Assembly: GCA_027382625.1 (NCBI GenBank)
Contig: JAJKFJ010022045.1
Coordinates: 1 to 64,000 of the forward strand
Direction of reading: 5' to 3'
Origin: Tetmemena sp. SeJ-2015
Lineage: Eukaryota > Ciliophora > Spirotrichea > Sporadotrichida > Oxytrichidae
Length of the DNA: 64,000 nt
The notes under the pieces are model-generated. The model searched no databases, was not told where the DNA came from, and saw nothing but the letters and a program-made list of their open reading frames with translations. The translations under genes were made by a program, and so were the position numbers. Below are positions 1 through 64,000 of the stretch, piece after piece (the first letter of the stretch is position 1; the number at the start of each line of letters is the position of its first letter).

Positions 1-400
1 TTTAAAAGTTTCCCTTTCTTCTTCTTTTTCCCCTTTTTTTCCCTTTTTCTTTTCTTCTTCTTCTTTTTCCCTTTTTCTTTTCCTTTTCTTCCTTCTTCTT
101 TTTTCTTTTTTTCCTTCTTTCTTTTTCTTCTTCTTCTTCTTCTTCCTCCTTTTTTCCCCTTTTTCTTCTTTTTTTCTCTTCTTCTTCTTCTTCTTCCTTC
201 TTTTCTTCTTCTTCTCCCCCTTCTTCTTCTCTTCTTCTTCTTCTTCTTCTTTTCTTCTTCTTCTTCTTCTTCTTCTTTTTCTTTCTCTTTTTTTTCTTCT
301 TCTTCTTCTTTTTTTCTTCTTCTTTTTCTTTTTTCTTCTTTTCCCTAAATTTTATTTTTCCTCTTCTTCTTTTTCTTTCCCATTTCTTTTTTTTTTTTAA
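1..400. repeat. Polypyrimidine (T/C) tract
   Basis: About 390 bases made almost only of T and C on the plus strand, mostly TTC and TTTC runs of irregular phase. The complementary strand is polypurine and translates to Lys/Glu/Arg runs, which is low complexity rather than a gene. It lies at the window edge, so its true length is unknown. Confidence 0.85.
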
Positions 401-1142
401 AAACAACAATTTAAAATTATATTGTCCAGTTTAATAATATCTGCTTTTTATCATTCATCATTAGGAGTTTTTGTTTTTATATTATTTGTTTTTTTATTTT
501 TACAATCTATATATATTTTTCTAAACGGTTCCTTTAAATATCTTCTTTAATTCTGAGTTTAATTTTTAAATCGTATTATCATTAATTTTTTATCCTTTAT
601 ATTGATTTTCGAAATTTCTAACCTAACCAATAAATTTATTATTTGAATGTTGTCGCCTTCTTGATTTTAATTGAGGAAGTTTCTTTGTCTTTAGCCTCCC
701 AAACTTGTTTAATTTTCTTAATATTTCAAGCCTCTCTCTTCAACTAGATATTAAATTTTTTTTCATTTTAAATTTTCTAATTGTTGTTTATTAATTTGAT
801 CTTTGTTATTCCACATAAAAGTACAAATGCTTAAATGTTATTTTTTTATTTAATTTAGTTTTAATAGTTTTGTTTTAATTTTAATATAATCGACTTATTT
901 ACACTATTTGCAATAAATTCTCTCTTTATTTTAATATCCAAATAATAGTTAAAAATATTTTTATCAAAATTTTTGCATTTTAAAAATTTTCATCTTTTTT
1001 TATTTTAAAATTTAAATTTAAAAAAATTTAAAATTCAATCTTTAATAAATTATTTCATAACAATTAATTGATAATAAAATATTATATTAAATTTGTTTAC
1101 AAACTTCTTATTTATTGCTGTTTATTTTTAGTGAAAATAAGT
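401..1142. other. AT-rich non-coding stretch
   Basis: No open frame resembling a protein and no RNA gene was recognised. It lies beyond the 3' end of the DNA polymerase delta gene and is strongly AT-rich. Confidence 0.6.
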
Positions 1143-4100
1143 TCACCAATCATAAAATCCTTGCATGATCTCTAAATTTTCTTCAATTTACTTCTTTGCT
1201 TTTATTCTTCTGTAAAAGATTGGACAATCTCTACTCTAGCATAATATCTCCTCATGCAAACTACCTTAACATCTTTAGCACTAAATCCATAAATCTGCAT
1301 AAGCCTTCTCATTTATGTTTTGTTCCACTTTCCTCTCAATATATATTTATCTTCTTTTAGGCTCGCAACCTTAGCAAAGAATACTTTACTGCGCTTGCTA
1401 TTTGCTAAGTATTCAACAAGATTAGACATATTTTATATTTTATAATTGCATTTTAATATGATTGTCTTGCATCCAATACATTATTTCTAAACAATAGCAT
1501 ATCTTGCAAGTCCATTTGTAGACTAAAGTTTAGGAACGTAAATATTCCTTGTGTGTTCTCCAGTGAATAGTAGATTTTCAGCATTCATAAAAACTGGTTC
1601 GAAAAGTCTTAGCAAGGGCTGCTTCAATTGATTTTCAAGATAATACTGATAATCAATAGGTATATTTTACTCCATAGCATACATGGGATCTTCAGATTTC
1701 TCATAAGATCTACAATCTTTTGTGCCTTTTATCATAACGTAAGCTACTCTATCGCCTTAGTTAGGTGCAGAGGCAGCATCCCTCTTTCTTAATTTATCTG
1801 CTAGCTCTGCGTGTGCTTGCTTCTATGTGTAACCTTTTGACTGCTGCTTTATATCTTTCATAGTTTTATTAGGTCCTTCTGACTCCATTAGTTCTGATTT
1901 TGATTTTTTACCCAGTCCTTTAGAAATAACGAGCAAGGAGAGGTCAATCCTATTTTAAAGTAAGTCACTGATGATGCCCTTGCAATAATCTAAAGCTCCT
2001 TATTGATCTCTTTCTATCATTAGCATATTCAAGCATTTTTATACTGTTTCCTAAACAAGGCCACAACTATCTCTTCTGACCGTTTCTATTCCTTTAGCAT
2101 CGATACAATCAAATTTTTCTGGGTTCGTCCAAAGTAATCCAGCATACCTCTTTTTATTAAGCAGAAGGTATGGGAAGTAAACCTTTTCAAATTCGAGTCT
2201 TATTGGAGGAGTGAAAAATTAAGTAACGTACTCTGCTGCTTCCTTGCCTAAAGCTAAGGCTTCTGCGACTGTACTTACTCCAAATCTTACCATGACGGAG
2301 TCTGTATCACCGTAGATAACTTCGCAATCACTTTGAAAGCCATTTTATTTGTTGAATTTTTGGAGAATAAATGTTTTAGTAAGCTCAATCATTTCTCGCC
2401 CATAGGCTGTAACACTAGATGATATAGCTATGCAAGGAAGTTAGCCAATTTAAGCTCCTGTAAAGCCATAAACACTGTTGGCTGCAACTTTAAGCGCCAT
2501 TTATCTGCCATCTAGAACAGCTTTCATAAATGGATCTGTTTCTTCTGCTAACTACTTTTTAGTCTTCTTTCTTGCAATTATCAGTTCTTCCAAGATGAGA
2601 GGTAGTACTCCTTTTCTTACAGTAGCCTTAATAAAATGATCTCCATTTGGAGTTTTTAAATAATCTTGAGAGTCATAGAATTTCACTGCTTTAGGAGGAA
2701 TCAGAGTTGAATAGCATATATTATGTGCTAGCATTATTGATGGGTACAAAGATGCGAAGTCCATAATTGATATTGGGTCTTAGAAGAAGTCCCTGTTAGG
2801 ATCTATAACCAGAGCACCTTCATACTTTCCTTCATTTGATAATCCCTTTTCTGTAGGAATAAGCATTCCGCATTAATTTGCCTTTCTGTATATAGCTAAA
2901 TAAACTTATTTAATTTAAGTTATTATGAAATTAAATAATTGAATAGCTGTGAAGTAACCTTAATTTGCTGCCCTCTTGTAAAGAGATAACTTAGGGGTAC
3001 TCCGGTGACTCTTGCCATCTCAGTAAAGTTGTATAAGCTGCATAATTTTTCCATCAATCTCAAAGGCAAGTAAGCATCTTTCAAGCAATATATTGCTAGT
3101 CTTCTTCTAGCATATTAGTCTTTATTTTAAAGGTTTTAAATTTGAGTGTGATGCACATCTTCTTTTGATTCGCCTAAAAATTCAGTAGACACTGAATTAA
3201 GAGAGTAAGACCTAAGTTTATATTCTCTCATAAACATCTGGAGCATATCAAATAAAACTCTCCCATCCATTACTATTTCTTTAGTGTCTCTCGTTCCAAG
3301 AGCTTTAGAGGAAAATGTTCCGTTTTTAATTCTACTCTAGGCTTCTAAGATTTTTCCAAAAATAGGAAAATTCTTCATCCCCAAATGAATCGCTCTGTTT
3401 ATGATGTATGGAAAATCGAAGTTAACTATATTAAAACCAGTTATTATATCAGGATCTACTTCTTGAATGAAATCTCTCCAAGAGGCTAAAAGTGCTGATT
3501 CACTGTTGAACCAATTTACTTAAGTACCTATGATAGGTGCACATTAAATTATAATTAAGTCTTAATAAAAATAAAAAAGAAACAATTTATTGTATTTTAT
3601 GAGAAATAAAATAATTTTTTTAATAACATTCGAGTAAAGTGAATACATTTCTAGCAAAAGGGTGTTCTTCACCATGAACTTTGACTATATTTGCGATTTA
3701 AATAACAGGATTGATATGAGGTTGAGGGAACTTTCCAGATTCTGCAGAGCATTCGATATCAAAGCTAAGAATTCTAAGAGGACCTATCTTTTAGTATTCA
3801 CCTTCAAATGGCAATCCTATTATAGCTTATGGTTCCTCAACATCTATCTCAAGTTGACAGTTTGACATTCGATTACTTGTCCTTTTCTTGTACTTTCCAG
3901 CTTCAATCTTTATCCACTGCATTCCCGAAATATTTTGATCAATCATAAATCTCAAGGCAAAAGACATATTTGATTCATAGGTCACTAATGAGAAGCATTG
4001 AACTCCTCTCAATGTGTAACTTCCGTTCTCAAATAGACTTCTTAATTGCTAGACATATTTAGGTAGAGTACAATAGATTTTAATGAAAAATCCAGTTTTA

Positions 4101-4566
4101 TCTATATATCCCATCACTGAATTTTTGGCGACTAATTCAACCAGCTTTACACAATCCTCTGTCTTATTCCAAGTGTTTAAATCTGATTTGATCTTTTATA
4201 GATCCTCAGGTGTAAAATTGTGCTTCTTTTGGTCAACCTCCACATAAAAATAGGGTTCAAAGTTGTGGACATGGCACATTATTGAGTTTCCATTTGAGTT
4301 AACGCCATAAATTCTGATGTGAGGTCGATCTTTATCACTATCACGGGTTCTAATGAAATCTAAAACTCTTTAAGAGAATATACTTTACCTGGAGTTGGAG
4401 AAATGTAGGAGTCAACATCAAACTGCATAAATTCCAAGCAGTCTTTGTTTTAATCAAAGATAGGCAAAGAGTTTCTTCGAATGTTACTTTAGTTAGATAA
4501 ATCTATTGACCTTAAAAAAGCTGGTCCCTCTTTTATCATTCGTGGAATATCTGTTGACTAATCCAT
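1143..4566 (-). CDS. POLD1: DNA polymerase delta catalytic subunit (family B)
   Basis: The replicative polymerase of the nuclear fork, with polymerase and 3'-5' exonuclease activity. In order from the N-terminus: the exonuclease motifs DIE, NxxxFD and YxxKD; polymerase motif A ([10 protein letters not shown]), motif B ([12 protein letters not shown]) and motif C (YGDTDS); then two C-terminal cysteine clusters (CIGC..CQGC and CQRCQG..CQSRDCP) and the end GFYDW before TGA. The start is the ATG at 4564-4566. In-frame TAA/TAG codons fall where Gln fits. Three pointer-bounded inserts interrupt it (1410, 2892 and 3541). A frame change near 4375 fits a 29-bp GT..AG intron. The gene is complete and lies 96 bp from the methyltransferase upstream. 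Confidence 0.95.
1410..1456. other. IES in POLD1 (pointer TAT, 47 bp)
   Basis: AT-rich insert between the two cysteine pairs of zinc cluster A. It contains a TGA on the minus strand. Removing it joins CIGCKTI to the downstream CQGC frame. The pointer is only 3 bp, so the exact ends are uncertain. Confidence 0.5.
2892..2942. other. IES in POLD1 (pointer ATAGCT, 51 bp)
   Basis: Direct repeats ATAGCT at 2892-2897 and 2943-2948 flank AT-rich DNA. Removal restores the conserved run KVTSQL-YRKAN of family B polymerases. The insert has no GT..AG ends on the coding strand. Confidence 0.85.
3541..3625. other. IES in POLD1 (pointer ACATT, 85 bp)
   Basis: Direct repeats ACATT at 3541-3545 and 3626-3630. 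Removal joins FTLLEC to APIIGT in the exonuclease domain and keeps the frame. Confidence 0.85.
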
Positions 4567-4662
4567 CTGATTTATTTATTTATTTGACCAATCTAATACT
4601 TGTTATTAAAGATAAATTAAGAGAGAAGATCAAATTTTCAAAACTTAAATTATGAAAAATTG

Positions 4663-5563
4663 TCAATAGCCTTTTTAGCAGATATAAATATAGTAAAACT
4701 GTTCTTAGTCAATTCTTTCCAACATATCAGCTGATTATTTCTTTTAAATTTTAGCTACCTCAATTTTCCATTTCAATCCTGCAGCATTAGACTTAAATAT
4801 TTTATATTTTGCTTTGTTACAAATTAATTATATAGCTTTTATTTTAAAAATTAGATGTTTTAGAAGGATCTAGCTGACCTTTGAGATAAACAAGTCTTGT
4901 TTCTGGCCTAGCATAGGATACACATATAAAGTGTCCACCAGGAGCAAGAATTCGGTAGATATTATCTATCATTTGAAATGCCTTTAAAGAGTAAGCCTCA
5001 GAGCATGCAACACAATCTAGAGTACCCTTGTCAATGATACAAGCAAAGGAATCTGAGTCCAGTAAATCTATTGGCTCAGTGATATCCATTTCAACATCTA
5101 AATCAAGGATTTATGAATATTATAAGAATATCTTACAATCCATATCCTCTAAGTGGGCATTTCTTTCTTTCATTTCCTCTACTACAACTGGACTGAAATC
5201 TGAGTTCGTTAAGTAATGATAGCCTTCCTTATATATTTATTCACCCAACCCTAAAGTATATTACATTAAGGTTAAATTTTTACCTGAGTTGCCGCAGCCA
5301 ACTATCAAAATTTCAGCATCTTTATCATCGAAAAGCCTTGGTAGTACTATTTCTCTTAACTGGGAAAAGTCTAAATACCAATCAAAAGTTTATCCTCGCT
5401 CATCCTTGTATCTATTATTCCAATACTCCACTCTTGAGTAGTCAGGGTATTCAGTCGGTAGAATAACTTAGCCAGTCAATGGCTGCAAATAAAATAAACT
5501 AGCACCAATTTCTTATACTTATCGAATTAAAACAGAAATTCAAATTACTTGTGTAGAAGCCAT
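4663..5563 (-). CDS. Class I SAM methyltransferase, METTL13/EEF1A-KMT4-like
   Basis: The protein carries a SAM-binding glycine motif (ILIVGCGNS), then the family signature IIDKGTLD and APGGHF. This places it with the METTL13/EEF1AKMT4 group of protein lysine methyltransferases, which act on elongation factor 1A; the substrate here is inferred only. It starts at ATG 5561-5563 with a very short first exon. Intron 1 is 5483-5548 (66 bp) and intron 2 is 5251-5283 (33 bp, splitting the glycine motif); both have GT..AG ends. One IES (4786) lies near the 3' end. The stop TGA is at 4663-4665. Gene length is close to the small members of the family. Confidence 0.85.
4786..4849. other. IES in methyltransferase (pointer ATTAGA, 64 bp)
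   Basis: Direct repeats ATTAGA at 4786-4791 and 4850-4855. Excision joins DPSKTSN to AAGLKWK in frame and reaches the natural TGA. Without it the frame runs into unrelated AT-rich sequence. Confidence 0.85.
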
Positions 5564-6203
5564 ACTATTATTAAAATTATTACAATTAAACAATTAAGAT
5601 ATTCATTTTACTTATCTTTAAATTATTTAAAAGGATAAATAAATTAAAAAATGTTGCTTATTAAATATGGAATTAGTAAGTTATATTGCATTACTATTTT
5701 TATGAATTTAAACTAGTAGTGGATTTTTGCTTAGCTTAAGACATTTTTCTAACTTCTTTTTATGTTTATTTTAATTATAAAGGAATTTAAATTATTTTAA
5801 TTTATTTAGAGTTAATCTTTACTCCTCTTTATTCATGGAGAAGCACACAATTTTGAAATAAGTAAATTTGGGAAATATGATCCTCTCAAACCAAGTCTTA
5901 ATTCAAAAAAAAATTAAAAAATGGAAATATACAATTCGTTCATTTTGTTATAGTCAGATTCTTATTTATTTCTTTTTAAATAATTTCATATTACAAAAAA
6001 AAAATATTATTTTAAATTTGAATATAATAAATTGATCTTCGATAAAAAAAATTTTCTTGGTTTGTCATTGATTTAGTGTTTATATAAGATTTCTAAATAA
6101 ATTTTTATAATGACGAGGAATTTATGGATTATAAAATAGAAGAGAGTTGATAGTTTAATGTTGGCTGAAATGTTGAGATAGAAATAGTTGTTAATATTTA
6201 TTA
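5564..6203. other. AT-rich intergenic region
   Basis: Divergent intergenic space between the methyltransferase and the next plus-strand gene. It is strongly AT-rich with poly-A/T runs; no motif or gene was recognised. Confidence 0.6.
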
Positions 6204-9200
6204 ATGGATACAATAAACACTAACTTATCAGTGCCAAGCATGCAATATCAAAATGAACAGTTCAATCAGAGCCAGGCAGCAATTCTTGGGAGGCAACTGG
6301 AGGAATTTTTAAACCAGCAGCAAATCAGATAGACTTATTAGCCCTAGCAATTTTAAGGATATCCAGTCCAATAGCAGTCTAGAGAATTTGAAATGGTGGC
6401 TAATATTCAAAATTAAATTGGAGGGAATAATCATTTGTATTATTTTCACTAACAGCAAGTTAACTGTGCCAATTTTGAAGGGGAAGGAGACTATCACAAC
6501 CACTATCAACAGTATGCAGCAAATGACTAATACAGCAACTCCAGTGTATACGATTCATGTAAATTATAATTATCATCCTCATAATCTTCAAATAGAGAGT
6601 CAGAAGTACAGAGAGCGCCAAAAGCAAGGTGAAACCTACATGATAGAAGCCGACAGAGAAAAACAGCAAATGATTAAAAAGATTGTCAGCCATCAAAGAG
6701 AAATATCCTAGCCTCCCCCTTAGCTGATGAACCCACTCTAAAATTAAGATTATAGAAACTCAAATACCAACAACAACCAATAGTACCAGATAAATAGTAG
6801 TCATCTTAAGATTCAAAACGATATTTTACAAGAGGAAGAAAATGAAGAGAGCTAGTATTCTATGCTTGAAGTAAATAGATAGATCATTTATTTTACATTG
6901 TTAATAAATATGATGGTTTACAAGAAGTTGCAAACATTGAGGCAATAACAGGCATGAACGATGAATTCCTAGACAAGAAAAAGTAGATAAGAATGTCAAG
7001 TCATAACCGCGATGTCAAGAAGCAAGGCTACTATCCTTCTATGATTCCTTCTTTTACAAATGAAAAGAGGAAATAATTGTACTACAATCATCAGAAACGT
7101 GGCTTCGGATACATAAATTGGAGCATCGAAGAGGAATTGTGGAGGTTTCAAAAAGAAATAGAGGATAAATTTTCTCAATCTTAAGTTAATAGAAACTTTA
7201 AATACCCTCGTCTGCCAATTTCTGACTCTTATGGTAATTTACATTAAGATACTCCTAATAAATCTAAGAGACAAAACTTTCGTATTTATTTTTCCCTAAT
7301 CATCTCTGCAGAATAAGTCTAGTAAAAAGAGCTTAAAATAAAACTCCAAACTAATGGATTTAACAGCATAGTAAAAGTAGTTCTTCATCTAATCTCTTCT
7401 ACATCCCTCTCGCCCTGATTCTAATATACTCTAAGTTGAACTGCAAAAATCTTAGGCAAAATAAAAATTAAATAGACAGAATAGTGAGAGCAAGAGAAGA
7501 AACAAATAAAATGACTATTAGAGAGAATACAGTAACAGCCAAATAAATAAAATAGACAGTTCAGTAGACACTTAAAAATTTAATAAGACAGCTTAGCAAA
7601 AGCTTTATAAGGTTAAAGAATTTATGAATTCACCTCTATCAAAGAAGCAGCAGAGCACTACTGATGAGTCCAAGGCTCACAGTTCTTTGCAAGGAAAAAA
7701 TATAAGTAGCAAATCTAAGCTCACAACATCATCAAATGCGCAGCAAAATAATTCTAGAAATGGTAAAATTGCAAAGGCAGCAAACTATTCCTCTCTATCC
7801 TACAAACTTAATTAGCATCAACCTAATAAGAGCATAACATCGCATCCAATTAAGAAAATCACAGATTTCAATACTCTCCACAACATAGATCCACTCACTC
7901 AAAAATCAACATCAGTATTAGAGACTCAGTAACCTTCTGTGGGTGCTTCCATAATACTTAACAACAAGACATCTATCAATAATTTACAACAAAAATATAA
8001 GTAGAGTCGTAACAGACATATCTATAATAAAAGTATTAACATTCTCTAAAAATCTGAGGAGATAAATCATGCAGGATCTGCAAACTTATAGAATAATTTC
8101 GTCATATCGTAATTTATTCCTCCAATGGTAAAGGAATCCACTTCTACGAAAGCAATGGTATAAAATCTGAAATCTACCCAATAATCATCTTACAAGAAAA
8201 GCCTGATATCCAGTGCAGAATTCCACAAACAAATTTCTTTGGTTTAATCTGCAAAACCAACGATGGATTTTATTTTATAAATTCAAAAGCTTAGCCTATC
8301 ATTGTCTAGATTTCTCATTCAAAGCCTGAAACTACTAGAAAATAAAAAGAGAGCTCTTCATAGAGATAGCTTCCTATTTTCTAAACTAAGTCGATCAATG
8401 ACAAAGACAAATTTAGTACAATCAAAAGTCAACTTAACTTTGATTCAATCTAAGTATTTTATAGACTTATTTTAAAAATAAGTTGAACAAAATTATATGG
8501 TAATGCAGACTGTCCAAGAAAATAGGGAATTGACTCAAATTTCAGGATCAGTAAACTATATCACGTCTTAAACTGAAGAGGCCCCAATTTATGACAATGG
8601 AGTGTTACACACTGAGCCTGTAAATAATGCTAAAAGGTATACAAATACATCATCCATTTCTTTTCAATTTAATAAAAATACTCCCAAGCAGAAGTCAGCT
8701 CAACAGCAAATAATGAACCATAGCAACAATAAATAGATTAGCAACTTCTACTAAAGTTTCAACAATTTTATTTTATATAATGCACATAAGAAAGCACCAA
8801 ATCATTCCAAGCCTATCATTATCAAGAGCAGAAATCCAGACTTAGTCTAGCCTCAAGCCTCTAATGAAAGTTCACTTTATACAAAGAGTGGTGTAGCAGT
8901 AATTTAGAGACAGGTTTCTTCTGAAAAATCTAGAGACCCTACTAAAGCACTAATATTACATTTATAATATTTTAAAGCTCCATTGTTCTTTGGAAATTCT
9001 GCAAACAATGGCTAGAGTTTAAATTATGAGCGCGGATAAAATTACCCAGCCTCTTCAATGGGTAATAAGCAAGGCATCTTTCAAATGAGTTCATAAAAAG
9101 GCTCTAAATTGAGATATGATAGCTCAAATGACTCTTTGCATTCATTGACTAAGTAACAAAGTGCGAAGAGAAACCAAAGTAAACTGCGTTAAAGCTAGCT

Positions 9201-10328
9201 GCAAAATAGTGAACGACCAAACTTGCCAAGACAAAACCCTCATATGATTGAAAAGCATCTAGTTAGAAACAGCAGCCCTACAAAGACAAATTTAGATACT
9301 CTCAATAAAAGTCACGAAAGACAAATCCATGTCAGGAGCTTAACACTCACAAACTACAATCTAACTCTTCAATCTAAAGAAAATATGGCCTCGATAAAGA
9401 ATATATCTCCAATGAGAATGGACAGTCACCCTGCTAGGTAAATATTTGAGATTGAAAATTAGATCAGTACAGAGAGGAATATTTCGAGAAATATGCTACC
9501 TCGAGCTGGACAGGCTAACTAGAAGTGCCATACTTAGCAAGATTTTTAAAAGGATAGCCAGTTTAAACAACAAAAAAATGAGAGCGAAGCGTATCCTAGT
9601 AATAGTAACTATATGGAGGACATTGATGAAAATCTTCCGGTCGAATACTATGACGATGTTGATCTTCTTGATAGCAATTTCTTGAATTCAAGATATCTTC
9701 AATTTACTTAAACTTTAATTCTTGAACCCGTCTACAGTACCGATTACAAAAGATATTTTTATTAAAAGAAGCAAAGTGTTCAATTATTGATGAGTGCATG
9801 GTTGGAAACTTCTCAAATGCAACTAGCAGTTTAGTAGAGTCTAAACTGCGAACACCAGCTCAAATTATTCATAATATTCAGCTATAATCATAAAAAAGAT
9901 AAGCTTCTGCAATATACTCTGATAATATGAGTGCTTAGAAGACATACCAAAGGCCTCATGGCAACTCTGACCAAACAGTTCTAACTAAACACTAAAAGAT
10001 AAACTCTATTAGCAATTAAGATTAAAAGTCTAGTGGTAGAATCAGTCCTTCTGCATTTTGGCAAGTGCAGTCTGCTTCTCATAACTATATTACTTGGATT
10101 CATTTAGTTATTAATTTTAAGTCAGAATATAAGTTTTATGGAAGATAGAAAGTGCATTAAAATTATTTTTAGTTTCCTAAAGTATCAATGAGACTCTCAT
10201 TAGTCATTGATTAAAACCTTTTTTGCATATAAAATTAATACTTTGAGCTGAAGTCTGCTTAAGTTTTTTGCAGAAATATTAAAATAAATTATTGTAGCAA
10301 ACTAGAACAAAATTAAAATTAAAAATGA
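6204..10328 (+). CDS. Large Gln/Asn/Ser-rich low-complexity protein
   Basis: Not recognised. It starts at ATG 6204 (MDTINTNLSVPS) and, after removal of inserts, reads as more than 1200 residues rich in Gln, Asn, Ser and Lys, with most Gln codons TAA or TAG. A 37-bp GT..AG intron near 6560 and an IES at 6868 reconcile the first three frames. From about 7430 to 9780 a single frame stays open. Further frame changes near 7300 and 9780 were not resolved, so there are more introns or IESs. The tail may include ILEPV and DECMVGN. The composition suggests a disordered protein; no catalytic domain was seen. The stop at 10326-10328 is the best frame but tentative. Confidence 0.6.
6868..6923. other. Candidate IES (pointer GAAGT, 56 bp)
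   Basis: Direct repeats GAAGT at 6868-6872 and 6924-6928. Excision shifts from the upstream frame (SMLEV) to the downstream frame (VANIEAITG), which is then open for several hundred bases. There is no family alignment to confirm it. Confidence 0.6.
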
Positions 10329-10446
10329 AAACCTAAATAAAGAAAGGACATAATTAGGAAATCATGCTTTAAAATCTTACATCGAATTAGTTCTTTTCAA
10401 AAATGTATTTGTTTTATGAATAAAATTCACTTATAATAAATAGTAA

Positions 10447-11050
10447 ATGAATCCTCAGTCTAGTGGAAACTTAATTAGCAACGGAGGTGGCTAAAATAAA
10501 AAGATCCCTCGAACTACTAATAACTTCAGAGGCTTTGGAAATACTACTAAGCCTAATACCTCTCTTCAGAAGTTTATAGACAAAAGTAACATAACCACTA
10601 AAACATCTACAATCTATCTCGGCAAACCATCTCATAAATAAAACTAGCTATCTCTCTCAAGCATGAAGTTTATTGGAGGTACGGCTCAAACTATTTTTGA
10701 GCCCCAGACTTAGCCAAACCATAGAAGAAAAAAGTAGTGGTTATTTTTAAATATAATTTTGAAGAAACTACACAAAGAATGAAATATTCTCAGATCAAGT
10801 CTTACCATAGACAGGAAATTAAGGGCTGCTTAATCCAAACTCCAATAGTCATTCTCGGCTATAGCAAGTATAAAATGTTAATTCGCATCGTAAACAGCAG
10901 CTTCTGGCTCAAACTATTTAGCACAGCGCGAACAGTAGCAACATTATCGCTCCTTTGCAAGTGAAGTAATCCAGTTCAAATAGTAGGCAGTCTAAGTTGG
11001 GCAACTCTCAACTTAAGCATTCCCAAAATAATAATAAATAATTTTTATGA
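10447..11050 (+). CDS. Small Ser/Asn/Gln-rich protein
   Basis: Not recognised. ATG 10447 opens MNPQSSGNLISNGGG, continuing to RRKKQ near 10735. The 3' half reads in another frame as HSRLQQVQNVNSH..KQSSSNSRQSKLGN and ends at TGA 11048. The frame change near 10740-10850 implies at least one unresolved intron or IES. No domain seen; low complexity throughout. Confidence 0.45.
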
Positions 11051-11195
11051 GCTTTAAGTTAGTAGTTCAGAGAGTGCTAGGGCGTGAATAGTGAATTGAT
11101 ATTTTAATTGATTGAATTAGTGAGATAGTGGGATAGGTTTCTTATAAGATGTTCTGATTGAAAAAGTAAATATTTATTGGAGATTGTATATTAAA

Positions 11196-12173
11196 ATGGG
11201 CTGCACTCCTTCAATTCAGCAAAAAATAATCGAGAGTCAACTCAAAGCCAGACAAGCTAAACTACTGGTCGAGCACAAAGACCAATACATCTCTGATTAA
11301 ATCAGAGACATACAGTAAAAGAAGAAAAAGAACAAATCAAACCAAACCAAGAAAGTTGTCAAAATCCTTGAATATATTCCAGTATAAGAACAGAAACTCA
11401 ATATTATTTTGTAAGCCTCCTCCTTATAAGAGCAATTCAAATTATTTTATCAATTTTAAATACCATATTTTACATTTTAAATGTTTCTATTTCAAAATAA
11501 ACTACTTGCGTTGCTGAGTCAGTCATACTAAATAAATATCTATATTTTTAGTTTTAAAAATGCTTTTAAAAGTTAGCAAAAATGAATAGTTGTTTTATTT
11601 TTTTTCTTCTATGAAAAGGAAAATATTTAAGCTTTTGCTCCAAAGATATGTTAAGTCCTTTAAATTAAATAATTTTTAAGTCACAACAAAGAGTGCTTTG
11701 AACCACTACGAAAATTTGAGCTAAAAAACTAGTGCCTCCAAAGGGAAAAGGTAACTGAAATCTTAGAAGCCAAGCTTCATCAGGCTCGAAGACTTCAATC
11801 AATAACATTTAGTTCATAATATATTTAGTAAAGTTTAATTGTAAATAGCAACGATAAGCCAAAGGAGTTTAACTTATCCACACTAATTTAGGGTGAGTTA
11901 AACAAAAACATTCGCAAGTCCTAAAAATCTCAGTAGCAATAAAGCCTTAACTAATCTGACCATTTGTCCAATCACTCCAAAAATAACCGCCCACTTGTCC
12001 GATCAGTACGCTTCTAGGAACAAGCATCACCTCGAGTTCCTCCTAAAATAACTGAAGAGGAAATTTAGTTCCTTATGGAACACGGAGAAGAGGGCGTGGA
12101 AGACAAGTCTTTCTAACGCAGACAAAAACAGCACTAAGGATTAATAAATGAAGTTTAAGTTTCGCGATTATGA
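11196..12173 (+). CDS. Predicted N-myristoylated coiled-coil protein
   Basis: The start MGCTPS gives Gly2 and Cys3, the pattern of N-myristoylation plus palmitoylation, so membrane anchoring is likely. The next ~60 residues are helical and basic. A GT..AG intron at 11411-11680 (270 bp, long for this window) joins KLNII to FHNKECFEPLRKF in frame. The second exon is a coiled coil (LKNQCLQREKVTEILEAKL) followed by a Gln/Ser-rich tail and an acidic end. The stop TGA is 12171-12173. No known family was identified. The long intron could itself contain an IES. Confidence 0.6.
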
Positions 12174-13376
12174 AATCTTAACACATTTTCAATAAGATAC
12201 CCTTTAATTCCATCTAAAAATAGCATATTCAAGCATGCTATCCAAACATTGAATTAATTTTTGCCTAAGCTGAAATGTGTAACTAGAATACTTGAAAATA
12301 TAAATGAACGATAAAGTTCGTTCCTATAAATATTTATATATTTTAGAAGACTCCATGCCTATCTGATCTCTCAATATACCTAATAATTTAATACAAAATT
12401 ACGAGTTGACAAAAAAAGGGAAATAAACTTTTAAAACTTAAATAAGTTATTTGGTTATTAAATATGTAAACTAATGGACTGTTTTAAGATATTAACATTA
12501 GTAGCCTCTGCTAACTCTTCCTTACTAAGTTTCGTTGTTAAGGTTTTGTCCGTTTAGTTGTATTTCTTTTGAATGCTGTTATTAACCTTATTTTTTATCT
12601 TTAATATCTCTGATTGCTGTGATATGGTAAAAATTACTAGTTTTTGTTTAAATTTGATTTGTGTATAACTTTCTGAGCCGACTTGTCTCTGTTGGCGTGC
12701 TATTTTTTTTACTATTCTGAATTTTAGTATAGAAATTTGAAATGGTATAAAATTGCCATCCCCTCAGAGGAGGTTTGCTGTTTCATTTCGTATTCTTTTT
12801 GCTAAAGCAGTTAAGTTTAACTTTAAATTTATATGAAATAAATTAGAGGAGCAAGTACAGACAGCTTAGATTTAAAATACAACATTGCCTTTAATTCTGG
12901 ATTAAACTCTTGCTATAATAAAGCAAGTTCTATCTGTAATATTAATTAAGGGATCATTTTTAAAATACTAATTCCTTAATTAGGATATTAAAAAATTTGA
13001 TCCCTTATTAATTTATAAAAATATTCCTACTATTAACTGGATGAAAATAGCTGATTGAATCGAGCAAGATAAGCTTCAAACATTTTTATTTAAATAGATC
13101 TTCATTTTTAAAGCGCATTTTAAGTTAGGATTCGTTCAAATTTAAAATACTTAGAATTTAAATAGAGTTAAGTTGCCCACTAAAATAAAATATATATTTG
13201 ACTAGGATTCTATTAAAAAAATCCATCGGGCCTTCAACTGGAGTAGAGTGTTATAATTGATGTTATCGATATAAATGTATCGATGATTAACTTTAATATT
13301 AGAGAAAGTTGTCTCGGGAAGACCAATTATAATAATATTTGAAGACCGAGGTGAATTGATAGTGGATATATTAATC
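12174..13376. other. Long AT-rich non-coding region with inverted repeats
   Basis: No coding frame was supported. It contains an imperfect inverted repeat (12941-12956 with 12998-13013, core GGGATCA/TGATCCC) and a second hairpin at 13262-13291 built on TATCGAT. The stretch separates the plus-strand cluster from the minus-strand cluster to the right. Confidence 0.55.
12941..13013. repeat. Imperfect inverted repeat, arms about 15 bp
   Basis: The left arm TTAATTAAGGGATCA pairs with the right arm TGATCCCTTATTAA with one unpaired base. The spacer contains a smaller palindrome around CTAATT/AATTAG. It may be a remnant of a small transposon or only a chance AT-rich hairpin. Confidence 0.5.
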
Positions 13377-13715
13377 ATTAGTTTGAGCAGACTACATATT
13401 GCTTTTTGTCCTTCTTGAGAGTTTTTATCGCCATATTAGAATGATCTGCAAATTAATGAGGGGAGAGCAAATGCTCTAAGCCCTTTAAGTTTTGAATCTT
13501 CTCTGAGTTCTGCTTATTGAATTTGTGGAGCTTCTTCTTGCTCTACTGTTTCTTCTTATTAAGCTTCTTTGAGGAGTCCTTGTTTGAAAAAGTGATATCA
13601 GTGAAGATAGGTAGGCGCTTACCTTTCCCGAAAACGCCTTCCAAAGGATAAAAATAAAATCCTTGAGCTGCTTTGATTTCACCTTAACTGATTAACTTTC
13701 ATACTGGTGGTTCAT
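13377..13715 (-). CDS. Small Lys/Gln-rich basic protein
   Basis: Not recognised. It starts at ATG 13713-13715 (MNHQYESQ). After removal of an 8-bp pointer-bounded insert it continues as GEIKAAQGFYFYPLEGVFGKG, then a strongly basic Lys/Gln/Asn-rich stretch and the end KQYVVCSNQ before TGA. About 110 residues. The N-terminal globular-looking part followed by a basic tail could suit a nucleic-acid or ribosome-associated protein, but this is inference from composition only. Confidence 0.5.
13684..13691. other. Candidate 8-bp IES (pointer TTAAC)
   Basis: TTAAC at 13684-13688 and 13692-13696. Removing 8 bp joins the only ATG-led frame to the long downstream frame. Very short repeats like this can arise by chance. 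Confidence 0.4.
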
Positions 13716-13758
13716 ATATTCCTCATTAAAATATGATCATCAAATTATTTAAAGCATT

Positions 13759-15223
13759 TCAAAATCCTTAGAAGTTTAAATCATTTATAAAGATACCCAA
13801 ACTTTTTTCTTGTTTATTTTGCACAAAAATTATATTTTATTAATTTTGAAAATAGAATACTACTAGTGATCCGAGGCTGTGATAGTTACTACTAGCCTCT
13901 GACTGCTGTTAAATGATTTTGCCTTTCAAGATTTCTGCGTTTCTTTAGAGTCTCTTGGAGTACTCTATATCCTCTGGTTGGGTTTTAGATTGGTCACTTT
14001 TCTGCTCTGAGTGGAGAAACTGGCATCTGATTCCGTAGGGGCAGTACAAATGCTCATGGTACTATTTGCACAATTTGGTTTTATAGTTATTAGGTATGTG
14101 CTACTTCCTTTGTAACTCATGCTCACCATGGGCAAACGAACACTACAATAGAAGATTAGATGATCAAATTGAGACTTACACTTTCGCTAAACTCGCAGAA
14201 GCCATTGAGCTGCCAGTTGCGACACATCTCAGTTTTGTATTTGGTCTTAAAGCCCCACTGATAAGTTGACTGATCATCTCTGGCGCTATTCACATTATAT
14301 TAATTCTGCACTGATAATGGCCCCCTTTTCTGATACAAACCCTCCTCCTCAATTGGTTATTAGTACTATGCGTAGTACTCTTAATTATCGAAAGAGTGAC
14401 GATTGAAAAAGGGATTGAACCCTACTATAGCAGGCCGAACAGTTACAGCAGCCAGTTAGGAGAAATCTAATTTGAAAGGAGGCGAAGATAACTATTCCTA
14501 TTTAATGCTATCAGATTACTAAACTTTCTAATGTGATAAATAATATGCAGCCCCGCTCGAAGTTTCATCCACATCATCGTCCACCTCCTCTAAGAAATCT
14601 AAGTTTGCCGATTATAATTCAGATGGCTATGTCTGTAGAGGTTATCTTCTTCGAGAAGTCAGATTTTCTTTGAAAGACAAAGATGGACTTGAAAATTTCT
14701 GATTTGTATTACCAATGACTGGCATGGAGAAGCAGTTTTTGTTTTGATCTTGATTTTAATAATCTCGGTCCGCATGAAAGAGTTAGTCATCTTAGTTATG
14801 ATAAGAGAGAGGTTATTATTTTTGGTTTGAATGGGTAGCTGAGTCTTCATCTACATCCTGTATTCTAAAGAAGTCCGAATCCTCCTCAACTATCATCCTA
14901 CTCCTGGTCAAATTTCTACTGCTTTGCTCTCACTAGTTTAGTTGTCCGATTGAAGTCAATCCCTGCTTTCCATAAGTTAGCTATTGATCTATTTGTAAAT
15001 AACCTATTCCTGACGAGCCTTAGAAAATAAATAAATAGAAATCTAACTGAGTGTCCTCAGCGCGCGACCCTTGCAGGTTAAAGTGATCAAAGAACTCTTG
15101 AGAATAGAAGTCTTGAAGGTTTTGGGGGAGGACTTCCCTTTTGGTAAGGCTTTTGACAATTGACTGGGAAGAATGGATCCAGTGAGTGCCTAAACGGAGG
15201 AAGTCTTAAAAATTATGCTACAT
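13759..15223 (-). CDS. Tandem CCCH zinc finger protein, TIS11/tristetraprolin-like
   Basis: An mRNA-binding regulator by family. Two fingers with the exact spacing C-x8-C-x5-C-x3-H are visible: CRNWQLNGFCEFSESCSFAH and CKQYHEHLYCPYGIRCQFLH, each preceded by YKTE/YKTK as in TIS11 proteins that bind AU-rich RNA. A GT..AG intron splits the first finger (SES|CSFAH). A 30-bp GT..AG intron removes an in-frame TGA near 14930. The region before the fingers is acidic and Ser/Gln-rich (EEVDDDVDE). It starts at ATG 15221-15223 (MQHNFQDFLRLG) and stops at TGA 13759-13761. The tail after the fingers is Gln-rich. Domain confidence is high; exon edges of the N-terminal half are less sure. Confidence 0.85.
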
Positions 15224-15420
15224 CCTTAAATATTATAAATTGATAGAAAATCAATAACTTCAATATAGTTTTAAATTTATTGGAAAATAGAATTAAATGT
15301 GTAATTAAAATAAAATGGATTAAATCTGTGGTTGTTTAAGTGTCTTCTATTTCTGAGATTATTAGATTCATCATCAAATTCTTACAACTTTTTATCCTTG
15401 CCATTTTTTTGTGTGAGGGC

Positions 15421-16301
15421 TCAGAGTTATAAGCGACAATATCGGAGCAGAGATTAGAAAACAAAAACAAGGATTGCGCATTATATCTCGCTGAGTAAGG
15501 TGTTGAGGCAATTATTAAAGTAGAAACTCATATTAAATTTTGAAAAAAGCTATCGAACAAGCTGCAAATCAGGAGGCGAATCTGTTATTTCAACAGTCTC
15601 GAAGCTGCTACTCTCCATTTATTATTTTAACAAATTCCGTATTTGAAATAAATTTGGTACTATAATACTATAGTGCTACAGTAGTGAAGGCTGATCGAAG
15701 CTTTGACTTTGAAGTCTGTATGAGTATGAACTATGTTATAAAATCCTTAATTAAATATATCGTTTCTATAATATTCTTATTTATGATAAATTAATAAACA
15801 CAAGCAACTATCACTTGACTGCTTGAAGTTATTTTAAGAGAGTAGGGCCAAGTTTTACTGACACTTTGGATGGAATGATTATGATCTGCCACTGCTTTTA
15901 TCTCCTAAATAATCGTCAATCATTAGAATTTAAAAAGCTTACTTACTTTGAAACTGCATATTGTTTTACACTCTGTATCAGTTAGTTAGTGCTTATAGTA
16001 AAAACTTTGAGTGGAAAAATCCAAAAAGAAGTACCTCCTCACTACTTTGGAAAATGAAAATGCAGATTTTTTCCTCTTCTCCTTCATTAGATAATCTTAA
16101 AGAGAGTACAGCTTGTTATTTTTACCGTCATTTGAAGAAAACAAATGACTCTGAAAAGCATTAAGATTAAAATATGAGTACATGAGGAGACTAGTATCGA
16201 GAGTTCTTGCTCTGCTATGGGGATACTTGTTAATTACGAGAGGCTTTGGTTGCTTGAGATAGAATCACAAACTATTAACGTTGAGGTAGGTTCTTGCTCA
16301 T
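15421..16301 (-). CDS. PH-domain-like protein, 3' half unresolved
   Basis: It starts at ATG 16299-16301 (MSKNLPQRQQFVILSQ). A 32-bp GT..AG intron near 16150 and a GT..AG intron near 15930 join a segment typical of the first strands of a pleckstrin homology domain: KVVRRYFFLDF..SFYYKH, then an acidic loop and WPYSLKITSS. The last part of a PH domain, including the conserved Trp helix, was not found in a consistent frame. Downstream frames (DFKVKASISLHYC and MESSSFETVEITDSPPD) look coding but were not joined; the latter may be a separate small gene ending at 15421. A PH domain would bind phosphoinositides; that is inference. Confidence 0.5.
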
Positions 16302-16387
16302 TAATCAATTTAAATAATATTAATTGCTAATATATTTATTAAAACGTAAACCTAGTTATAATTTTAACTTAATTGTAATTTAAAAAT

Positions 16388-17600
16388 ATGAAGATAGTTG
16401 CAGTTGTGAGGGCATCAGAGTTTCTCTCTCGCACCTATACAATTGAATGTGGGAAAGGAAACTAATTCGTGCACTGGATTGCTACAACAGCTTGCATGCT
16501 GTTTGGATAAGAGCACTATCCTCCTGGCATTTACATTCCATCATTAATGACAAAAGATGACTAGTCGACTATTCCTCATCCAAGGTAACCGCTTAAAGTA
16601 TCTTTACATAACGTAGGTCCAGAATCAACAATCTTATTCCTAATTAAGTGCATACATATATAGATTGATTGAGTTTAACAAGCAAAGTGGTTTGCAAGAT
16701 GGAGATACTGTGTTGGTTCACTTAAAGGATAAAAGCCGTCCTTTCACTGAAGATGAGAAGGACTGGTATGAAAGAGCATTTGGGAAGAAGAGAAACATGA
16801 TGTCTTACTCAGTGCGTTATGGGCCTTTCAATGAGCAGTCAAGGAAAGATTAGTTTGACTTTTTCGTGAAGATTCAGTATCACATGTACCCTGAGATGGC
16901 AGATGAGTTCAACCCTGCTGAATTCCCAGAAGATTACACAGTCCAATTAGAAGGAGACGATGACGAAAATGATCAGCTTCTCTATAAATATGATGTAGAG
17001 CTTCCTTATGGAGATATCAAGGCAGCATACTTCTTCAAGCAAAAGGGCAGAAGTGTTGACGATGAAGAGTAGAAAATGAATGAAATACCTCCTAAGGAAA
17101 TGGTCTATCTCAGATGGTTTATAGAACCTGAGCCTATTTCAGCTGAGCAGCAGAGAATATTTGATTAGTAGGAGGAAGAGGAGAATAAGAGAGTGGAGCA
17201 TGACACTAGAATGAGATAAAAGGCTCTCGAAGAGAAGAAAGCTAGAGAAAAATATGAGCAGTAACAGCTGATAGCTAAGCAAGAATAGAATACTGCTAGG
17301 CTGGAAGTCTATCTCAAAGCCATGCAGTTGGGAATACATAGAAGCGACGAAGATTTCAATGCTTCTCTATCTATTCTGTCAATCTACCATTTATAAAATA
17401 ATTTGAATTGAAATGTGATAGTTGTGTTGTTCGACAAATTGGAAAAACTTTAAAGATGGAGAGGAGCTTTTGAGTCGATTATTGACCTAAACAAGAGATT
17501 GACAGATTATAAGGAAATGAAGAGATCAAGATCTTAAGATAAATTTAGTTCAGTTGGCTCGTAATAATCGTAATAGCTTACAATTATATATTATAAACGC
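16388..17600 (+). CDS. Unknown protein with charged coiled-coil C-terminus
   Basis: Not recognised. It starts at ATG 16388 (MKIVAVVRASEFLSRTYT). A GT..AG intron at 16585-16663 joins TIPHPR to LIEFNKQSG in frame. A long globular part follows, with acidic inserts (EGDDDEND) and KEMVYLRWF, then a charged coiled coil (EEEENKRVEHDTRMRQKALEEKK). The frame meets TGA at about 17412, yet the same frame continues as clear coding sequence (FDKLEKLQRWRGAFESIIDLNKR) to about 17600, so a multiple-of-three insert holding the TGA is likely. The exact 3' end is uncertain. It resembles conserved ciliate cytoskeletal proteins only in general layout. Confidence 0.65.
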
Positions 17601-17680
17601 TTGACCAGCAGAAAGCCAACTACTCCTTATCAGGTTGGAGTTACAACTAATATCTTCTATAGAATAATACAAATTAAAAA

Positions 17681-20131
17681 ATGCGATAATCTCACTCAAT
17701 TTCTTAATTATCAGTTCCTTAAAGTGGCTACTAATATTTGCATCCAAATTTCATTCCTTCCTAGTTTAGCAAATATGATCCATCGCTCTAATTCGAAAAT
17801 ATAGCATAAAATTACGAAGGAGCACTTGTTTCAAACTATACAATTCCCCAGAGATAAATTTTACAAGCCTAAAACTTTAACTCTGGCCAGAGTAGATAGA
17901 GGTCAAGGTAGAATAATTTCAGCATGCCTCAGACTGTGATTTAAACCATGCAAGTATAATCTCAGCCTTTTGAGAGTAGAGAACAGTCTAATCTCACTTC
18001 AACCTTCAATCAAATTAACTTCTCTCAACAGGCTCATGAAGACAGCATCCCCTTGAGAAAGCCACTTCAAAGTTCAGACTAGCTTCTATCTTTATATTAA
18101 TTCCTTAGAAGAAGGTTATCCAAAATTAGAGAGCATTGAAACAAATGGAAGAAATTAAATTAAAAGATATGACTGATGTAAAGCAGCAGGTTTAAGAACC
18201 TAAGATCCTCAAATAATCAATTATCTCTTTGGTGGAGGACTAACCATACGCAGATGATCCAGTAGCTAGCCATTAATTTCAGAATAAGTCCAGAGATCTA
18301 AATAGGAGCAAACTTGAACTGCAACTTAGTCAAGTTAATTCAAGCCAAATTATTAATAATGCAAGCAAGAATCTTCAATCCTCCCGCTCAACTAATTCTC
18401 TATTAGAAAATTAGTCAAAAGCAGTTTCCAGTTTTACTCCTTATCATCCAAAGCAAACAATAAAGGACAAACAAATCAAAAGATATTAATTCAATCTAGA
18501 TTTCAGTAGCAATAATAGTCCCGAAGTTATAAAGCATGAAAAATAATCGGAGAATTAAGCAGAGAATCATCAGAACCATACAAATGCATCTACTTCAATA
18601 TAAGAGAGGGAGGCTGTATTAAAAAGTCATCAACCTTAGAGATCTAGTAAAGCTAATATTTCTGCTTAAATTGACGATGACGACGGAGAAGATATATATT
18701 AAGGTTCTATAAACTCAAGCATTCACACTATCATTGAGATGCCTGCTTCATTCGAGAACAGCAAAGTTAGCAATATATTTCATAATCATAGCAAGTAACC
18801 CTCCAAAGTTATTCCAGATAATGGTGACAGAAGTGACTGCTCTTTTAGATTGGATGCTTCTGATATTGTAAGTATATTTTATCTTTTTATTTATATAGCA
18901 CTACACTCTTTCCAAACACTCAGTCTAATCTATCAAGCCTAAAATTAAACCAAAATTTGAAAGCAAAGTTGATATAAATATAGCTAAAAAAACGCTCTAC
19001 CTTTATAATTAAATGATATTATAACTGTTTGATAACACAAAGCAAAGAAGAAGAGACATAACTCGGCCTGATTTTATATTTGGTAATGATCCAAGCTGTT
19101 TTGGGTGCAAAATAGTTTTTAATTGATTTGATTTTGTAACTCTCAAGCGATTATGTTTTAATCTACCATTTGGATCTGTTTGACAACTTCACTTTCTACA
19201 CTTCGTTGCATCCTTAGATTTACTAGAAGAAGGAGAACGATATGATAATTCTGCAGAGCTTCCTGCATTTCCTAAAGATTATGAACCTTTGTCAGTCGAG
19301 GCAGGAGTTTATGCGATTGACTGAGAGTCTCCATGAGATCATTCATCCTCCTATTCAAGACACTCTTAACGTTAGAAATGGACTAAACTACGCCCACTTC
19401 CTAGAAAGCATAATAAGAATTGCCTACTACAGAGTGGACGATAACGGACTATCCAATAACCCAGATGGATACAAGAACGTGCTAGACTAAATCTTCAGCG
19501 AAGGAAATATTGAGCTCAAACGCAGAATGATGGATGACAGAATGCTAAGTGAGCTCTACTCAACTGATAACTGCAGAGTGTTCTATGAGCACTTCTCACT
19601 GCTTGCTGCAGTTTTCACCTCCAAGGGAATGCTGCACCTTGAAACTTTCCTTGAACTACAAAAGGAAGAATTCATTCACATCCTAGTGGAGAGCGGTATT
19701 TTGCATGAGGGGAAGGACCATGACGACAAAGGAAATGCAGAGTTGAAGAGGAAATTTGATGCACCAAGTATCATGATGACTATCTCAAGCGTTGGCTCAT
19801 TTGATCACAACTCTCTCACTTATATCGACTTCTTAGACTGCTTGGTGAGAGTCGCTTTCATTTATCCCTATTAATTTAAATTTTAAGGTAAATTGTTTCC
19901 CTTCCCTGAGGCAGAGAAGCACAAATACCATGCTATGGATCAAAAGCTTGAGTTTATCATAGGATTACTAAATGATAAGTATGCTATGTAAGTTGCATAA
20001 TTTAAATATGTTATGCTAACTTGATAGCAGGATTTGTGGAACAGCTAACAAGAAAAGACAATGAAATGCAATATGCTCCTTAATGCGTGGTGGATGATGA
20101 TGCTCAAGACGATGGAAATGACTATGATTGA
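17681..20131 (+). CDS. Ser/Gln-rich protein with conserved C-terminal helical domain
   Basis: It starts at ATG 17681 (MRQSHSISQLSVPQSG). The N-terminal ~350 residues are Ser/Gln/Asn-rich with an acidic DDDDGED patch. GT..AG introns at 18072-18108 (37 bp) and 18868-18898 (31 bp) restore the frame. The C-terminal ~300 residues are a conserved-looking helical region (YHLDLFDNFTFYTS, FLESIIRIAYYRV, LTYIDFLDCLVRVAF). The repeated aromatic and acidic pattern suggests EF-hand-like folds of a ciliary protein, but I cannot name the family. A frame change near 19050-19140 is unresolved. An IES at 19980 precedes the acidic C-terminus. The stop TGA is at 20129-20131. Confidence 0.65.
19980..20011. other. 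IES (pointer TATGCTA, 32 bp)
   Basis: Direct repeats TATGCTA at 19980-19986 and 20012-20018. Excision gives NDKYANLIAGFVEQLTRKD in one frame to a TGA. The insert starts with GTAAG inside the pointer region, but a GT..AG intron does not restore the frame. Confidence 0.85.
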
Positions 20132-20344
20132 AATTTATCAACTCTTCTATTTAATCTTTAAGCTACAAGAAGAATAGAATCAATAGAAATACACAAGTTA
20201 ATCATCGTAAATGAGATATTCTCAGAGCTGACTATTTCTATATGTTTAAAATATTATGTTATACTAATTATAATAAAGTAAATCCAAATAAGTTATTTTT
20301 ATTTTAATTCTTTGATATTTAATTTAAAATAAAATTTGATGTTG
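20132..20344. other. Convergent 3' intergenic region
   Basis: Short AT-rich space between the 3' ends of the plus-strand gene (20131) and the minus-strand Sfi1-like gene. No TGA was found for the minus-strand frame before it runs antisense to its neighbour, so the boundary is approximate. Confidence 0.4.
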
Positions 20345-23300
20345 AGAGTGGATATATTTTAATCTTCAAAATCCTCCTTGAATGTTTTCTTAGAGAGTAA
20401 ATTTTTCTTGCTTGACTTAGTTTGGTACTCCTAGTTAAGCTGATCTTCTTCTTTGATAAATATAATAAATGCTTGTAAGTTCTCATGAAGAATGGCTCCC
20501 TTAATTATTCCTTTTTTAGTTTCTTGTTTTTCAGCCGCTGCTTATTTAAGTCTCGCTTCGTTTTGTTTCCTATGATTCACAACTATTGATATTGCAAGAA
20601 GTACTTTCCTCATCCTAAAAATATAATGAAATGTTATAATAAGAATTACAACTACTTTTATTTAAAAACCTTGAGTCTTTGGTTAAGTTTATTCTTGTCC
20701 TTTCTGTAGTAAAAGAAAATAAGGAGGTTATCGAAAACTCTCTTCTTAATTTTGAGATTGTAAAAATAAGGAAGGTTCTTTAGAATGAACTAGCTATTGG
20801 TGTTTAGGTTTCTAAAAGAATGAGAATTATAAAGCATGCTTGAAACTATTGTATTTTGAGAGTGATTGTTTTTAGAAGCACTACTCTAGTTGTTGTAATT
20901 ACAGTGACTTTGATTGTGAATGATTTGAGTGTGTGCAATTGAACTATCTTCTTCCTCAGCTGAATTATCTTCTTGTTGCATATAATTGTTTTGGGAAATA
21001 TCTTCTTACTCTAAATAAGTTTAATCATTCTCTTCACTAAAGTTTTGAGTTTGAGCATCTTCATCATCGCTGTCCTATCCGTTTTAGTAGGTAATTAAGC
21101 CCTCCCCCTTGAATCTTTCCATCATACTCTCCTGCCTTGATTCTCTTAAGTAGTTCATATTTATTATATTGCAGTTACTGCTCTCTGGTTCCTAACTGTT
21201 AGAAACTTCCTAGCTCTCAACCTCGCCTAAACTTGGATTTAGTACACCTTGAGACTCTTCGATTTGATAGTATTTAACTTTGGAGTTTCCAACCGCCTAA
21301 TAGTTTTGGAAATGCTCCAATAGATAATTTTAATTATTCTAGATTAAGGATTGATCTTCGTCTAAATGAGCCAATGAGTCTTGCTAAATCATGATAGTTG
21401 GATTAGTCATAGTCAGCTCTTACTATTCAATATAGAATCTCGATTGAGAAATGTTGTTGGTATTTTAATAAATCTATGACTGTATTTATAAAGGTCTGTT
21501 TTCCTCTTTGAATTGAAGAATATTTTTATTAGAAATCTTTTACTTAGTTTGTTTTGAGGGTTAGAAAGTCTAATACATAAACGTCTTGCCTTTTTATTCT
21601 TATTCCTTTCCTTAATGATTATTGCTCCTCAATCTTTCTTTCGATTCGTTTGTAATAAGTTAAGAAAGCTTTAAATCAGGTCTGTTCGATTATAATGTTT
21701 GCTAAAATGCCTCTTCTTTTTAGAGAACTGAAAGATACTTCATGTTGGCTCTCTGCTCTCTTCTTTCTTGCAGTTCGCATACTCTTTTAATTAGGAGCCT
21801 TAATCCAAATCTTTGCTGTTATTGATCGGCCATCTCATTAAGTTTTGAATCAATTCTGCTTGACTTGATGGCATACTTGTGAATTATCCTGAAACACCTT
21901 CCCATTTTTTTGAAAGAGGTTTTGTCTCTGAAGCATCTAATTAGGAGCATGCTTTTCAAAGCAAAAAATCCTTTATGTTGTAGCTTAATCATTCTAAAGT
22001 ACCTGCTTTGCATGTTTAAGTCAATCTCTTCCTAGTGAGCATTTTAATTATTAAGTTTTAAAGCTTGAAAAACCTTAAACATCAGTCTTTCCTCTTTCTA
22101 ATAGAGCAATTGTTACAATTTAAATATAATGGATTAAAGAAAGCAGTCTGTCAGTCAATCTAGATTTATTAGCAAGCTTTCTCCAAACAAGAAGAACTCG
22201 TTAGGCATTAATGAAAACCAATCTTTGTTGGAAATATGCAACTTTCCTCATGTTGAAAGTGAGAATGCTGAACACTTTGTTCATAAGTTTACCAGCATGA
22301 TGGATTCTAGCACACTCATAATTCACATGTTCCCCTGATGCCACCTGTCTATACCAAGCCTCTAAATACATAGGTAGAGTTCTCTCTCTTCTATTCCTCT
22401 GACAAATCCTGAAGTTCCTTTTCAATACTGCTAATTTTTTAAGTCTGTTGAAATAGGGCCTGATTATGCGTGAACTGACCACTCCCCTAGAAATCAAATG
22501 AGAAATTGCTTTAAACTAAAAATATAAATTAAATAAATTCAAATTGAAACAAAACAGCATCATCATTTTAATGGGAAACTGCACTGGCATTTTTGCGAGC
22601 TGTGAAGGAAAAGATGGACCTCAAGCTTCCAACGCAATCAAAAAGGTAGATAAGGACAAGATTCAGCAAGCACTCAGTTAAAACAAAAATCTTGAGAGCT
22701 TTGCAGGAAGTGGATCCTACAATTAGAACGACTAAGTTGCTACTGGAAAGTGGGGTTAAGATGCTGCAAACAACAGCTTACTTTATCAAAATAACAATAT
22801 GAAATTAACATTCACTTTTATGTTAGACTAATATGAATAATAGCAATTATGGAGAGGTTACAATGGAACAGGAGCCTTCAGCAATTAATACTTGAACAGT
22901 CAGGGAGCGTTGGGCTCATATCAAGGCACTCCTCACAAAGATCAGAACACACAGCAACTTCATATGATAAATGGAGAAACTAGAGTTTAGTAAGGTCCTA
23001 TCGCTCTGCCAAGTGGTGCAATTTATACTGGTGAGTGGCGACTTGGAATGAGAGACGGCTAAGGCACTCAAGAATGGCCTGATGGATCTAAGTATATCGG
23101 CTAGTGGGAGAATGATAAAGCAAACGGACAAGGAGTCCTGTATCACGCTGATGGAGACATTTATGAAGGAACTTGGTTAGATGATAAGGCTAACGGCAAG
23201 GGAGTTTACACTCATGCAAATGGAGCAAACTATAACGGAGATTGGAAGGAAGACAAATAGCACGGGTTTGGCGTTGAAAAGTGGCCTGATGGAGCTATCT

Positions 23301-23861
23301 ATGAGGGAAATTACTATGAAGGAAAGAAAAACGGCTTTGGAAAGTTAACATTTGCAGATGGTTCAGCTTATGAAGGAAACTTTGTTATGAACGAGATCAG
23401 TGGGAGAGGATACTATGTGTGGAGCGATGGCAAAAGTTTCAAAGGAGAATGGCTTAATAACAAGATGCATGGTTCAGGCTTACTTACATGGCCAGATGGG
23501 AAGATCTACGAGGGATAATTTATAGAAGATAAGAGGCATGGAAAGGGTTTGTTCAAATGGAAGGATGGAAGAGAATATGATGGAGATTGGGTAAAAGGCA
23601 AACAGCACGGAATAGGTATCTATAAAAATTAAAAAGGAGAAGAAAGATAAGGCGAGTGGGTTGACGGTAAAAGAATCAAATGGATTGATTGATCTCGGTT
23701 TATATGCAAAATATTTGAAATAAGGCCTGTAATTTTATAAAATTCTTCGATTTTCGAGATAATTCAAGGCAATGAATTTGAATAATAACATAATTTAGCA
23801 TTTAATGCAAAATTGCTTCATTTGTGCATAGAATTTGAGGGTAATTGCTAGGAGGGTGCAT
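20345..23861 (-). CDS. Sfi1-like centrosome/basal-body protein (host gene, split by a nested gene)
   Basis: Two blocks on the minus strand. The short 5' block 23810-23861 (ATG 23859-23861, [16 protein letters not shown]) and the main block from 22511 down share the 9-bp repeat AAATTGCTT. Joining them gives [15 protein letters not shown] in one frame; the main block alone has no ATG. The protein is helical and basic with repeated aromatic/Trp units ([31 protein letters not shown]), like Sfi1 repeats that bind centrin, though the match is to style rather than a strict consensus. The middle is acidic and Ser/Gln-rich. An IES at 20616 lies near the 3' end. Frame changes near 22130 and 21490 are not fully resolved. 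The 3' end is approximate. Confidence 0.7.
20616..20662. other. IES in Sfi1-like gene (pointer TAAAAA, 47 bp)
   Basis: TAAAAA at 20616-20621 and 20663-20668. Excision gives [23 protein letters not shown] intron at nearly the same place does not restore this frame. Confidence 0.7.
22503..23809. other. 1307-bp IES containing the complete MORN gene (pointer AAATTGCTT)
   Basis: Repeat copies lie at 22503-22511 and 23810-23818; flanking bases differ on both sides, so the repeat is exactly 9 bp. Both copies sit in the same codon phase of the Sfi1-like host. The segment between holds the opposite-strand MORN gene 22571-23692, leaving 59 and 117 bp of flank. Confidence 0.85.
22571..23692 (+). CDS. 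MORN-repeat protein, predicted N-myristoylated (nested gene)
   Basis: A single uninterrupted frame of 373 codons from ATG 22571 to TGA 23690-23692. MGNCTG at the start fits N-myristoylation (Gly2) with a nearby Cys for palmitoylation. Residues ~1-150 are Gln/Asn/Ser-rich. About ten consecutive MORN repeats of ~23 residues follow ([53 protein letters not shown]). MORN repeats bind lipids and scaffold proteins at membranes and the cortex; the precise role is unknown. It lies entirely inside the region that must be removed to assemble the Sfi1-like gene, on the opposite strand. No IES was needed to read it. Confidence 0.9.
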
Positions 23862-23949
23862 GGCCAGACAAATAAGTCGTCCTTCGTGCACTTCCACTTC
23901 TTTATTGCTGCTGACTGAATAAATCCTTCTCTATAAGAAGATATTAGTT

Positions 23950-26900
23950 TCAACGTTATCGCTTACTTGCTTAGATGTTTTCCTTCTCTTTTTATTGTCT
24001 GATGTTGTAGATTGGGTTAGGCGATAACTTATTATTTTAATTTTGATTATGTGCGTACATACCTCCAGAAATAGAACTGTCCATTTAATTAGAGTAATCA
24101 GGGTAGCTTTGAGGTTGGTACTTTTCGAAGCCACTGGTATTTGCACTATTCTCAGAAAAGCCCTCTACAAATAGTCTAGAAGGTTTTTATGCATGATTTT
24201 GGTTCATCTAAGGAGCGAGAGATATGTTATTTGTTGGGATTTAGAAGCCATTCAATCCGTTGGTTTAACCACTGCTAGGAGATCTTTTGTATTGCAGACT
24301 AGGTTGCTACTGATGAATAGCACTCATATTAGGAATGTTGGATTGCAGACCCATCTCTAGTTATTGTTTGTACATTAGCTTCTCTTTTTCTAGAATGGTT
24401 AACTTGCATTCATACTGTTTGACTTCCCTTTCCAAGTCTCTCACCTCTCTCTCCTTCTGCGATATCAGATTAGAAATCATTGAAGTGATCTCCATAGTCT
24501 TCTTAACCTTCACTGGTCCACTCTACTAAATGAGCTTGTCATAGTTCTCTTGAGTGAGTCCTATAGCTTTGAGAAGTCCTGGTTGAGAAAGGAAGTGGTC
24601 GACTAGTCTATTTATGGTCTCCTGGTAAGTTTGATTCTCCTTTTTAAACTTGATATTTTCCTCTCTCATAGTGGCCATCATCATCTCCATCCTTGCTGGT
24701 TGTGAGAATTGAGTATTGACTAGTTTGCATCTTATCCCTGACTGCGCTGGTACTTCTATATCAAATCTAGCTTTTTCCTGAGCTCTTCTTGGAGTTTGAC
24801 GTTCTCTTCCCTTAGTTTATTATTCTCCTCTTTTATCCTGACGTGGTGCTGGATCTTTTAACTTGGATTCTTATGGCCAATTAGCTCATCATTCTCTCTA
24901 TGCGCCTTGTCTAGTTCAATTTCGAGCCTTGACTTCTCCTCACTGTAGAACTTGAGCCTCTTAACCAGGTCTCTGAGTTCGAACTCCCTCTTGGTAAGCT
25001 GATTCCTGAGGTCTTTATTCTCCTTAGTAATTTGCTCGAGAGCTTACTTATCTCTCTCATCGCACTCATGCTAGTCTTCAATCTGTTTATCCTTCAGCTT
25101 AATTAGCTCCTTCAAATTATCAGACTCTAACCTTAGCTTCTCAGACTCCATCTTGGCGTGCTTGGCATGATCCTTTGCTTCTTCTAACCTTTGCTTTTGT
25201 CTGTTGTGCTTCTCTGTGAATTAGCTGATTTGCTGCTCCATGCCCTTAATTATCTCACTCTCCTTCGAAGCCATTTTAGCAATTGTATCCCTACACTGCT
25301 TGAGCATTGAGTTCTATTCCTCGTTGTCATGCCTTAGCTTCTAGGCCTAGTTGTTAAGTTCCTTAGCTACTTGTTTGAACTTATCACAGTCCGCCTTCAA
25401 CTACTAAATCTAAGCAGAGTGCTATTGCTCTAGGTCTTGAAGCTTTCTTACATGGTCAGTATTCAAGGAATCAATAGTGTCATCAAGGAGCATTCCTTAT
25501 TTCTTTAAGTCTTGCTGCAGTATTAAGTATAAAATAATTTACACCTCCTCTTCTTTCTCCTAAACTATCTCCTAGGCCTTTACAATAATTTCGTCTTTTT
25601 AACTTAGGTGCTCCTTGTATTGCTCTATTTCTCTATCCTTTTGAGCAATAAGCACGCTTAACTATTGATTTTCGGCTTCTCGCTAAGTGTTAATGTTTTC
25701 TCGATGAGTGACCTAACTGCACAGCTCATACCTTTCATTTTCTAGCAAGTCGATCTAGTTTTGTAGTTCAGCAATTTATTCTCTGAGTTCTGTTTCTATA
25801 ACCTGAACTGCCTGCTATCCATCTTAAACTTAAAGATTCAACTGGTTGATCAACTAATCTTTGCCTTCGGAGTCCTGCCTTTGATTTTGTAATTCTTCTT
25901 CTCTTTGACTTAGCTTTTCTTTTAAGTCTTAATGGTCTACTAGTAGCTAAAGAGCTCTTAATTGATCCTTGCGCTTTCTCTTTGGAAATTCTCACTTTGA
26001 TAGAGTGAGCTATCTAATTAGGTTGAAATCTTCTAATTTTCGTCAATCTATAATTGCAACAGTTCTTGAATCTTGCTCTTTTGAGAAATCATTTCACTAA
26101 GTTGAATAGTGAGAGTTTCTATTTTATTTTCTTGACCAGTTATTTAAGCATCTTTAGATTTTAAAATCTATTCTATTTCATTGAGTTGTGCTTGGAGGAC
26201 GTGTAGATTTTGAGTTTGGCCTTATAATTATTGCATCAAGTCTTCATTTTCCTATTTCATTTTGAGTAGCTCCTCAATTAACTCTTGCTCTTTAGATGAA
26301 CTTTAATCGATCAAGTTCTTAGAGATAACTTCAATTTCCAATTCTTTTTACTTTTACAATTACTCCACTCTCTCATTTAATTGTTCTCTTTCAGCTATGA
26401 TGGATTCAATTTGTTACTCTTATGCTTTATTCTACTCTTCATGAATTTGCTGAGATTACTAGAGACTTTATTCTAATGCTGTCACTTGAGTTAACAATTT
26501 TTCTTTTTCTTATTCAAAAACACGGTTCTAATCAATAACTTGCTCTATTTCAACTTATTTTATTTGGATGGCATTCTCGAGTTCTTGGATTCTAAGCGTG
26601 AATTCATCTGCTTACTTTTAGATTATCTTGTCCAATCTTTATTCTTAAATTTATGAAAGCTGCTCTTGTACTTTTTGAATATCTTGCTGATGATTTTAAA
26701 CTAGCACTTAGACTTCTTGACTATGCACTGTTTACAACTCTTCTTTTGTTTATTGTACGAGCTCCTGATAATTGTCCAAGGAGTTTATAAGCTATTATTT
26801 TTCAGTCTGGAATTATTCATTCAGTACCCTGATTTTGTCTTCAACTTGAGTTTGCAAATCATTCTTCTCCTTTACTAGATCTTGGTTTAGAATAGCAATA

Positions 26901-29900
26901 TCTTGTTCATATTTTGCACTAATTTCAACGATTTTCTTCTCCAATTTTTGAATGATTTATTCCCTTAGGTTGAGCTCTTCACTCTAGGACTCTATTGCTT
27001 TTACATGCAGTTCCTGTAATTTATCGATCTCCTATTTCTGCTATAGCACTTGACTTTCAAGGGAATCTTAGTTTGATTTGAGAGTTTAAACTTCCTACTA
27101 GTTGCTTTCCTAGACTTTCTACAATAGTTATTCTTTCTCTAGAACCACAGACTGCAACATTTGCATTTCTTATTCAATAAGAACAATCTTCTGCTGTTTT
27201 TAAGTTATCTCTTCTTCAAGTTGATGTTTCAATGTTTCTGCTACATTCAGCTACTCTTCCTTAGTTTGAACTTAGTGAGAGAATTTTTATATTTCTTGTT
27301 GTCTTTGCTGCTCCTGAGCAATCAACTCAGTAATTCTTGATTGCAGAACTGAGGAGAGGGAATTCTTTTGCTGTTCTTGCTCTTGCTTAATTTCCTGAAT
27401 CTGAGTCTCAGCTTACTTACTGACTTCTTCTATTTAGATGTTTCTCTCATCAATCTCTTTCTCATAGTTGGCCACGTATTCATTCAATCTCTCAATTTCC
27501 TAAGCTTTTTACTCAATGTTTTCCCTTGAGTAAACAAGCTGTTCCTCCAGCGAGGCCACACTCTCTTTAATAAAAATTTAAGAGAGCCAATTTCATCAGC
27601 TTGTGACTAAACCTATTAAGAAAGGGTTGAGAGCTGCAATTGAGATTGTTCGAGTTATGAAGTCTGACTCTGGATTTAGTTTTGCATTTCTTCTCGCTGG
27701 AGAATCAGCTACTGTATTTCCTGCTTTATTTGAGAAAGAGTATCTTCCAGATCTTACTTATCGGATAAAGCAGATTTTAATTATTCTTCCAAATCTAACT
27801 TCACTTTTTGTAGGACTCTAATTTCTTAAAGCAGTTTTTCTATTTCTTCGGTTGAAGTGTTTGACATTTCAACTGACTTCTATTCAAGATTCTATTTATT
27901 TATCGAATATAAATGAAAAAATACTTTATGCACTTTAATCATTCAATAGATCTGCTTCTCCTTTTCCCAGATCTCTGACTTAATTTCTTGAATCTATTCC
28001 TCTTTGAAAATCAGAAAATAAATAAATTAATAAATCATACTCTGCTGAAGAGTCTCATTATCCTACTCAAGCCCTCTTATCTTATCAGTCAAAGATTCAC
28101 TTTAGTCTTAGAGTATTTGCTTATCAGCTGACTCTTCTAAAATCTTCTGCTCTAGATCTCTAACTCTCTCCTCCCATTCTTATTCCTTTTCCCTAATCAC
28201 TAATGCTGAATTATAATATAAACACCAATTAATTTTTCCTCTCAGTTTCAATTTGATGTTCATGCTACTCCTGGGTATGTTTAATTTTGGCTTCAAGCTT
28301 CTTGTTATTTTGCTCTAGTTAGGTTAGCTTGGTTTCAAGATCAACCAGCTCAGATGAGAACTCTTGCTGTTTGACTTAGTGCTGTCTCTCTACTTCACTC
28401 TTGGCCTCCCTCTCTCTTTGTATTTGTTGATCCTTTTCCACAATTTGAATCTTGATAAGCTGCAGTTCTTTTTCCTGTTCACCCTTGTTCTCGGAGATCT
28501 AAGCAATTTGACTCTTTATTTTCTCTATTTGCTCTTGATTTTGTCTCTCTAATTCCTATCTCTCCCTAATATGCTCAACAGTTAGGTTCTCTATCTAGGA
28601 CTTGTAACTAGCCAGAATCTCATGAAGATCTCTCTGCTTTTGCTTGTACTTCTCTTTCTTGTCCATAGGATTTATTCCTGAGTTCATTAAGAGTTTCATT
28701 CAACTGTTCAATCTTTTCAGCATAGTCAAGTTTAACCTTCGACAACTCATTTTCAACTTCTTTCTTACTCTCCTTCACAATAGAGCTTCAAATACTGATT
28801 GAGAGACTCATTGATCTCTGTCATTTGCCTCATCTGAGCAGACAGAGAATCTGGAGACTGTTTGTACTCACACTTTAATTGCTCCAGTTTAATCTAAAGT
28901 TCAGATTTTTCAGCGAATAACTTAGCGGCTAAAGGCATTATGCTCGAACTGTTCCTTCCATGTTTGCACCTCCTTCCTCAAGTCAGCAATCAGCTTAGCC
29001 TGATCATCTTTTGTAATAGCTGCAGAAGACTCAAGCTTGTTGATTCTCTCCTCTCTGAATTTGATGATCATCTTATCTCTTGCACTTTGCTTTTCAAAAG
29101 ACTCTACAGCTTACTGAGACTTTTTATTCTGCTGTTAAAGCTTGAGAATCTCATTGTCATAGTACTTTTATTGACTGGCCATCGTGTCTAAGTTTGCAGT
29201 GAGCAGGCCCTCGAGATGAACTATCCTCTTCCGCATCTTGCCTAGGTCATCTTTCTGATTCTTCAGTTTCTGCTTAATCACCTCATTCATTTGAACAGTT
29301 TGAGTGGTATTTAGGACTGCAGACGAATCCAGGTCTTCACATACGGAAATGTTATTATCAGCAGTTCATCTTCTTCTTCAGGAATAAAAAATTAAATCTC
29401 ATTTCCTATCAAAGATTTGCAAGTTGAGCATTAGTAACCATTAGGATTAGATTCAATCTGCTTGTACATTTTTTCTCCCTCAGCAAGCTCTTTCTGTAGT
29501 CTTATGATCTCAGCTTTGAGGATTTAAATAGTACCACTAGAATCTTCATTGATGACTGCTTTGTTTCTGATAAGCTTTCGCTCTTTATGCAAACTTTAAA
29601 GTAGAGAGCGTTTCTCCATAGCATAAGCTGGATGGTGATATGTTGGCTATAATCACTGTTTTACTATTTCCTCCGAGTGAGTCTCTAAGAAGGAAAGTCA
29701 GTTTGCTATCTCTGTAATGAACGTGTCTACTCTTGCCTTCTGAGATATCAACCAGAGAGTTAATAACATTTCCCAAAGCTGAAAGACTTTTGTTAATCAT
29801 TCCCGCTTCCTTTAATCTATCTCCTACAGCATTCGTGTACTTTGATCTTTCAGAGCCAGCCAGATCAATTATGTGAAATCTAGAAGTCTTAATGTGCCAA

Positions 29901-30770
29901 ACTCCTCCGTGCTTCATCTATTTAGTCTCAATGATTGTGGTTAGCACAGAATGAGATCGAGAGCTTTCTTTATTCATCGACGTTGAACCAACGTGCCTAT
30001 TCTTTGCTCCAAGTTAAATGATTTCCATCATGTCCTTAGCAGAGGAGACCACATCTTCTTGCAGCCCTTCAACATATACACCCTTTTTTATGTCCTCTCT
30101 GATATGAAGATTTATAGAACTAGGCTCTAAAAGGTCCATAATTTACTCATTATAGATTTCGAGATAGCTGCATCTCACCAAGAAATCGAACTGTGAACCC
30201 TCTTAAGCCTCCACTTTTTGTCTTTGCTTTTCTATGCTTTCGAAGACATATTCAAAAGACCTCTGCATGATACCTCTCTTTTCAAATTCCCCAACTGCTT
30301 TTGAGTCTGACTTAGTGCTCTGAAGTTGTTCTTCTCCATTCACCATAATGCTTGGTCCTTGAATTGTGAATGTCTTTCCTGCTCCTGTCTGACCATAAGC
30401 AAAAATTGTGCCATTATATCCCTCAAGGCAACAGTCTGCAATTGGTCGAGCAATAGAAGAGAAGATTATTTCTTGTTCTATATTCTCATCACCAACGAAA
30501 TCGAAGTTGAAGGATTTAAAATCTGGCTTAGACTCTATATGAATGGTAGACTCGTTCTCAATAGTGACACATTTTTTATGCCCTCCATTATCTACACATT
30601 GATTACGGCTTGAATTCAAAATTACTTTTCTCTCTTTCGTTAAGTGGTCTTACACGAATCACCACCTTCACATTATCCTTCGAGTTAGAATAGCTTTAGA
30701 AATGGCTCCCACTCGACACGCTTCTAGTGTCAAAGCTTGCCACACTCTTAGCATCTTATAGTTACTCCAT
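23950..30770 (-). CDS. KIF15: Kinesin-12 (KIF15-like) motor with long coiled coil
   Basis: A microtubule motor of spindle/cytoskeleton type. It starts at ATG 30768-30770, with [15 protein letters not shown] at residue ~40. The motor has the P-loop GQTGAGKT, switch I (NKESSRSHS) and switch II (DLAGSER). [16 protein letters not shown] and [12 protein letters not shown] after the motor are hallmarks of kinesin-12 neck sequence. A coiled coil of well over 1000 residues follows ([36 protein letters not shown]), then a Ser/Asn/Gln-rich tail and TGA at 23950-23952. At least five short IES candidates break the frame (27566, 27891, 28008, 28192 and 30602); others, for example near 28660, are unresolved. 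Total length is ~2200 residues, long for the family but usual for ciliate kinesins with extended coils. Confidence 0.9.
27566..27576. other. Candidate 11-bp IES in kinesin (pointer TTTAA)
   Basis: TTTAA at 27566-27570 and 27577-27581. Excision joins DEIGSLK to [10 protein letters not shown] and keeps the heptad pattern. Very short, so individually weak. Confidence 0.5.
27891..27950. other. Candidate IES in kinesin (pointer TCT, 60 bp)
   Basis: TCT at 27891-27893 and 27951-27953 flank AT-rich DNA that contains a minus-strand TGA. Excision gives WEKEKQNLEQKSVEMSN in frame. A 3-bp pointer leaves some doubt about the ends. Confidence 0.5.
28008..28031. other. Candidate IES in kinesin (pointer AAATCA, 24 bp)
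   Basis: AAATCA at 28008-28013 and 28032-28037. Length is a multiple of three, so the frame does not test it; removal takes out a hydrophobic break (IYQFIYFL) from the coiled coil. Confidence 0.5.
28192..28237. other. Candidate IES in kinesin (pointer CCT, 46 bp)
   Basis: CCT at 28192-28194 and 28238-28240 flank AT-rich DNA. Excision joins HQIETER to [15 protein letters not shown], shifting to the correct coiled-coil frame. Confidence 0.5.
30602..30620. other. Candidate 19-bp IES in kinesin motor (pointer ATTAC)
   Basis: ATTAC at 30602-30606 and 30621-30625. Excision joins RPLNEREKS to NQCVDNGG and puts the start ATG and the P-loop in one frame. Confidence 0.6.
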
Positions 30771-30980
30771 AAACTATATAAGGACTTTAGCGAGTTAATT
30801 GAAGAGAAAAATTTATGACTTGAAGAGGAATAGCTTACATTTTTGTTTAGATGTTATTTAAATTTAAATTTCTTAACAAGTCTAATCTATCACCAAGAGC
30901 TACAAGTCATATTCATCTTTACTTGAGTATAGCAATTATTTATTAGATTAATTTTTGCGATTTGCGGACTATTATAACAA

Positions 30981-33186
30981 ATGCTTTAAAACTCTCACTC
31001 TTTTCTTGCAGACAGCTCTTTCAACAACAATACCTAGACTACTCCAAGTTTGGAATCCACTTTTGGTGCACAGCTCTCATTTGTTAACAGTGACTTCAAA
31101 GCTTCTGAAGAAATTGCTGAAGAAGAAAAGACTCAGGAACTTATTGCTAATGACAAAACTGAAGCCAACCTCGACATGTCTAGTGACTCATCGAACGCTG
31201 ATGATGAAAAGAAAGACTCAGACTCAACTTCTAACTCTCTTAATGGTCTTTCACATATTACTTCTCTCCCCAACTTTTCTTTGGTAAACAAAATACAAAT
31301 TAAACTCCTTATAGGGAGTAAAGTGTAAGAAGGTAGACTCTAAGCCTGTCCTATCCAGAGCTGATCTTCTCTTTGGCATTAACAATTTGCAGATGTATTA
31401 GAGAAGACAGAGAGAATTCAACGAGAGAACTTAATGCGAAAGAAGGCAAGAATAAATGTTTATTTAAAAGAAATCATAGCTAACAGACGACTTTTGGCTT
31501 CTTCAAACAAAAGAAGGTTTTATGCTCACCAGGTACCTAGCTCACTCGAGATTTCTGACTCTCGCCTCCACTTCTTAGTTCTACTGAAAGCCTTAACTAA
31601 AAGGAAATCAAGTTTTTGATTGACTAAAGAGTTCCTACTTTGATTCATCAAGGAATTCAAGGTCTCAGAAATTTCTTGGTTGAAGTTGATTCAAGTGCCC
31701 TCAAATCATCTCAACTTGACACATCCATCTTGTCAAAAGAGGAGGAGCTCAGAATATAACTTTCTTAATAAATATTTTCATTTTACTAGTGATTGAGTCT
31801 GGTGTGGTTCCTCGGTCTCTTTGAGATTTGTAACCTCGAAGGAATCTGTCAGAAATCTAAATTTGAGATTTGCTGGATATTCACTAACCTCACCATCTCA
31901 AGCCACTCTGAAAACATTCACTTTCTTTATTGCAGAGGACTTTTTTAGACTCTCTAACATCTTCTCTAACACCCTGATATATTCATATTTTTATTTAATG
32001 ACTCAAGCATTGAGACAAAGACCTAAGCAGTTTGGGCCCTTGCCAATATCGCAGCTGATAAGGATAAGTGGAGAGACATAATTTTGAGTATGGACATCAT
32101 CGAAGATGTTTGCAATCTGGCCTTGCTGTCAATCCAAGAGCCAAAAGTTCTCCAAGAGTGCACTTTCTTCTTCAAGACTATGATACTTAAGCAAGACATA
32201 TCATATCCAAGTCTAGAAGGCCTTGAGCAAGTTTTCAAGTCTATGAGTTATACCCTCATGAGACTAGACATCCTCAGTTTTATAAACAAGGACCAAGACT
32301 CTGTGCCGCTCCCTATGATGCACGTTTTGAGCTACATCATGCAGTCCTTTGAGTTTGCTGCTATGTTCTTTTCTTCCTTTTTGAGGGAGCTCTTGCAAAG
32401 ATACTCTCTCCACCAGAAGTTAGTTTTGCTCTTGGCTAGTTCAGATCTTAACTTGAGTCTCATGACTACAAAAACAATTGGTACACTTAGCTTCTATAAA
32501 GAGGAAGAGGCTCCGCTCTTTCTGAGAGAAAGAATTCTCGAGTTGGCTCTTGCTAGACTGAAATAAAAATATTGAAGCAAGATCCTGCAACCACTGAGGA
32601 CTCTTAGAAAAAGATTCTGCCTCCTTTGAAAGCCTCTCTACTTTGGATGGTTTAGAATCTCTCCAGCAAAGGACTAAATGTTTTCTAACTTGCGATTTCA
32701 CATGGGTATTTTGAGGTACTCTTGGGTTTAATCTTTGAAGGTGAAGCTTGTGAGGCTTTTGAATCGGTTTGCTTCTTTTTGCAGTTTTTCAAAAATCTCA
32801 AGTTTGCAAATATTTAACCCTACCTGAAACCAGAGTTGTTTGTAGTCCTTTTGCACAGACTTTCTGCGAGGAGATCTGCTGAAACCTAACTTGCTGCACT
32901 GATTCTTGAGTTAGTAGAACTACTTTTTAGAAAGGCTAAGATTCACTACAAATCAAAGGTAATTAATATAGCATACTTAACTATAATTAGGACAATAAAT
33001 AAATAAATGAAAATTTTATAGATGCACTTAGCTTATAAATTGAATGATTTTGCGAGAGAGTTTGAGAGGTTGGAAGGGGCAAGTGTTTTGGAAGACTTGC
33101 AGACTCATCCAGACTAAGGAGTCTACACTCAGACCTACAGAATACTCAGAAAATATTTTGAGATAGAAGATGCCTTTCCTTTTTGA
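30981..33186 (+). CDS. Importin-alpha-like ARM-repeat protein
   Basis: A nuclear import adaptor by family. It starts at ATG 30981; residues ~1-110 are acidic and Ser-rich. A basic IBB-like stretch (RENLMRKKAR) follows, then ARM repeats with the family signatures VPTLIHQG, ICWIFTNL and QAVWALANIA, and the C-terminal helix QTYRILRKYFEIED. A GT..AG intron with GTAATTAA..TTTTATAG lies near 32960-33020. IES candidates at 31544 and 32559 restore the frame. Frame changes near 31290-31400, 31760 and 31815 are not resolved. The ARM domain is divergent from conventional importin alpha. The stop TGA 33184-33186 is convergent with SURF1. Confidence 0.8.
31544..31557. other. Candidate 14-bp IES in importin-alpha-like gene (pointer ACTC)
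   Basis: ACTC at 31544-31547 and 31558-31561. Excision removes a TGA and joins RRFYAHQVPSSL to SPPLLSSTESLNQ, which runs into the first ARM repeat. Confidence 0.45.
32559..32572. other. Candidate 14-bp IES in importin-alpha-like gene (pointer TGAA)
   Basis: TGAA at 32559-32562 and 32573-32576. Excision removes an in-frame TGA and gives ALARLKQDPATTEDSQKK, continuing into the next helices. Confidence 0.55.
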
Positions 33187-33298
33187 GAACTCCTTATCAA
33201 GACTAGATTTAAGGACAAGTATACAACTACCATTTTAATGAAGCTTTGGATTTTATTTTCATGAAATTTTTATACATTTTATAGTTAGCCTAATGATT

Positions 33299-34061
33299 TC
33301 ACAGATAAAACCAAATAAATATATTCGCTGAGAGGTTGAGTCCAGTTACGTAAAACCAAAATGTGCTGTAGGCTTGATGCCTCTCTGGAGTGACATACCA
33401 ATAGCATAAGTCTGCAGGAGTCTATCTCTTAATTGAAGTTCTTTGCTCTGTGGTGTTCTCTGCAAAATTAACCTCCTTTATCATAATCCTTGAAGCCTAG
33501 TCTTTATTAGAAAAGTCAGTTGTCTTTATGAATTCCTGCAAGTCTATTCTGATTTTATTTGTTCCTAGATCATGTATTCCTGTTTCACTCTTGCCTTCTC
33601 CGTATAGTACTACCCCAGTGATTTCTTACTGCTTGATTGTCTGATCCCTGCCAGTGCATTTTTAAATCTCTATACTCTTCTTTAATCCATCCTCGATCTA
33701 TAAATAAGCCCTCAAGGTTTCCCTCTTGAGACACAGAAGTATAGAGAGGGGTGATGACCTCTACTCCCTTTTCTCCTTCTTTAGGTCTTTGAATGAAAAT
33801 CTCCATCTCATTATCGAGCACTCCCTTTATTCTCACAGGCTTATAGAGCCACTCTTACTCAAAAGTATCCTTTTAGTTTAACTTCTCTGAAGATAAATCT
33901 TCCAAGGTTATATCTTTAATAGGCGACTGAAGCTTTTCCTTTCTCTTCTCTATCTCTTTTATTTTTTCAAGTTTTCTATCTCTCTGCCACCCATACGCCC
34001 ACCATGTCTAAGATGCGATTGGTAGTGATACTCCTGTGAAAAGAATCTTTTTGAAACTCAT
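33299..34061 (-). CDS. SURF1: SURF1-family cytochrome c oxidase assembly factor
   Basis: A mitochondrial inner-membrane protein needed for complex IV assembly. It starts at ATG 34059-34061 (MSFKKILFTGVSLPIAS), with an N-terminal hydrophobic segment followed by WQRDRKLEKI. Family signatures follow in order: EWLYKPVRIKG, VITPLYTS, FIDRGW, ITGVVLYGEG, then DLCYWYV and a C-terminal hydrophobic segment (TFWFYVTGL) before TGA 33299-33301. A 7-bp pointer-bounded insert at 33668 accounts for the one frame change. The ~240-residue length agrees with the family. It is convergent with the importin gene, 112 bp apart. Confidence 0.88.
33668..33674. other. Candidate 7-bp IES in SURF1 (pointer CTCT)
   Basis: CTCT at 33668-33671 and 33675-33678. 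Excision joins RGWIKEEI to QKCTGRDQTIKQEITGV. A 7-bp repeat-to-repeat distance could also be a simple indel or assembly error. Confidence 0.4.
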
Positions 34062-34217
34062 TTTATTTAAATTTAAGGCCTTTAATTGATTTAATGGTTG
34101 CTAAATTAGCTTACTAGAAGAAACTATTCAAAACATGAGAATAAAGATAGAAGAAATAAAATACATTCGGTGCACAAAGAGATCCTGTTAACAGTTAGAA
34201 CAAGTTAAATATTAATT

Positions 34218-35847
34218 ATGAGTGACACTTATGAGGATATTTACAATAGGTTATCAAGGTATTATGAGCTTCATTTAAGGCCTTAAGCCAAAATGGAAGC
34301 TCTCATATAAAATAGCTCCTATAACGAAGTTGATGAGGAGGGTTCACACCATCAGAAATGGTTGCGTTGAAAATATTCTTTAGATGTTTTTCTGAGACTG
34401 GTTGATGTTTTTAGATCAGCTTTCATTGATTTGATAGTTTAGTCGCTCTGAATCACCTTAATTCTTACTTGATTATTACTCTCCCTATGATATTTTCTTC
34501 TTATTAAATTCCCTGGATGATTGGATGTGGAGAGTGGGTCTGACCAGAGTTCGACAGGATGTTGGCATTTTTAGCAGGACCTAGTGTACGCAGGGAATCT
34601 TTTGTGGAAAGGAATTTTGAATAATTTGACATCTACGAATATAGCAGTATCGCTCGCTTAAAAGCCAAAAGTAGTGACCAAACACTATTCCTGACAGTAA
34701 ATCGATAATGTAGTGCCCTCTCAAGCAGATCATCAAGGAAAATTGCATAAATAGAGTAAAGATGCTGAAGTAGGAGAACTTTTTCCAGTTGTGAGCCTTA
34801 AACTCGCAGAAACAGATCATGCAAATGCCAATGTGGCCCGAAAAGAAGAAATCATTGGTTTTTCCATAAGGCACGACAATAGAGTAGAAACCGGGGAAGT
34901 CCCACAGATATCCATCAGGATATCTCATTAGGAAAATTTACTACAATTCTGGTTAGATAAAGGCAAAGCAATACATCAAATAGCTTGATACTAGAAAGGG
35001 ACCTTAATTAAACTTACTTAGAGAATAGCTCTTAGGACATAGAATAAGAGGAGGGCGACCGGGAATCTCCAGGTAGTACCGTGGATAGCAAAACGATAGA
35101 ACTGTGCCAATACCATAATATCCATTAAAAGACCACAAACTATCATGTAAGCAAATTTAGCCTTTTCGTGTTCCATGAAAAATCTATTGAGACCTTCAGT
35201 TAAGTTGAAAACCTTATCCTCGATGCAACCCACGCTTTCAGAAACGAGAAAAGACTGAGTAAGAGTCACAACAGTCAAAAGACTTAGTATAGTTACCATA
35301 AGTCCTATCCTTATATATCGTTGTTTCTTCACATCCTACAAGGATAGATGGTTAGATTTAGAGATTTGGAACTTACATATTCGAGCTCAATTTGACTCTG
35401 CTAGAAATAGTATCTCTAATAGCTTTGATGAGCATCATCCTGATTAAAAGTTTTATAAATTTTATAATTTTAATAGATAACGTCTTGGGTGGTCTTCCCT
35501 GTCATGATGATGTTAGATTAGGCGGTCTTGGTTGAATTGGGTGTAATCGTCAGTATCTGTTTTTAGGTCTTCCATTTGTTCGGGTGAACAGTTTAAAACT
35601 TTTCTATAATTAATAGTATTTTATGCGTCAATTATCATTCAATCCAGCAGAAAGCAGTGTTATCTACGTAGTTAGTTTATGAGAGAAACCGGACTTATTT
35701 TCTTAGTCTATTATAAATATATAATTCAAGTATTCGAAGCAATGGCGGGACTTTCATTCCACCATCTAAGAAGGCAAATAGCGATATGAAATTCCTAAAA
35801 ATAAGTAATTCAAATATAATATTTAATAAGGTGGTGGCACTGATTGA
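34218..35847 (+). CDS. Small unknown protein (host gene, split by a nested gene)
   Basis: Two plus-strand blocks. The 5' block, from ATG 34218, reads MSDTYEDIYNRLSRYYELH..HHQKWLR, then TGA. The 3' block reads RQLSFNPAESSVIY, a 39-bp GT..AG intron, then KQWRDFHSTIQEGKQRYEIP..NIQQGGGTD and TGA 35845-35847. Both blocks contain TGCGT in the same codon phase, and joining them gives one ~105-residue frame. Not recognised as a known family; charged and Gln-rich. Between the blocks, on the opposite strand, lies the whole PAP2-family gene. The 5-bp pointer is short, so this pair is the least certain of the three nested cases. Confidence 0.6.
34416..35575 (-). CDS. PAP2_C-type membrane lipid phosphotransferase/phosphatase (nested gene)
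   Basis: It starts at ATG 35573-35575 (MEDLKTDTDDYTQFNQ). A cytosolic acidic/Gln-rich N-terminus of ~60 residues precedes several hydrophobic segments (LMVTILSLLTVVTL, YMIVCGLLMDIMVLAQF, FPVALLLFYVLRAIL). The catalytic region has PDGYLWDFPGFYS, FFFSGHIG and LRGHYIIDLLSGIVFGH, the two His motifs of the PAP2_C / sphingomyelin-synthase-like and ROD1-like transferases. The likely role is transfer of a phospho-head group between lipids; the substrate is unknown. A 41-bp GT..AG intron near 35350 and an IES at 35443 were placed; a frame change near 35000 is unresolved. A basic Gln-rich tail runs to TGA 34416-34418. The whole gene lies inside the host insert described above. Confidence 0.8.
35443..35458. 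other. Candidate 16-bp IES in PAP2-family gene (pointer ATT)
   Basis: ATT at 35443-35445 and 35459-35461. Excision joins PRRYLLKLQ to NQDDAHQSYQRYY and links the best start ATG to the membrane domain frame. Short pointer, so tentative. Confidence 0.45.
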
Positions 35848-35919
35848 AATTGATAAACATTCAAATTATGATCTTAATTTTTACTAAAATGTTGCACCCC
35901 TTTTAATAAAGTAATAATA

Positions 35920-37055
35920 ATGTACGACTCTGAGAGTAGTAGCGATGGCGGGTGGATTTCATGGTTTTGCGATTTGGAGGGACATGAATTTTTCGTAGAG
36001 GTAATTTTCTAAATTTATCTTTGTTCTTAATTTAATTGCAAGCGATTAGGTAGATGCTGAATATATCAAGGATAGCTTTAATCTCTATGGGCTGAAAGAA
36101 AGAATCCCCAAATTCAAGTAAGTAGGTTCTTATTTTGATGGTCGATACTTTGCTGAAATAGACTAGAAAAGTGAACTGATTGATATTGTAGTGAAGCCAT
36201 GAAGATGATATTGAGCAGTGAAAGCCCCGACTCTGAGGACCTAAATGACCAAGGGTAATTACTTTTTATGTTTGTAATTGGTTGTAGGTTCTTGGACATC
36301 TATTAGTGTGCTATGGATCTGTATGGGCTGATCCATGCTAGATTTATTCTTTCCCCTAAGGGACTTCAGATGATGAGGGAGAAGTACTTGCTCGGCACTT
36401 TCGGCAGCTGCTAAAGAGTGCTCTGTGAAAGACAGCTCGTTCTCCCAATCGGATTATCAGAGGAACTCTCTACCAGCAGAGTCAAGGTAATTAAGTTACA
36501 GTATGTTGGTGTATAACACTTTTCTTTATAGACTTATTGCCCTCGCTGCTAGGAGGTGTATGTGCCTAGACAGAAGAATTTAGACATCGACGGAGCCTAT
36601 TTCGGCACAAGTTTCCCCCACGTTCTGCTCAAAGTATTTATACTACATTGTTGTTAATGTGTTGATTTTAGTCCTACCCTGAGTTATACCCAAAGGAGGG
36701 ACCAGTTACCTACCTGCCAACTATTTACGGCTTCAAAATATTTGGATAAAAGGGCTCTAAATACGAAATGCAATACGACCTTCAGGGCAAGATAACCAAC
36801 TAAAAAGATGTGGATAACGTACTTAAGAAGAAGATATACCAAAGGGCATGCCGCAGCAAGCAGCCAGTAATGGCACTAGGCAGTGAATGCAGTAGGCATA
36901 CAATGTTTAATAAAGAAGCCCCTCTCAATAAAGAAAAAGAAGAATATGAATTTATTATTCAATTAACTCTCAGTTCTAATCAGCAGTATATTCTTAATTC
37001 CTAATCGAAGGTTAGGAGGTTGTAATTTGAATTTAAATAATTCTTAATAACATGA
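35920..37055 (+). CDS. CSNK2B: Casein kinase II regulatory (beta) subunit
   Basis: The regulatory dimer of protein kinase CK2. It starts at ATG 35920; [49 protein letters not shown], the zinc-binding cysteines CQRVLC and YCPRCQEVY, then [11 protein letters not shown] and [11 protein letters not shown] all match CK2 beta in order. Five GT..AG introns (about 34-74 bp) were placed by phase: after FVE, after PKF, in DQG|FLD, after VK and after VLLK. The C-terminal extension after IYGFKIFG is longer than in animals and is basic and Gln/Ser-rich. The TGA at 37053-37055 overlaps the ATG of the next gene. Confidence 0.92.
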
Positions 37056-37710
37056 CTGATTCTTTTTAAATTAAGAAGCTTAATCCGCTCTAAGTCAAGT
37101 CTCAGAAGCAAGAAAGGCTAGTTTAGTAACTCGATAAATCTGCGTCTGTAGTTAAGATTAACTAAACTAGTCTCTCCTCCAAATTGAAAAGATGACTAGT
37201 AAAGATAAATCTAAAAATATTGTCAATAAGGAAAATTAGGCAACAGACAACAAATTATAGTTGGCATAGAGTAATCAAGGCTCAAAATATTTGTTCATTT
37301 TAATTTGTATCATTTTCAAAGTAGCTGAATTCTTACAGAGACTATATCAATAACTTCTCTTAAAACTCCTCTACTATTACAAGCAACAAAGAAAAAACTA
37401 AATGCAAGAATAATTTAAAATCAAAGTAACAGAAGTTTAAGACCATTCAAGATAGTTTTGATGAAGAGGACAGCTTCGAAGCATAAGTTCTTGCTAATGC
37501 TACACTTAAAAGGAAAAATGAAAAATCTTAGGTCTGAGATAAGTCTATAACATTAAACTAAATGAAGGAAAGGAAAAAGCAGCAGCCTAAAGAAAAAGGG
37601 GAAGTTTAAAAGAAAGAGTCATTCTCCACTCACATTAAACAGCCTTAAATAGTTTCCTAAACGATAAAATGCACCAAGTTAAGTTCAATACTCTACCATT
37701 TAAGCCCATA
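37052..37710 (+). CDS. Lys/Gln-rich low-complexity protein
   Basis: Not recognised. ATG 37052 opens MTDSFQIKKLNPLQVKSQ, and at least three successive frames look coding (to ~37200, ~37200-37440 and ~37350-37540), so two or more inserts remain unresolved. Composition is Lys, Gln, Asn and Ser. The ATG overlaps the CK2 beta TGA by two bases. The end is approximate. Confidence 0.4.
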
Positions 37711-37977
37711 GGAATGATGAAAATATATTAATTAAATAGTTATCAATAATTTTTATAAGTTGAAATAATTATGTTAGATATGTTGCGTTTAACATCTATT
37801 TGCTATGACCCATCCTTAAGAATGTGTCCCCTTATTTAGGTGAATCTTTTAAATTGCTCTGATTAAAAGTGTTTGCAGCTCTTGCTTTGGTAGTAGTTTT
37901 ACATTAAGTTCTCTAGTAAAATTTACTAACTTTGGATTGAAAACTGATATCGCACTCTTTCTTTCTCAACTTAATCT

Positions 37978-39834
37978 ATGAATTATGATATTTTGGATTT
38001 GTTGATATATTATATACCTTATCACTCTAAATCTCTTTTACATAATGATGAAAATTAGAACCCTCAGAGATCTAACATAGAAAGAGCTAAGAATGAAAGA
38101 TCACTTTCTCAATTAAAAGCTTAGAGCATAGGGAGAACCAAGTAGCAGCAGAAAAACTATCATCCTCAATAACAGCCCACAAAATAAGATGTCTAAAAAG
38201 TATAAACTTCTAAAAAGCAAAAAAGAAAGAAGTCAAGCAGTTGTAAAGTGCTCAATACCATAGATTCTCAAAATGATAAGCAAAAAAGAAAATCTTTTAA
38301 GCTCAGAAGTTCTAGTGTCTCAGAAGAGGACTCATTAGATTCTCCTCAGCTTAAAAACCAATCTAAATAGTAGGATAAGATTCATAATAAAAACAACGAT
38401 CTCGTGTCCTTAAATTTCAGGAGGGTCGAATCTTAGCAGACTTTTGCAACAAATAGTTTGAAAGAAAATCAGAGGCAATTAAATATCTACAAAAGCAAGT
38501 TATCTAACTTCATTCTAGATAAAGTGCTAAAACAGAGTGTAGATAAGCTGTAAGCGACTCTCTGTTAGATAGTATAAAGAAAGGCCTTTGGATTTATCTC
38601 CTTTTAGTTTTTATTATGGATAAATTAAGGAGCATTAGATAATTACTTATTAAGTTATTTTTAGCTGTCAGAGGCTATAAAACGAAAGCAAGAAGCTAAA
38701 GAGAGGAGATACAAAACTATAAAGGTTCGCATGAATGAGGACTCCTATAATTCTTTCATGCTTTCCTAACTTCAGAAGTCTCATCTTCATTCTTCAATGA
38801 TGACTCTTGATTAATCTTAATTGACTAACAGACCGCTTTCACCAAATCAGCTAAATCCCACCAGCAGCAAGAATAGACTGGCTCTTGATCTCTCTTAATT
38901 ACGAAAGACTTAAAACACTGACTACTATTCTTAGAGAGATCAGCTTACTCACAGCAACACAACAATAAATGCAACTACAATTATGTCTCAGTCAATCTTA
39001 AAAAATCCAATGCTGCTCAATAACAGCTACCTTAACTCAACTCTGTAAAATAGTTTGGGTCAGGGAGCACAAAACAGTTCTTACTATGGCAATAATGATG
39101 TCAGTCAAATTAACTTTAGAAATGCTCAAAATTAAAGTACCCTCAACTTGACTTCACTAACAAGTGCAACTTAAAGAGGAAAAAAGCAGGTCACCTTCCC
39201 CAAAGAGACAATACAAGAAGATTCAAGCTCGGACAATAGCGAAGAATAAGTAAGGTATCCATAAGATTCGATGAGAAAGAACTCACAAAAAGCAAAAACT
39301 TTCAGGTCTCATATTTTTAAGAATAGGATCTTAGGAATTAGAATACTCAAGAATAAATTTTCTAGGTTAGATAAAAGCCTCAGGTATAAAGAATTTCAGA
39401 CTCCGAGATCTCACAAATTGTCTACTCCTAGTATAAATGCCTAGGAGAGATAATAGAACTAAACAATTATGGAGATTATCTTTAAGAGTTGGAGGAGACT
39501 AGCATAAAAGCAATCTTAAATAAGGAAGAAGAGAAAAATGAGAATAAAAGTTGAAGTTGCAAGAATCCAGTAATAGAGGGATGATGCTTTGTTAAACAAG
39601 TCCTTCTAGATCTTAAAGATTTTCAAAGATTAAAGCCAAGTAATGAGAAGTTTAACAGAGAACAGTATTCAGTTTAGATTTTACAATCTTCTTAGGAGAT
39701 CCTTTTAGTCTTTCAAGAGGTAACTTTCTTATTTTTCTCATTTGATATGGAAGATATGTTTAGGTGGATAAATCTATATTAATTTTAGATTTGCAGTGTT
39801 TAATATAGAAGCCTTTGGCAATATTCTGATTTGA
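37978..39834 (+). CDS. Ser/Asn/Gln-rich protein with Sfi1-like helical C-terminus
   Basis: A single open frame of ~618 codons from ATG 37978 (MNYDILDLLIYYIPYH) to TGA 39832-39834, with no insert needed. The first ~180 residues are Lys/Ser/Gln-rich and the middle is Asn/Gln/Thr-rich (NTTINATT, SSYYGNNDVS). The last ~140 residues are basic and helical with aromatic repeats (FKSWRRLAQKQSQIRK, FQILKIFKDQ, FYNLLRRSFQSFKR), in the style of Sfi1 centrin-binding repeats. Assignment to a family is not certain; a centrosome or basal-body role is inference. Confidence 0.65.
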
Positions 39835-39917
39835 AGAGAGTGGTCTATGAATAGATATTTAAGTATCAATCATGAATCTCTGAGTGTGGTCATTCGATGT
39901 CGACGGAGTGAACGTAT

Positions 39918-41087
39918 TCAAAAAATCATTTACTATTTTTGTATTCTCTCCAGTTGTCGTGCTTGTTTCTGATTTTATGGTCTCTGTACCATTTGGCAAT
40001 ATAAATGATTGATAGCAAACTTTTCAAAGCTCTTGCCAATACCTTATTCGACTACAGTCTTGGCGTCATCCTTGCCCATCTGGATCATTGGTTGAATGAT
40101 CTCAGGTGCGAAGTTGATTTCATCGAGGCCACTGGTCAAATTAAAATCAAGGGCTTGGAAGACATGAAGAAATATCTGTAGGTGATGTTAGGGTAGGCCT
40201 ATGAGAACTCCATGACATCTTGTGCCTGTTTGTTGAAGTTCTTGATGTCTCTGTATCTGAGGTAGTTAGAGAGGGAGTTGGAAGTTCTCTCAGTCTCGTT
40301 AAGTCTGTCTTGACCCAAAATGATGATGGTAACTTTTACAGATATTAATGATGATGTCCATGACGATCTTAGACTGGTCATTTCCAACGAGCTCCATGCA
40401 CTTATCAGCGGCAGAGATGAGGTTGGTATTCCAAACTGAGCCACCGTCCATCAGAGTCCAGTTACCGATAACTCTGTGAGGGAACACGAATGGGATTGAA
40501 GCGGAGGCGACGATTCTCATTGGAAAATCATGAGAATCAACGTGATCACTGTCTGAGATAATCACTTCATGATTTCTAGTAATTATATGATGTGATTTGT
40601 AATTGAAAATGTATTGGCCTGAAGTTGCGTCAACTGAGGACACAATCAGATGCTTTTTGAAGGTCCAGTTGAACTCAACAAGAGTTCTTGTAACGAAATT
40701 AACCATTGGCTGTGTGTTAAAAATACCACTTTCAAGAAGCAAGCCCTAAGTATAACCAAGAGGCCACTCCTCTAAAATCCAGGCCTGAGTCATGTTAGTC
40801 CAGGTTTCAACGAGCCATTCACTCATGGCTCTTGGTTATTCCTTGGGCCAAACTGAGATACCTCCACCGTTTAAGGCTCCAGTAGAAACACCAGTCACAA
40901 CATCGTAGTTGAGCTGGTCCTCTGGCAAAAGATGAGCAAGACCATGGAGAACTCCAGCCTGATAAGCTCCCTTGTTAGCACCTCCAGAGAGAGCCAAGGC
41001 CAGACACTTTCCATTAATAAGTGCCTGAGAGGGAGTAATGAAAGTCAAAATTGCGAGAGATAGAGTAGCGAGAAGAGGGTATTTCAT
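39918..41087 (-). CDS. Secreted patatin-like phospholipase
   Basis: A serine acyl hydrolase with the patatin Ser-Asp dyad. It starts at ATG 41085-41087 with a clear signal peptide (MKYPLLATLSLAILTF, then SQA). The oxyanion motif is SGGANKGAYQAG, the nucleophile motif is GVSTGAL (GxSxG) and the aspartate motif is MDGGSVWN. All catalytic residues are present. An IES at 40319 with a 10-bp pointer restores VMDIIILGQDRLNE. One further frame change near 40180 (PNIT to LQIFLHVFQALDFNL) is unresolved. The stop TGA is 39918-39920. ~370 residues fits the family. The signal peptide suggests secretion or lysosomal delivery. Confidence 0.9.
40319..40346. other. IES in patatin gene (pointer AATGATGATG, 28 bp)
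   Basis: AATGATGATG at 40319-40328 and 40347-40356. Excision restores VMDIIILGQDRLNETE. The 10-bp pointer is among the longest here. Confidence 0.85.
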
Positions 41088-41311
41088 TATTTTTGCTATA
41101 AGTAATACTTATTTTTATAATAATTTAGGGATGGAATATCATATCAGTAGGTGGATCATACATAAACATAGGAAAGTGGATCTATTTTTATATTAATAAT
41201 ATATTTACAAATATTGCAAACTACTCCATCATTTCTATTACATCATTAATCACCTCTAAATTACAACACTAGAAATAAATGTTAAAATATTTCGCATTAT
41301 ATTTTGCTATT

Positions 41312-44300
41312 TCAGTTTTTCCTTGGATTTTTAGGGCATTTTTCAGTGATTAAATGTTTCTTCCAAGCATCCTGGATGGAGATTTTTCCTTTCTTAGATA
41401 TTTTAAATCTCGATATAATTTTAATAGGATATTTCAGTGATGTCAGTAAGACAGAATGGGCAGGTGTGGTTGTTGTTAGGATTGGGTTTACACTTTAGAG
41501 CAATAGTGTGGCTTTCAAACTAGTTCTCTGGGATTATTTCCTTGCATCTTTGGCATTGCCTGAGCTCGTCTTTCTTATCGCAACTAGAGAGCCAGTGATC
41601 TTTGAGTTCTGGGATTTCTTTCTGCTACTCGCACCATTAGCACTTAGTAAGGAAAGCACAGTCCTTCCAGTAGTGCATCTCTAAGATCTCATCTCTCTCA
41701 AACTCGTTATCTTGCTTTCCGCAATATTAGCATTTACCTCCTGGAGCAACCTTTAAATTCAAGCTTTTCCTATCTTGAGACTTCTTGCTGAAAGATTTTG
41801 AGGTCAGAGGGGCGCCTGAGTTTCTAGAAGACTCCACTGACTTTTGAACTCCCGTATTCGTTTTAGAAATTATGTTGCTCGCTCCAATTATATTATTCTT
41901 AAAACAATTCTAAAATATGAGTACAAGTCTTATAACTGTAATTGAAATTTATTGTATGTAAGAATATTAGCCTCCTCTAGATTTCCTCTATCTGCCTCTG
42001 CAAAAGCCCTTTTGATGATGTCCAGTTAAGAAGGTCTGAGATTGAGGAATTCACTCATTAGAGGTTAGCCTACCATAAGATAAAGCTCTAGAAGCACAGC
42101 ATAGGCAGCAGTTCTGACCTCACCATTTCCATTTTGGAGATGGCTAATTGCATAGTCGCAGCATGCTTCCCATGCATCCTTGTACTTGTATGTAGCGAGA
42201 ATCTTCTGTAAGAGCACTAGTTTGCCCATTATGTGCTTTATGGAATTTAGTGCTGACTTCTTAACCTGTCCCTTGGTGATATGCTAGATAAGTACTTGAG
42301 ATCCTATGGTAGGATGAGAGCACATGGCGATTGCTGCCTCCTCAGTCTTCTTCCTAACATTTGAATTGTTGTCTCCAATTTTGTCCAGCATCCAAATGCA
42401 AGTCTTTTCAACATACCTGTTTAACTCTCCCTTCACCCCAACAGTCACAGTAGGGAATACTTCCTTGCACACTTTTATCGTCATTTACAGACCGGCCTAG
42501 CATACTTACGCAATTTTATCAGGCACAGTATTCATGATTACTCCAAAGCAACTAGTGAACAGCCGCTCTTACTCTATGTGCCCGCAAATTTAAGACTACT
42601 CACATATAAGTACCATCACTTGCTTGCTCACTAAAGAAAGTAAAATAAAATACTCTAAACTTGAAAATATTTATTGCAAGATTAGATTTGTTTTCAGCAT
42701 GATAATTAAGAGTATTTTTCTATTTGTGGATAATTTAATTGAGAATTTAAAATGTCAGCAGCTGCCTTGGAGAGCGCTCAAATGGGAGAAGAAATCTAAC
42801 TCGATGGAGAGAACAACGGTATGGACGAAGATGGAGATAGAGAGGGCTCTGATGGTGAAAACGATGGAGGAGAGGATGGCGACGGCCAAGGAAAGCTAGA
42901 ATACGTCAAGAAGGAGTTCGTGGCAAGGCACTACGTTTCACCTTATCAAACTGACGCGGAGGTTAAAGGTCTGATCGTCAAGAACTCCAGACCCCTTATG
43001 AAGATAAGAATCTCACGACCTAGAAGAGACTTCGGGCATGAAGGTTACAGTTACATCGACAGAGAAGCAGGAGAGTCTAATGTGGAGATTAAGGTAACAA
43101 AGACTGGCTACTTCACTAGAAAGAAGGTGCTTGAAATAGGTCTACAAGCAGCTAATCAGATGAAAAGCTTCTCTTCCCAGACTTATTATAACCGCATGGT
43201 GAATGCTATCGTGTAGTATGACCCTGAAGATTTTATCATTGAGATGCAAAAAATATCCAAGGAAGATAACGCCATCAATGAGAAGTTAGATAAATTCATC
43301 GACCGCGTTGCTTACCGCATCGAGGAAGCTCTATAGAGCAACGAGCTCATTAACGTTTTCCAGGATGATTTTGAAATGCTTGGAAACGAGGAAGCAGCTT
43401 CAGCTGATAAGAATAGTGCTGTGAATATGCTTCCAAGGACATTCTTTGAGCATGACTACTGTAAGAACAAGAGATTAGCTTTAATTTTTTAAGAAGAGAG
43501 TATCATGCATCAAGTTCCATCCAACAAAGCCCTACTTAGTTGCGATGAGTATGATTGAAAACTTGACCTTCGATGATAGGTGCGAGATTACTGGCAAGTC
43601 CTTTGACTCTCACGTGCTCATAATGAATTTTTCGGATGCTCATATTATCACTCTCAACTATGTATTTCTAATTAATCAATCATAAGGATATATGTTCTGG
43701 AGACACCATTAGAGATAAGCACCTTGGAATTCCATCCAGAAAACTCTAATGTACTGATTGGCGGTTGCATATCAGGACAGTTGATCATTTGGGATCTATC
43801 TTGCCAAGAATCTCGAATTACCCAAGGGCGTAAGCCAGAAGCAGTTCAAATGCCAGATGAGGAGGAAGATAAAACACAGCAGACCATAGTAAAGTTAAAG
43901 CAACTTTCACTCTCAAGTATAGTCTTATCACACAAAAACTATGTTGCTGATGTCGCCTTCATCCCATCAGGAGTAAAGGTAGATAGAAAGAATCCTCCTC
44001 CTGAAGGAAAGATGGTTCACTTCCTCTCAGTATCTGAGGATGGCCTAGTGTGCATTTGGGACTCAAGGCCTGTAGAAAAGGAGACTATAAGACATGTAGC
44101 TGATTACATATGGAAGCCTTTCCTTCAAATTAACCTCTTCAGATAAGATGGTTCTGGAGAGCTAGGCTTATCTAGAGTTTTGTTCCATCCTAAATAGACC
44201 TCAACAACCTTCTGGGCAGCCTCCGATGAAGGTGATCTTCTAATGATTGACTGGAGCGTCAAGCCTGCCGGCAACCCTAATGAAGAAGGTACAAAGTTTG

Positions 44301-46693
44301 CAGAGTATGTAAAGTTGACTTACGATTCAGATAGAAACTATCGTCCAGTCCTGGCTTTAGAAAGATCTCCTTTCTATGAGGATCTAATTTTGACTGTACA
44401 CGACTTCCACTTCTGCATTTGGAAGATCTCAATAGACTTTGACCATCCCATCTTCAGATCTGCTAACACTTTTGGAAGCCATAACACTTGCGGAGCTTTC
44501 TCTCCTACTCGCCCAGGAGTGATATTCATCACTAAGACTGACGGAATAGATGTGTGGGACTTCGTTGACTAGTCAAACAAGCCATCACTGACTCTGAACT
44601 TCGCCACCTCCGCCATCACTTACTTCAAGTTCCAATACTACTTCAAGCACGAGGATCGCAAGCAGTACATGGCCTATGGTGATGAACAAGACGGTACTCT
44701 CTTCTTATACGAAGTGCCAAAGAACATCCGCAACATTCAAGACAAAGAACAGGAAATAATTGAAGAGTTTTGGGAAAGAGAAATTAAGAAGTGTAACTAT
44801 GTCAAGGAACGCAGAGTAGTACGCAAAGAAGAATACTAGGAGCAGCAAAAGATAGAGGAAATAAAGAGAGCGCAGGAGGAAGCTCAGAAAGAGCAGCTGG
44901 ATGATGTGGAGCAGTAGAGAGAAATGGAGGCTGAGATACAGTATTAGGAGCTACTCATGAAATATAAAGTCGAGTTCGGTCTTATGACGCAAGAAGAGCT
45001 TGAGAACTGGAAAAAGACATAAAAGAAGAAGTGATAAATATACTGTGTTATCTGCCTATAAATCTGCTGTTTTATATTTAAGTTTCATTTTATCTAATAA
45101 AGCTAGAGAAAGGATTGGAAAAAATTTAAGACTTTGATCCCAATGAAATTTCGTTAATGACTTCTTGTATGGCTTGCTCTCTTAAGTGCCAATCAGAAGC
45201 AAATATTTTCTTAACTATCTCCATCCCAAAAACAGGAATAAGTGGCTCTGCAAGTTTCATATCCTCCTCAGTGAGCTCTTCAGCATCTCTAACTCTACCA
45301 GTCTTATCATCTTCTTCGGTCCCTGAGGTAAATTGATTTTGAGAATACTCAGGAATCTCAAATTTACCTCCATCAGCATTTTTTCCTGTATTGTGAGTAG
45401 GGATAACCATTTCATCTAAATTTAGCAATTAGCCTCCCATGCCAGACATTTGCCCTTAGTAAGGATCTCTTAAAGGAACTTAGAATTGATTCTTCTTTTG
45501 CATTAGCTCATCGACAGTTAGTGGTTGTTAATTTCCAACTTGCCTTTTGAAGCTTCTATCAATTTTCCTAATGGGAGGATCGACTATGAAATCACCACCT
45601 GCTTTAATCTTATTTATTTCCTCTTATGTAAATACTTAATCTCTATCAAGCTGAGGATTGAGTAAGTTCTTTGAATCTCTAAGAGTTATTTCAGTGGTAA
45701 GTTATATGGTGTCATATATTCGGTGGTTGTTTGTTTCGACAATCCGTTACACTTCTCTTTTGGACCACTCTCTCTACAGAGGTTGCTTTAATTGTAGAGG
45801 ATTAGTGTCCTCAAACTGAAGTCTTGCATTTAAGACCGTGTTTCTAAGCATTTCTACTTCTTCCCTTAATCTCTTGGCAGCGTTGAAGTCTTGCTTGTCT
45901 AAAGCTTGTCTCTTTCTATCAACTAGTTCGTTCAGTTTGATGCCGATATTTTTCATTCTCTCTATAGCTGTCTTGATTTTTATTGCTTTCTCATAGTCTC
46001 CACTCATTACTGCCTATTTTTTAGCTTGGTAGAGTTACTTTAACTTTTCTATTGTGGATGGATCATACTGCATCTCCTCCTCAAACCTTCCTCCTATAGG
46101 GATAGGCTCTCTTAATCCACTAGGAGGGACATAGTGATCACCCAAGCAGTTTACTGCTATTATCGAAACTTGGTTGAATAAGTTAAATCAATATAAACTT
46201 TGTAAAATTTCATTTTAAGTTCAACTTATTAGGATGAGGATCATAGATGAGAAACTTAAGAAGCATGGCCATAGAATCCACATAAGCGCTTTTCATCTCC
46301 CTCGCTTGAAACTTAGTTTTCTCATTAGCATCAAATTCTAAGTAGCCAAGTTTTTCAAACTGTATTTTATTGAGAGGCAACTCCCCTTAAATAGCCTGGA
46401 AACCTGAAGGCATGAAAGAGTATAGTTCAATCTTGGAAGGTATTTTATTCTGATGAATTAGCACTTGAATCTCTCTCAATCTTACTAAGTGAGTGAATTG
46501 GACTATAAGCTCCTAAGGGTACTCGCAAAATTTAGCTGAGCACCATCCCTTGCACTAAGGAGAATTATAGAGCAGCTCAGTTACTGGATAAATTGGGTCC
46601 TCACCTATAGTGAGATTAACTCATGTATTAAAATGTATTACCTGTGCAGTAGAGAACTCGGTAAGTAAGTTTTGACAATTTGTGATTTGCCAT
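41312..46693 (-). CDS. CEP104: CEP104-like ciliary tip protein (host gene, split by DNAI3)
   Basis: CEP104 acts at ciliary and microtubule plus ends. Two blocks on the minus strand. The 5' block 45122-46693 starts at ATG 46691-46693 (MANHKLSKLTYRVLYC) and has the N-terminal jelly-roll domain (GWCSAKFCEYPQELIVQF, IPSKIELY, MKSAYVDSMAMLLKF), a coiled coil (DYEKAIKIKTAIERM, DKQDFNAAKRLREEVEML) and the first TOG helix (LAEPLIPVFG..DWHLREQAI). The 3' block 41312-42597 has the remaining TOG helices (RLFTSCFGVI, VRKKTEEAA) and the CEP104 zinc-finger array (CQYCGKQDN, MHYWKDCAFLTKCQWC, CQRCKEI, CPFC, AWKKHLI). The 12-bp repeat AAATTTAAGACT at both block ends lies in the same phase and joins LGSKS to QICGHIE. 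IESs at 41397, 41890 and 46179 and a GT..AG intron near 46620 complete the frame. The stop TGA is 41312-41314. Confidence 0.92.
41397..41427. other. IES in CEP104 (pointer GATATTT, 31 bp)
   Basis: GATATTT at 41397-41403 and 41428-41434. Excision joins TDITEI to SKKGKISIQDAWKKHL, restoring the last zinc finger. Confidence 0.85.
41890..41963. other. IES in CEP104 (pointer ATATTA, 74 bp)
   Basis: ATATTA at 41890-41895 and 41964-41969. Excision joins NLEEANI to IGASNIISKTNTG between the TOG domain and the zinc fingers. Confidence 0.85.
42752..45034 (+). CDS. DNAI3: Axonemal dynein intermediate chain DNAI3/WDR63 (nested gene)
   Basis: An inner-arm dynein intermediate chain of cilia. It starts at ATG 42752 with an acidic, Gly/Asp-rich N-terminus (DEDGDREGSDGENDGG). 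The WD-repeat core includes IKFHPTKPYLVAMSMIENLTF, VLIMNFSD, LEFHPENSNVLIGGC..GQLIIWDL, HFLSVSEDGLVCIWDSRP and WAASDEGDLLMIDW. A charged coiled-coil tail (EQEIIEEFWEREIKK, EEIKRAQEEAQKE) ends at TGA 45032-45034. Two IESs of its own (43462 and 43659) break the WD domain; after removal the frame is continuous for ~740 residues. It lies wholly inside the CEP104 insert, on the opposite strand. Confidence 0.92.
43462..43489. other. IES in DNAI3 (pointer TAAGAA, 28 bp)
   Basis: TAAGAA at 43462-43467 and 43490-43495. Excision joins FFEHDYCK to KRVSCIKFHPTKP. No GT..AG intron here restores this frame. Confidence 0.85.
43659..43690. other. IES in DNAI3 (pointer TATGT, 32 bp)
   Basis: TATGT at 43659-43663 and 43691-43695. 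Excision joins IITLNY to VLETPLEISTLEFHP, the expected WD-repeat spacing. Confidence 0.85.
46179..46215. other. IES in CEP104 (pointer TAAGTT, 37 bp)
   Basis: TAAGTT at 46179-46184 and 46216-46221. Excision joins HPNKLNL to FNQVSIIAVNCLGD, the conserved end of the CEP104 jelly-roll domain. Confidence 0.85.
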
Positions 46694-46899
46694 TTAAATT
46701 CTATTTATTTCAACCGAATCCATTCACTTTAGTAATTAGAATAAGCAAATATATTTTACTAGGCTAAAATTATACCATAGCTTCATTTATAATATCTCCT
46801 TTCACTTTGTTTAGGCAAAAAGCTTTTTGGGTTTAAGTAACCTCCCTAGCTACTTTATGATTAAGAATGAATACTATAGCCGTTATTTATCATTGCTCC

Positions 46900-49800
46900 T
46901 CATTTAAATAAGAAAACATTTTTACTAACTTAAACTACTCCTCCAGTGCTGCTATTATAACTACTCTTAAGACCATCATTTTCTATTCCTAAGCTATTTA
47001 CAAGATAGCTCTAAGAATTCATGTTTCCGGAGCTCATGTTATCTTGCTCGAGAGCTGCTGTGTACTGTCTCAAACTATTCAGAACAAGTTAGTACTCAAA
47101 TGCAAATTATAAATTATAAAACCATTTTAAGTATCAAGTCTCTGCCACTCTTTAAAAGCTCTCATTAGCTTCAGTTGGTTCGATCTGTCATCTACAATTA
47201 TCAAAGCCCTGAGCAATTTCTATATTATCTTTTATTGAGTGAAATATTTACCATTTGCTTAAGCTCGTCTATATTTTGCTGCATCTAAATTTCCTCGTAG
47301 TAAATGCTTCTCAACCACTTAATCAGAGCTTCTGATAATTGTTTCCTTGTACAGAAGTCAACAAAGTATTAGGCTCCTTCTCTCTATCTATCCCACTGCA
47401 TTTTCTATTTTATGCAATCAAAGCCAGTTTTTAACCCGTTATCACGATGATATCTATAGAGCCTATCCACCAACTAAGTTAAAGCAACTTTGTAAAGCTT
47501 AAGATGAACGTTGTCAATTTATAGAGAGCCACCTCCTACTCTAAAATTATTTTACCCTATATTTGAGCTTTGCACTTAAAATTTGGACTAGCTATCAGTA
47601 CGTGAGTCTAGAGTTCTTATTCCGCCTCCTCTGGCTGATTGCTTCGATTGATTAATTATATCAGTGTTCAATGGATTAACCAATTGATTGGAATTTAGAG
47701 ATGTGATTGAAGAGGATACATTTTAATAATTTTGCTAAATATTATACCTTTATTTTTGCAAGTTCTGAGTTGAAGATTCATTGCTAAAATTATGTAGAGG
47801 CAGAGGAGGGATTGATGGATGAGTTGATACTTTACTTGTGTGATTCTCTTTTCCAGGATTTTATAATTATAAGGTGATCACGTTTTGAGATTGACTTACA
47901 CTTTGGTTAGCTGGTACTCTAGATTAATTTCTATTCCCCTCCCTTTAGAGAGGAAGATTATCAGTAGACTTCTTCATATTTTTCTCAGAAATATCCACAT
48001 GAATCTTAGGTATGACATTGATTTGCTAAGTTGATTATAACTACTGTGAAATATATTGACTATTCGATTAGAAAGTCTAAGTGCTGTTAAAATTGGTGGA
48101 GGAGTAGAGTTCTAAATTCTATTTGCTTACATTGCTAGATTACCTCATATTATTTTAATTTTTGGTAGAAAGACTTCCAGAGTTTGTTGCTTAGCACATT
48201 ATTCTGGGAGTCTTATTAATAGGACTCTTGCTCTCCATCTTCCTTTGTTGGTCTTTGTTATATTTAGAGATCTCAGCAATCCTCTTCTGTCTCTCTTTGA
48301 TCTCCTTCTCTTACTCTATTATCTTTTACTCCTTCATTCCAAGGAAAGCCTCCTACTTCCTGATTTTAGAGTCCTTCTCACTTAGCAGAACTATCTAGTT
48401 ATGGATTTCTTTTTTCTTCTATTTAAGCTTTTGCTTCTCTGCCTCAGTTTGAATTACGATGTACTTAGTCTGTATAGCACTAAAAGCTGTATGATACTTT
48501 TGCTTAAGAAGTTTGTGTATTAGCTGTGCTAACAACATCGCCTTGACCTTGTGAGACTTGCGAGCGTTCCTTCTTTTCTTGGCTTGCTGATAGATCATCT
48601 TAAGGCTAATCTTTAGTTTTCTCTTCACGAGAGAATTCAGAATCTGAAGTCCAAGCTATTGAGAGTCTCTTTGATGGCAGCGCTCTCTCCAAAATTAAAG
48701 TGATTTCTTTGCTTAAGAGTGGTGAATGAATAACTCATAGATCTTAGTTGCAGCAGCCATCGTCCGAATAGTCAAAGCAACTTTCTCATTTGTAATTGCT
48801 TTCTTGGTTTGAACCTACCATAAGTTGAAAGCGAGTGCTTTGTTCTTTCCTTCTTTCAAAGAGAGTAACTGTCTGATAACTTTAGCATTTTTTACTTTTC
48901 TATCTTGAGCAATCTCCTGTTGCTAGTTTTAGTAGATGATTCTGCTTTGCCAAGACTAAAGAGTAAACTTTAATGCTTTACTTCTGCTCTTCATCAAAGT
49001 CTTCAGCAGTACTTTTATAAAATAGAGAATGAAATACTCGTTCTTAAATGAAAAGTAGTACTTATCTTTAATGATTAATGAGTAGCTGTCTTTATTTGAG
49101 AGCTTAGAAAGACTGGTAGTATCGCTGTCTCAAAAGGTCAGATAGACACAAAGTTTAAATTCTCAAGAGTGTTTTCAAACAGTTGCTGTTAGTTTTTCTT
49201 CTACTTTGCAAATTACTTTATAACTGAGATGCTGCTCTTAATCTGTTGAGTCCTTACCTTTGAGAGTATTCAAAACTTAAAATAAATATTTTGCATTTAA
49301 AATATCAAAACTAATTTTTATTTAGGGTAGATTCTTATTAAAGTGCTCATAGCTAGCGATGATGAGGATTACTTGATTTGTTTAGTATGAGCTGAGCTCT
49401 TGCCTTTAAGAATCTAAAAATATCGATTAGTTTTCCTGATTTCATATTTCTGAAATTTCCTCGCTAAAACATTTGGGAGTCTTTGTTTAGCTTGAGTCTT
49501 GAATTCGCAAACTTTGAGCATAAACCTTTTAAAGGAATCTCTAGTTATAGAATTTTCTAAAATTTTGGTCATCTTTTCAATCTTTTACTAATTTTAACAC
49601 ATCTTTTAGGAATTGTCTTTGAAGGTTAAAAATGCGTGAGACAAATTGTTTTCTTTTGCTAGTTATTTTTCGAGTATTTTATTTAAGAAACTTGTTTGCA
49701 ACTTTGAGAGTTGTCTTTTCTGATATGTCACCAATTTCCATTTGTTTAATGCTTATTTTTATCTCATTCGAAACATTTAGTTGGCAAAGCTTGTTAGAGA

Positions 49801-51380
49801 GTAACTTCTTTTTTATTCTTCAGTAGCTTTATCAATTGAAGAAACTTTCCAAGTTTTAAAGCATTCTAATTTGCCTTAGGCCACAAGAATGCTATTATGA
49901 TTTTTAATGAGCCTTTCTAAAACCCTTTTAGTTAAAGTATGCTGCTAAATTATCGCAAATGTTTGATTCTAGCTGTTCTTAAGAAGCTATTTCAATATTT
50001 TGGCAATATCTTATGTGGCTCTCCTCTTAATTAAGTAACTAGATCTGTTAAGTTTACTTAATAATGAAGATAAAAAACTACTTTGGTGATCTTCAAGTTT
50101 ATACTAAACTACTCTCGTCTGCTCTTTGATGGCTTAATCTTGCTTTTTCTGATTTTTAATTGCTAAAATTTCCTTAAGTGCTTCTCTTTTTCCTCCATCA
50201 AGAGCTTGCTTTAAAACTTAGGTGATTTTATGGACCGCAAACTGCCTCAATAAATCCTCTTTTGTAAGTGCTAGCAGTGAATACCTATTCAAACAGGATC
50301 TCCTTTACCCAGTTTAAAGTGGTAAGTAGTAGTTATCAGAGTTTGCGAAAGAGGGTGACGAATATTCTTCTTCCATTAAATTGTAAAAATGTTTGCGTTC
50401 AAAAGTATTTTAATTTAAATTCAAACTGTAAAAGAGTAGAATCACTTAATCTATAAGATAATTTAGATCTTAGAAATTAATGGTTTAAAATTTACTATAA
50501 AACTTTATGACCCACCTCCTCTGAGTCGAATCTTGCTATCTTTATTACTTTATCTATTTCTTCTATGCTATCATTGACTTGGATTAATTGGAGATGTGAG
50601 GTCATCTATTCTTCTGGAGATATAAAAACTGGCTTTCTTAAGTTTGCCTTGCTGCTGAGCAAGTTCATATGCAGAATCTCTTTCGTAAAGAAAATTGTCC
50701 AGAAACATGCTTTCGTTTGTGCATTTATATAGACAGTCCATGTATTTTTCTCTAAGTTAAGTCCAGAATTAAAATTTGCTGAGTTAAAGCATTTTGACTG
50801 ACAAGAGAACACTAATCTCTGATAGAAATTCAAACATATAATGAGAGTGATTTAAAAATTGTTAGAGACTCTGGCTAAGTCTTTCACTTGATTTCTTAAC
50901 TCTTGTTCTTCCTAAGGGATGTTCTAGAATTGGTCCTGTTAGCTTTGCATTTTATTTTTTAGATAAATGATTTTAAATCTCTCTCTTTAAGAATTAATCT
51001 GATGTTTATTTGATAGATCTGGATGGCTTTAATCTTTAAAATAAACTGGCATATTCAAACAGAAGCATAAGGCTTTTATCATAAATATAATTTTGAGTAG
51101 TATGATAACTGAAAATTCTGTATAAATCTCATTACAAGATCCATTTCTTTGTCTAGAGAGAGAATCAGAGTGCAGCTTAGTTGTTTTATTTTATATCTGC
51201 TTAGGAGCTTAATGAAGCCGAACCTCCTCTATTTATCAAGCTTTGGCCTTAAAGCCTTTGAGTGTAGTTTAAGTTTTACATCATTATCTACTAATTCGCT
51301 GTGACCGCTGTTTGAGCCCTGTTTTAGGCGGCCTAGGTTTTCTACTAGTGATGATGCATCAAGATTATGCTATTTGAGCT
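46900..51380 (-). CDS. Sfi1-like, Trp-containing helical repeat protein
   Basis: A long minus-strand coding tract. Repeated basic helices with a Trp or Phe core are seen, for example MRAFKEWQRL, ECFKTWKVSS, QALNKWKLVTYQKRQ and NKALAFNLWQVQ, spaced irregularly, like Sfi1-type centrin-binding proteins of centrosomes and basal bodies. A coiled coil (RKQEAFLGMKEQKIIEQEKEI) lies near 48300. GT..AG introns are seen, for example a 32-bp one near 47240. The frame ends at TGA 46900-46902 (KNVFLFK). Several frame changes remain unresolved, and the 5' end is not fixed: the upstream S/Q-rich frame ends with TGA at 51398 and I could not find a secure ATG. It could be joined to the gene upstream. Confidence 0.5.
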
Positions 51381-51397
51381 CTAGTCATTAAAAAACC

Positions 51398-54300
51398 TCA
51401 ATGAAAAAATAATTCATCGTTTTGCTCGGACACATAGTTATTGAGTTTAGCTGCGCCTACTTGATTAATGCCACTTTATCTGGAGAGTTTATCACTCTAG
51501 TTTTGTGCTTATTTCAAACCAGCACCACTATTGTACTACATTTGAGCTCCAGATATTTAGCTGATTAAATTGTTCTTGGGAGAATTAATTTTGAAAATAC
51601 TGAGAGTGTTGTTATTAGAAGGGGAGAGTTGAGAGCTATAATTCATGGTCGAATCATTTATATCTATGTTTTTGAAGTCTATCTTCTACTTCAAAATATT
51701 GCTAAATTGATTGGTGTTGCTATTACTACTGCTACTAGCATCGGTGCTAATCTTAAGTCTGTTTATTCCAACAGCTCCCGTGGTGTGTTAGTTTGAGCCT
51801 CCAGCATGGAAACGTGAGTTGAAATTCATAATCTTTGGCTACTGCTACTGAAGTTATTGAGTTGGATTTTATTTAGATATAGAGAAGCTCTCGATCTTTT
51901 TATTAGAGGATTTTAAGTGATGTGGTGAGAGTTAGAGTTTCCTCTGGTACCAGATTTTTCAAATAGTTTACCAGGTTGTGATATTTCAGACTTCGGAGTT
52001 CTGTTTATGCTGCTCTCAGTCTAACTATTGTACACTCTCTAAATACCTCCGTCTTCTTTGGGAATTTCACATTGAGATTCTCTGCCTCTATTGGTCATCG
52101 AGCTGTGCTTATTTGGAGTCTGTTGAGAATGAGCGAGCTGTTCCTGAGTCTTTCCATTTGTTGGGATAGAAGTCTTCATCTGGTATGTCATAAGTTTATC
52201 TGGTTTCATTCTTTGTGGAGTAGCTGTAGAGGTATTGCTTTGTCTATGGCATACTAATGCCATTCTCATAGTTTTATTGTTACTCTTTCTCCCTAAATGG
52301 ACTCTAATCATGTATGTTCAAGCTGGGTTTTGGTTTCATTGCTGATCTTTTGGTTGCACTGTTGCTTTGCTTACTCTGAACTCCACTATTTTGCCCCTCC
52401 TGAGAAGATTTAGACTCTTAATGAGAGTTTTAAATCAGAGTGTTTACTCTATTACTTCGGTTGTTTAGCGAAGATGATTTCTTCTGATTCTAAGAACTAA
52501 CTTTTATATCATTGTTTGTCGTTCCAGTCTCTATTGATTCTGAGTTTGTAGTTTTCTGCTATGTTATGTTCGTCAATTGTTTATGCTTCATATTCAAAAA
52601 ATTCATTATGTCCTTGCTGTCATGGATCTGACTGCTTTATTGATTATTAGAAGTACCTGCTCCAGACCCAAATTTGTTCTTTAAATTCCTCATTTGGATG
52701 ATCTACTCTCGAGTCAAACTTCCATTTTGAGAGGAGTTAGTTGGAATTTCACTTATCAACTTCTTCTTCTAACTGTAGTTCACAATTTAAACAGGACCAC
52801 TAAAGTAGTTTCCATTGCTAGAAGAAGGACTTTAAATGAAATTGTTAACTAGTGAAGCTTTATTATTGTTATTGTTGCTTTGCAAGCTTTGCTAATGATG
52901 CAAGTTTAAGCTGCTTTGAGAAGCAAACTCTTGATCAGGAGTCTACTGAGGTGTGGAATCCTCTGATCGAGGGTTGAAATGGCCTGAGCTCTCCTTATTT
53001 TTAGATCTCCTTTTCTAAGAAGAAGATTCTTAGTGTGAGTGAGTAAGTCCGTTATCCAGATTCTTCACTGAGCCTTAAGGAGTTTACTTTTTAGAATTTT
53101 AAATAGAGCTATTAGGTTGAACTATGGCTGATTGAGTCAAGTACTTTTTGTTATCTTTGGAAGTAGTTTAGGGTCTTTTGGATTTCTGGTATAAAGATGA
53201 TGTGCCTAGTCCTAACTCTGTACCTTTGAGAGTGTTCAAAAGTGAAGGGTTCGTTTCAGTTTTAATTTTCTCTAAAATAAAAACCAATCTTAATACAATC
53301 AAAATTCTACTTTGTAGAAGCGATGAACCTCTTGGCTGAAGATGTTCCATCTCTTTGCTTGTAAACTTAATTACTTTGCTAGCCACTGCTTAATTGCTGA
53401 GTTCTTCTTTCATTACTTGATGGTTTCACAGTTTTAGTGAGAGCTGAAGTTAAGTTTTGAGTCTTGCTTAGAAGCTGTTTGATAGTAGGACTTTTTTGAG
53501 TTTGCTCTAATTTGGTTCTGACTTGATCACTCAGCTAATTAAGTCTTATTTATTGAAGAGTAGATGAAGAGAGGGCTGGATTTTAAGGTGCGGAGTCTTC
53601 CTCTTAGTTAGTTTAGATGTTGGATGATTTGAGTTTAACTCCAGCTGATTAATTAGGTTGAATTTTGCTAGAGTTGGAAGCACTTTTCTATCTCTGATGA
53701 TGAGATTGAAGTGAGTTCTTACTCTATTTTGTCATTTATTATCGTGTAGAACTATTTTCAGTGGTCTTTTGGAGATTAAGCTGTTCCGTAGTTGAGCTGT
53801 TGCTGTTCACAAGTTATTAGTTGCTCTGAGTAGTTAAACCTTGAGCACTGCTTGCTAAACTGGCATTACTGCTTATTGAACTGATGACTCTACTACTTTT
53901 GAGTTAGTTTTAAGCCAGCTAGTCTTTGTAAGCTTTTAAAAGCTAGAGAGACTTTTCAATGTCAAGGACATTTTCTTTCACACAGGCCATTATGAATGGT
54001 CTGACATCATCTACATCTGCTAGCTCTTTCAGCATTGGGATATAGTCATAAAGATAAGAAAAAAGGTTTAAAATTAAGTAACTTCTATAATTTTAACAAG
54101 ATACCTATCATCCTTGTTATCATACCAAGATTCTATTGGGAGGGCGTTTTCAGGCTAAAATAGGTAACAACTTGGTGAGTTATCGATTATAATTATGTCT
54201 TGCATCCTTCGGCCCAACTGACTCATATCTTTAACAAAGATTCCATTATAAAACGTGCAGTGCTCTCTAAATAAATGGTAGCTGCAGTGAGTGTCCTAAT

Positions 54301-55190
54301 CTAGGATCTTCATCAGAGGCTCGGCGTACTTGCTCAAACTTGCAGTGAAAATTACAAGCTCATAGTATTCTGAGAGCTCCTCAAGGAATTGAGCTGCACC
54401 AGGCCTTATTAAAACGTACACATAGCAAACTTTTCCCTCTATTTCAACAGGCAAGACTATATCAGGTTACTCGGGTGGTTTGAAAGAAGAATGGACTAGT
54501 GTCTCATCTAAGTCTAGCACCAAAGTTTTCTTATGCATATGAGGTTCTACTCTTGGACCTAGCAAACCCTCTCCCTCTTGCAATCCTTAGTAGTTCTTCG
54601 GAGAGCTCTGAGTACTAAGCGATAGGAATAAAGCTGGCATTGTATTTTTACCTAGATTTGGTCTTAGGAAGAGCAACAACTGGTGCGGCAGCAGGTATGG
54701 GTAATTGATCCCCTTTTTACACTTATGTTATCAAGTTCTTAAAAGGATCTATAAATCAACTTGTTATTAGTGCTATAGTATCTTACCCACAGATGACTTC
54801 TTATCTCTTGACTGTGTCCTATTGACTGTTCTGTGTTATTTATTCTGATTTGTTTGCTGAGAAGATGTATAGTTGCTCGAGGTTGAATCTTTATTTCCGA
54901 AGCTGCCACTATTTTGCATGTTGTTGCTGTTAGCTCCAGCAGCTTAGTTAAACTACTATCCCAAATTATTCTGCTGATACTAATAACTCTCCTCCTCGGA
55001 TTGCAAAAGTCGTTTTGAATTTTGAGTTAGCTTCGTTACTGCAGAGGACTATCGTCTAAAAGGAAAGTCTTAGATAAGTCAAAGAATCCTTTTAAAATAC
55101 TCACTTTTGAGGCTGTTAAGATTAGACTGCCTAGGAAGAATCGCCCATAGTGTTAGGCCTAATATTGTAATTTCGGGTATGTTGCTGCAT
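51398..55190 (-). CDS. CTD-type (FCP1/SCP) phosphatase with very long Ser/Gln/Asn-rich tail
   Basis: It starts at ATG 55188-55190 (MQQHTRNYNIRPNTM). Three GT..AG introns precede the catalytic domain. The domain has the HAD signature DLDETLVHSS with both catalytic Asp, then FLEELSEYYELVIFTAS, LFREHC and DIIIIDNSP, matching SCP/NIF-type phosphatases that act on RNA polymerase II CTD and related phosphoproteins; the substrate here is inferred. An IES at 54051 joins DNKDDRYL to YDYIPMLKELADVDDV. After the domain the same strand stays open for ~850 residues of Ser, Gln, Asn and Thr-rich sequence (NTNQFSN, NNNTLSIF) to a TGA at 51398. The tail is unusual for the family. One frame change near 53300 is unresolved, so part of the tail could belong to another gene. 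Confidence 0.75.
54051..54097. other. IES in CTD phosphatase gene (pointer AAGATA, 47 bp)
   Basis: AAGATA at 54051-54056 and 54098-54103. Excision restores WYDNKDDRYLYDYIPMLKEL, the standard end of the SCP-type domain. Confidence 0.8.
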
Positions 55191-55310
55191 TTACTATTTT
55201 GCTTGTTGATAATAAATTTCGATATAATTTATAAGTCTTAACAATTAGTTTAAAAGAGAGAGAGAGAGAAAATTGTTAGCCTCATCTAGTAAGTTAAAAT
55301 ATTTCATGCA

Positions 55311-56867
55311 TCATTCATATTCAACCAAAAAGTCTCCCACATTTTTAAAAACCCACTCTTTGCCACTGTTTGTATCTTTAATGAGTAGTCCACAAACTGG
55401 ATGCACTCCACAACTCTTGGGAAAAAGATCTAGACTGAAGTCAACGCTTTTCTGTGATTAGAGTTTGCCCAAGTTCTAAATAAGTTAAGCAACATTAATG
55501 GCTTACATATTTTGATATACCGCAGATAAGCAAGTCTCCCACTTCCTTTTCTTTGACACTCAATTGGATCTTCATGTCTGCATTACTTAGATTGTATACT
55601 CTGAACATGATTGACTTCGGCTGCTCGAGTTTCAATATCTGATCAGTGGATATTACATCTAAATCAATCTCAAATTTGCTTTTCTGTTCAGTGCTGCTCT
55701 TGAAAGGTCCGATCTTCAAAAGACCTGGATCTCCAAAGTAATTCACCCATCTCAATTCCAATTGTCCAAGTTGGTGCACTTCAAACTTGTTGATCTTGAA
55801 GTTGGGATCCTTATGCTGAATCATAAATAGATACTGCCGAATCTCACCAGGGTTAAACACAACTGAGTCTCCAAAAATGGACACTTAAGTCTAATCAAGA
55901 CCTACTTATTGAGTATAAGTATTCAAATCAATGACTTTCATTTCGTTTGCGTTTAGGCAGTGGAAGATTACTTTGTCAAGGAATATCTTATTTACTGATA
56001 AGTTCTTGATTTTGATTTGCAAGATGAATTCATTCTGAAAATGGTAAATCAGATTCCTTATCTTACATTCTTGAGGCTGATGGATTTGCGAACCTCAAAG
56101 GGAAGATTTGCCTCGAACTTGTACTTCTTGCTGAATTTTCTCATGACTATTTTCTTATTGAAATCTATCTCGTATTGAGGACTTTAGAGCTGCTTGTAAT
56201 CAATGTCTGGATTGTTTTAGAAGAACTTCTTGAGCTACTCAGTATAGAACTGTGAAGTATACTCGATTTCAATCATCATACTGTAAAAGAGTTTAGATTA
56301 GCATCATAATCAATAGCTTACAAGTAGTTATCTTAGAAGTCTACTTTGAAGATGAAGATGAATCCCATTTGGGACTTAGCAGGGATAGTCTTGATAACTT
56401 CATGCATGAGTACATCTTCTTTAGGCTTCTAGGGCTGTCCATTAAAAATAAGTTAGCTCATTCTGCTGATTTGGTTGGTTCAAACTCTGTCTCTGAACTA
56501 CAACCTTCATCTTGATGTTATCGATACTGAAAGTAGCGTTTGTGTTCATGAGAGTGAAGAGCACTCTGAAATTCTCTCCAGTGCAGATCTTTCCGAAGGT
56601 GGGATTATAATTTAAAGCTGCGTCAGATTCGATGCCATCGTAGCTCACGTCGTTTGAATTGTAAAGCTCAAGGGACTGTATCTTGGAGGCAACCCTATCT
56701 GAGCCTTGTGAATCTTCTGATGCTAACACATCATCTAACTGTGATCCAAAGAGCGGGATGGCTTGGAACTACTTTTAATCATAGAGGGTAGTGAATTCGT
56801 GCTTAAACTTGGGCTTTGTGAGCCTCTTGATAGAGGTGTTGATGAGTTAGTCAAATTAAATTTCCAT
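55311..56867 (-). CDS. TRAPPC13: TRAPP complex subunit 13
   Basis: A subunit of a vesicle-tethering TRAPP complex. It starts at ATG 56865-56867 (MEIQFDQLINTSIKRL). The N-terminal beta domain (FGKICTGENFRVLFTLMN, VVVQRQS, HEVIKTI) and the later domain (SVVFNPGEIRQYLFMI, LELRWVNYFGDPGLLKIG, SIMFRVYNLS) match the TRAPPC13 family in order. A GT..AG intron near 55495 joins GISKY to KSVDFSLDLFPKSCGVHPV, giving the family C-terminus ending at TGA 55311-55313. Another GT..AG intron near 56300 joins FQDNY to FMMIEIEYTS. No pointer-bounded insert was required. Length ~470 residues. Confidence 0.85.
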
Positions 56868-56993
56868 TTTACACTCTCAGAAGAAAATAATTAACTTTTG
56901 ATTGATATATCTAGATTAATAATTGCTAATTAACATTATGTCAGATGGAATGGATACAGGAATTAATTTGAATTTAAATTGTGTTTGATTAAA

Positions 56994-58851
56994 ATGTGCG
57001 GAAGAGCTATGTGCAGACTAGATCCAATGATGATAAAGAAACTATTTGGGACATCTGAGTTTAGACACCAAGGCAATTACAGGTAGAGCTATAACTCAGG
57101 TCCCATGAAATTCCTTCCCTGCGCTTACAATACTAGAAGTTAAAGAAGCGCAATAGCAAAAATGGATTGTAAATCTATGGAATAAACACAGAGAGATCCT
57201 GACAGAAAGCAAAATGAGAGCGAATCAGAAAGTGAGGACGAGCATAAAATATTGAATGAAGAAAAGCTATAATCATTTTTATATTTGAAGAATAAGTGTT
57301 TAAAAGAGCAAGCCAACTCAAATTACCGCAGGTAAATTAATTATAACAGAATAACAGAGATCAATAATATAGATGCTAATTTAATAAAATTTTAAAAAGA
57401 AATAAAATATTAAAAATAGAGACAAATACAGAATCTCGAATTTAATTAAGTTAAGGGCATCTCGAAAGAGCATTTAATTCTATGAACTACAAACTTTTTC
57501 AGTTAAAGTCTGATCATTGATTAGCTTAATAGATGAATGACTACAGGAAAATCTATAAATACTCTAGTGGAAATCGATAAGTTAATATTGAAGGGAAATC
57601 AAAAACTTCGATTCGCATATTGATCATTGATATTTCATTCTTTTCTACTAATTAAATTAAATTCACACCTATAGCAATAATCAAATTCAGAGTAGGATGC
57701 AATGAATACAGAATTCTTTGAAGAATAGGAAGAAACTAAGGAAGATTTTCTTAAAGTGGCTTAAGAAATAAATGAAGCAGATTATTCAATCTCATCAGAA
57801 GTAGTAGTTGAGTGTATGTAGTGGGGTATGCACCCTCACGGAAGAAATGATTTAGTAATAAATGGGAGGTTTGAAGAACTTAGTGAGAAGAGGATGTTTA
57901 AGAGTCTTTTGAACAGGAAAAGATGCGTGCTTTTATTTTTTTAAAGCTAGTAGTTAGTGGATATTATGAGTGGGATGAGTCAAATAAAAGCAAAATTAGG
58001 CCCTTCTTAATTTAGAGAGAGAAGGAAGGCGAGCCTCTGTTCTTGGCTTGCCTGTACAATAACTACTTCAAAGGCCAGATTGATGAGGAATATAATCATA
58101 TTACAATTGTATAATCACTTTGTAGTTCTGACGATGAATGCAAGTGAGAACATCAGTCACATTCACGACAGGCAGCCAGTGTTTTTAAATTAGCACACCA
58201 TGAAACTTTGGCTAGATCCAGATACTTCCTTTCAAACCTGCTTCAAAGAAATAATGAGCTCGAAAGCAAATGAATGGCATTAAATTTCTTTATAGCTTAA
58301 TAAATGAGGGTTTGAGTTTTTATGAGGTGGGAAGTATAGTGAATAGTGTAAAGTATGATAATGAAGACTGTATCCTTCCTGTGAAAGAGTATGAAGCCAA
58401 ACTTCATAAGAAGGGATTGGGGCGATACTTCTCCCTCTCAAACAGCAAGCTATATTCTTTTATTGTATTAAATTTTAAAAAGCCTAGCGAGCAATAAAAA
58501 TCTTAACTTGAAAGCAATTATAAGGTTAAATAATTTAAAGAAGATCGAGAAGATTCAAAAGAGTCTTCAACTCTAATTAGATAACCCTAAGAAGTAACTG
58601 TTGAGAATGATACTCCAGAGATTAATAATTAGAACTAAAAAGTCAGATAAACAATAAACTCTTCTTCTACTATTAATGGTATGGCTTTTGGAGCTAGCAA
58701 AAGAAGGGCAGCTGAAGTCAACTAAAAGAAATCAGAAATTAAACGGAGAAGTCAGAGAGTTTAATCCAAAAATAAATAGCTAGCAAGCCAGTAGAATAAA
58801 GTCAACAATTCTCACACTTAGACTAAATTAACTTTTCAAAAAAACTCATGA
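56994..58851 (+). CDS. HMCES: SRAP-domain abasic-site shield protein (HMCES)
   Basis: HMCES forms a covalent link to abasic sites in single-stranded DNA through Cys2. It starts at ATG 56994 as MCGRAMC, so the catalytic Cys2 and the MCGR motif are intact. SYNSGPMKFLPC, MQWGMHPHG, NGRFEELSEKRMF, RCVLL, YYEWDES, HITIV, ISHIHDRQPVFL, KLWLDP and GLSFYEVGSIVNSVKYD follow the SRAP order, including the His of the HxRxP-like motif. IESs at 58107 and 58268 restore the frame; a large insert (~57320-57670) and a small one near 57945 are unresolved. The C-terminal tail is basic and ends TQTKLTFQKNS, which resembles a PCNA-binding type motif. The stop TGA is 58849-58851. Confidence 0.85.
57320..57670. other. 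AT-rich insert inside HMCES
   Basis: About 350 bp of AT-rich, non-SRAP sequence between NSNYRR and NSEQDAMNTEFF. TAAATTAA occurs near both ends, but joining at it does not give the needed frame. It includes two copies of the word TGATCATTGAT. It could be an IES or an intron; ends not fixed. Confidence 0.4.
58107..58119. other. Candidate 13-bp IES in HMCES (pointer TTGTA)
   Basis: TTGTA at 58107-58111 and 58120-58124. Excision joins YNHITIV to VLTMNASENISHIHDRQP, the conserved SRAP core. Short, but the family alignment supports it. Confidence 0.6.
58268..58301. other. IES in HMCES (pointer AAATGA, 34 bp)
   Basis: AAATGA at 58268-58273 and 58302-58307. Excision joins MSSKANE to GLSFYEVGSIVNSVKYDNED, the end of the SRAP domain. 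Confidence 0.82.
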
Positions 58852-59093
58852 GATAACAAGTGTATCTTATACTTTATTCACTTTTCTACTCAAGTATAGA
58901 AAAGGAGGGTGATAGTTGTTTCTTGATTTGAATTATAAAATCAAATTCCTATCTAGTTAAAGGGGTCTAATATTTTGAAATCTAAATTAACAACAACTCA
59001 CTCATAAATTTTGAAATGGCGTTTAAGTCTCAACACTAGCAAAATCATTTTTCCTCTGGCTCTCATGGAGGATAACGCAGGGCGCACACCGAA

Positions 59094-62060
59094 ATGCCCG
59101 ATAACAACAATCAAATAGAAGCCTATGACATCAATCAGCTATAAGATACAGATCCAAACGGTGGCTAGGGTGAAGGAGCGGGAGTGGCCGTAGCCGAGGA
59201 CGTGGACGATATTGACTTCAACAACTACAAGGGAATCTATGCTAATGATGAGAGTGGGCAGAAGTATCAGTGTCCTGAGACTGGCGCCCACTTTGAGTTC
59301 AATGACTTGTGCAGGAGGATGAATAGGATTGCCTAGTAGAGAGAAGCTGACTGGGAGAGATTCTATGGCTATCCTAAGGGCATGGAACCTCCTGCAAAGG
59401 GCCAGAGCTAAGCGAACTAAAAGTCTCACAGCTTAGGCAACTAAGTGAACATCAATGCTAATCATAAGACTAATTCAAATTCTCAACAGATCAATAAGAG
59501 CGCTGCTCCTCCTAACGCATATCATTATCATATTTATCATATTTTACTTATGGACATATCAACAACAGAATAATTAATAGCAACCGTAAATGAACAACTA
59601 TGTTAACAAGCAACAACAGCAGCCTGGAGTTGAAGTGTTCTCAAGCTCCATAATGTCAGAGAAACTTGACAAAAATCACAGTCAAAATATGTAACCTAGC
59701 AACCAAAAAATGCTATAGGTAAGTTTATAAGATTAAAACCTATGAAGAACGCAAAAGAGTTCTATAATTACAATACTTAGATTTTGATGTTTCATAATTA
59801 TCTTATAGTTCAAAAATAAGTTTGAGGAGCTATCTCTGTAGCATCAAAACAATCAAGTATAAAGACCTGCATCTAAAGGAGGAGTGAATGGTGGGAAGCT
59901 GACAGATCAGAAGTAGATGATCTCAACCTAGTTGCATTAAGCCAACCAAGGAGTGATTTCTTCAAATTCTAGGAATAAGGAGAACTGCCACAGTTTCCTT
60001 CAACAGAAAAGTGTTAGAAACATGCAAGATAGCGGAAGCAACCAGTCAACTACTTAAACTCAAGGCTTTATCCCCTCCTCAAACAGCTAAATCATTCACA
60101 ACAAGAGGTCTTCTAATGACAAAGCAAGGCAAGGAAGTGGCACTTAGTAAACTCAAAATGTTTAGCAATAAGTAAACTAGGGAGTCAATCCTATGGACAC
60201 CTACAATAAGCTCATGCAACTCATGAATGATAAAGTTTTGAGAAACGTGAATTCTGTGCTTTCAGGTTCAAGGGGCAAATCAACAGAGAAAGCTCTCAAC
60301 ACAGGAGCAGTCACGAGTGTCACTCAAACCACTTAGAAAACCCTCAACAATCCAGCTATCATTAATTAGACGAGCTCAACTAAGAAACTTAAGACTTTTG
60401 CTACCAACGCTAATATCTAATCTTCACTTACTCAAGGAAACATAAATCATCAATCATTTAGCAACGGAGCTGGCTCTTTGAGTCGAGATAGAAATCAACC
60501 TAATCAAAATCACTAAGCTATGACGACTGTACTCAAGAGCTAAACTAAGATAGGGTCGGCAGTTTCAGGAAGCAGAAATACTAATGCCGGTATATAAGGA
60601 TAAATGAATACTTAAAATACTCATAATGCAGCAAAGCAGTTCATGAGTTTCTATTCCAGCACAGCTGGCAACCAATCTCAACTTGCTGCCTAGTAGAGTA
60701 GCAACAATAGAAGAATGACAACTGAGTTTAGTCAGAGCAACGTTGCTCCATAGACTTAGTCTTCAGCTGCTCTGTAAGTCTTTTAAATTTCATCAATATT
60801 GTTAAAGTTATCAATTTTGAATAAATTTAAAATTACTGATAATCTATTCTATTTAAAGATAATTTATTTGTTTAGATGTTAAATAATATTTTCTAATACA
60901 TTTAAATCTTATGATATCTTATAGGAGAGAGTCAAGCACAAATAAGAAACTAAGCTCGTTAACTTTGGAATATTTTTTTCTTATTGCTATTCGTAGAAAT
61001 CAACTGGCTCAATTAACAACAATTAGAAATCTATAGTGTAAAAATCTCAAGTAAATATGCAAGGAAGCATAGACGGGTCAAGTCAAGCCGCAATAAATGA
61101 GATTATGAGCAAGTATATGAAACAGAGTTCTCAAGGCTAGACTATTCTTGCCATGGCCGGTTCTAATGGCTTAATACAATTTGCATTATAATTTAAGTAT
61201 GCTAAACGATGGGGCCCGCTTAAACAAGCCAAGAGCTTTACTCAGCAAAGAGCAGAAATTCAAACATGATTTTGTGTGAATCAATACTCACATATGATTT
61301 ATTTTGATAAGTTCATCTAAAACTATGACAGACTCGATTAACAAAGCCACTTCAAGTTCCAAGACTAACTCAAGACCAATAACTGCAAACACCTATGGCT
61401 AGGCTATTCAGGTACCCACAAGTCAGGTGCTGCAGGCTAAGATTTTAAATTCTCAAAACTAAGCTGGGAGCGCCAATTCAAAGAGAAAGAGTGGGTCAGG
61501 CTATGACTAGTTTGCCACCATGAACTCTTAAATTCCTCCCTAACACTTATAGATATATAATGCATTTTAAGTATTTGTTCTCACAACAGCCATCAATCTA
61601 GAAACAGCAATCAATTTTCTCAACTGCAAACTGCGCAGACTGTTATGATGCACGGAGCCAACTCAAAAGGCTCTCTAAATTCTATGATAGAGTAGTCTCA
61701 CCACTAAGGAGAGGGACTCTAGGGCTAAAATTTGAATGACTATTTAAGGCGAATGGAGAATCAACAATAAAATATGAACTATGAACTCCTCGCTCAAGGA
61801 TACACTTAAACCGCACTCAACGATCTACAGAAAAGTAAGCTATAACAAATGTAATTAATTTTCTTTTTTAGAGATTGAATCCAAGGCTAAGTCAAGGAGC
61901 GGTACTGCTGGAGTAGGAGTCACTCAGAATAGCTACTATGCAAAGCAGGCTTAGAATTCATCTGCTGCCAACGCCTTTCAAATTTAAATAAGTGTTTTTA
62001 ATTCAGCAGAGAAGCCACTCTAATATGAATAATTATTTCTCAAGTGGAGTTAGAAATTGA
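59094..62060 (+). CDS. Gln/Asn/Ser-rich protein with N-terminal CPETG..C segment
   Basis: It starts at ATG 59094 (MPDNNNQIEAYDINQLQ). Residues ~40-100 are a short folded-looking segment, KYQCPETGAHFEFNDLCRRM, which may bind zinc, followed by READWERFYGYP. The rest is low complexity, rich in Gln, Asn, Ser and Thr. GT..AG introns near 59718 and 60778 are visible, and later ones near 61570, 61840 and 61995 are likely. The C-terminus is read as HSNMNNYFSSGVRN before TGA 62058-62060. Frame changes near 59540 and 61200-61330 are unresolved. Not assigned to a family. Confidence 0.6.
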
Positions 62061-62213
62061 AACATATCTCCTATATTCTAAGAAATATATCTATTTTAGA
62101 TTTTGTGAGTCATTTAAAAGCAATCTGCAGATTTCAAAGAAGATGTTTGAAGAACTGAAGGATATAAACTTAATGAAATTTGACAGATAAGATATAAAGC
62201 CATTCTCTTCTTC

Positions 62214-63162
62214 TCAATTCTACTTTTGAATAAGAGCTAAATTTTCATCTTGGTCCTTGTTTTGATTTTCGAGCAAGCTTGGAAACCAATAGCACTTATT
62301 GCCATCCTCATTCGATATATTGTTTGCATATACACCACTCTTGCTCTAAGCATTCAAGATCGGTTGCTCATCCACCCAAGCGAGTCCCTCCTTTATAAGT
62401 TATTCAACAGCTCTGTAAAATCTCTCCTGCTGATTTTGGAATACACTTTGCATCTGGGCTATCCTTGAATAGGTAATCCAACCTCCATTGGCTTCAGCTG
62501 ACTGCAGCACAAGCAAATTATCTTGAGAAAGTTCAACACTAGAAGAGCAGATCACTCTCTTGTGACCCGTGTGGATTATCTTAAACTCAGATCCTAACTT
62601 CTGCATGCTGTCCACTGCTCTCCTCAAATCCTTCCTAAAGTAAAAGCTTAATTCTATTTTCAACCAAATTACAAAGTGACTTCTTAAGCTTTGGAACCTC
62701 TGATCTTCATTAAGAGAGATAGACATTCGTTCTCCTCCAAGAATCCTCCATTCTTCTTTCTCAAAGCTATGCATATGTTCACTATTTGAATCTACAAAGG
62801 AAATTTTTAAGCACTCTTAATTTATTACAGCTAGTTCATAATAAAAGTCGCCAACGCCTAACTTATCAACCCAGAATCCTTTATTCGCTAGAAATAAATT
62901 GATTCAGAACTAAAATTACAGCTGAGAGGATCAACTCCAATCTCTTTGCACATCTTCAGAAACTGATTTCTGAAGACTGGGTTAGAGTTGATCTCTTTCC
63001 TGTGCTTAAAGGCAAAAGTCTCCAGGTGGTTCTTAAATTCAACCAATTGCTTATTCATCTCCTCTAGCTAAGTTTGCTCAATCTGCTATCCCACATTTTG
63101 CATCTTTTGCTAGAGCATCTTATTCTGCTGTATGCCTGCGATACCCACTCCTCTCCTCATTT
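62214..63162 (-). CDS. SNF8: ESCRT-II subunit SNF8/VPS22 (EAP30 family)
   Basis: A component of the endosomal ESCRT-II complex for multivesicular body sorting. It starts at ATG 63160-63162 with the conserved MRRGVGIAGI, then a coiled coil and FRNQFLKMCKEIGVDPL. A 36-bp GT..AG intron joins PLSS to NKGFWVDKLGVGDFYYELAV. The winged-helix region has DLRRAVDSMQKLGSEFKII, LSQDNLLVLQSAEANGGWIT and EQLIKEGLAWVDEQ. The C-terminus has CYWFPSL before TGA 62214-62216. ~290 residues, close to the family. No IES was needed. Confidence 0.92.
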
Positions 63163-63300
63163 TCTATTTTAAAATATCTAATTAATTCAAGTTCAAACTT
63201 AATTTACTGCCTAAATAAGTTTATCTTTTGATATGGAACAAATTGAATTCATACTTTCTACTCTACAAACTGAGCTTATATCTTTCCTATTGAACTAATT

Positions 63301-64000
63301 TCACTACTTGGGGCGGATATTGTTGGGAGAGCCTCTGCTTTCACCTCCCATTCCAATTCCAAAGGAGGGGCCAGAACCGCCAAAGCTATTGTCACCACTT
63401 TCCTCTTAAGAACTTAGACAGGTACCCATTCACCAGAGAGTGCTGATTCACTTATTGAGAAGCCACTCCACTCACAGAGCTATTAGAGCCATTCACACTG
63501 GGACTCACATTTGCTAATAGCTAGTTGGTTGACATTTTGTTCTTAACCTACTTAAGTTGCTACTCTAGCTTCTTTTGGTTCTCCTCATAAGATTCAAACA
63601 TCTGGTTGTGCTGCTCCTCACTCTTAAGGCGCATGCTCTATTCCTATGAAAGCTGCTTGATGAGATAATCGACAAGATCCTGCTGAGGAGCAGTCATAGA
63701 CTTAATTATCTCCTTGATTTCCTGATTAGTCATTATCTTCTTCGCTGTCAGGCTGTCATTCATTGAGTTTCCATTCAACTCTCTCGACTACTCTTGATGC
63801 TGCAGCAGCTGAGTATGAATGAGCTGAACCTCGTTGAGCAGCTTTTCTACTTCAGCTGGTGTTCTATCTTCATGACTTTACTTTGCTTGTGCTCGAGGTG
63901 CAATCTTTGAAGGAGTGCCTAAAGGAGCCTAGACTTAGGATGATTTAGCAAGTTCAATCTCATTTTATTGCTAGGTACATAGTTCTCTATATAGAATGAT
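63301..64000 (-). CDS. Gln/Ser-rich coiled-coil protein (5' end outside window)
   Basis: The 5' end lies beyond the right edge. Visible from the edge: a Gln/Ala/Ser linker, HEDRTPAEVEKLLNEVQLIHTQLL, MTNQEIKEIIKSMTAPQQDLVDYLIKQL and a coiled coil SYEENQKKLEQQLKQVKNK. A Ser/Val/Asn-rich part and a Gly-rich end (GGSGPSFGIGMGGESRGSP) lead to TGA 63301-63303. A frame change near 63410 is unresolved. The layout resembles clathrin-adaptor/GAT-type helical proteins only loosely; no family is claimed. Confidence 0.55.

Follow-up and report, generated by a model that had tools for sequence, protein, structure and literature searches.

In Oxytricha trifallax, 1,301 of the 15,811 macronuclear contigs (8%) are reported to host nested loci and 1,847 are only embedded; a locus counts as embedded if a single IES of another macronuclear contig encloses all of its MDSs (PMC5940158). 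Nested clusters were also reported in Tetmemena, together with an 18-bp pointer that spans other loci in Oxytricha (PMC9797194), and the counts given for the 'B-type' of processing are 236 in O. trifallax, 16 in E. vannus, 15 in H. grandinella and 54 in S. cf. sulcatum (PMC10901763). Six Oxytricha circles bear segments mapping within the IES of another locus, indicating that nested DNA can be excised in one piece (PMC6765146). According to PMC6778801, the DNA retained in Oxytricha is marked by parental template RNAs and 27-nt piRNAs; the mean flanks of its chromosomes are given as 266 bp before the start and 210 bp after the stop, with minima of 35 and 10 bp (PMC3558436).

The DNA analysed here (the window) comprises 64,000 nucleotides of Tetmemena sp. 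SeJ-2015 contained in contig C2982 (74,048 bp) of an assembly of 146.2 Mb and 5,213 contigs. It very probably holds an embedded ('Russian doll') locus of a hypotrich germline, with the gene DNAI3 nested in a predicted pointer-flanked IES of CEP104.

The split CEP104 gene and its 12-bp repeat

The original prediction placed CEP104 in two same-strand blocks ending in one in-phase 12-bp repeat, and considered a chance origin of such a repeat very unlikely; the split and the repeat were confirmed. The window has exactly two copies of the word AAATTTAAGACT (0.07 expected from shuffles), at the two block ends listed in Table 1; both blocks are on the minus strand with identical codon phase at the repeat, which is read in frame as GSK-SQI-FSN in the upstream copy and as CEQ-SQI-CGH in the downstream copy. 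When pairs of 201-bp windows were simulated from a Markov model, 8 out of 2000 had a word of at least 12 bp in common; this control ignores position and phase. The repeat coincides exactly with the join placed by the alignment of the relatives' CEP104 proteins (P0008 and P0009). There is, as in an IES, a direct repeat at both borders, and retaining a single copy restores the frame and the residues of the relatives. At 12 bp, the pointer that spans the nested gene is longer than the remaining six repeats of CEP104 and DNAI3, which measure 4-7 bp; as a single case, this agrees with the idea of longer bridging pointers put forward in PMC5940158.

Joining at the 12-bp repeat, together with the excision of four short repeat-flanked segments, results in one 888-aa CEP104 frame, whose stop ends at the boundary set by the original prediction (41312). 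A search gave six related CEP104 proteins, of which five (P0008-P0012) were aligned, with identities of 72% for P0008 (eukprot), 69% for P0009 (Stylonychia lemnae), which is the closest named relative, and 35-40% for P0010-P0012. P0008 is, judging by its number, presumably an Oxytricha protein. The relatives matched by the two halves are the same (P0008 at 73% and 70%, P0009 at 77% and 59%), and the residues spanning the 2.5-kb join, KSQICGHIEQERLF, are identical to those of the two closest, P0008 and P0009; KSQICGHIEQERLFTSCFGVI at the join is common to the rebuilt product and to both these proteins, with no gap, and the more distant P0010-P0012 differ at the join residues. The TOG domain, which the original prediction expected the join to restore, is shared out between the halves in the Pfam matches: of the 208 positions of PF21040, 2-41 are in the upstream frame and 49-207 in the downstream frame. 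Neither CEP104 frame had solved-structure matches at E 0.001.

The dinucleotides at each cut position within the repeat were listed for all seven interruptions. The six short repeat-flanked segments of CEP104 and DNAI3 are 25-74 bp long, and a canonical splice pair is impossible in five of them; the sole exception is the 37-bp AGGT segment of CEP104, which fits GT-AG and may be an intron. For the 2.5-kb segment, 0 of the 13 cut positions in the 12-bp repeat give GT-AG, GC-AG or AT-AC, so that the segment lacks the canonical borders giving the right product that mark a spliceosomal intron.

DNAI3 and the neighbouring genes

The 2,536 bp between the CEP104 blocks enclose the whole opposite-strand DNAI3, as had been predicted. 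The best solved-structure match of its 475-aa downstream frame, used as the query, was WD repeat domain 63 (2.7e-44), followed by dynein axonemal intermediate chain 3, with IC140 also heading the list. Of 27 related DNAI3 proteins found, six were aligned: the first join is gap-free in all six, and the second is identical in four, the other two being without one residue beside the join. The distance from pointer to DNAI3 frame is 154 bp on the 5' side and 87 bp on the 3' side, and, at the sequence level, all three deduced DNAI3 pieces sit between the two CEP104 pointer copies, inside the CEP104 IES, which is the arrangement of an embedded locus as defined in PMC5940158.

After subtraction of the two DNAI3 IESs the segment between the CEP104 pointers amounts to 2,467 bp, so that the interruption fits one DNAI3 chromosome and little more. 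Among the relatives, the contigs bearing the best 18 of 27 DNAI3 matches range from 1,745 to 3,636 bp in length (median about 2,400 bp; not known to be telomere-capped), and eight of the remaining nine are on contigs of 2,734-76,815 bp, one having no contig entry; these sizes are those of the longest contig in each cluster. The CEP104 of S. lemnae is on a 2,799-bp contig. Elsewhere, then, both genes are seen on contigs the size of a single gene. Given the flank lengths known in Oxytricha (PMC3558436), the ends of a DNAI3 chromosome would be near the CEP104 pointers or overlap them.

A pyrimidine tract of the TTC type (period 3, about 113 copies, 74% match) occupies window positions 16-340, right where the contig begins, and a tRNA-Lys (anticodon ttt) is predicted on the minus strand at 56230-56320. 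No second nested gene was seen in Pfam scans of the six frames over about 30-60 kb; the same scans missed DNAI3 itself and are therefore unfit to gauge how common nesting is.

Table 1 Features of the CEP104/DNAI3 locus, neighbouring genes in the window, and contigs of the assembly bearing the C4A4 repeat.
Feature	Position or contig	Strand	Remark or basis
CEP104 germline locus, 888 aa after removing five segments	41312..46693	-	start codon 46693, stop ending 41312
37-bp CEP104 interruption, repeat AGGT; IES or GT-AG intron	46607..46643	-	frame and splice-pair listing
37-bp predicted IES of CEP104, pointer AACTTA	46185..46221	-	frame reconstruction
Pointer copy 1, gene sense AGTCTTAAATTT	45122..45133	-	end of upstream CEP104 block
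2,536-bp predicted IES of CEP104 holding DNAI3	42598..45133	-	one pointer copy included
DNAI3 (WDR63/IC140), complete, 741 aa after removing two segments	42752..45034	+	ATG 42752, stop ending 45034
25-bp predicted IES of DNAI3, pointer AAGAGA	43469..43493	+	frame and relatives' alignment
32-bp predicted IES of DNAI3, pointer TATGT	43659..43690	+	frame and relatives' alignment
Pointer copy 2, gene sense AGTCTTAAATTT	42586..42597	-	start of downstream CEP104 block
74-bp predicted IES of CEP104, pointer TAATAT	41896..41969	-	frame reconstruction
31-bp predicted IES of CEP104, pointer AAATATC	41404..41434	-	frame reconstruction
Kinesin neighbour	30002-30571	-	Pfam
SURF1 neighbour	about 33.7-34.0 kb	-	Pfam
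CK2 beta neighbour	about 36.3-36.6 kb	+	Pfam
Patatin neighbour	about 40.4-41.0 kb	-	Pfam
NIF phosphatase neighbour	about 54.1-54.5 kb	-	Pfam
TRAPPC13 neighbour	about 55.3-56.0 kb	-	Pfam
SRAP neighbour	about 57.8-58.3 kb	+	Pfam
C4A4C4A4C4 at contig start	C298, C586, C672, C739, C770, C1030, C1301, C4311, C4966		
C4A4C4A4C4 at contig end	C334, C508		
C4A4C4A4C4 from base 9	C2611, C5026		

Probable germline character and alternative explanations

The window is likely to be hypotrich ciliate germline (micronuclear) DNA, judging by the features found: C4A4 repeats, a TBE-like insertion, closest proteins from hypotrichs, and genes in which TAA and TAG encode glutamine while TGA ends the frame. The 20-base C4A4C4A4C4 has 67 matches in the assembly, and in the 13 contigs inspected it lies at the very end in 11 and starts from base 9 in two; none of these 13 carries the C4A4 repeat in the outermost 60 bases of its opposite end. 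The contigs inspected measure 10.8-21.2 kb. Each of the three contigs searched among the 13 has a partner contig of 92-98% identity, and the alignment of C298 with its uncapped partner C1815 revealed IES-like divergent segments in both. C298 looks like unprocessed germline-type sequence with a telomere at its end, and the C4A4 contigs yield no clean comparison of macronuclear with germline DNA, since both aligned partners keep IES-like segments.

Two further observations were made on these contigs. Near position 29967, C1815 has a TBE-like insertion that starts with A2C4A4C4, is preceded by CTATTA and is not in C298; this insertion, of which one end was seen, is similar to the telomere-bearing elements reported in PMC6765146. 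C2611 and C5026 share the opening bases CGGCTGAC ahead of the C4A4 repeat, and might represent either two alleles or a duplicate.

A macronuclear copy was sought in the assembly with three queries: the DNAI3 segment, the upstream CEP104 block and an 18-base word that spans the border between the pointer and the downstream block. They matched the window alone, apart from one site with one mismatch on a different contig.

The main competitor of a common release is that the two chromosomes come from different copies of the locus, one discarding DNAI3 as an IES of CEP104 and another discarding the CEP104 ends. We regard this as a serious minority explanation, which fits the sequence equally well: the DNAI3 flanks (154 and 87 bp) fall short of the Oxytricha means (266 and 210 bp, PMC3558436), and the ends of the DNAI3 chromosome might reach into CEP104, in which case separate copies would be required. 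Different copies are nevertheless not needed, the same flanks being longer than the shortest given for Oxytricha (35 and 10 bp, PMC3558436) and circles with nested segments being known in Oxytricha (PMC6765146).

The other explanations have far lower probabilities. The interruption that holds DNAI3 might be a long spliceosomal intron, cut from the CEP104 RNA and not from the DNA; intron-nested genes are described as common among animals (PMC5940158), and the 37-bp CEP104 segment fitting GT-AG has the length of the Oxytricha intron mode (37 bp, PMC3558436), but none of the 13 possible cuts within the repeat yields a canonical pair, cutting elsewhere alters residues that match P0008 and P0009, and the longest predicted Oxytricha intron reported is 549 bp (PMC3558436). 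Rejected as the 2.5-kb interruption on the listing of splice pairs, the intron is a highly improbable reading. The same low probability is given to an assembly misjoin that set DNAI3 between the CEP104 halves: no second contig with the locus was found in the assembly for comparison, but a misjoin leaves the identical 12-bp word at both borders, exactly at the join, unexplained. Least credible of all is a truly broken CEP104, in which the insertion of DNAI3 duplicated a 12-bp target and left the halves as separate or dead genes. The repeat at both ends does resemble a target-site duplication; open frames and conserved residues, however, persist in both halves up to the join, and a search of the assembly's DNA gave no further copy of the upstream block. 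The continuity with the relatives across the join makes two separate or dead genes unlikely, and an origin of the DNAI3 segment by insertion is still compatible with its present-day removal as an IES.

Proposed processing route and comparison with known nested loci

Under the favoured reading, in which DNAI3 is embedded in an IES of CEP104, the CEP104 halves would be joined in the new macronucleus at the 12-bp pointer, the CEP104 template pairing the two pointer copies and one copy being retained. RNAs from the parental DNAI3 chromosome would protect and guide the DNAI3 segment, allowing it to survive; the joining of CEP104 would release the segment instead of condemning it, and DNAI3, once freed, would be cleared of the two small IESs within it and receive telomeres, becoming a gene-sized chromosome in its own right. 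We infer from the sequence the joins made by this organism in CEP104 and DNAI3, the order of the steps and the retention of DNAI3. That cutting at the CEP104 pointers frees a surviving DNAI3 segment is in our view the likeliest route, with about an even chance of being correct. A stricter form, in which the CEP104 'IES' would be the DNAI3 chromosome from end to end, with the DNAI3 telomeres at the CEP104 pointers, is possible but rather doubtful; if it is true, one pair of cuts would both rejoin CEP104 and free the 2.5-kb DNAI3 piece, and, as this single pair serves both chromosomes, almost no DNA would be discarded.

The original prediction also read the locus as the same DNA eliminated for one product and retained for another under locus-specific, conflicting instructions. 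The nesting itself stands, in that a pointer-flanked segment bearing DNAI3 lies in a germline-type genome; the conflict is neither demonstrated nor required, because the IES of CEP104 need only be parted from that gene and could be capped as a chromosome of its own.

In common with the embedded loci of Oxytricha, the nested gene is bridged by a pointer repeat (PMC5940158); CEP104/DNAI3 differs in having one nesting level, no scrambling at either level and products deduced from the reconstruction, in an assembly of 146 Mb versus 496 Mb in Oxytricha. With the 'B-type' of other spirotrichs it shares a retained segment of one chromosome nested in the IES of another; those cases were mapped with macronuclear data (PMC10901763), whereas here the macronuclear side is deduced from relatives. 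The Oxytricha circles were seen as DNA (PMC6765146), whereas the release of DNAI3 is predicted from the sequence. Nesting in animal introns also places a whole gene in an interruption, but there the RNA is spliced and the DNA stays intact, whereas a cut in the DNA is predicted here.

No report of a nested CEP104/DNAI3 pair was found in a literature search in which CEP104 was the one gene of the two looked up by name. The nest has good support as real and is another example of an already known architecture. Its novelty was overrated in the original prediction, embedded loci having been published in large numbers for Oxytricha (PMC5940158). As DNAI3 nearly fills the interruption, the locus is handy for testing release by the same cuts against the use of a separate copy. 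CEP104/DNAI3 would represent a simple two-gene, unscrambled, one-level nest in a compact 146-Mb germline assembly, leaving unchanged the general picture in which nested loci are already present in 8% of the Oxytricha macronuclear contigs (PMC5940158).
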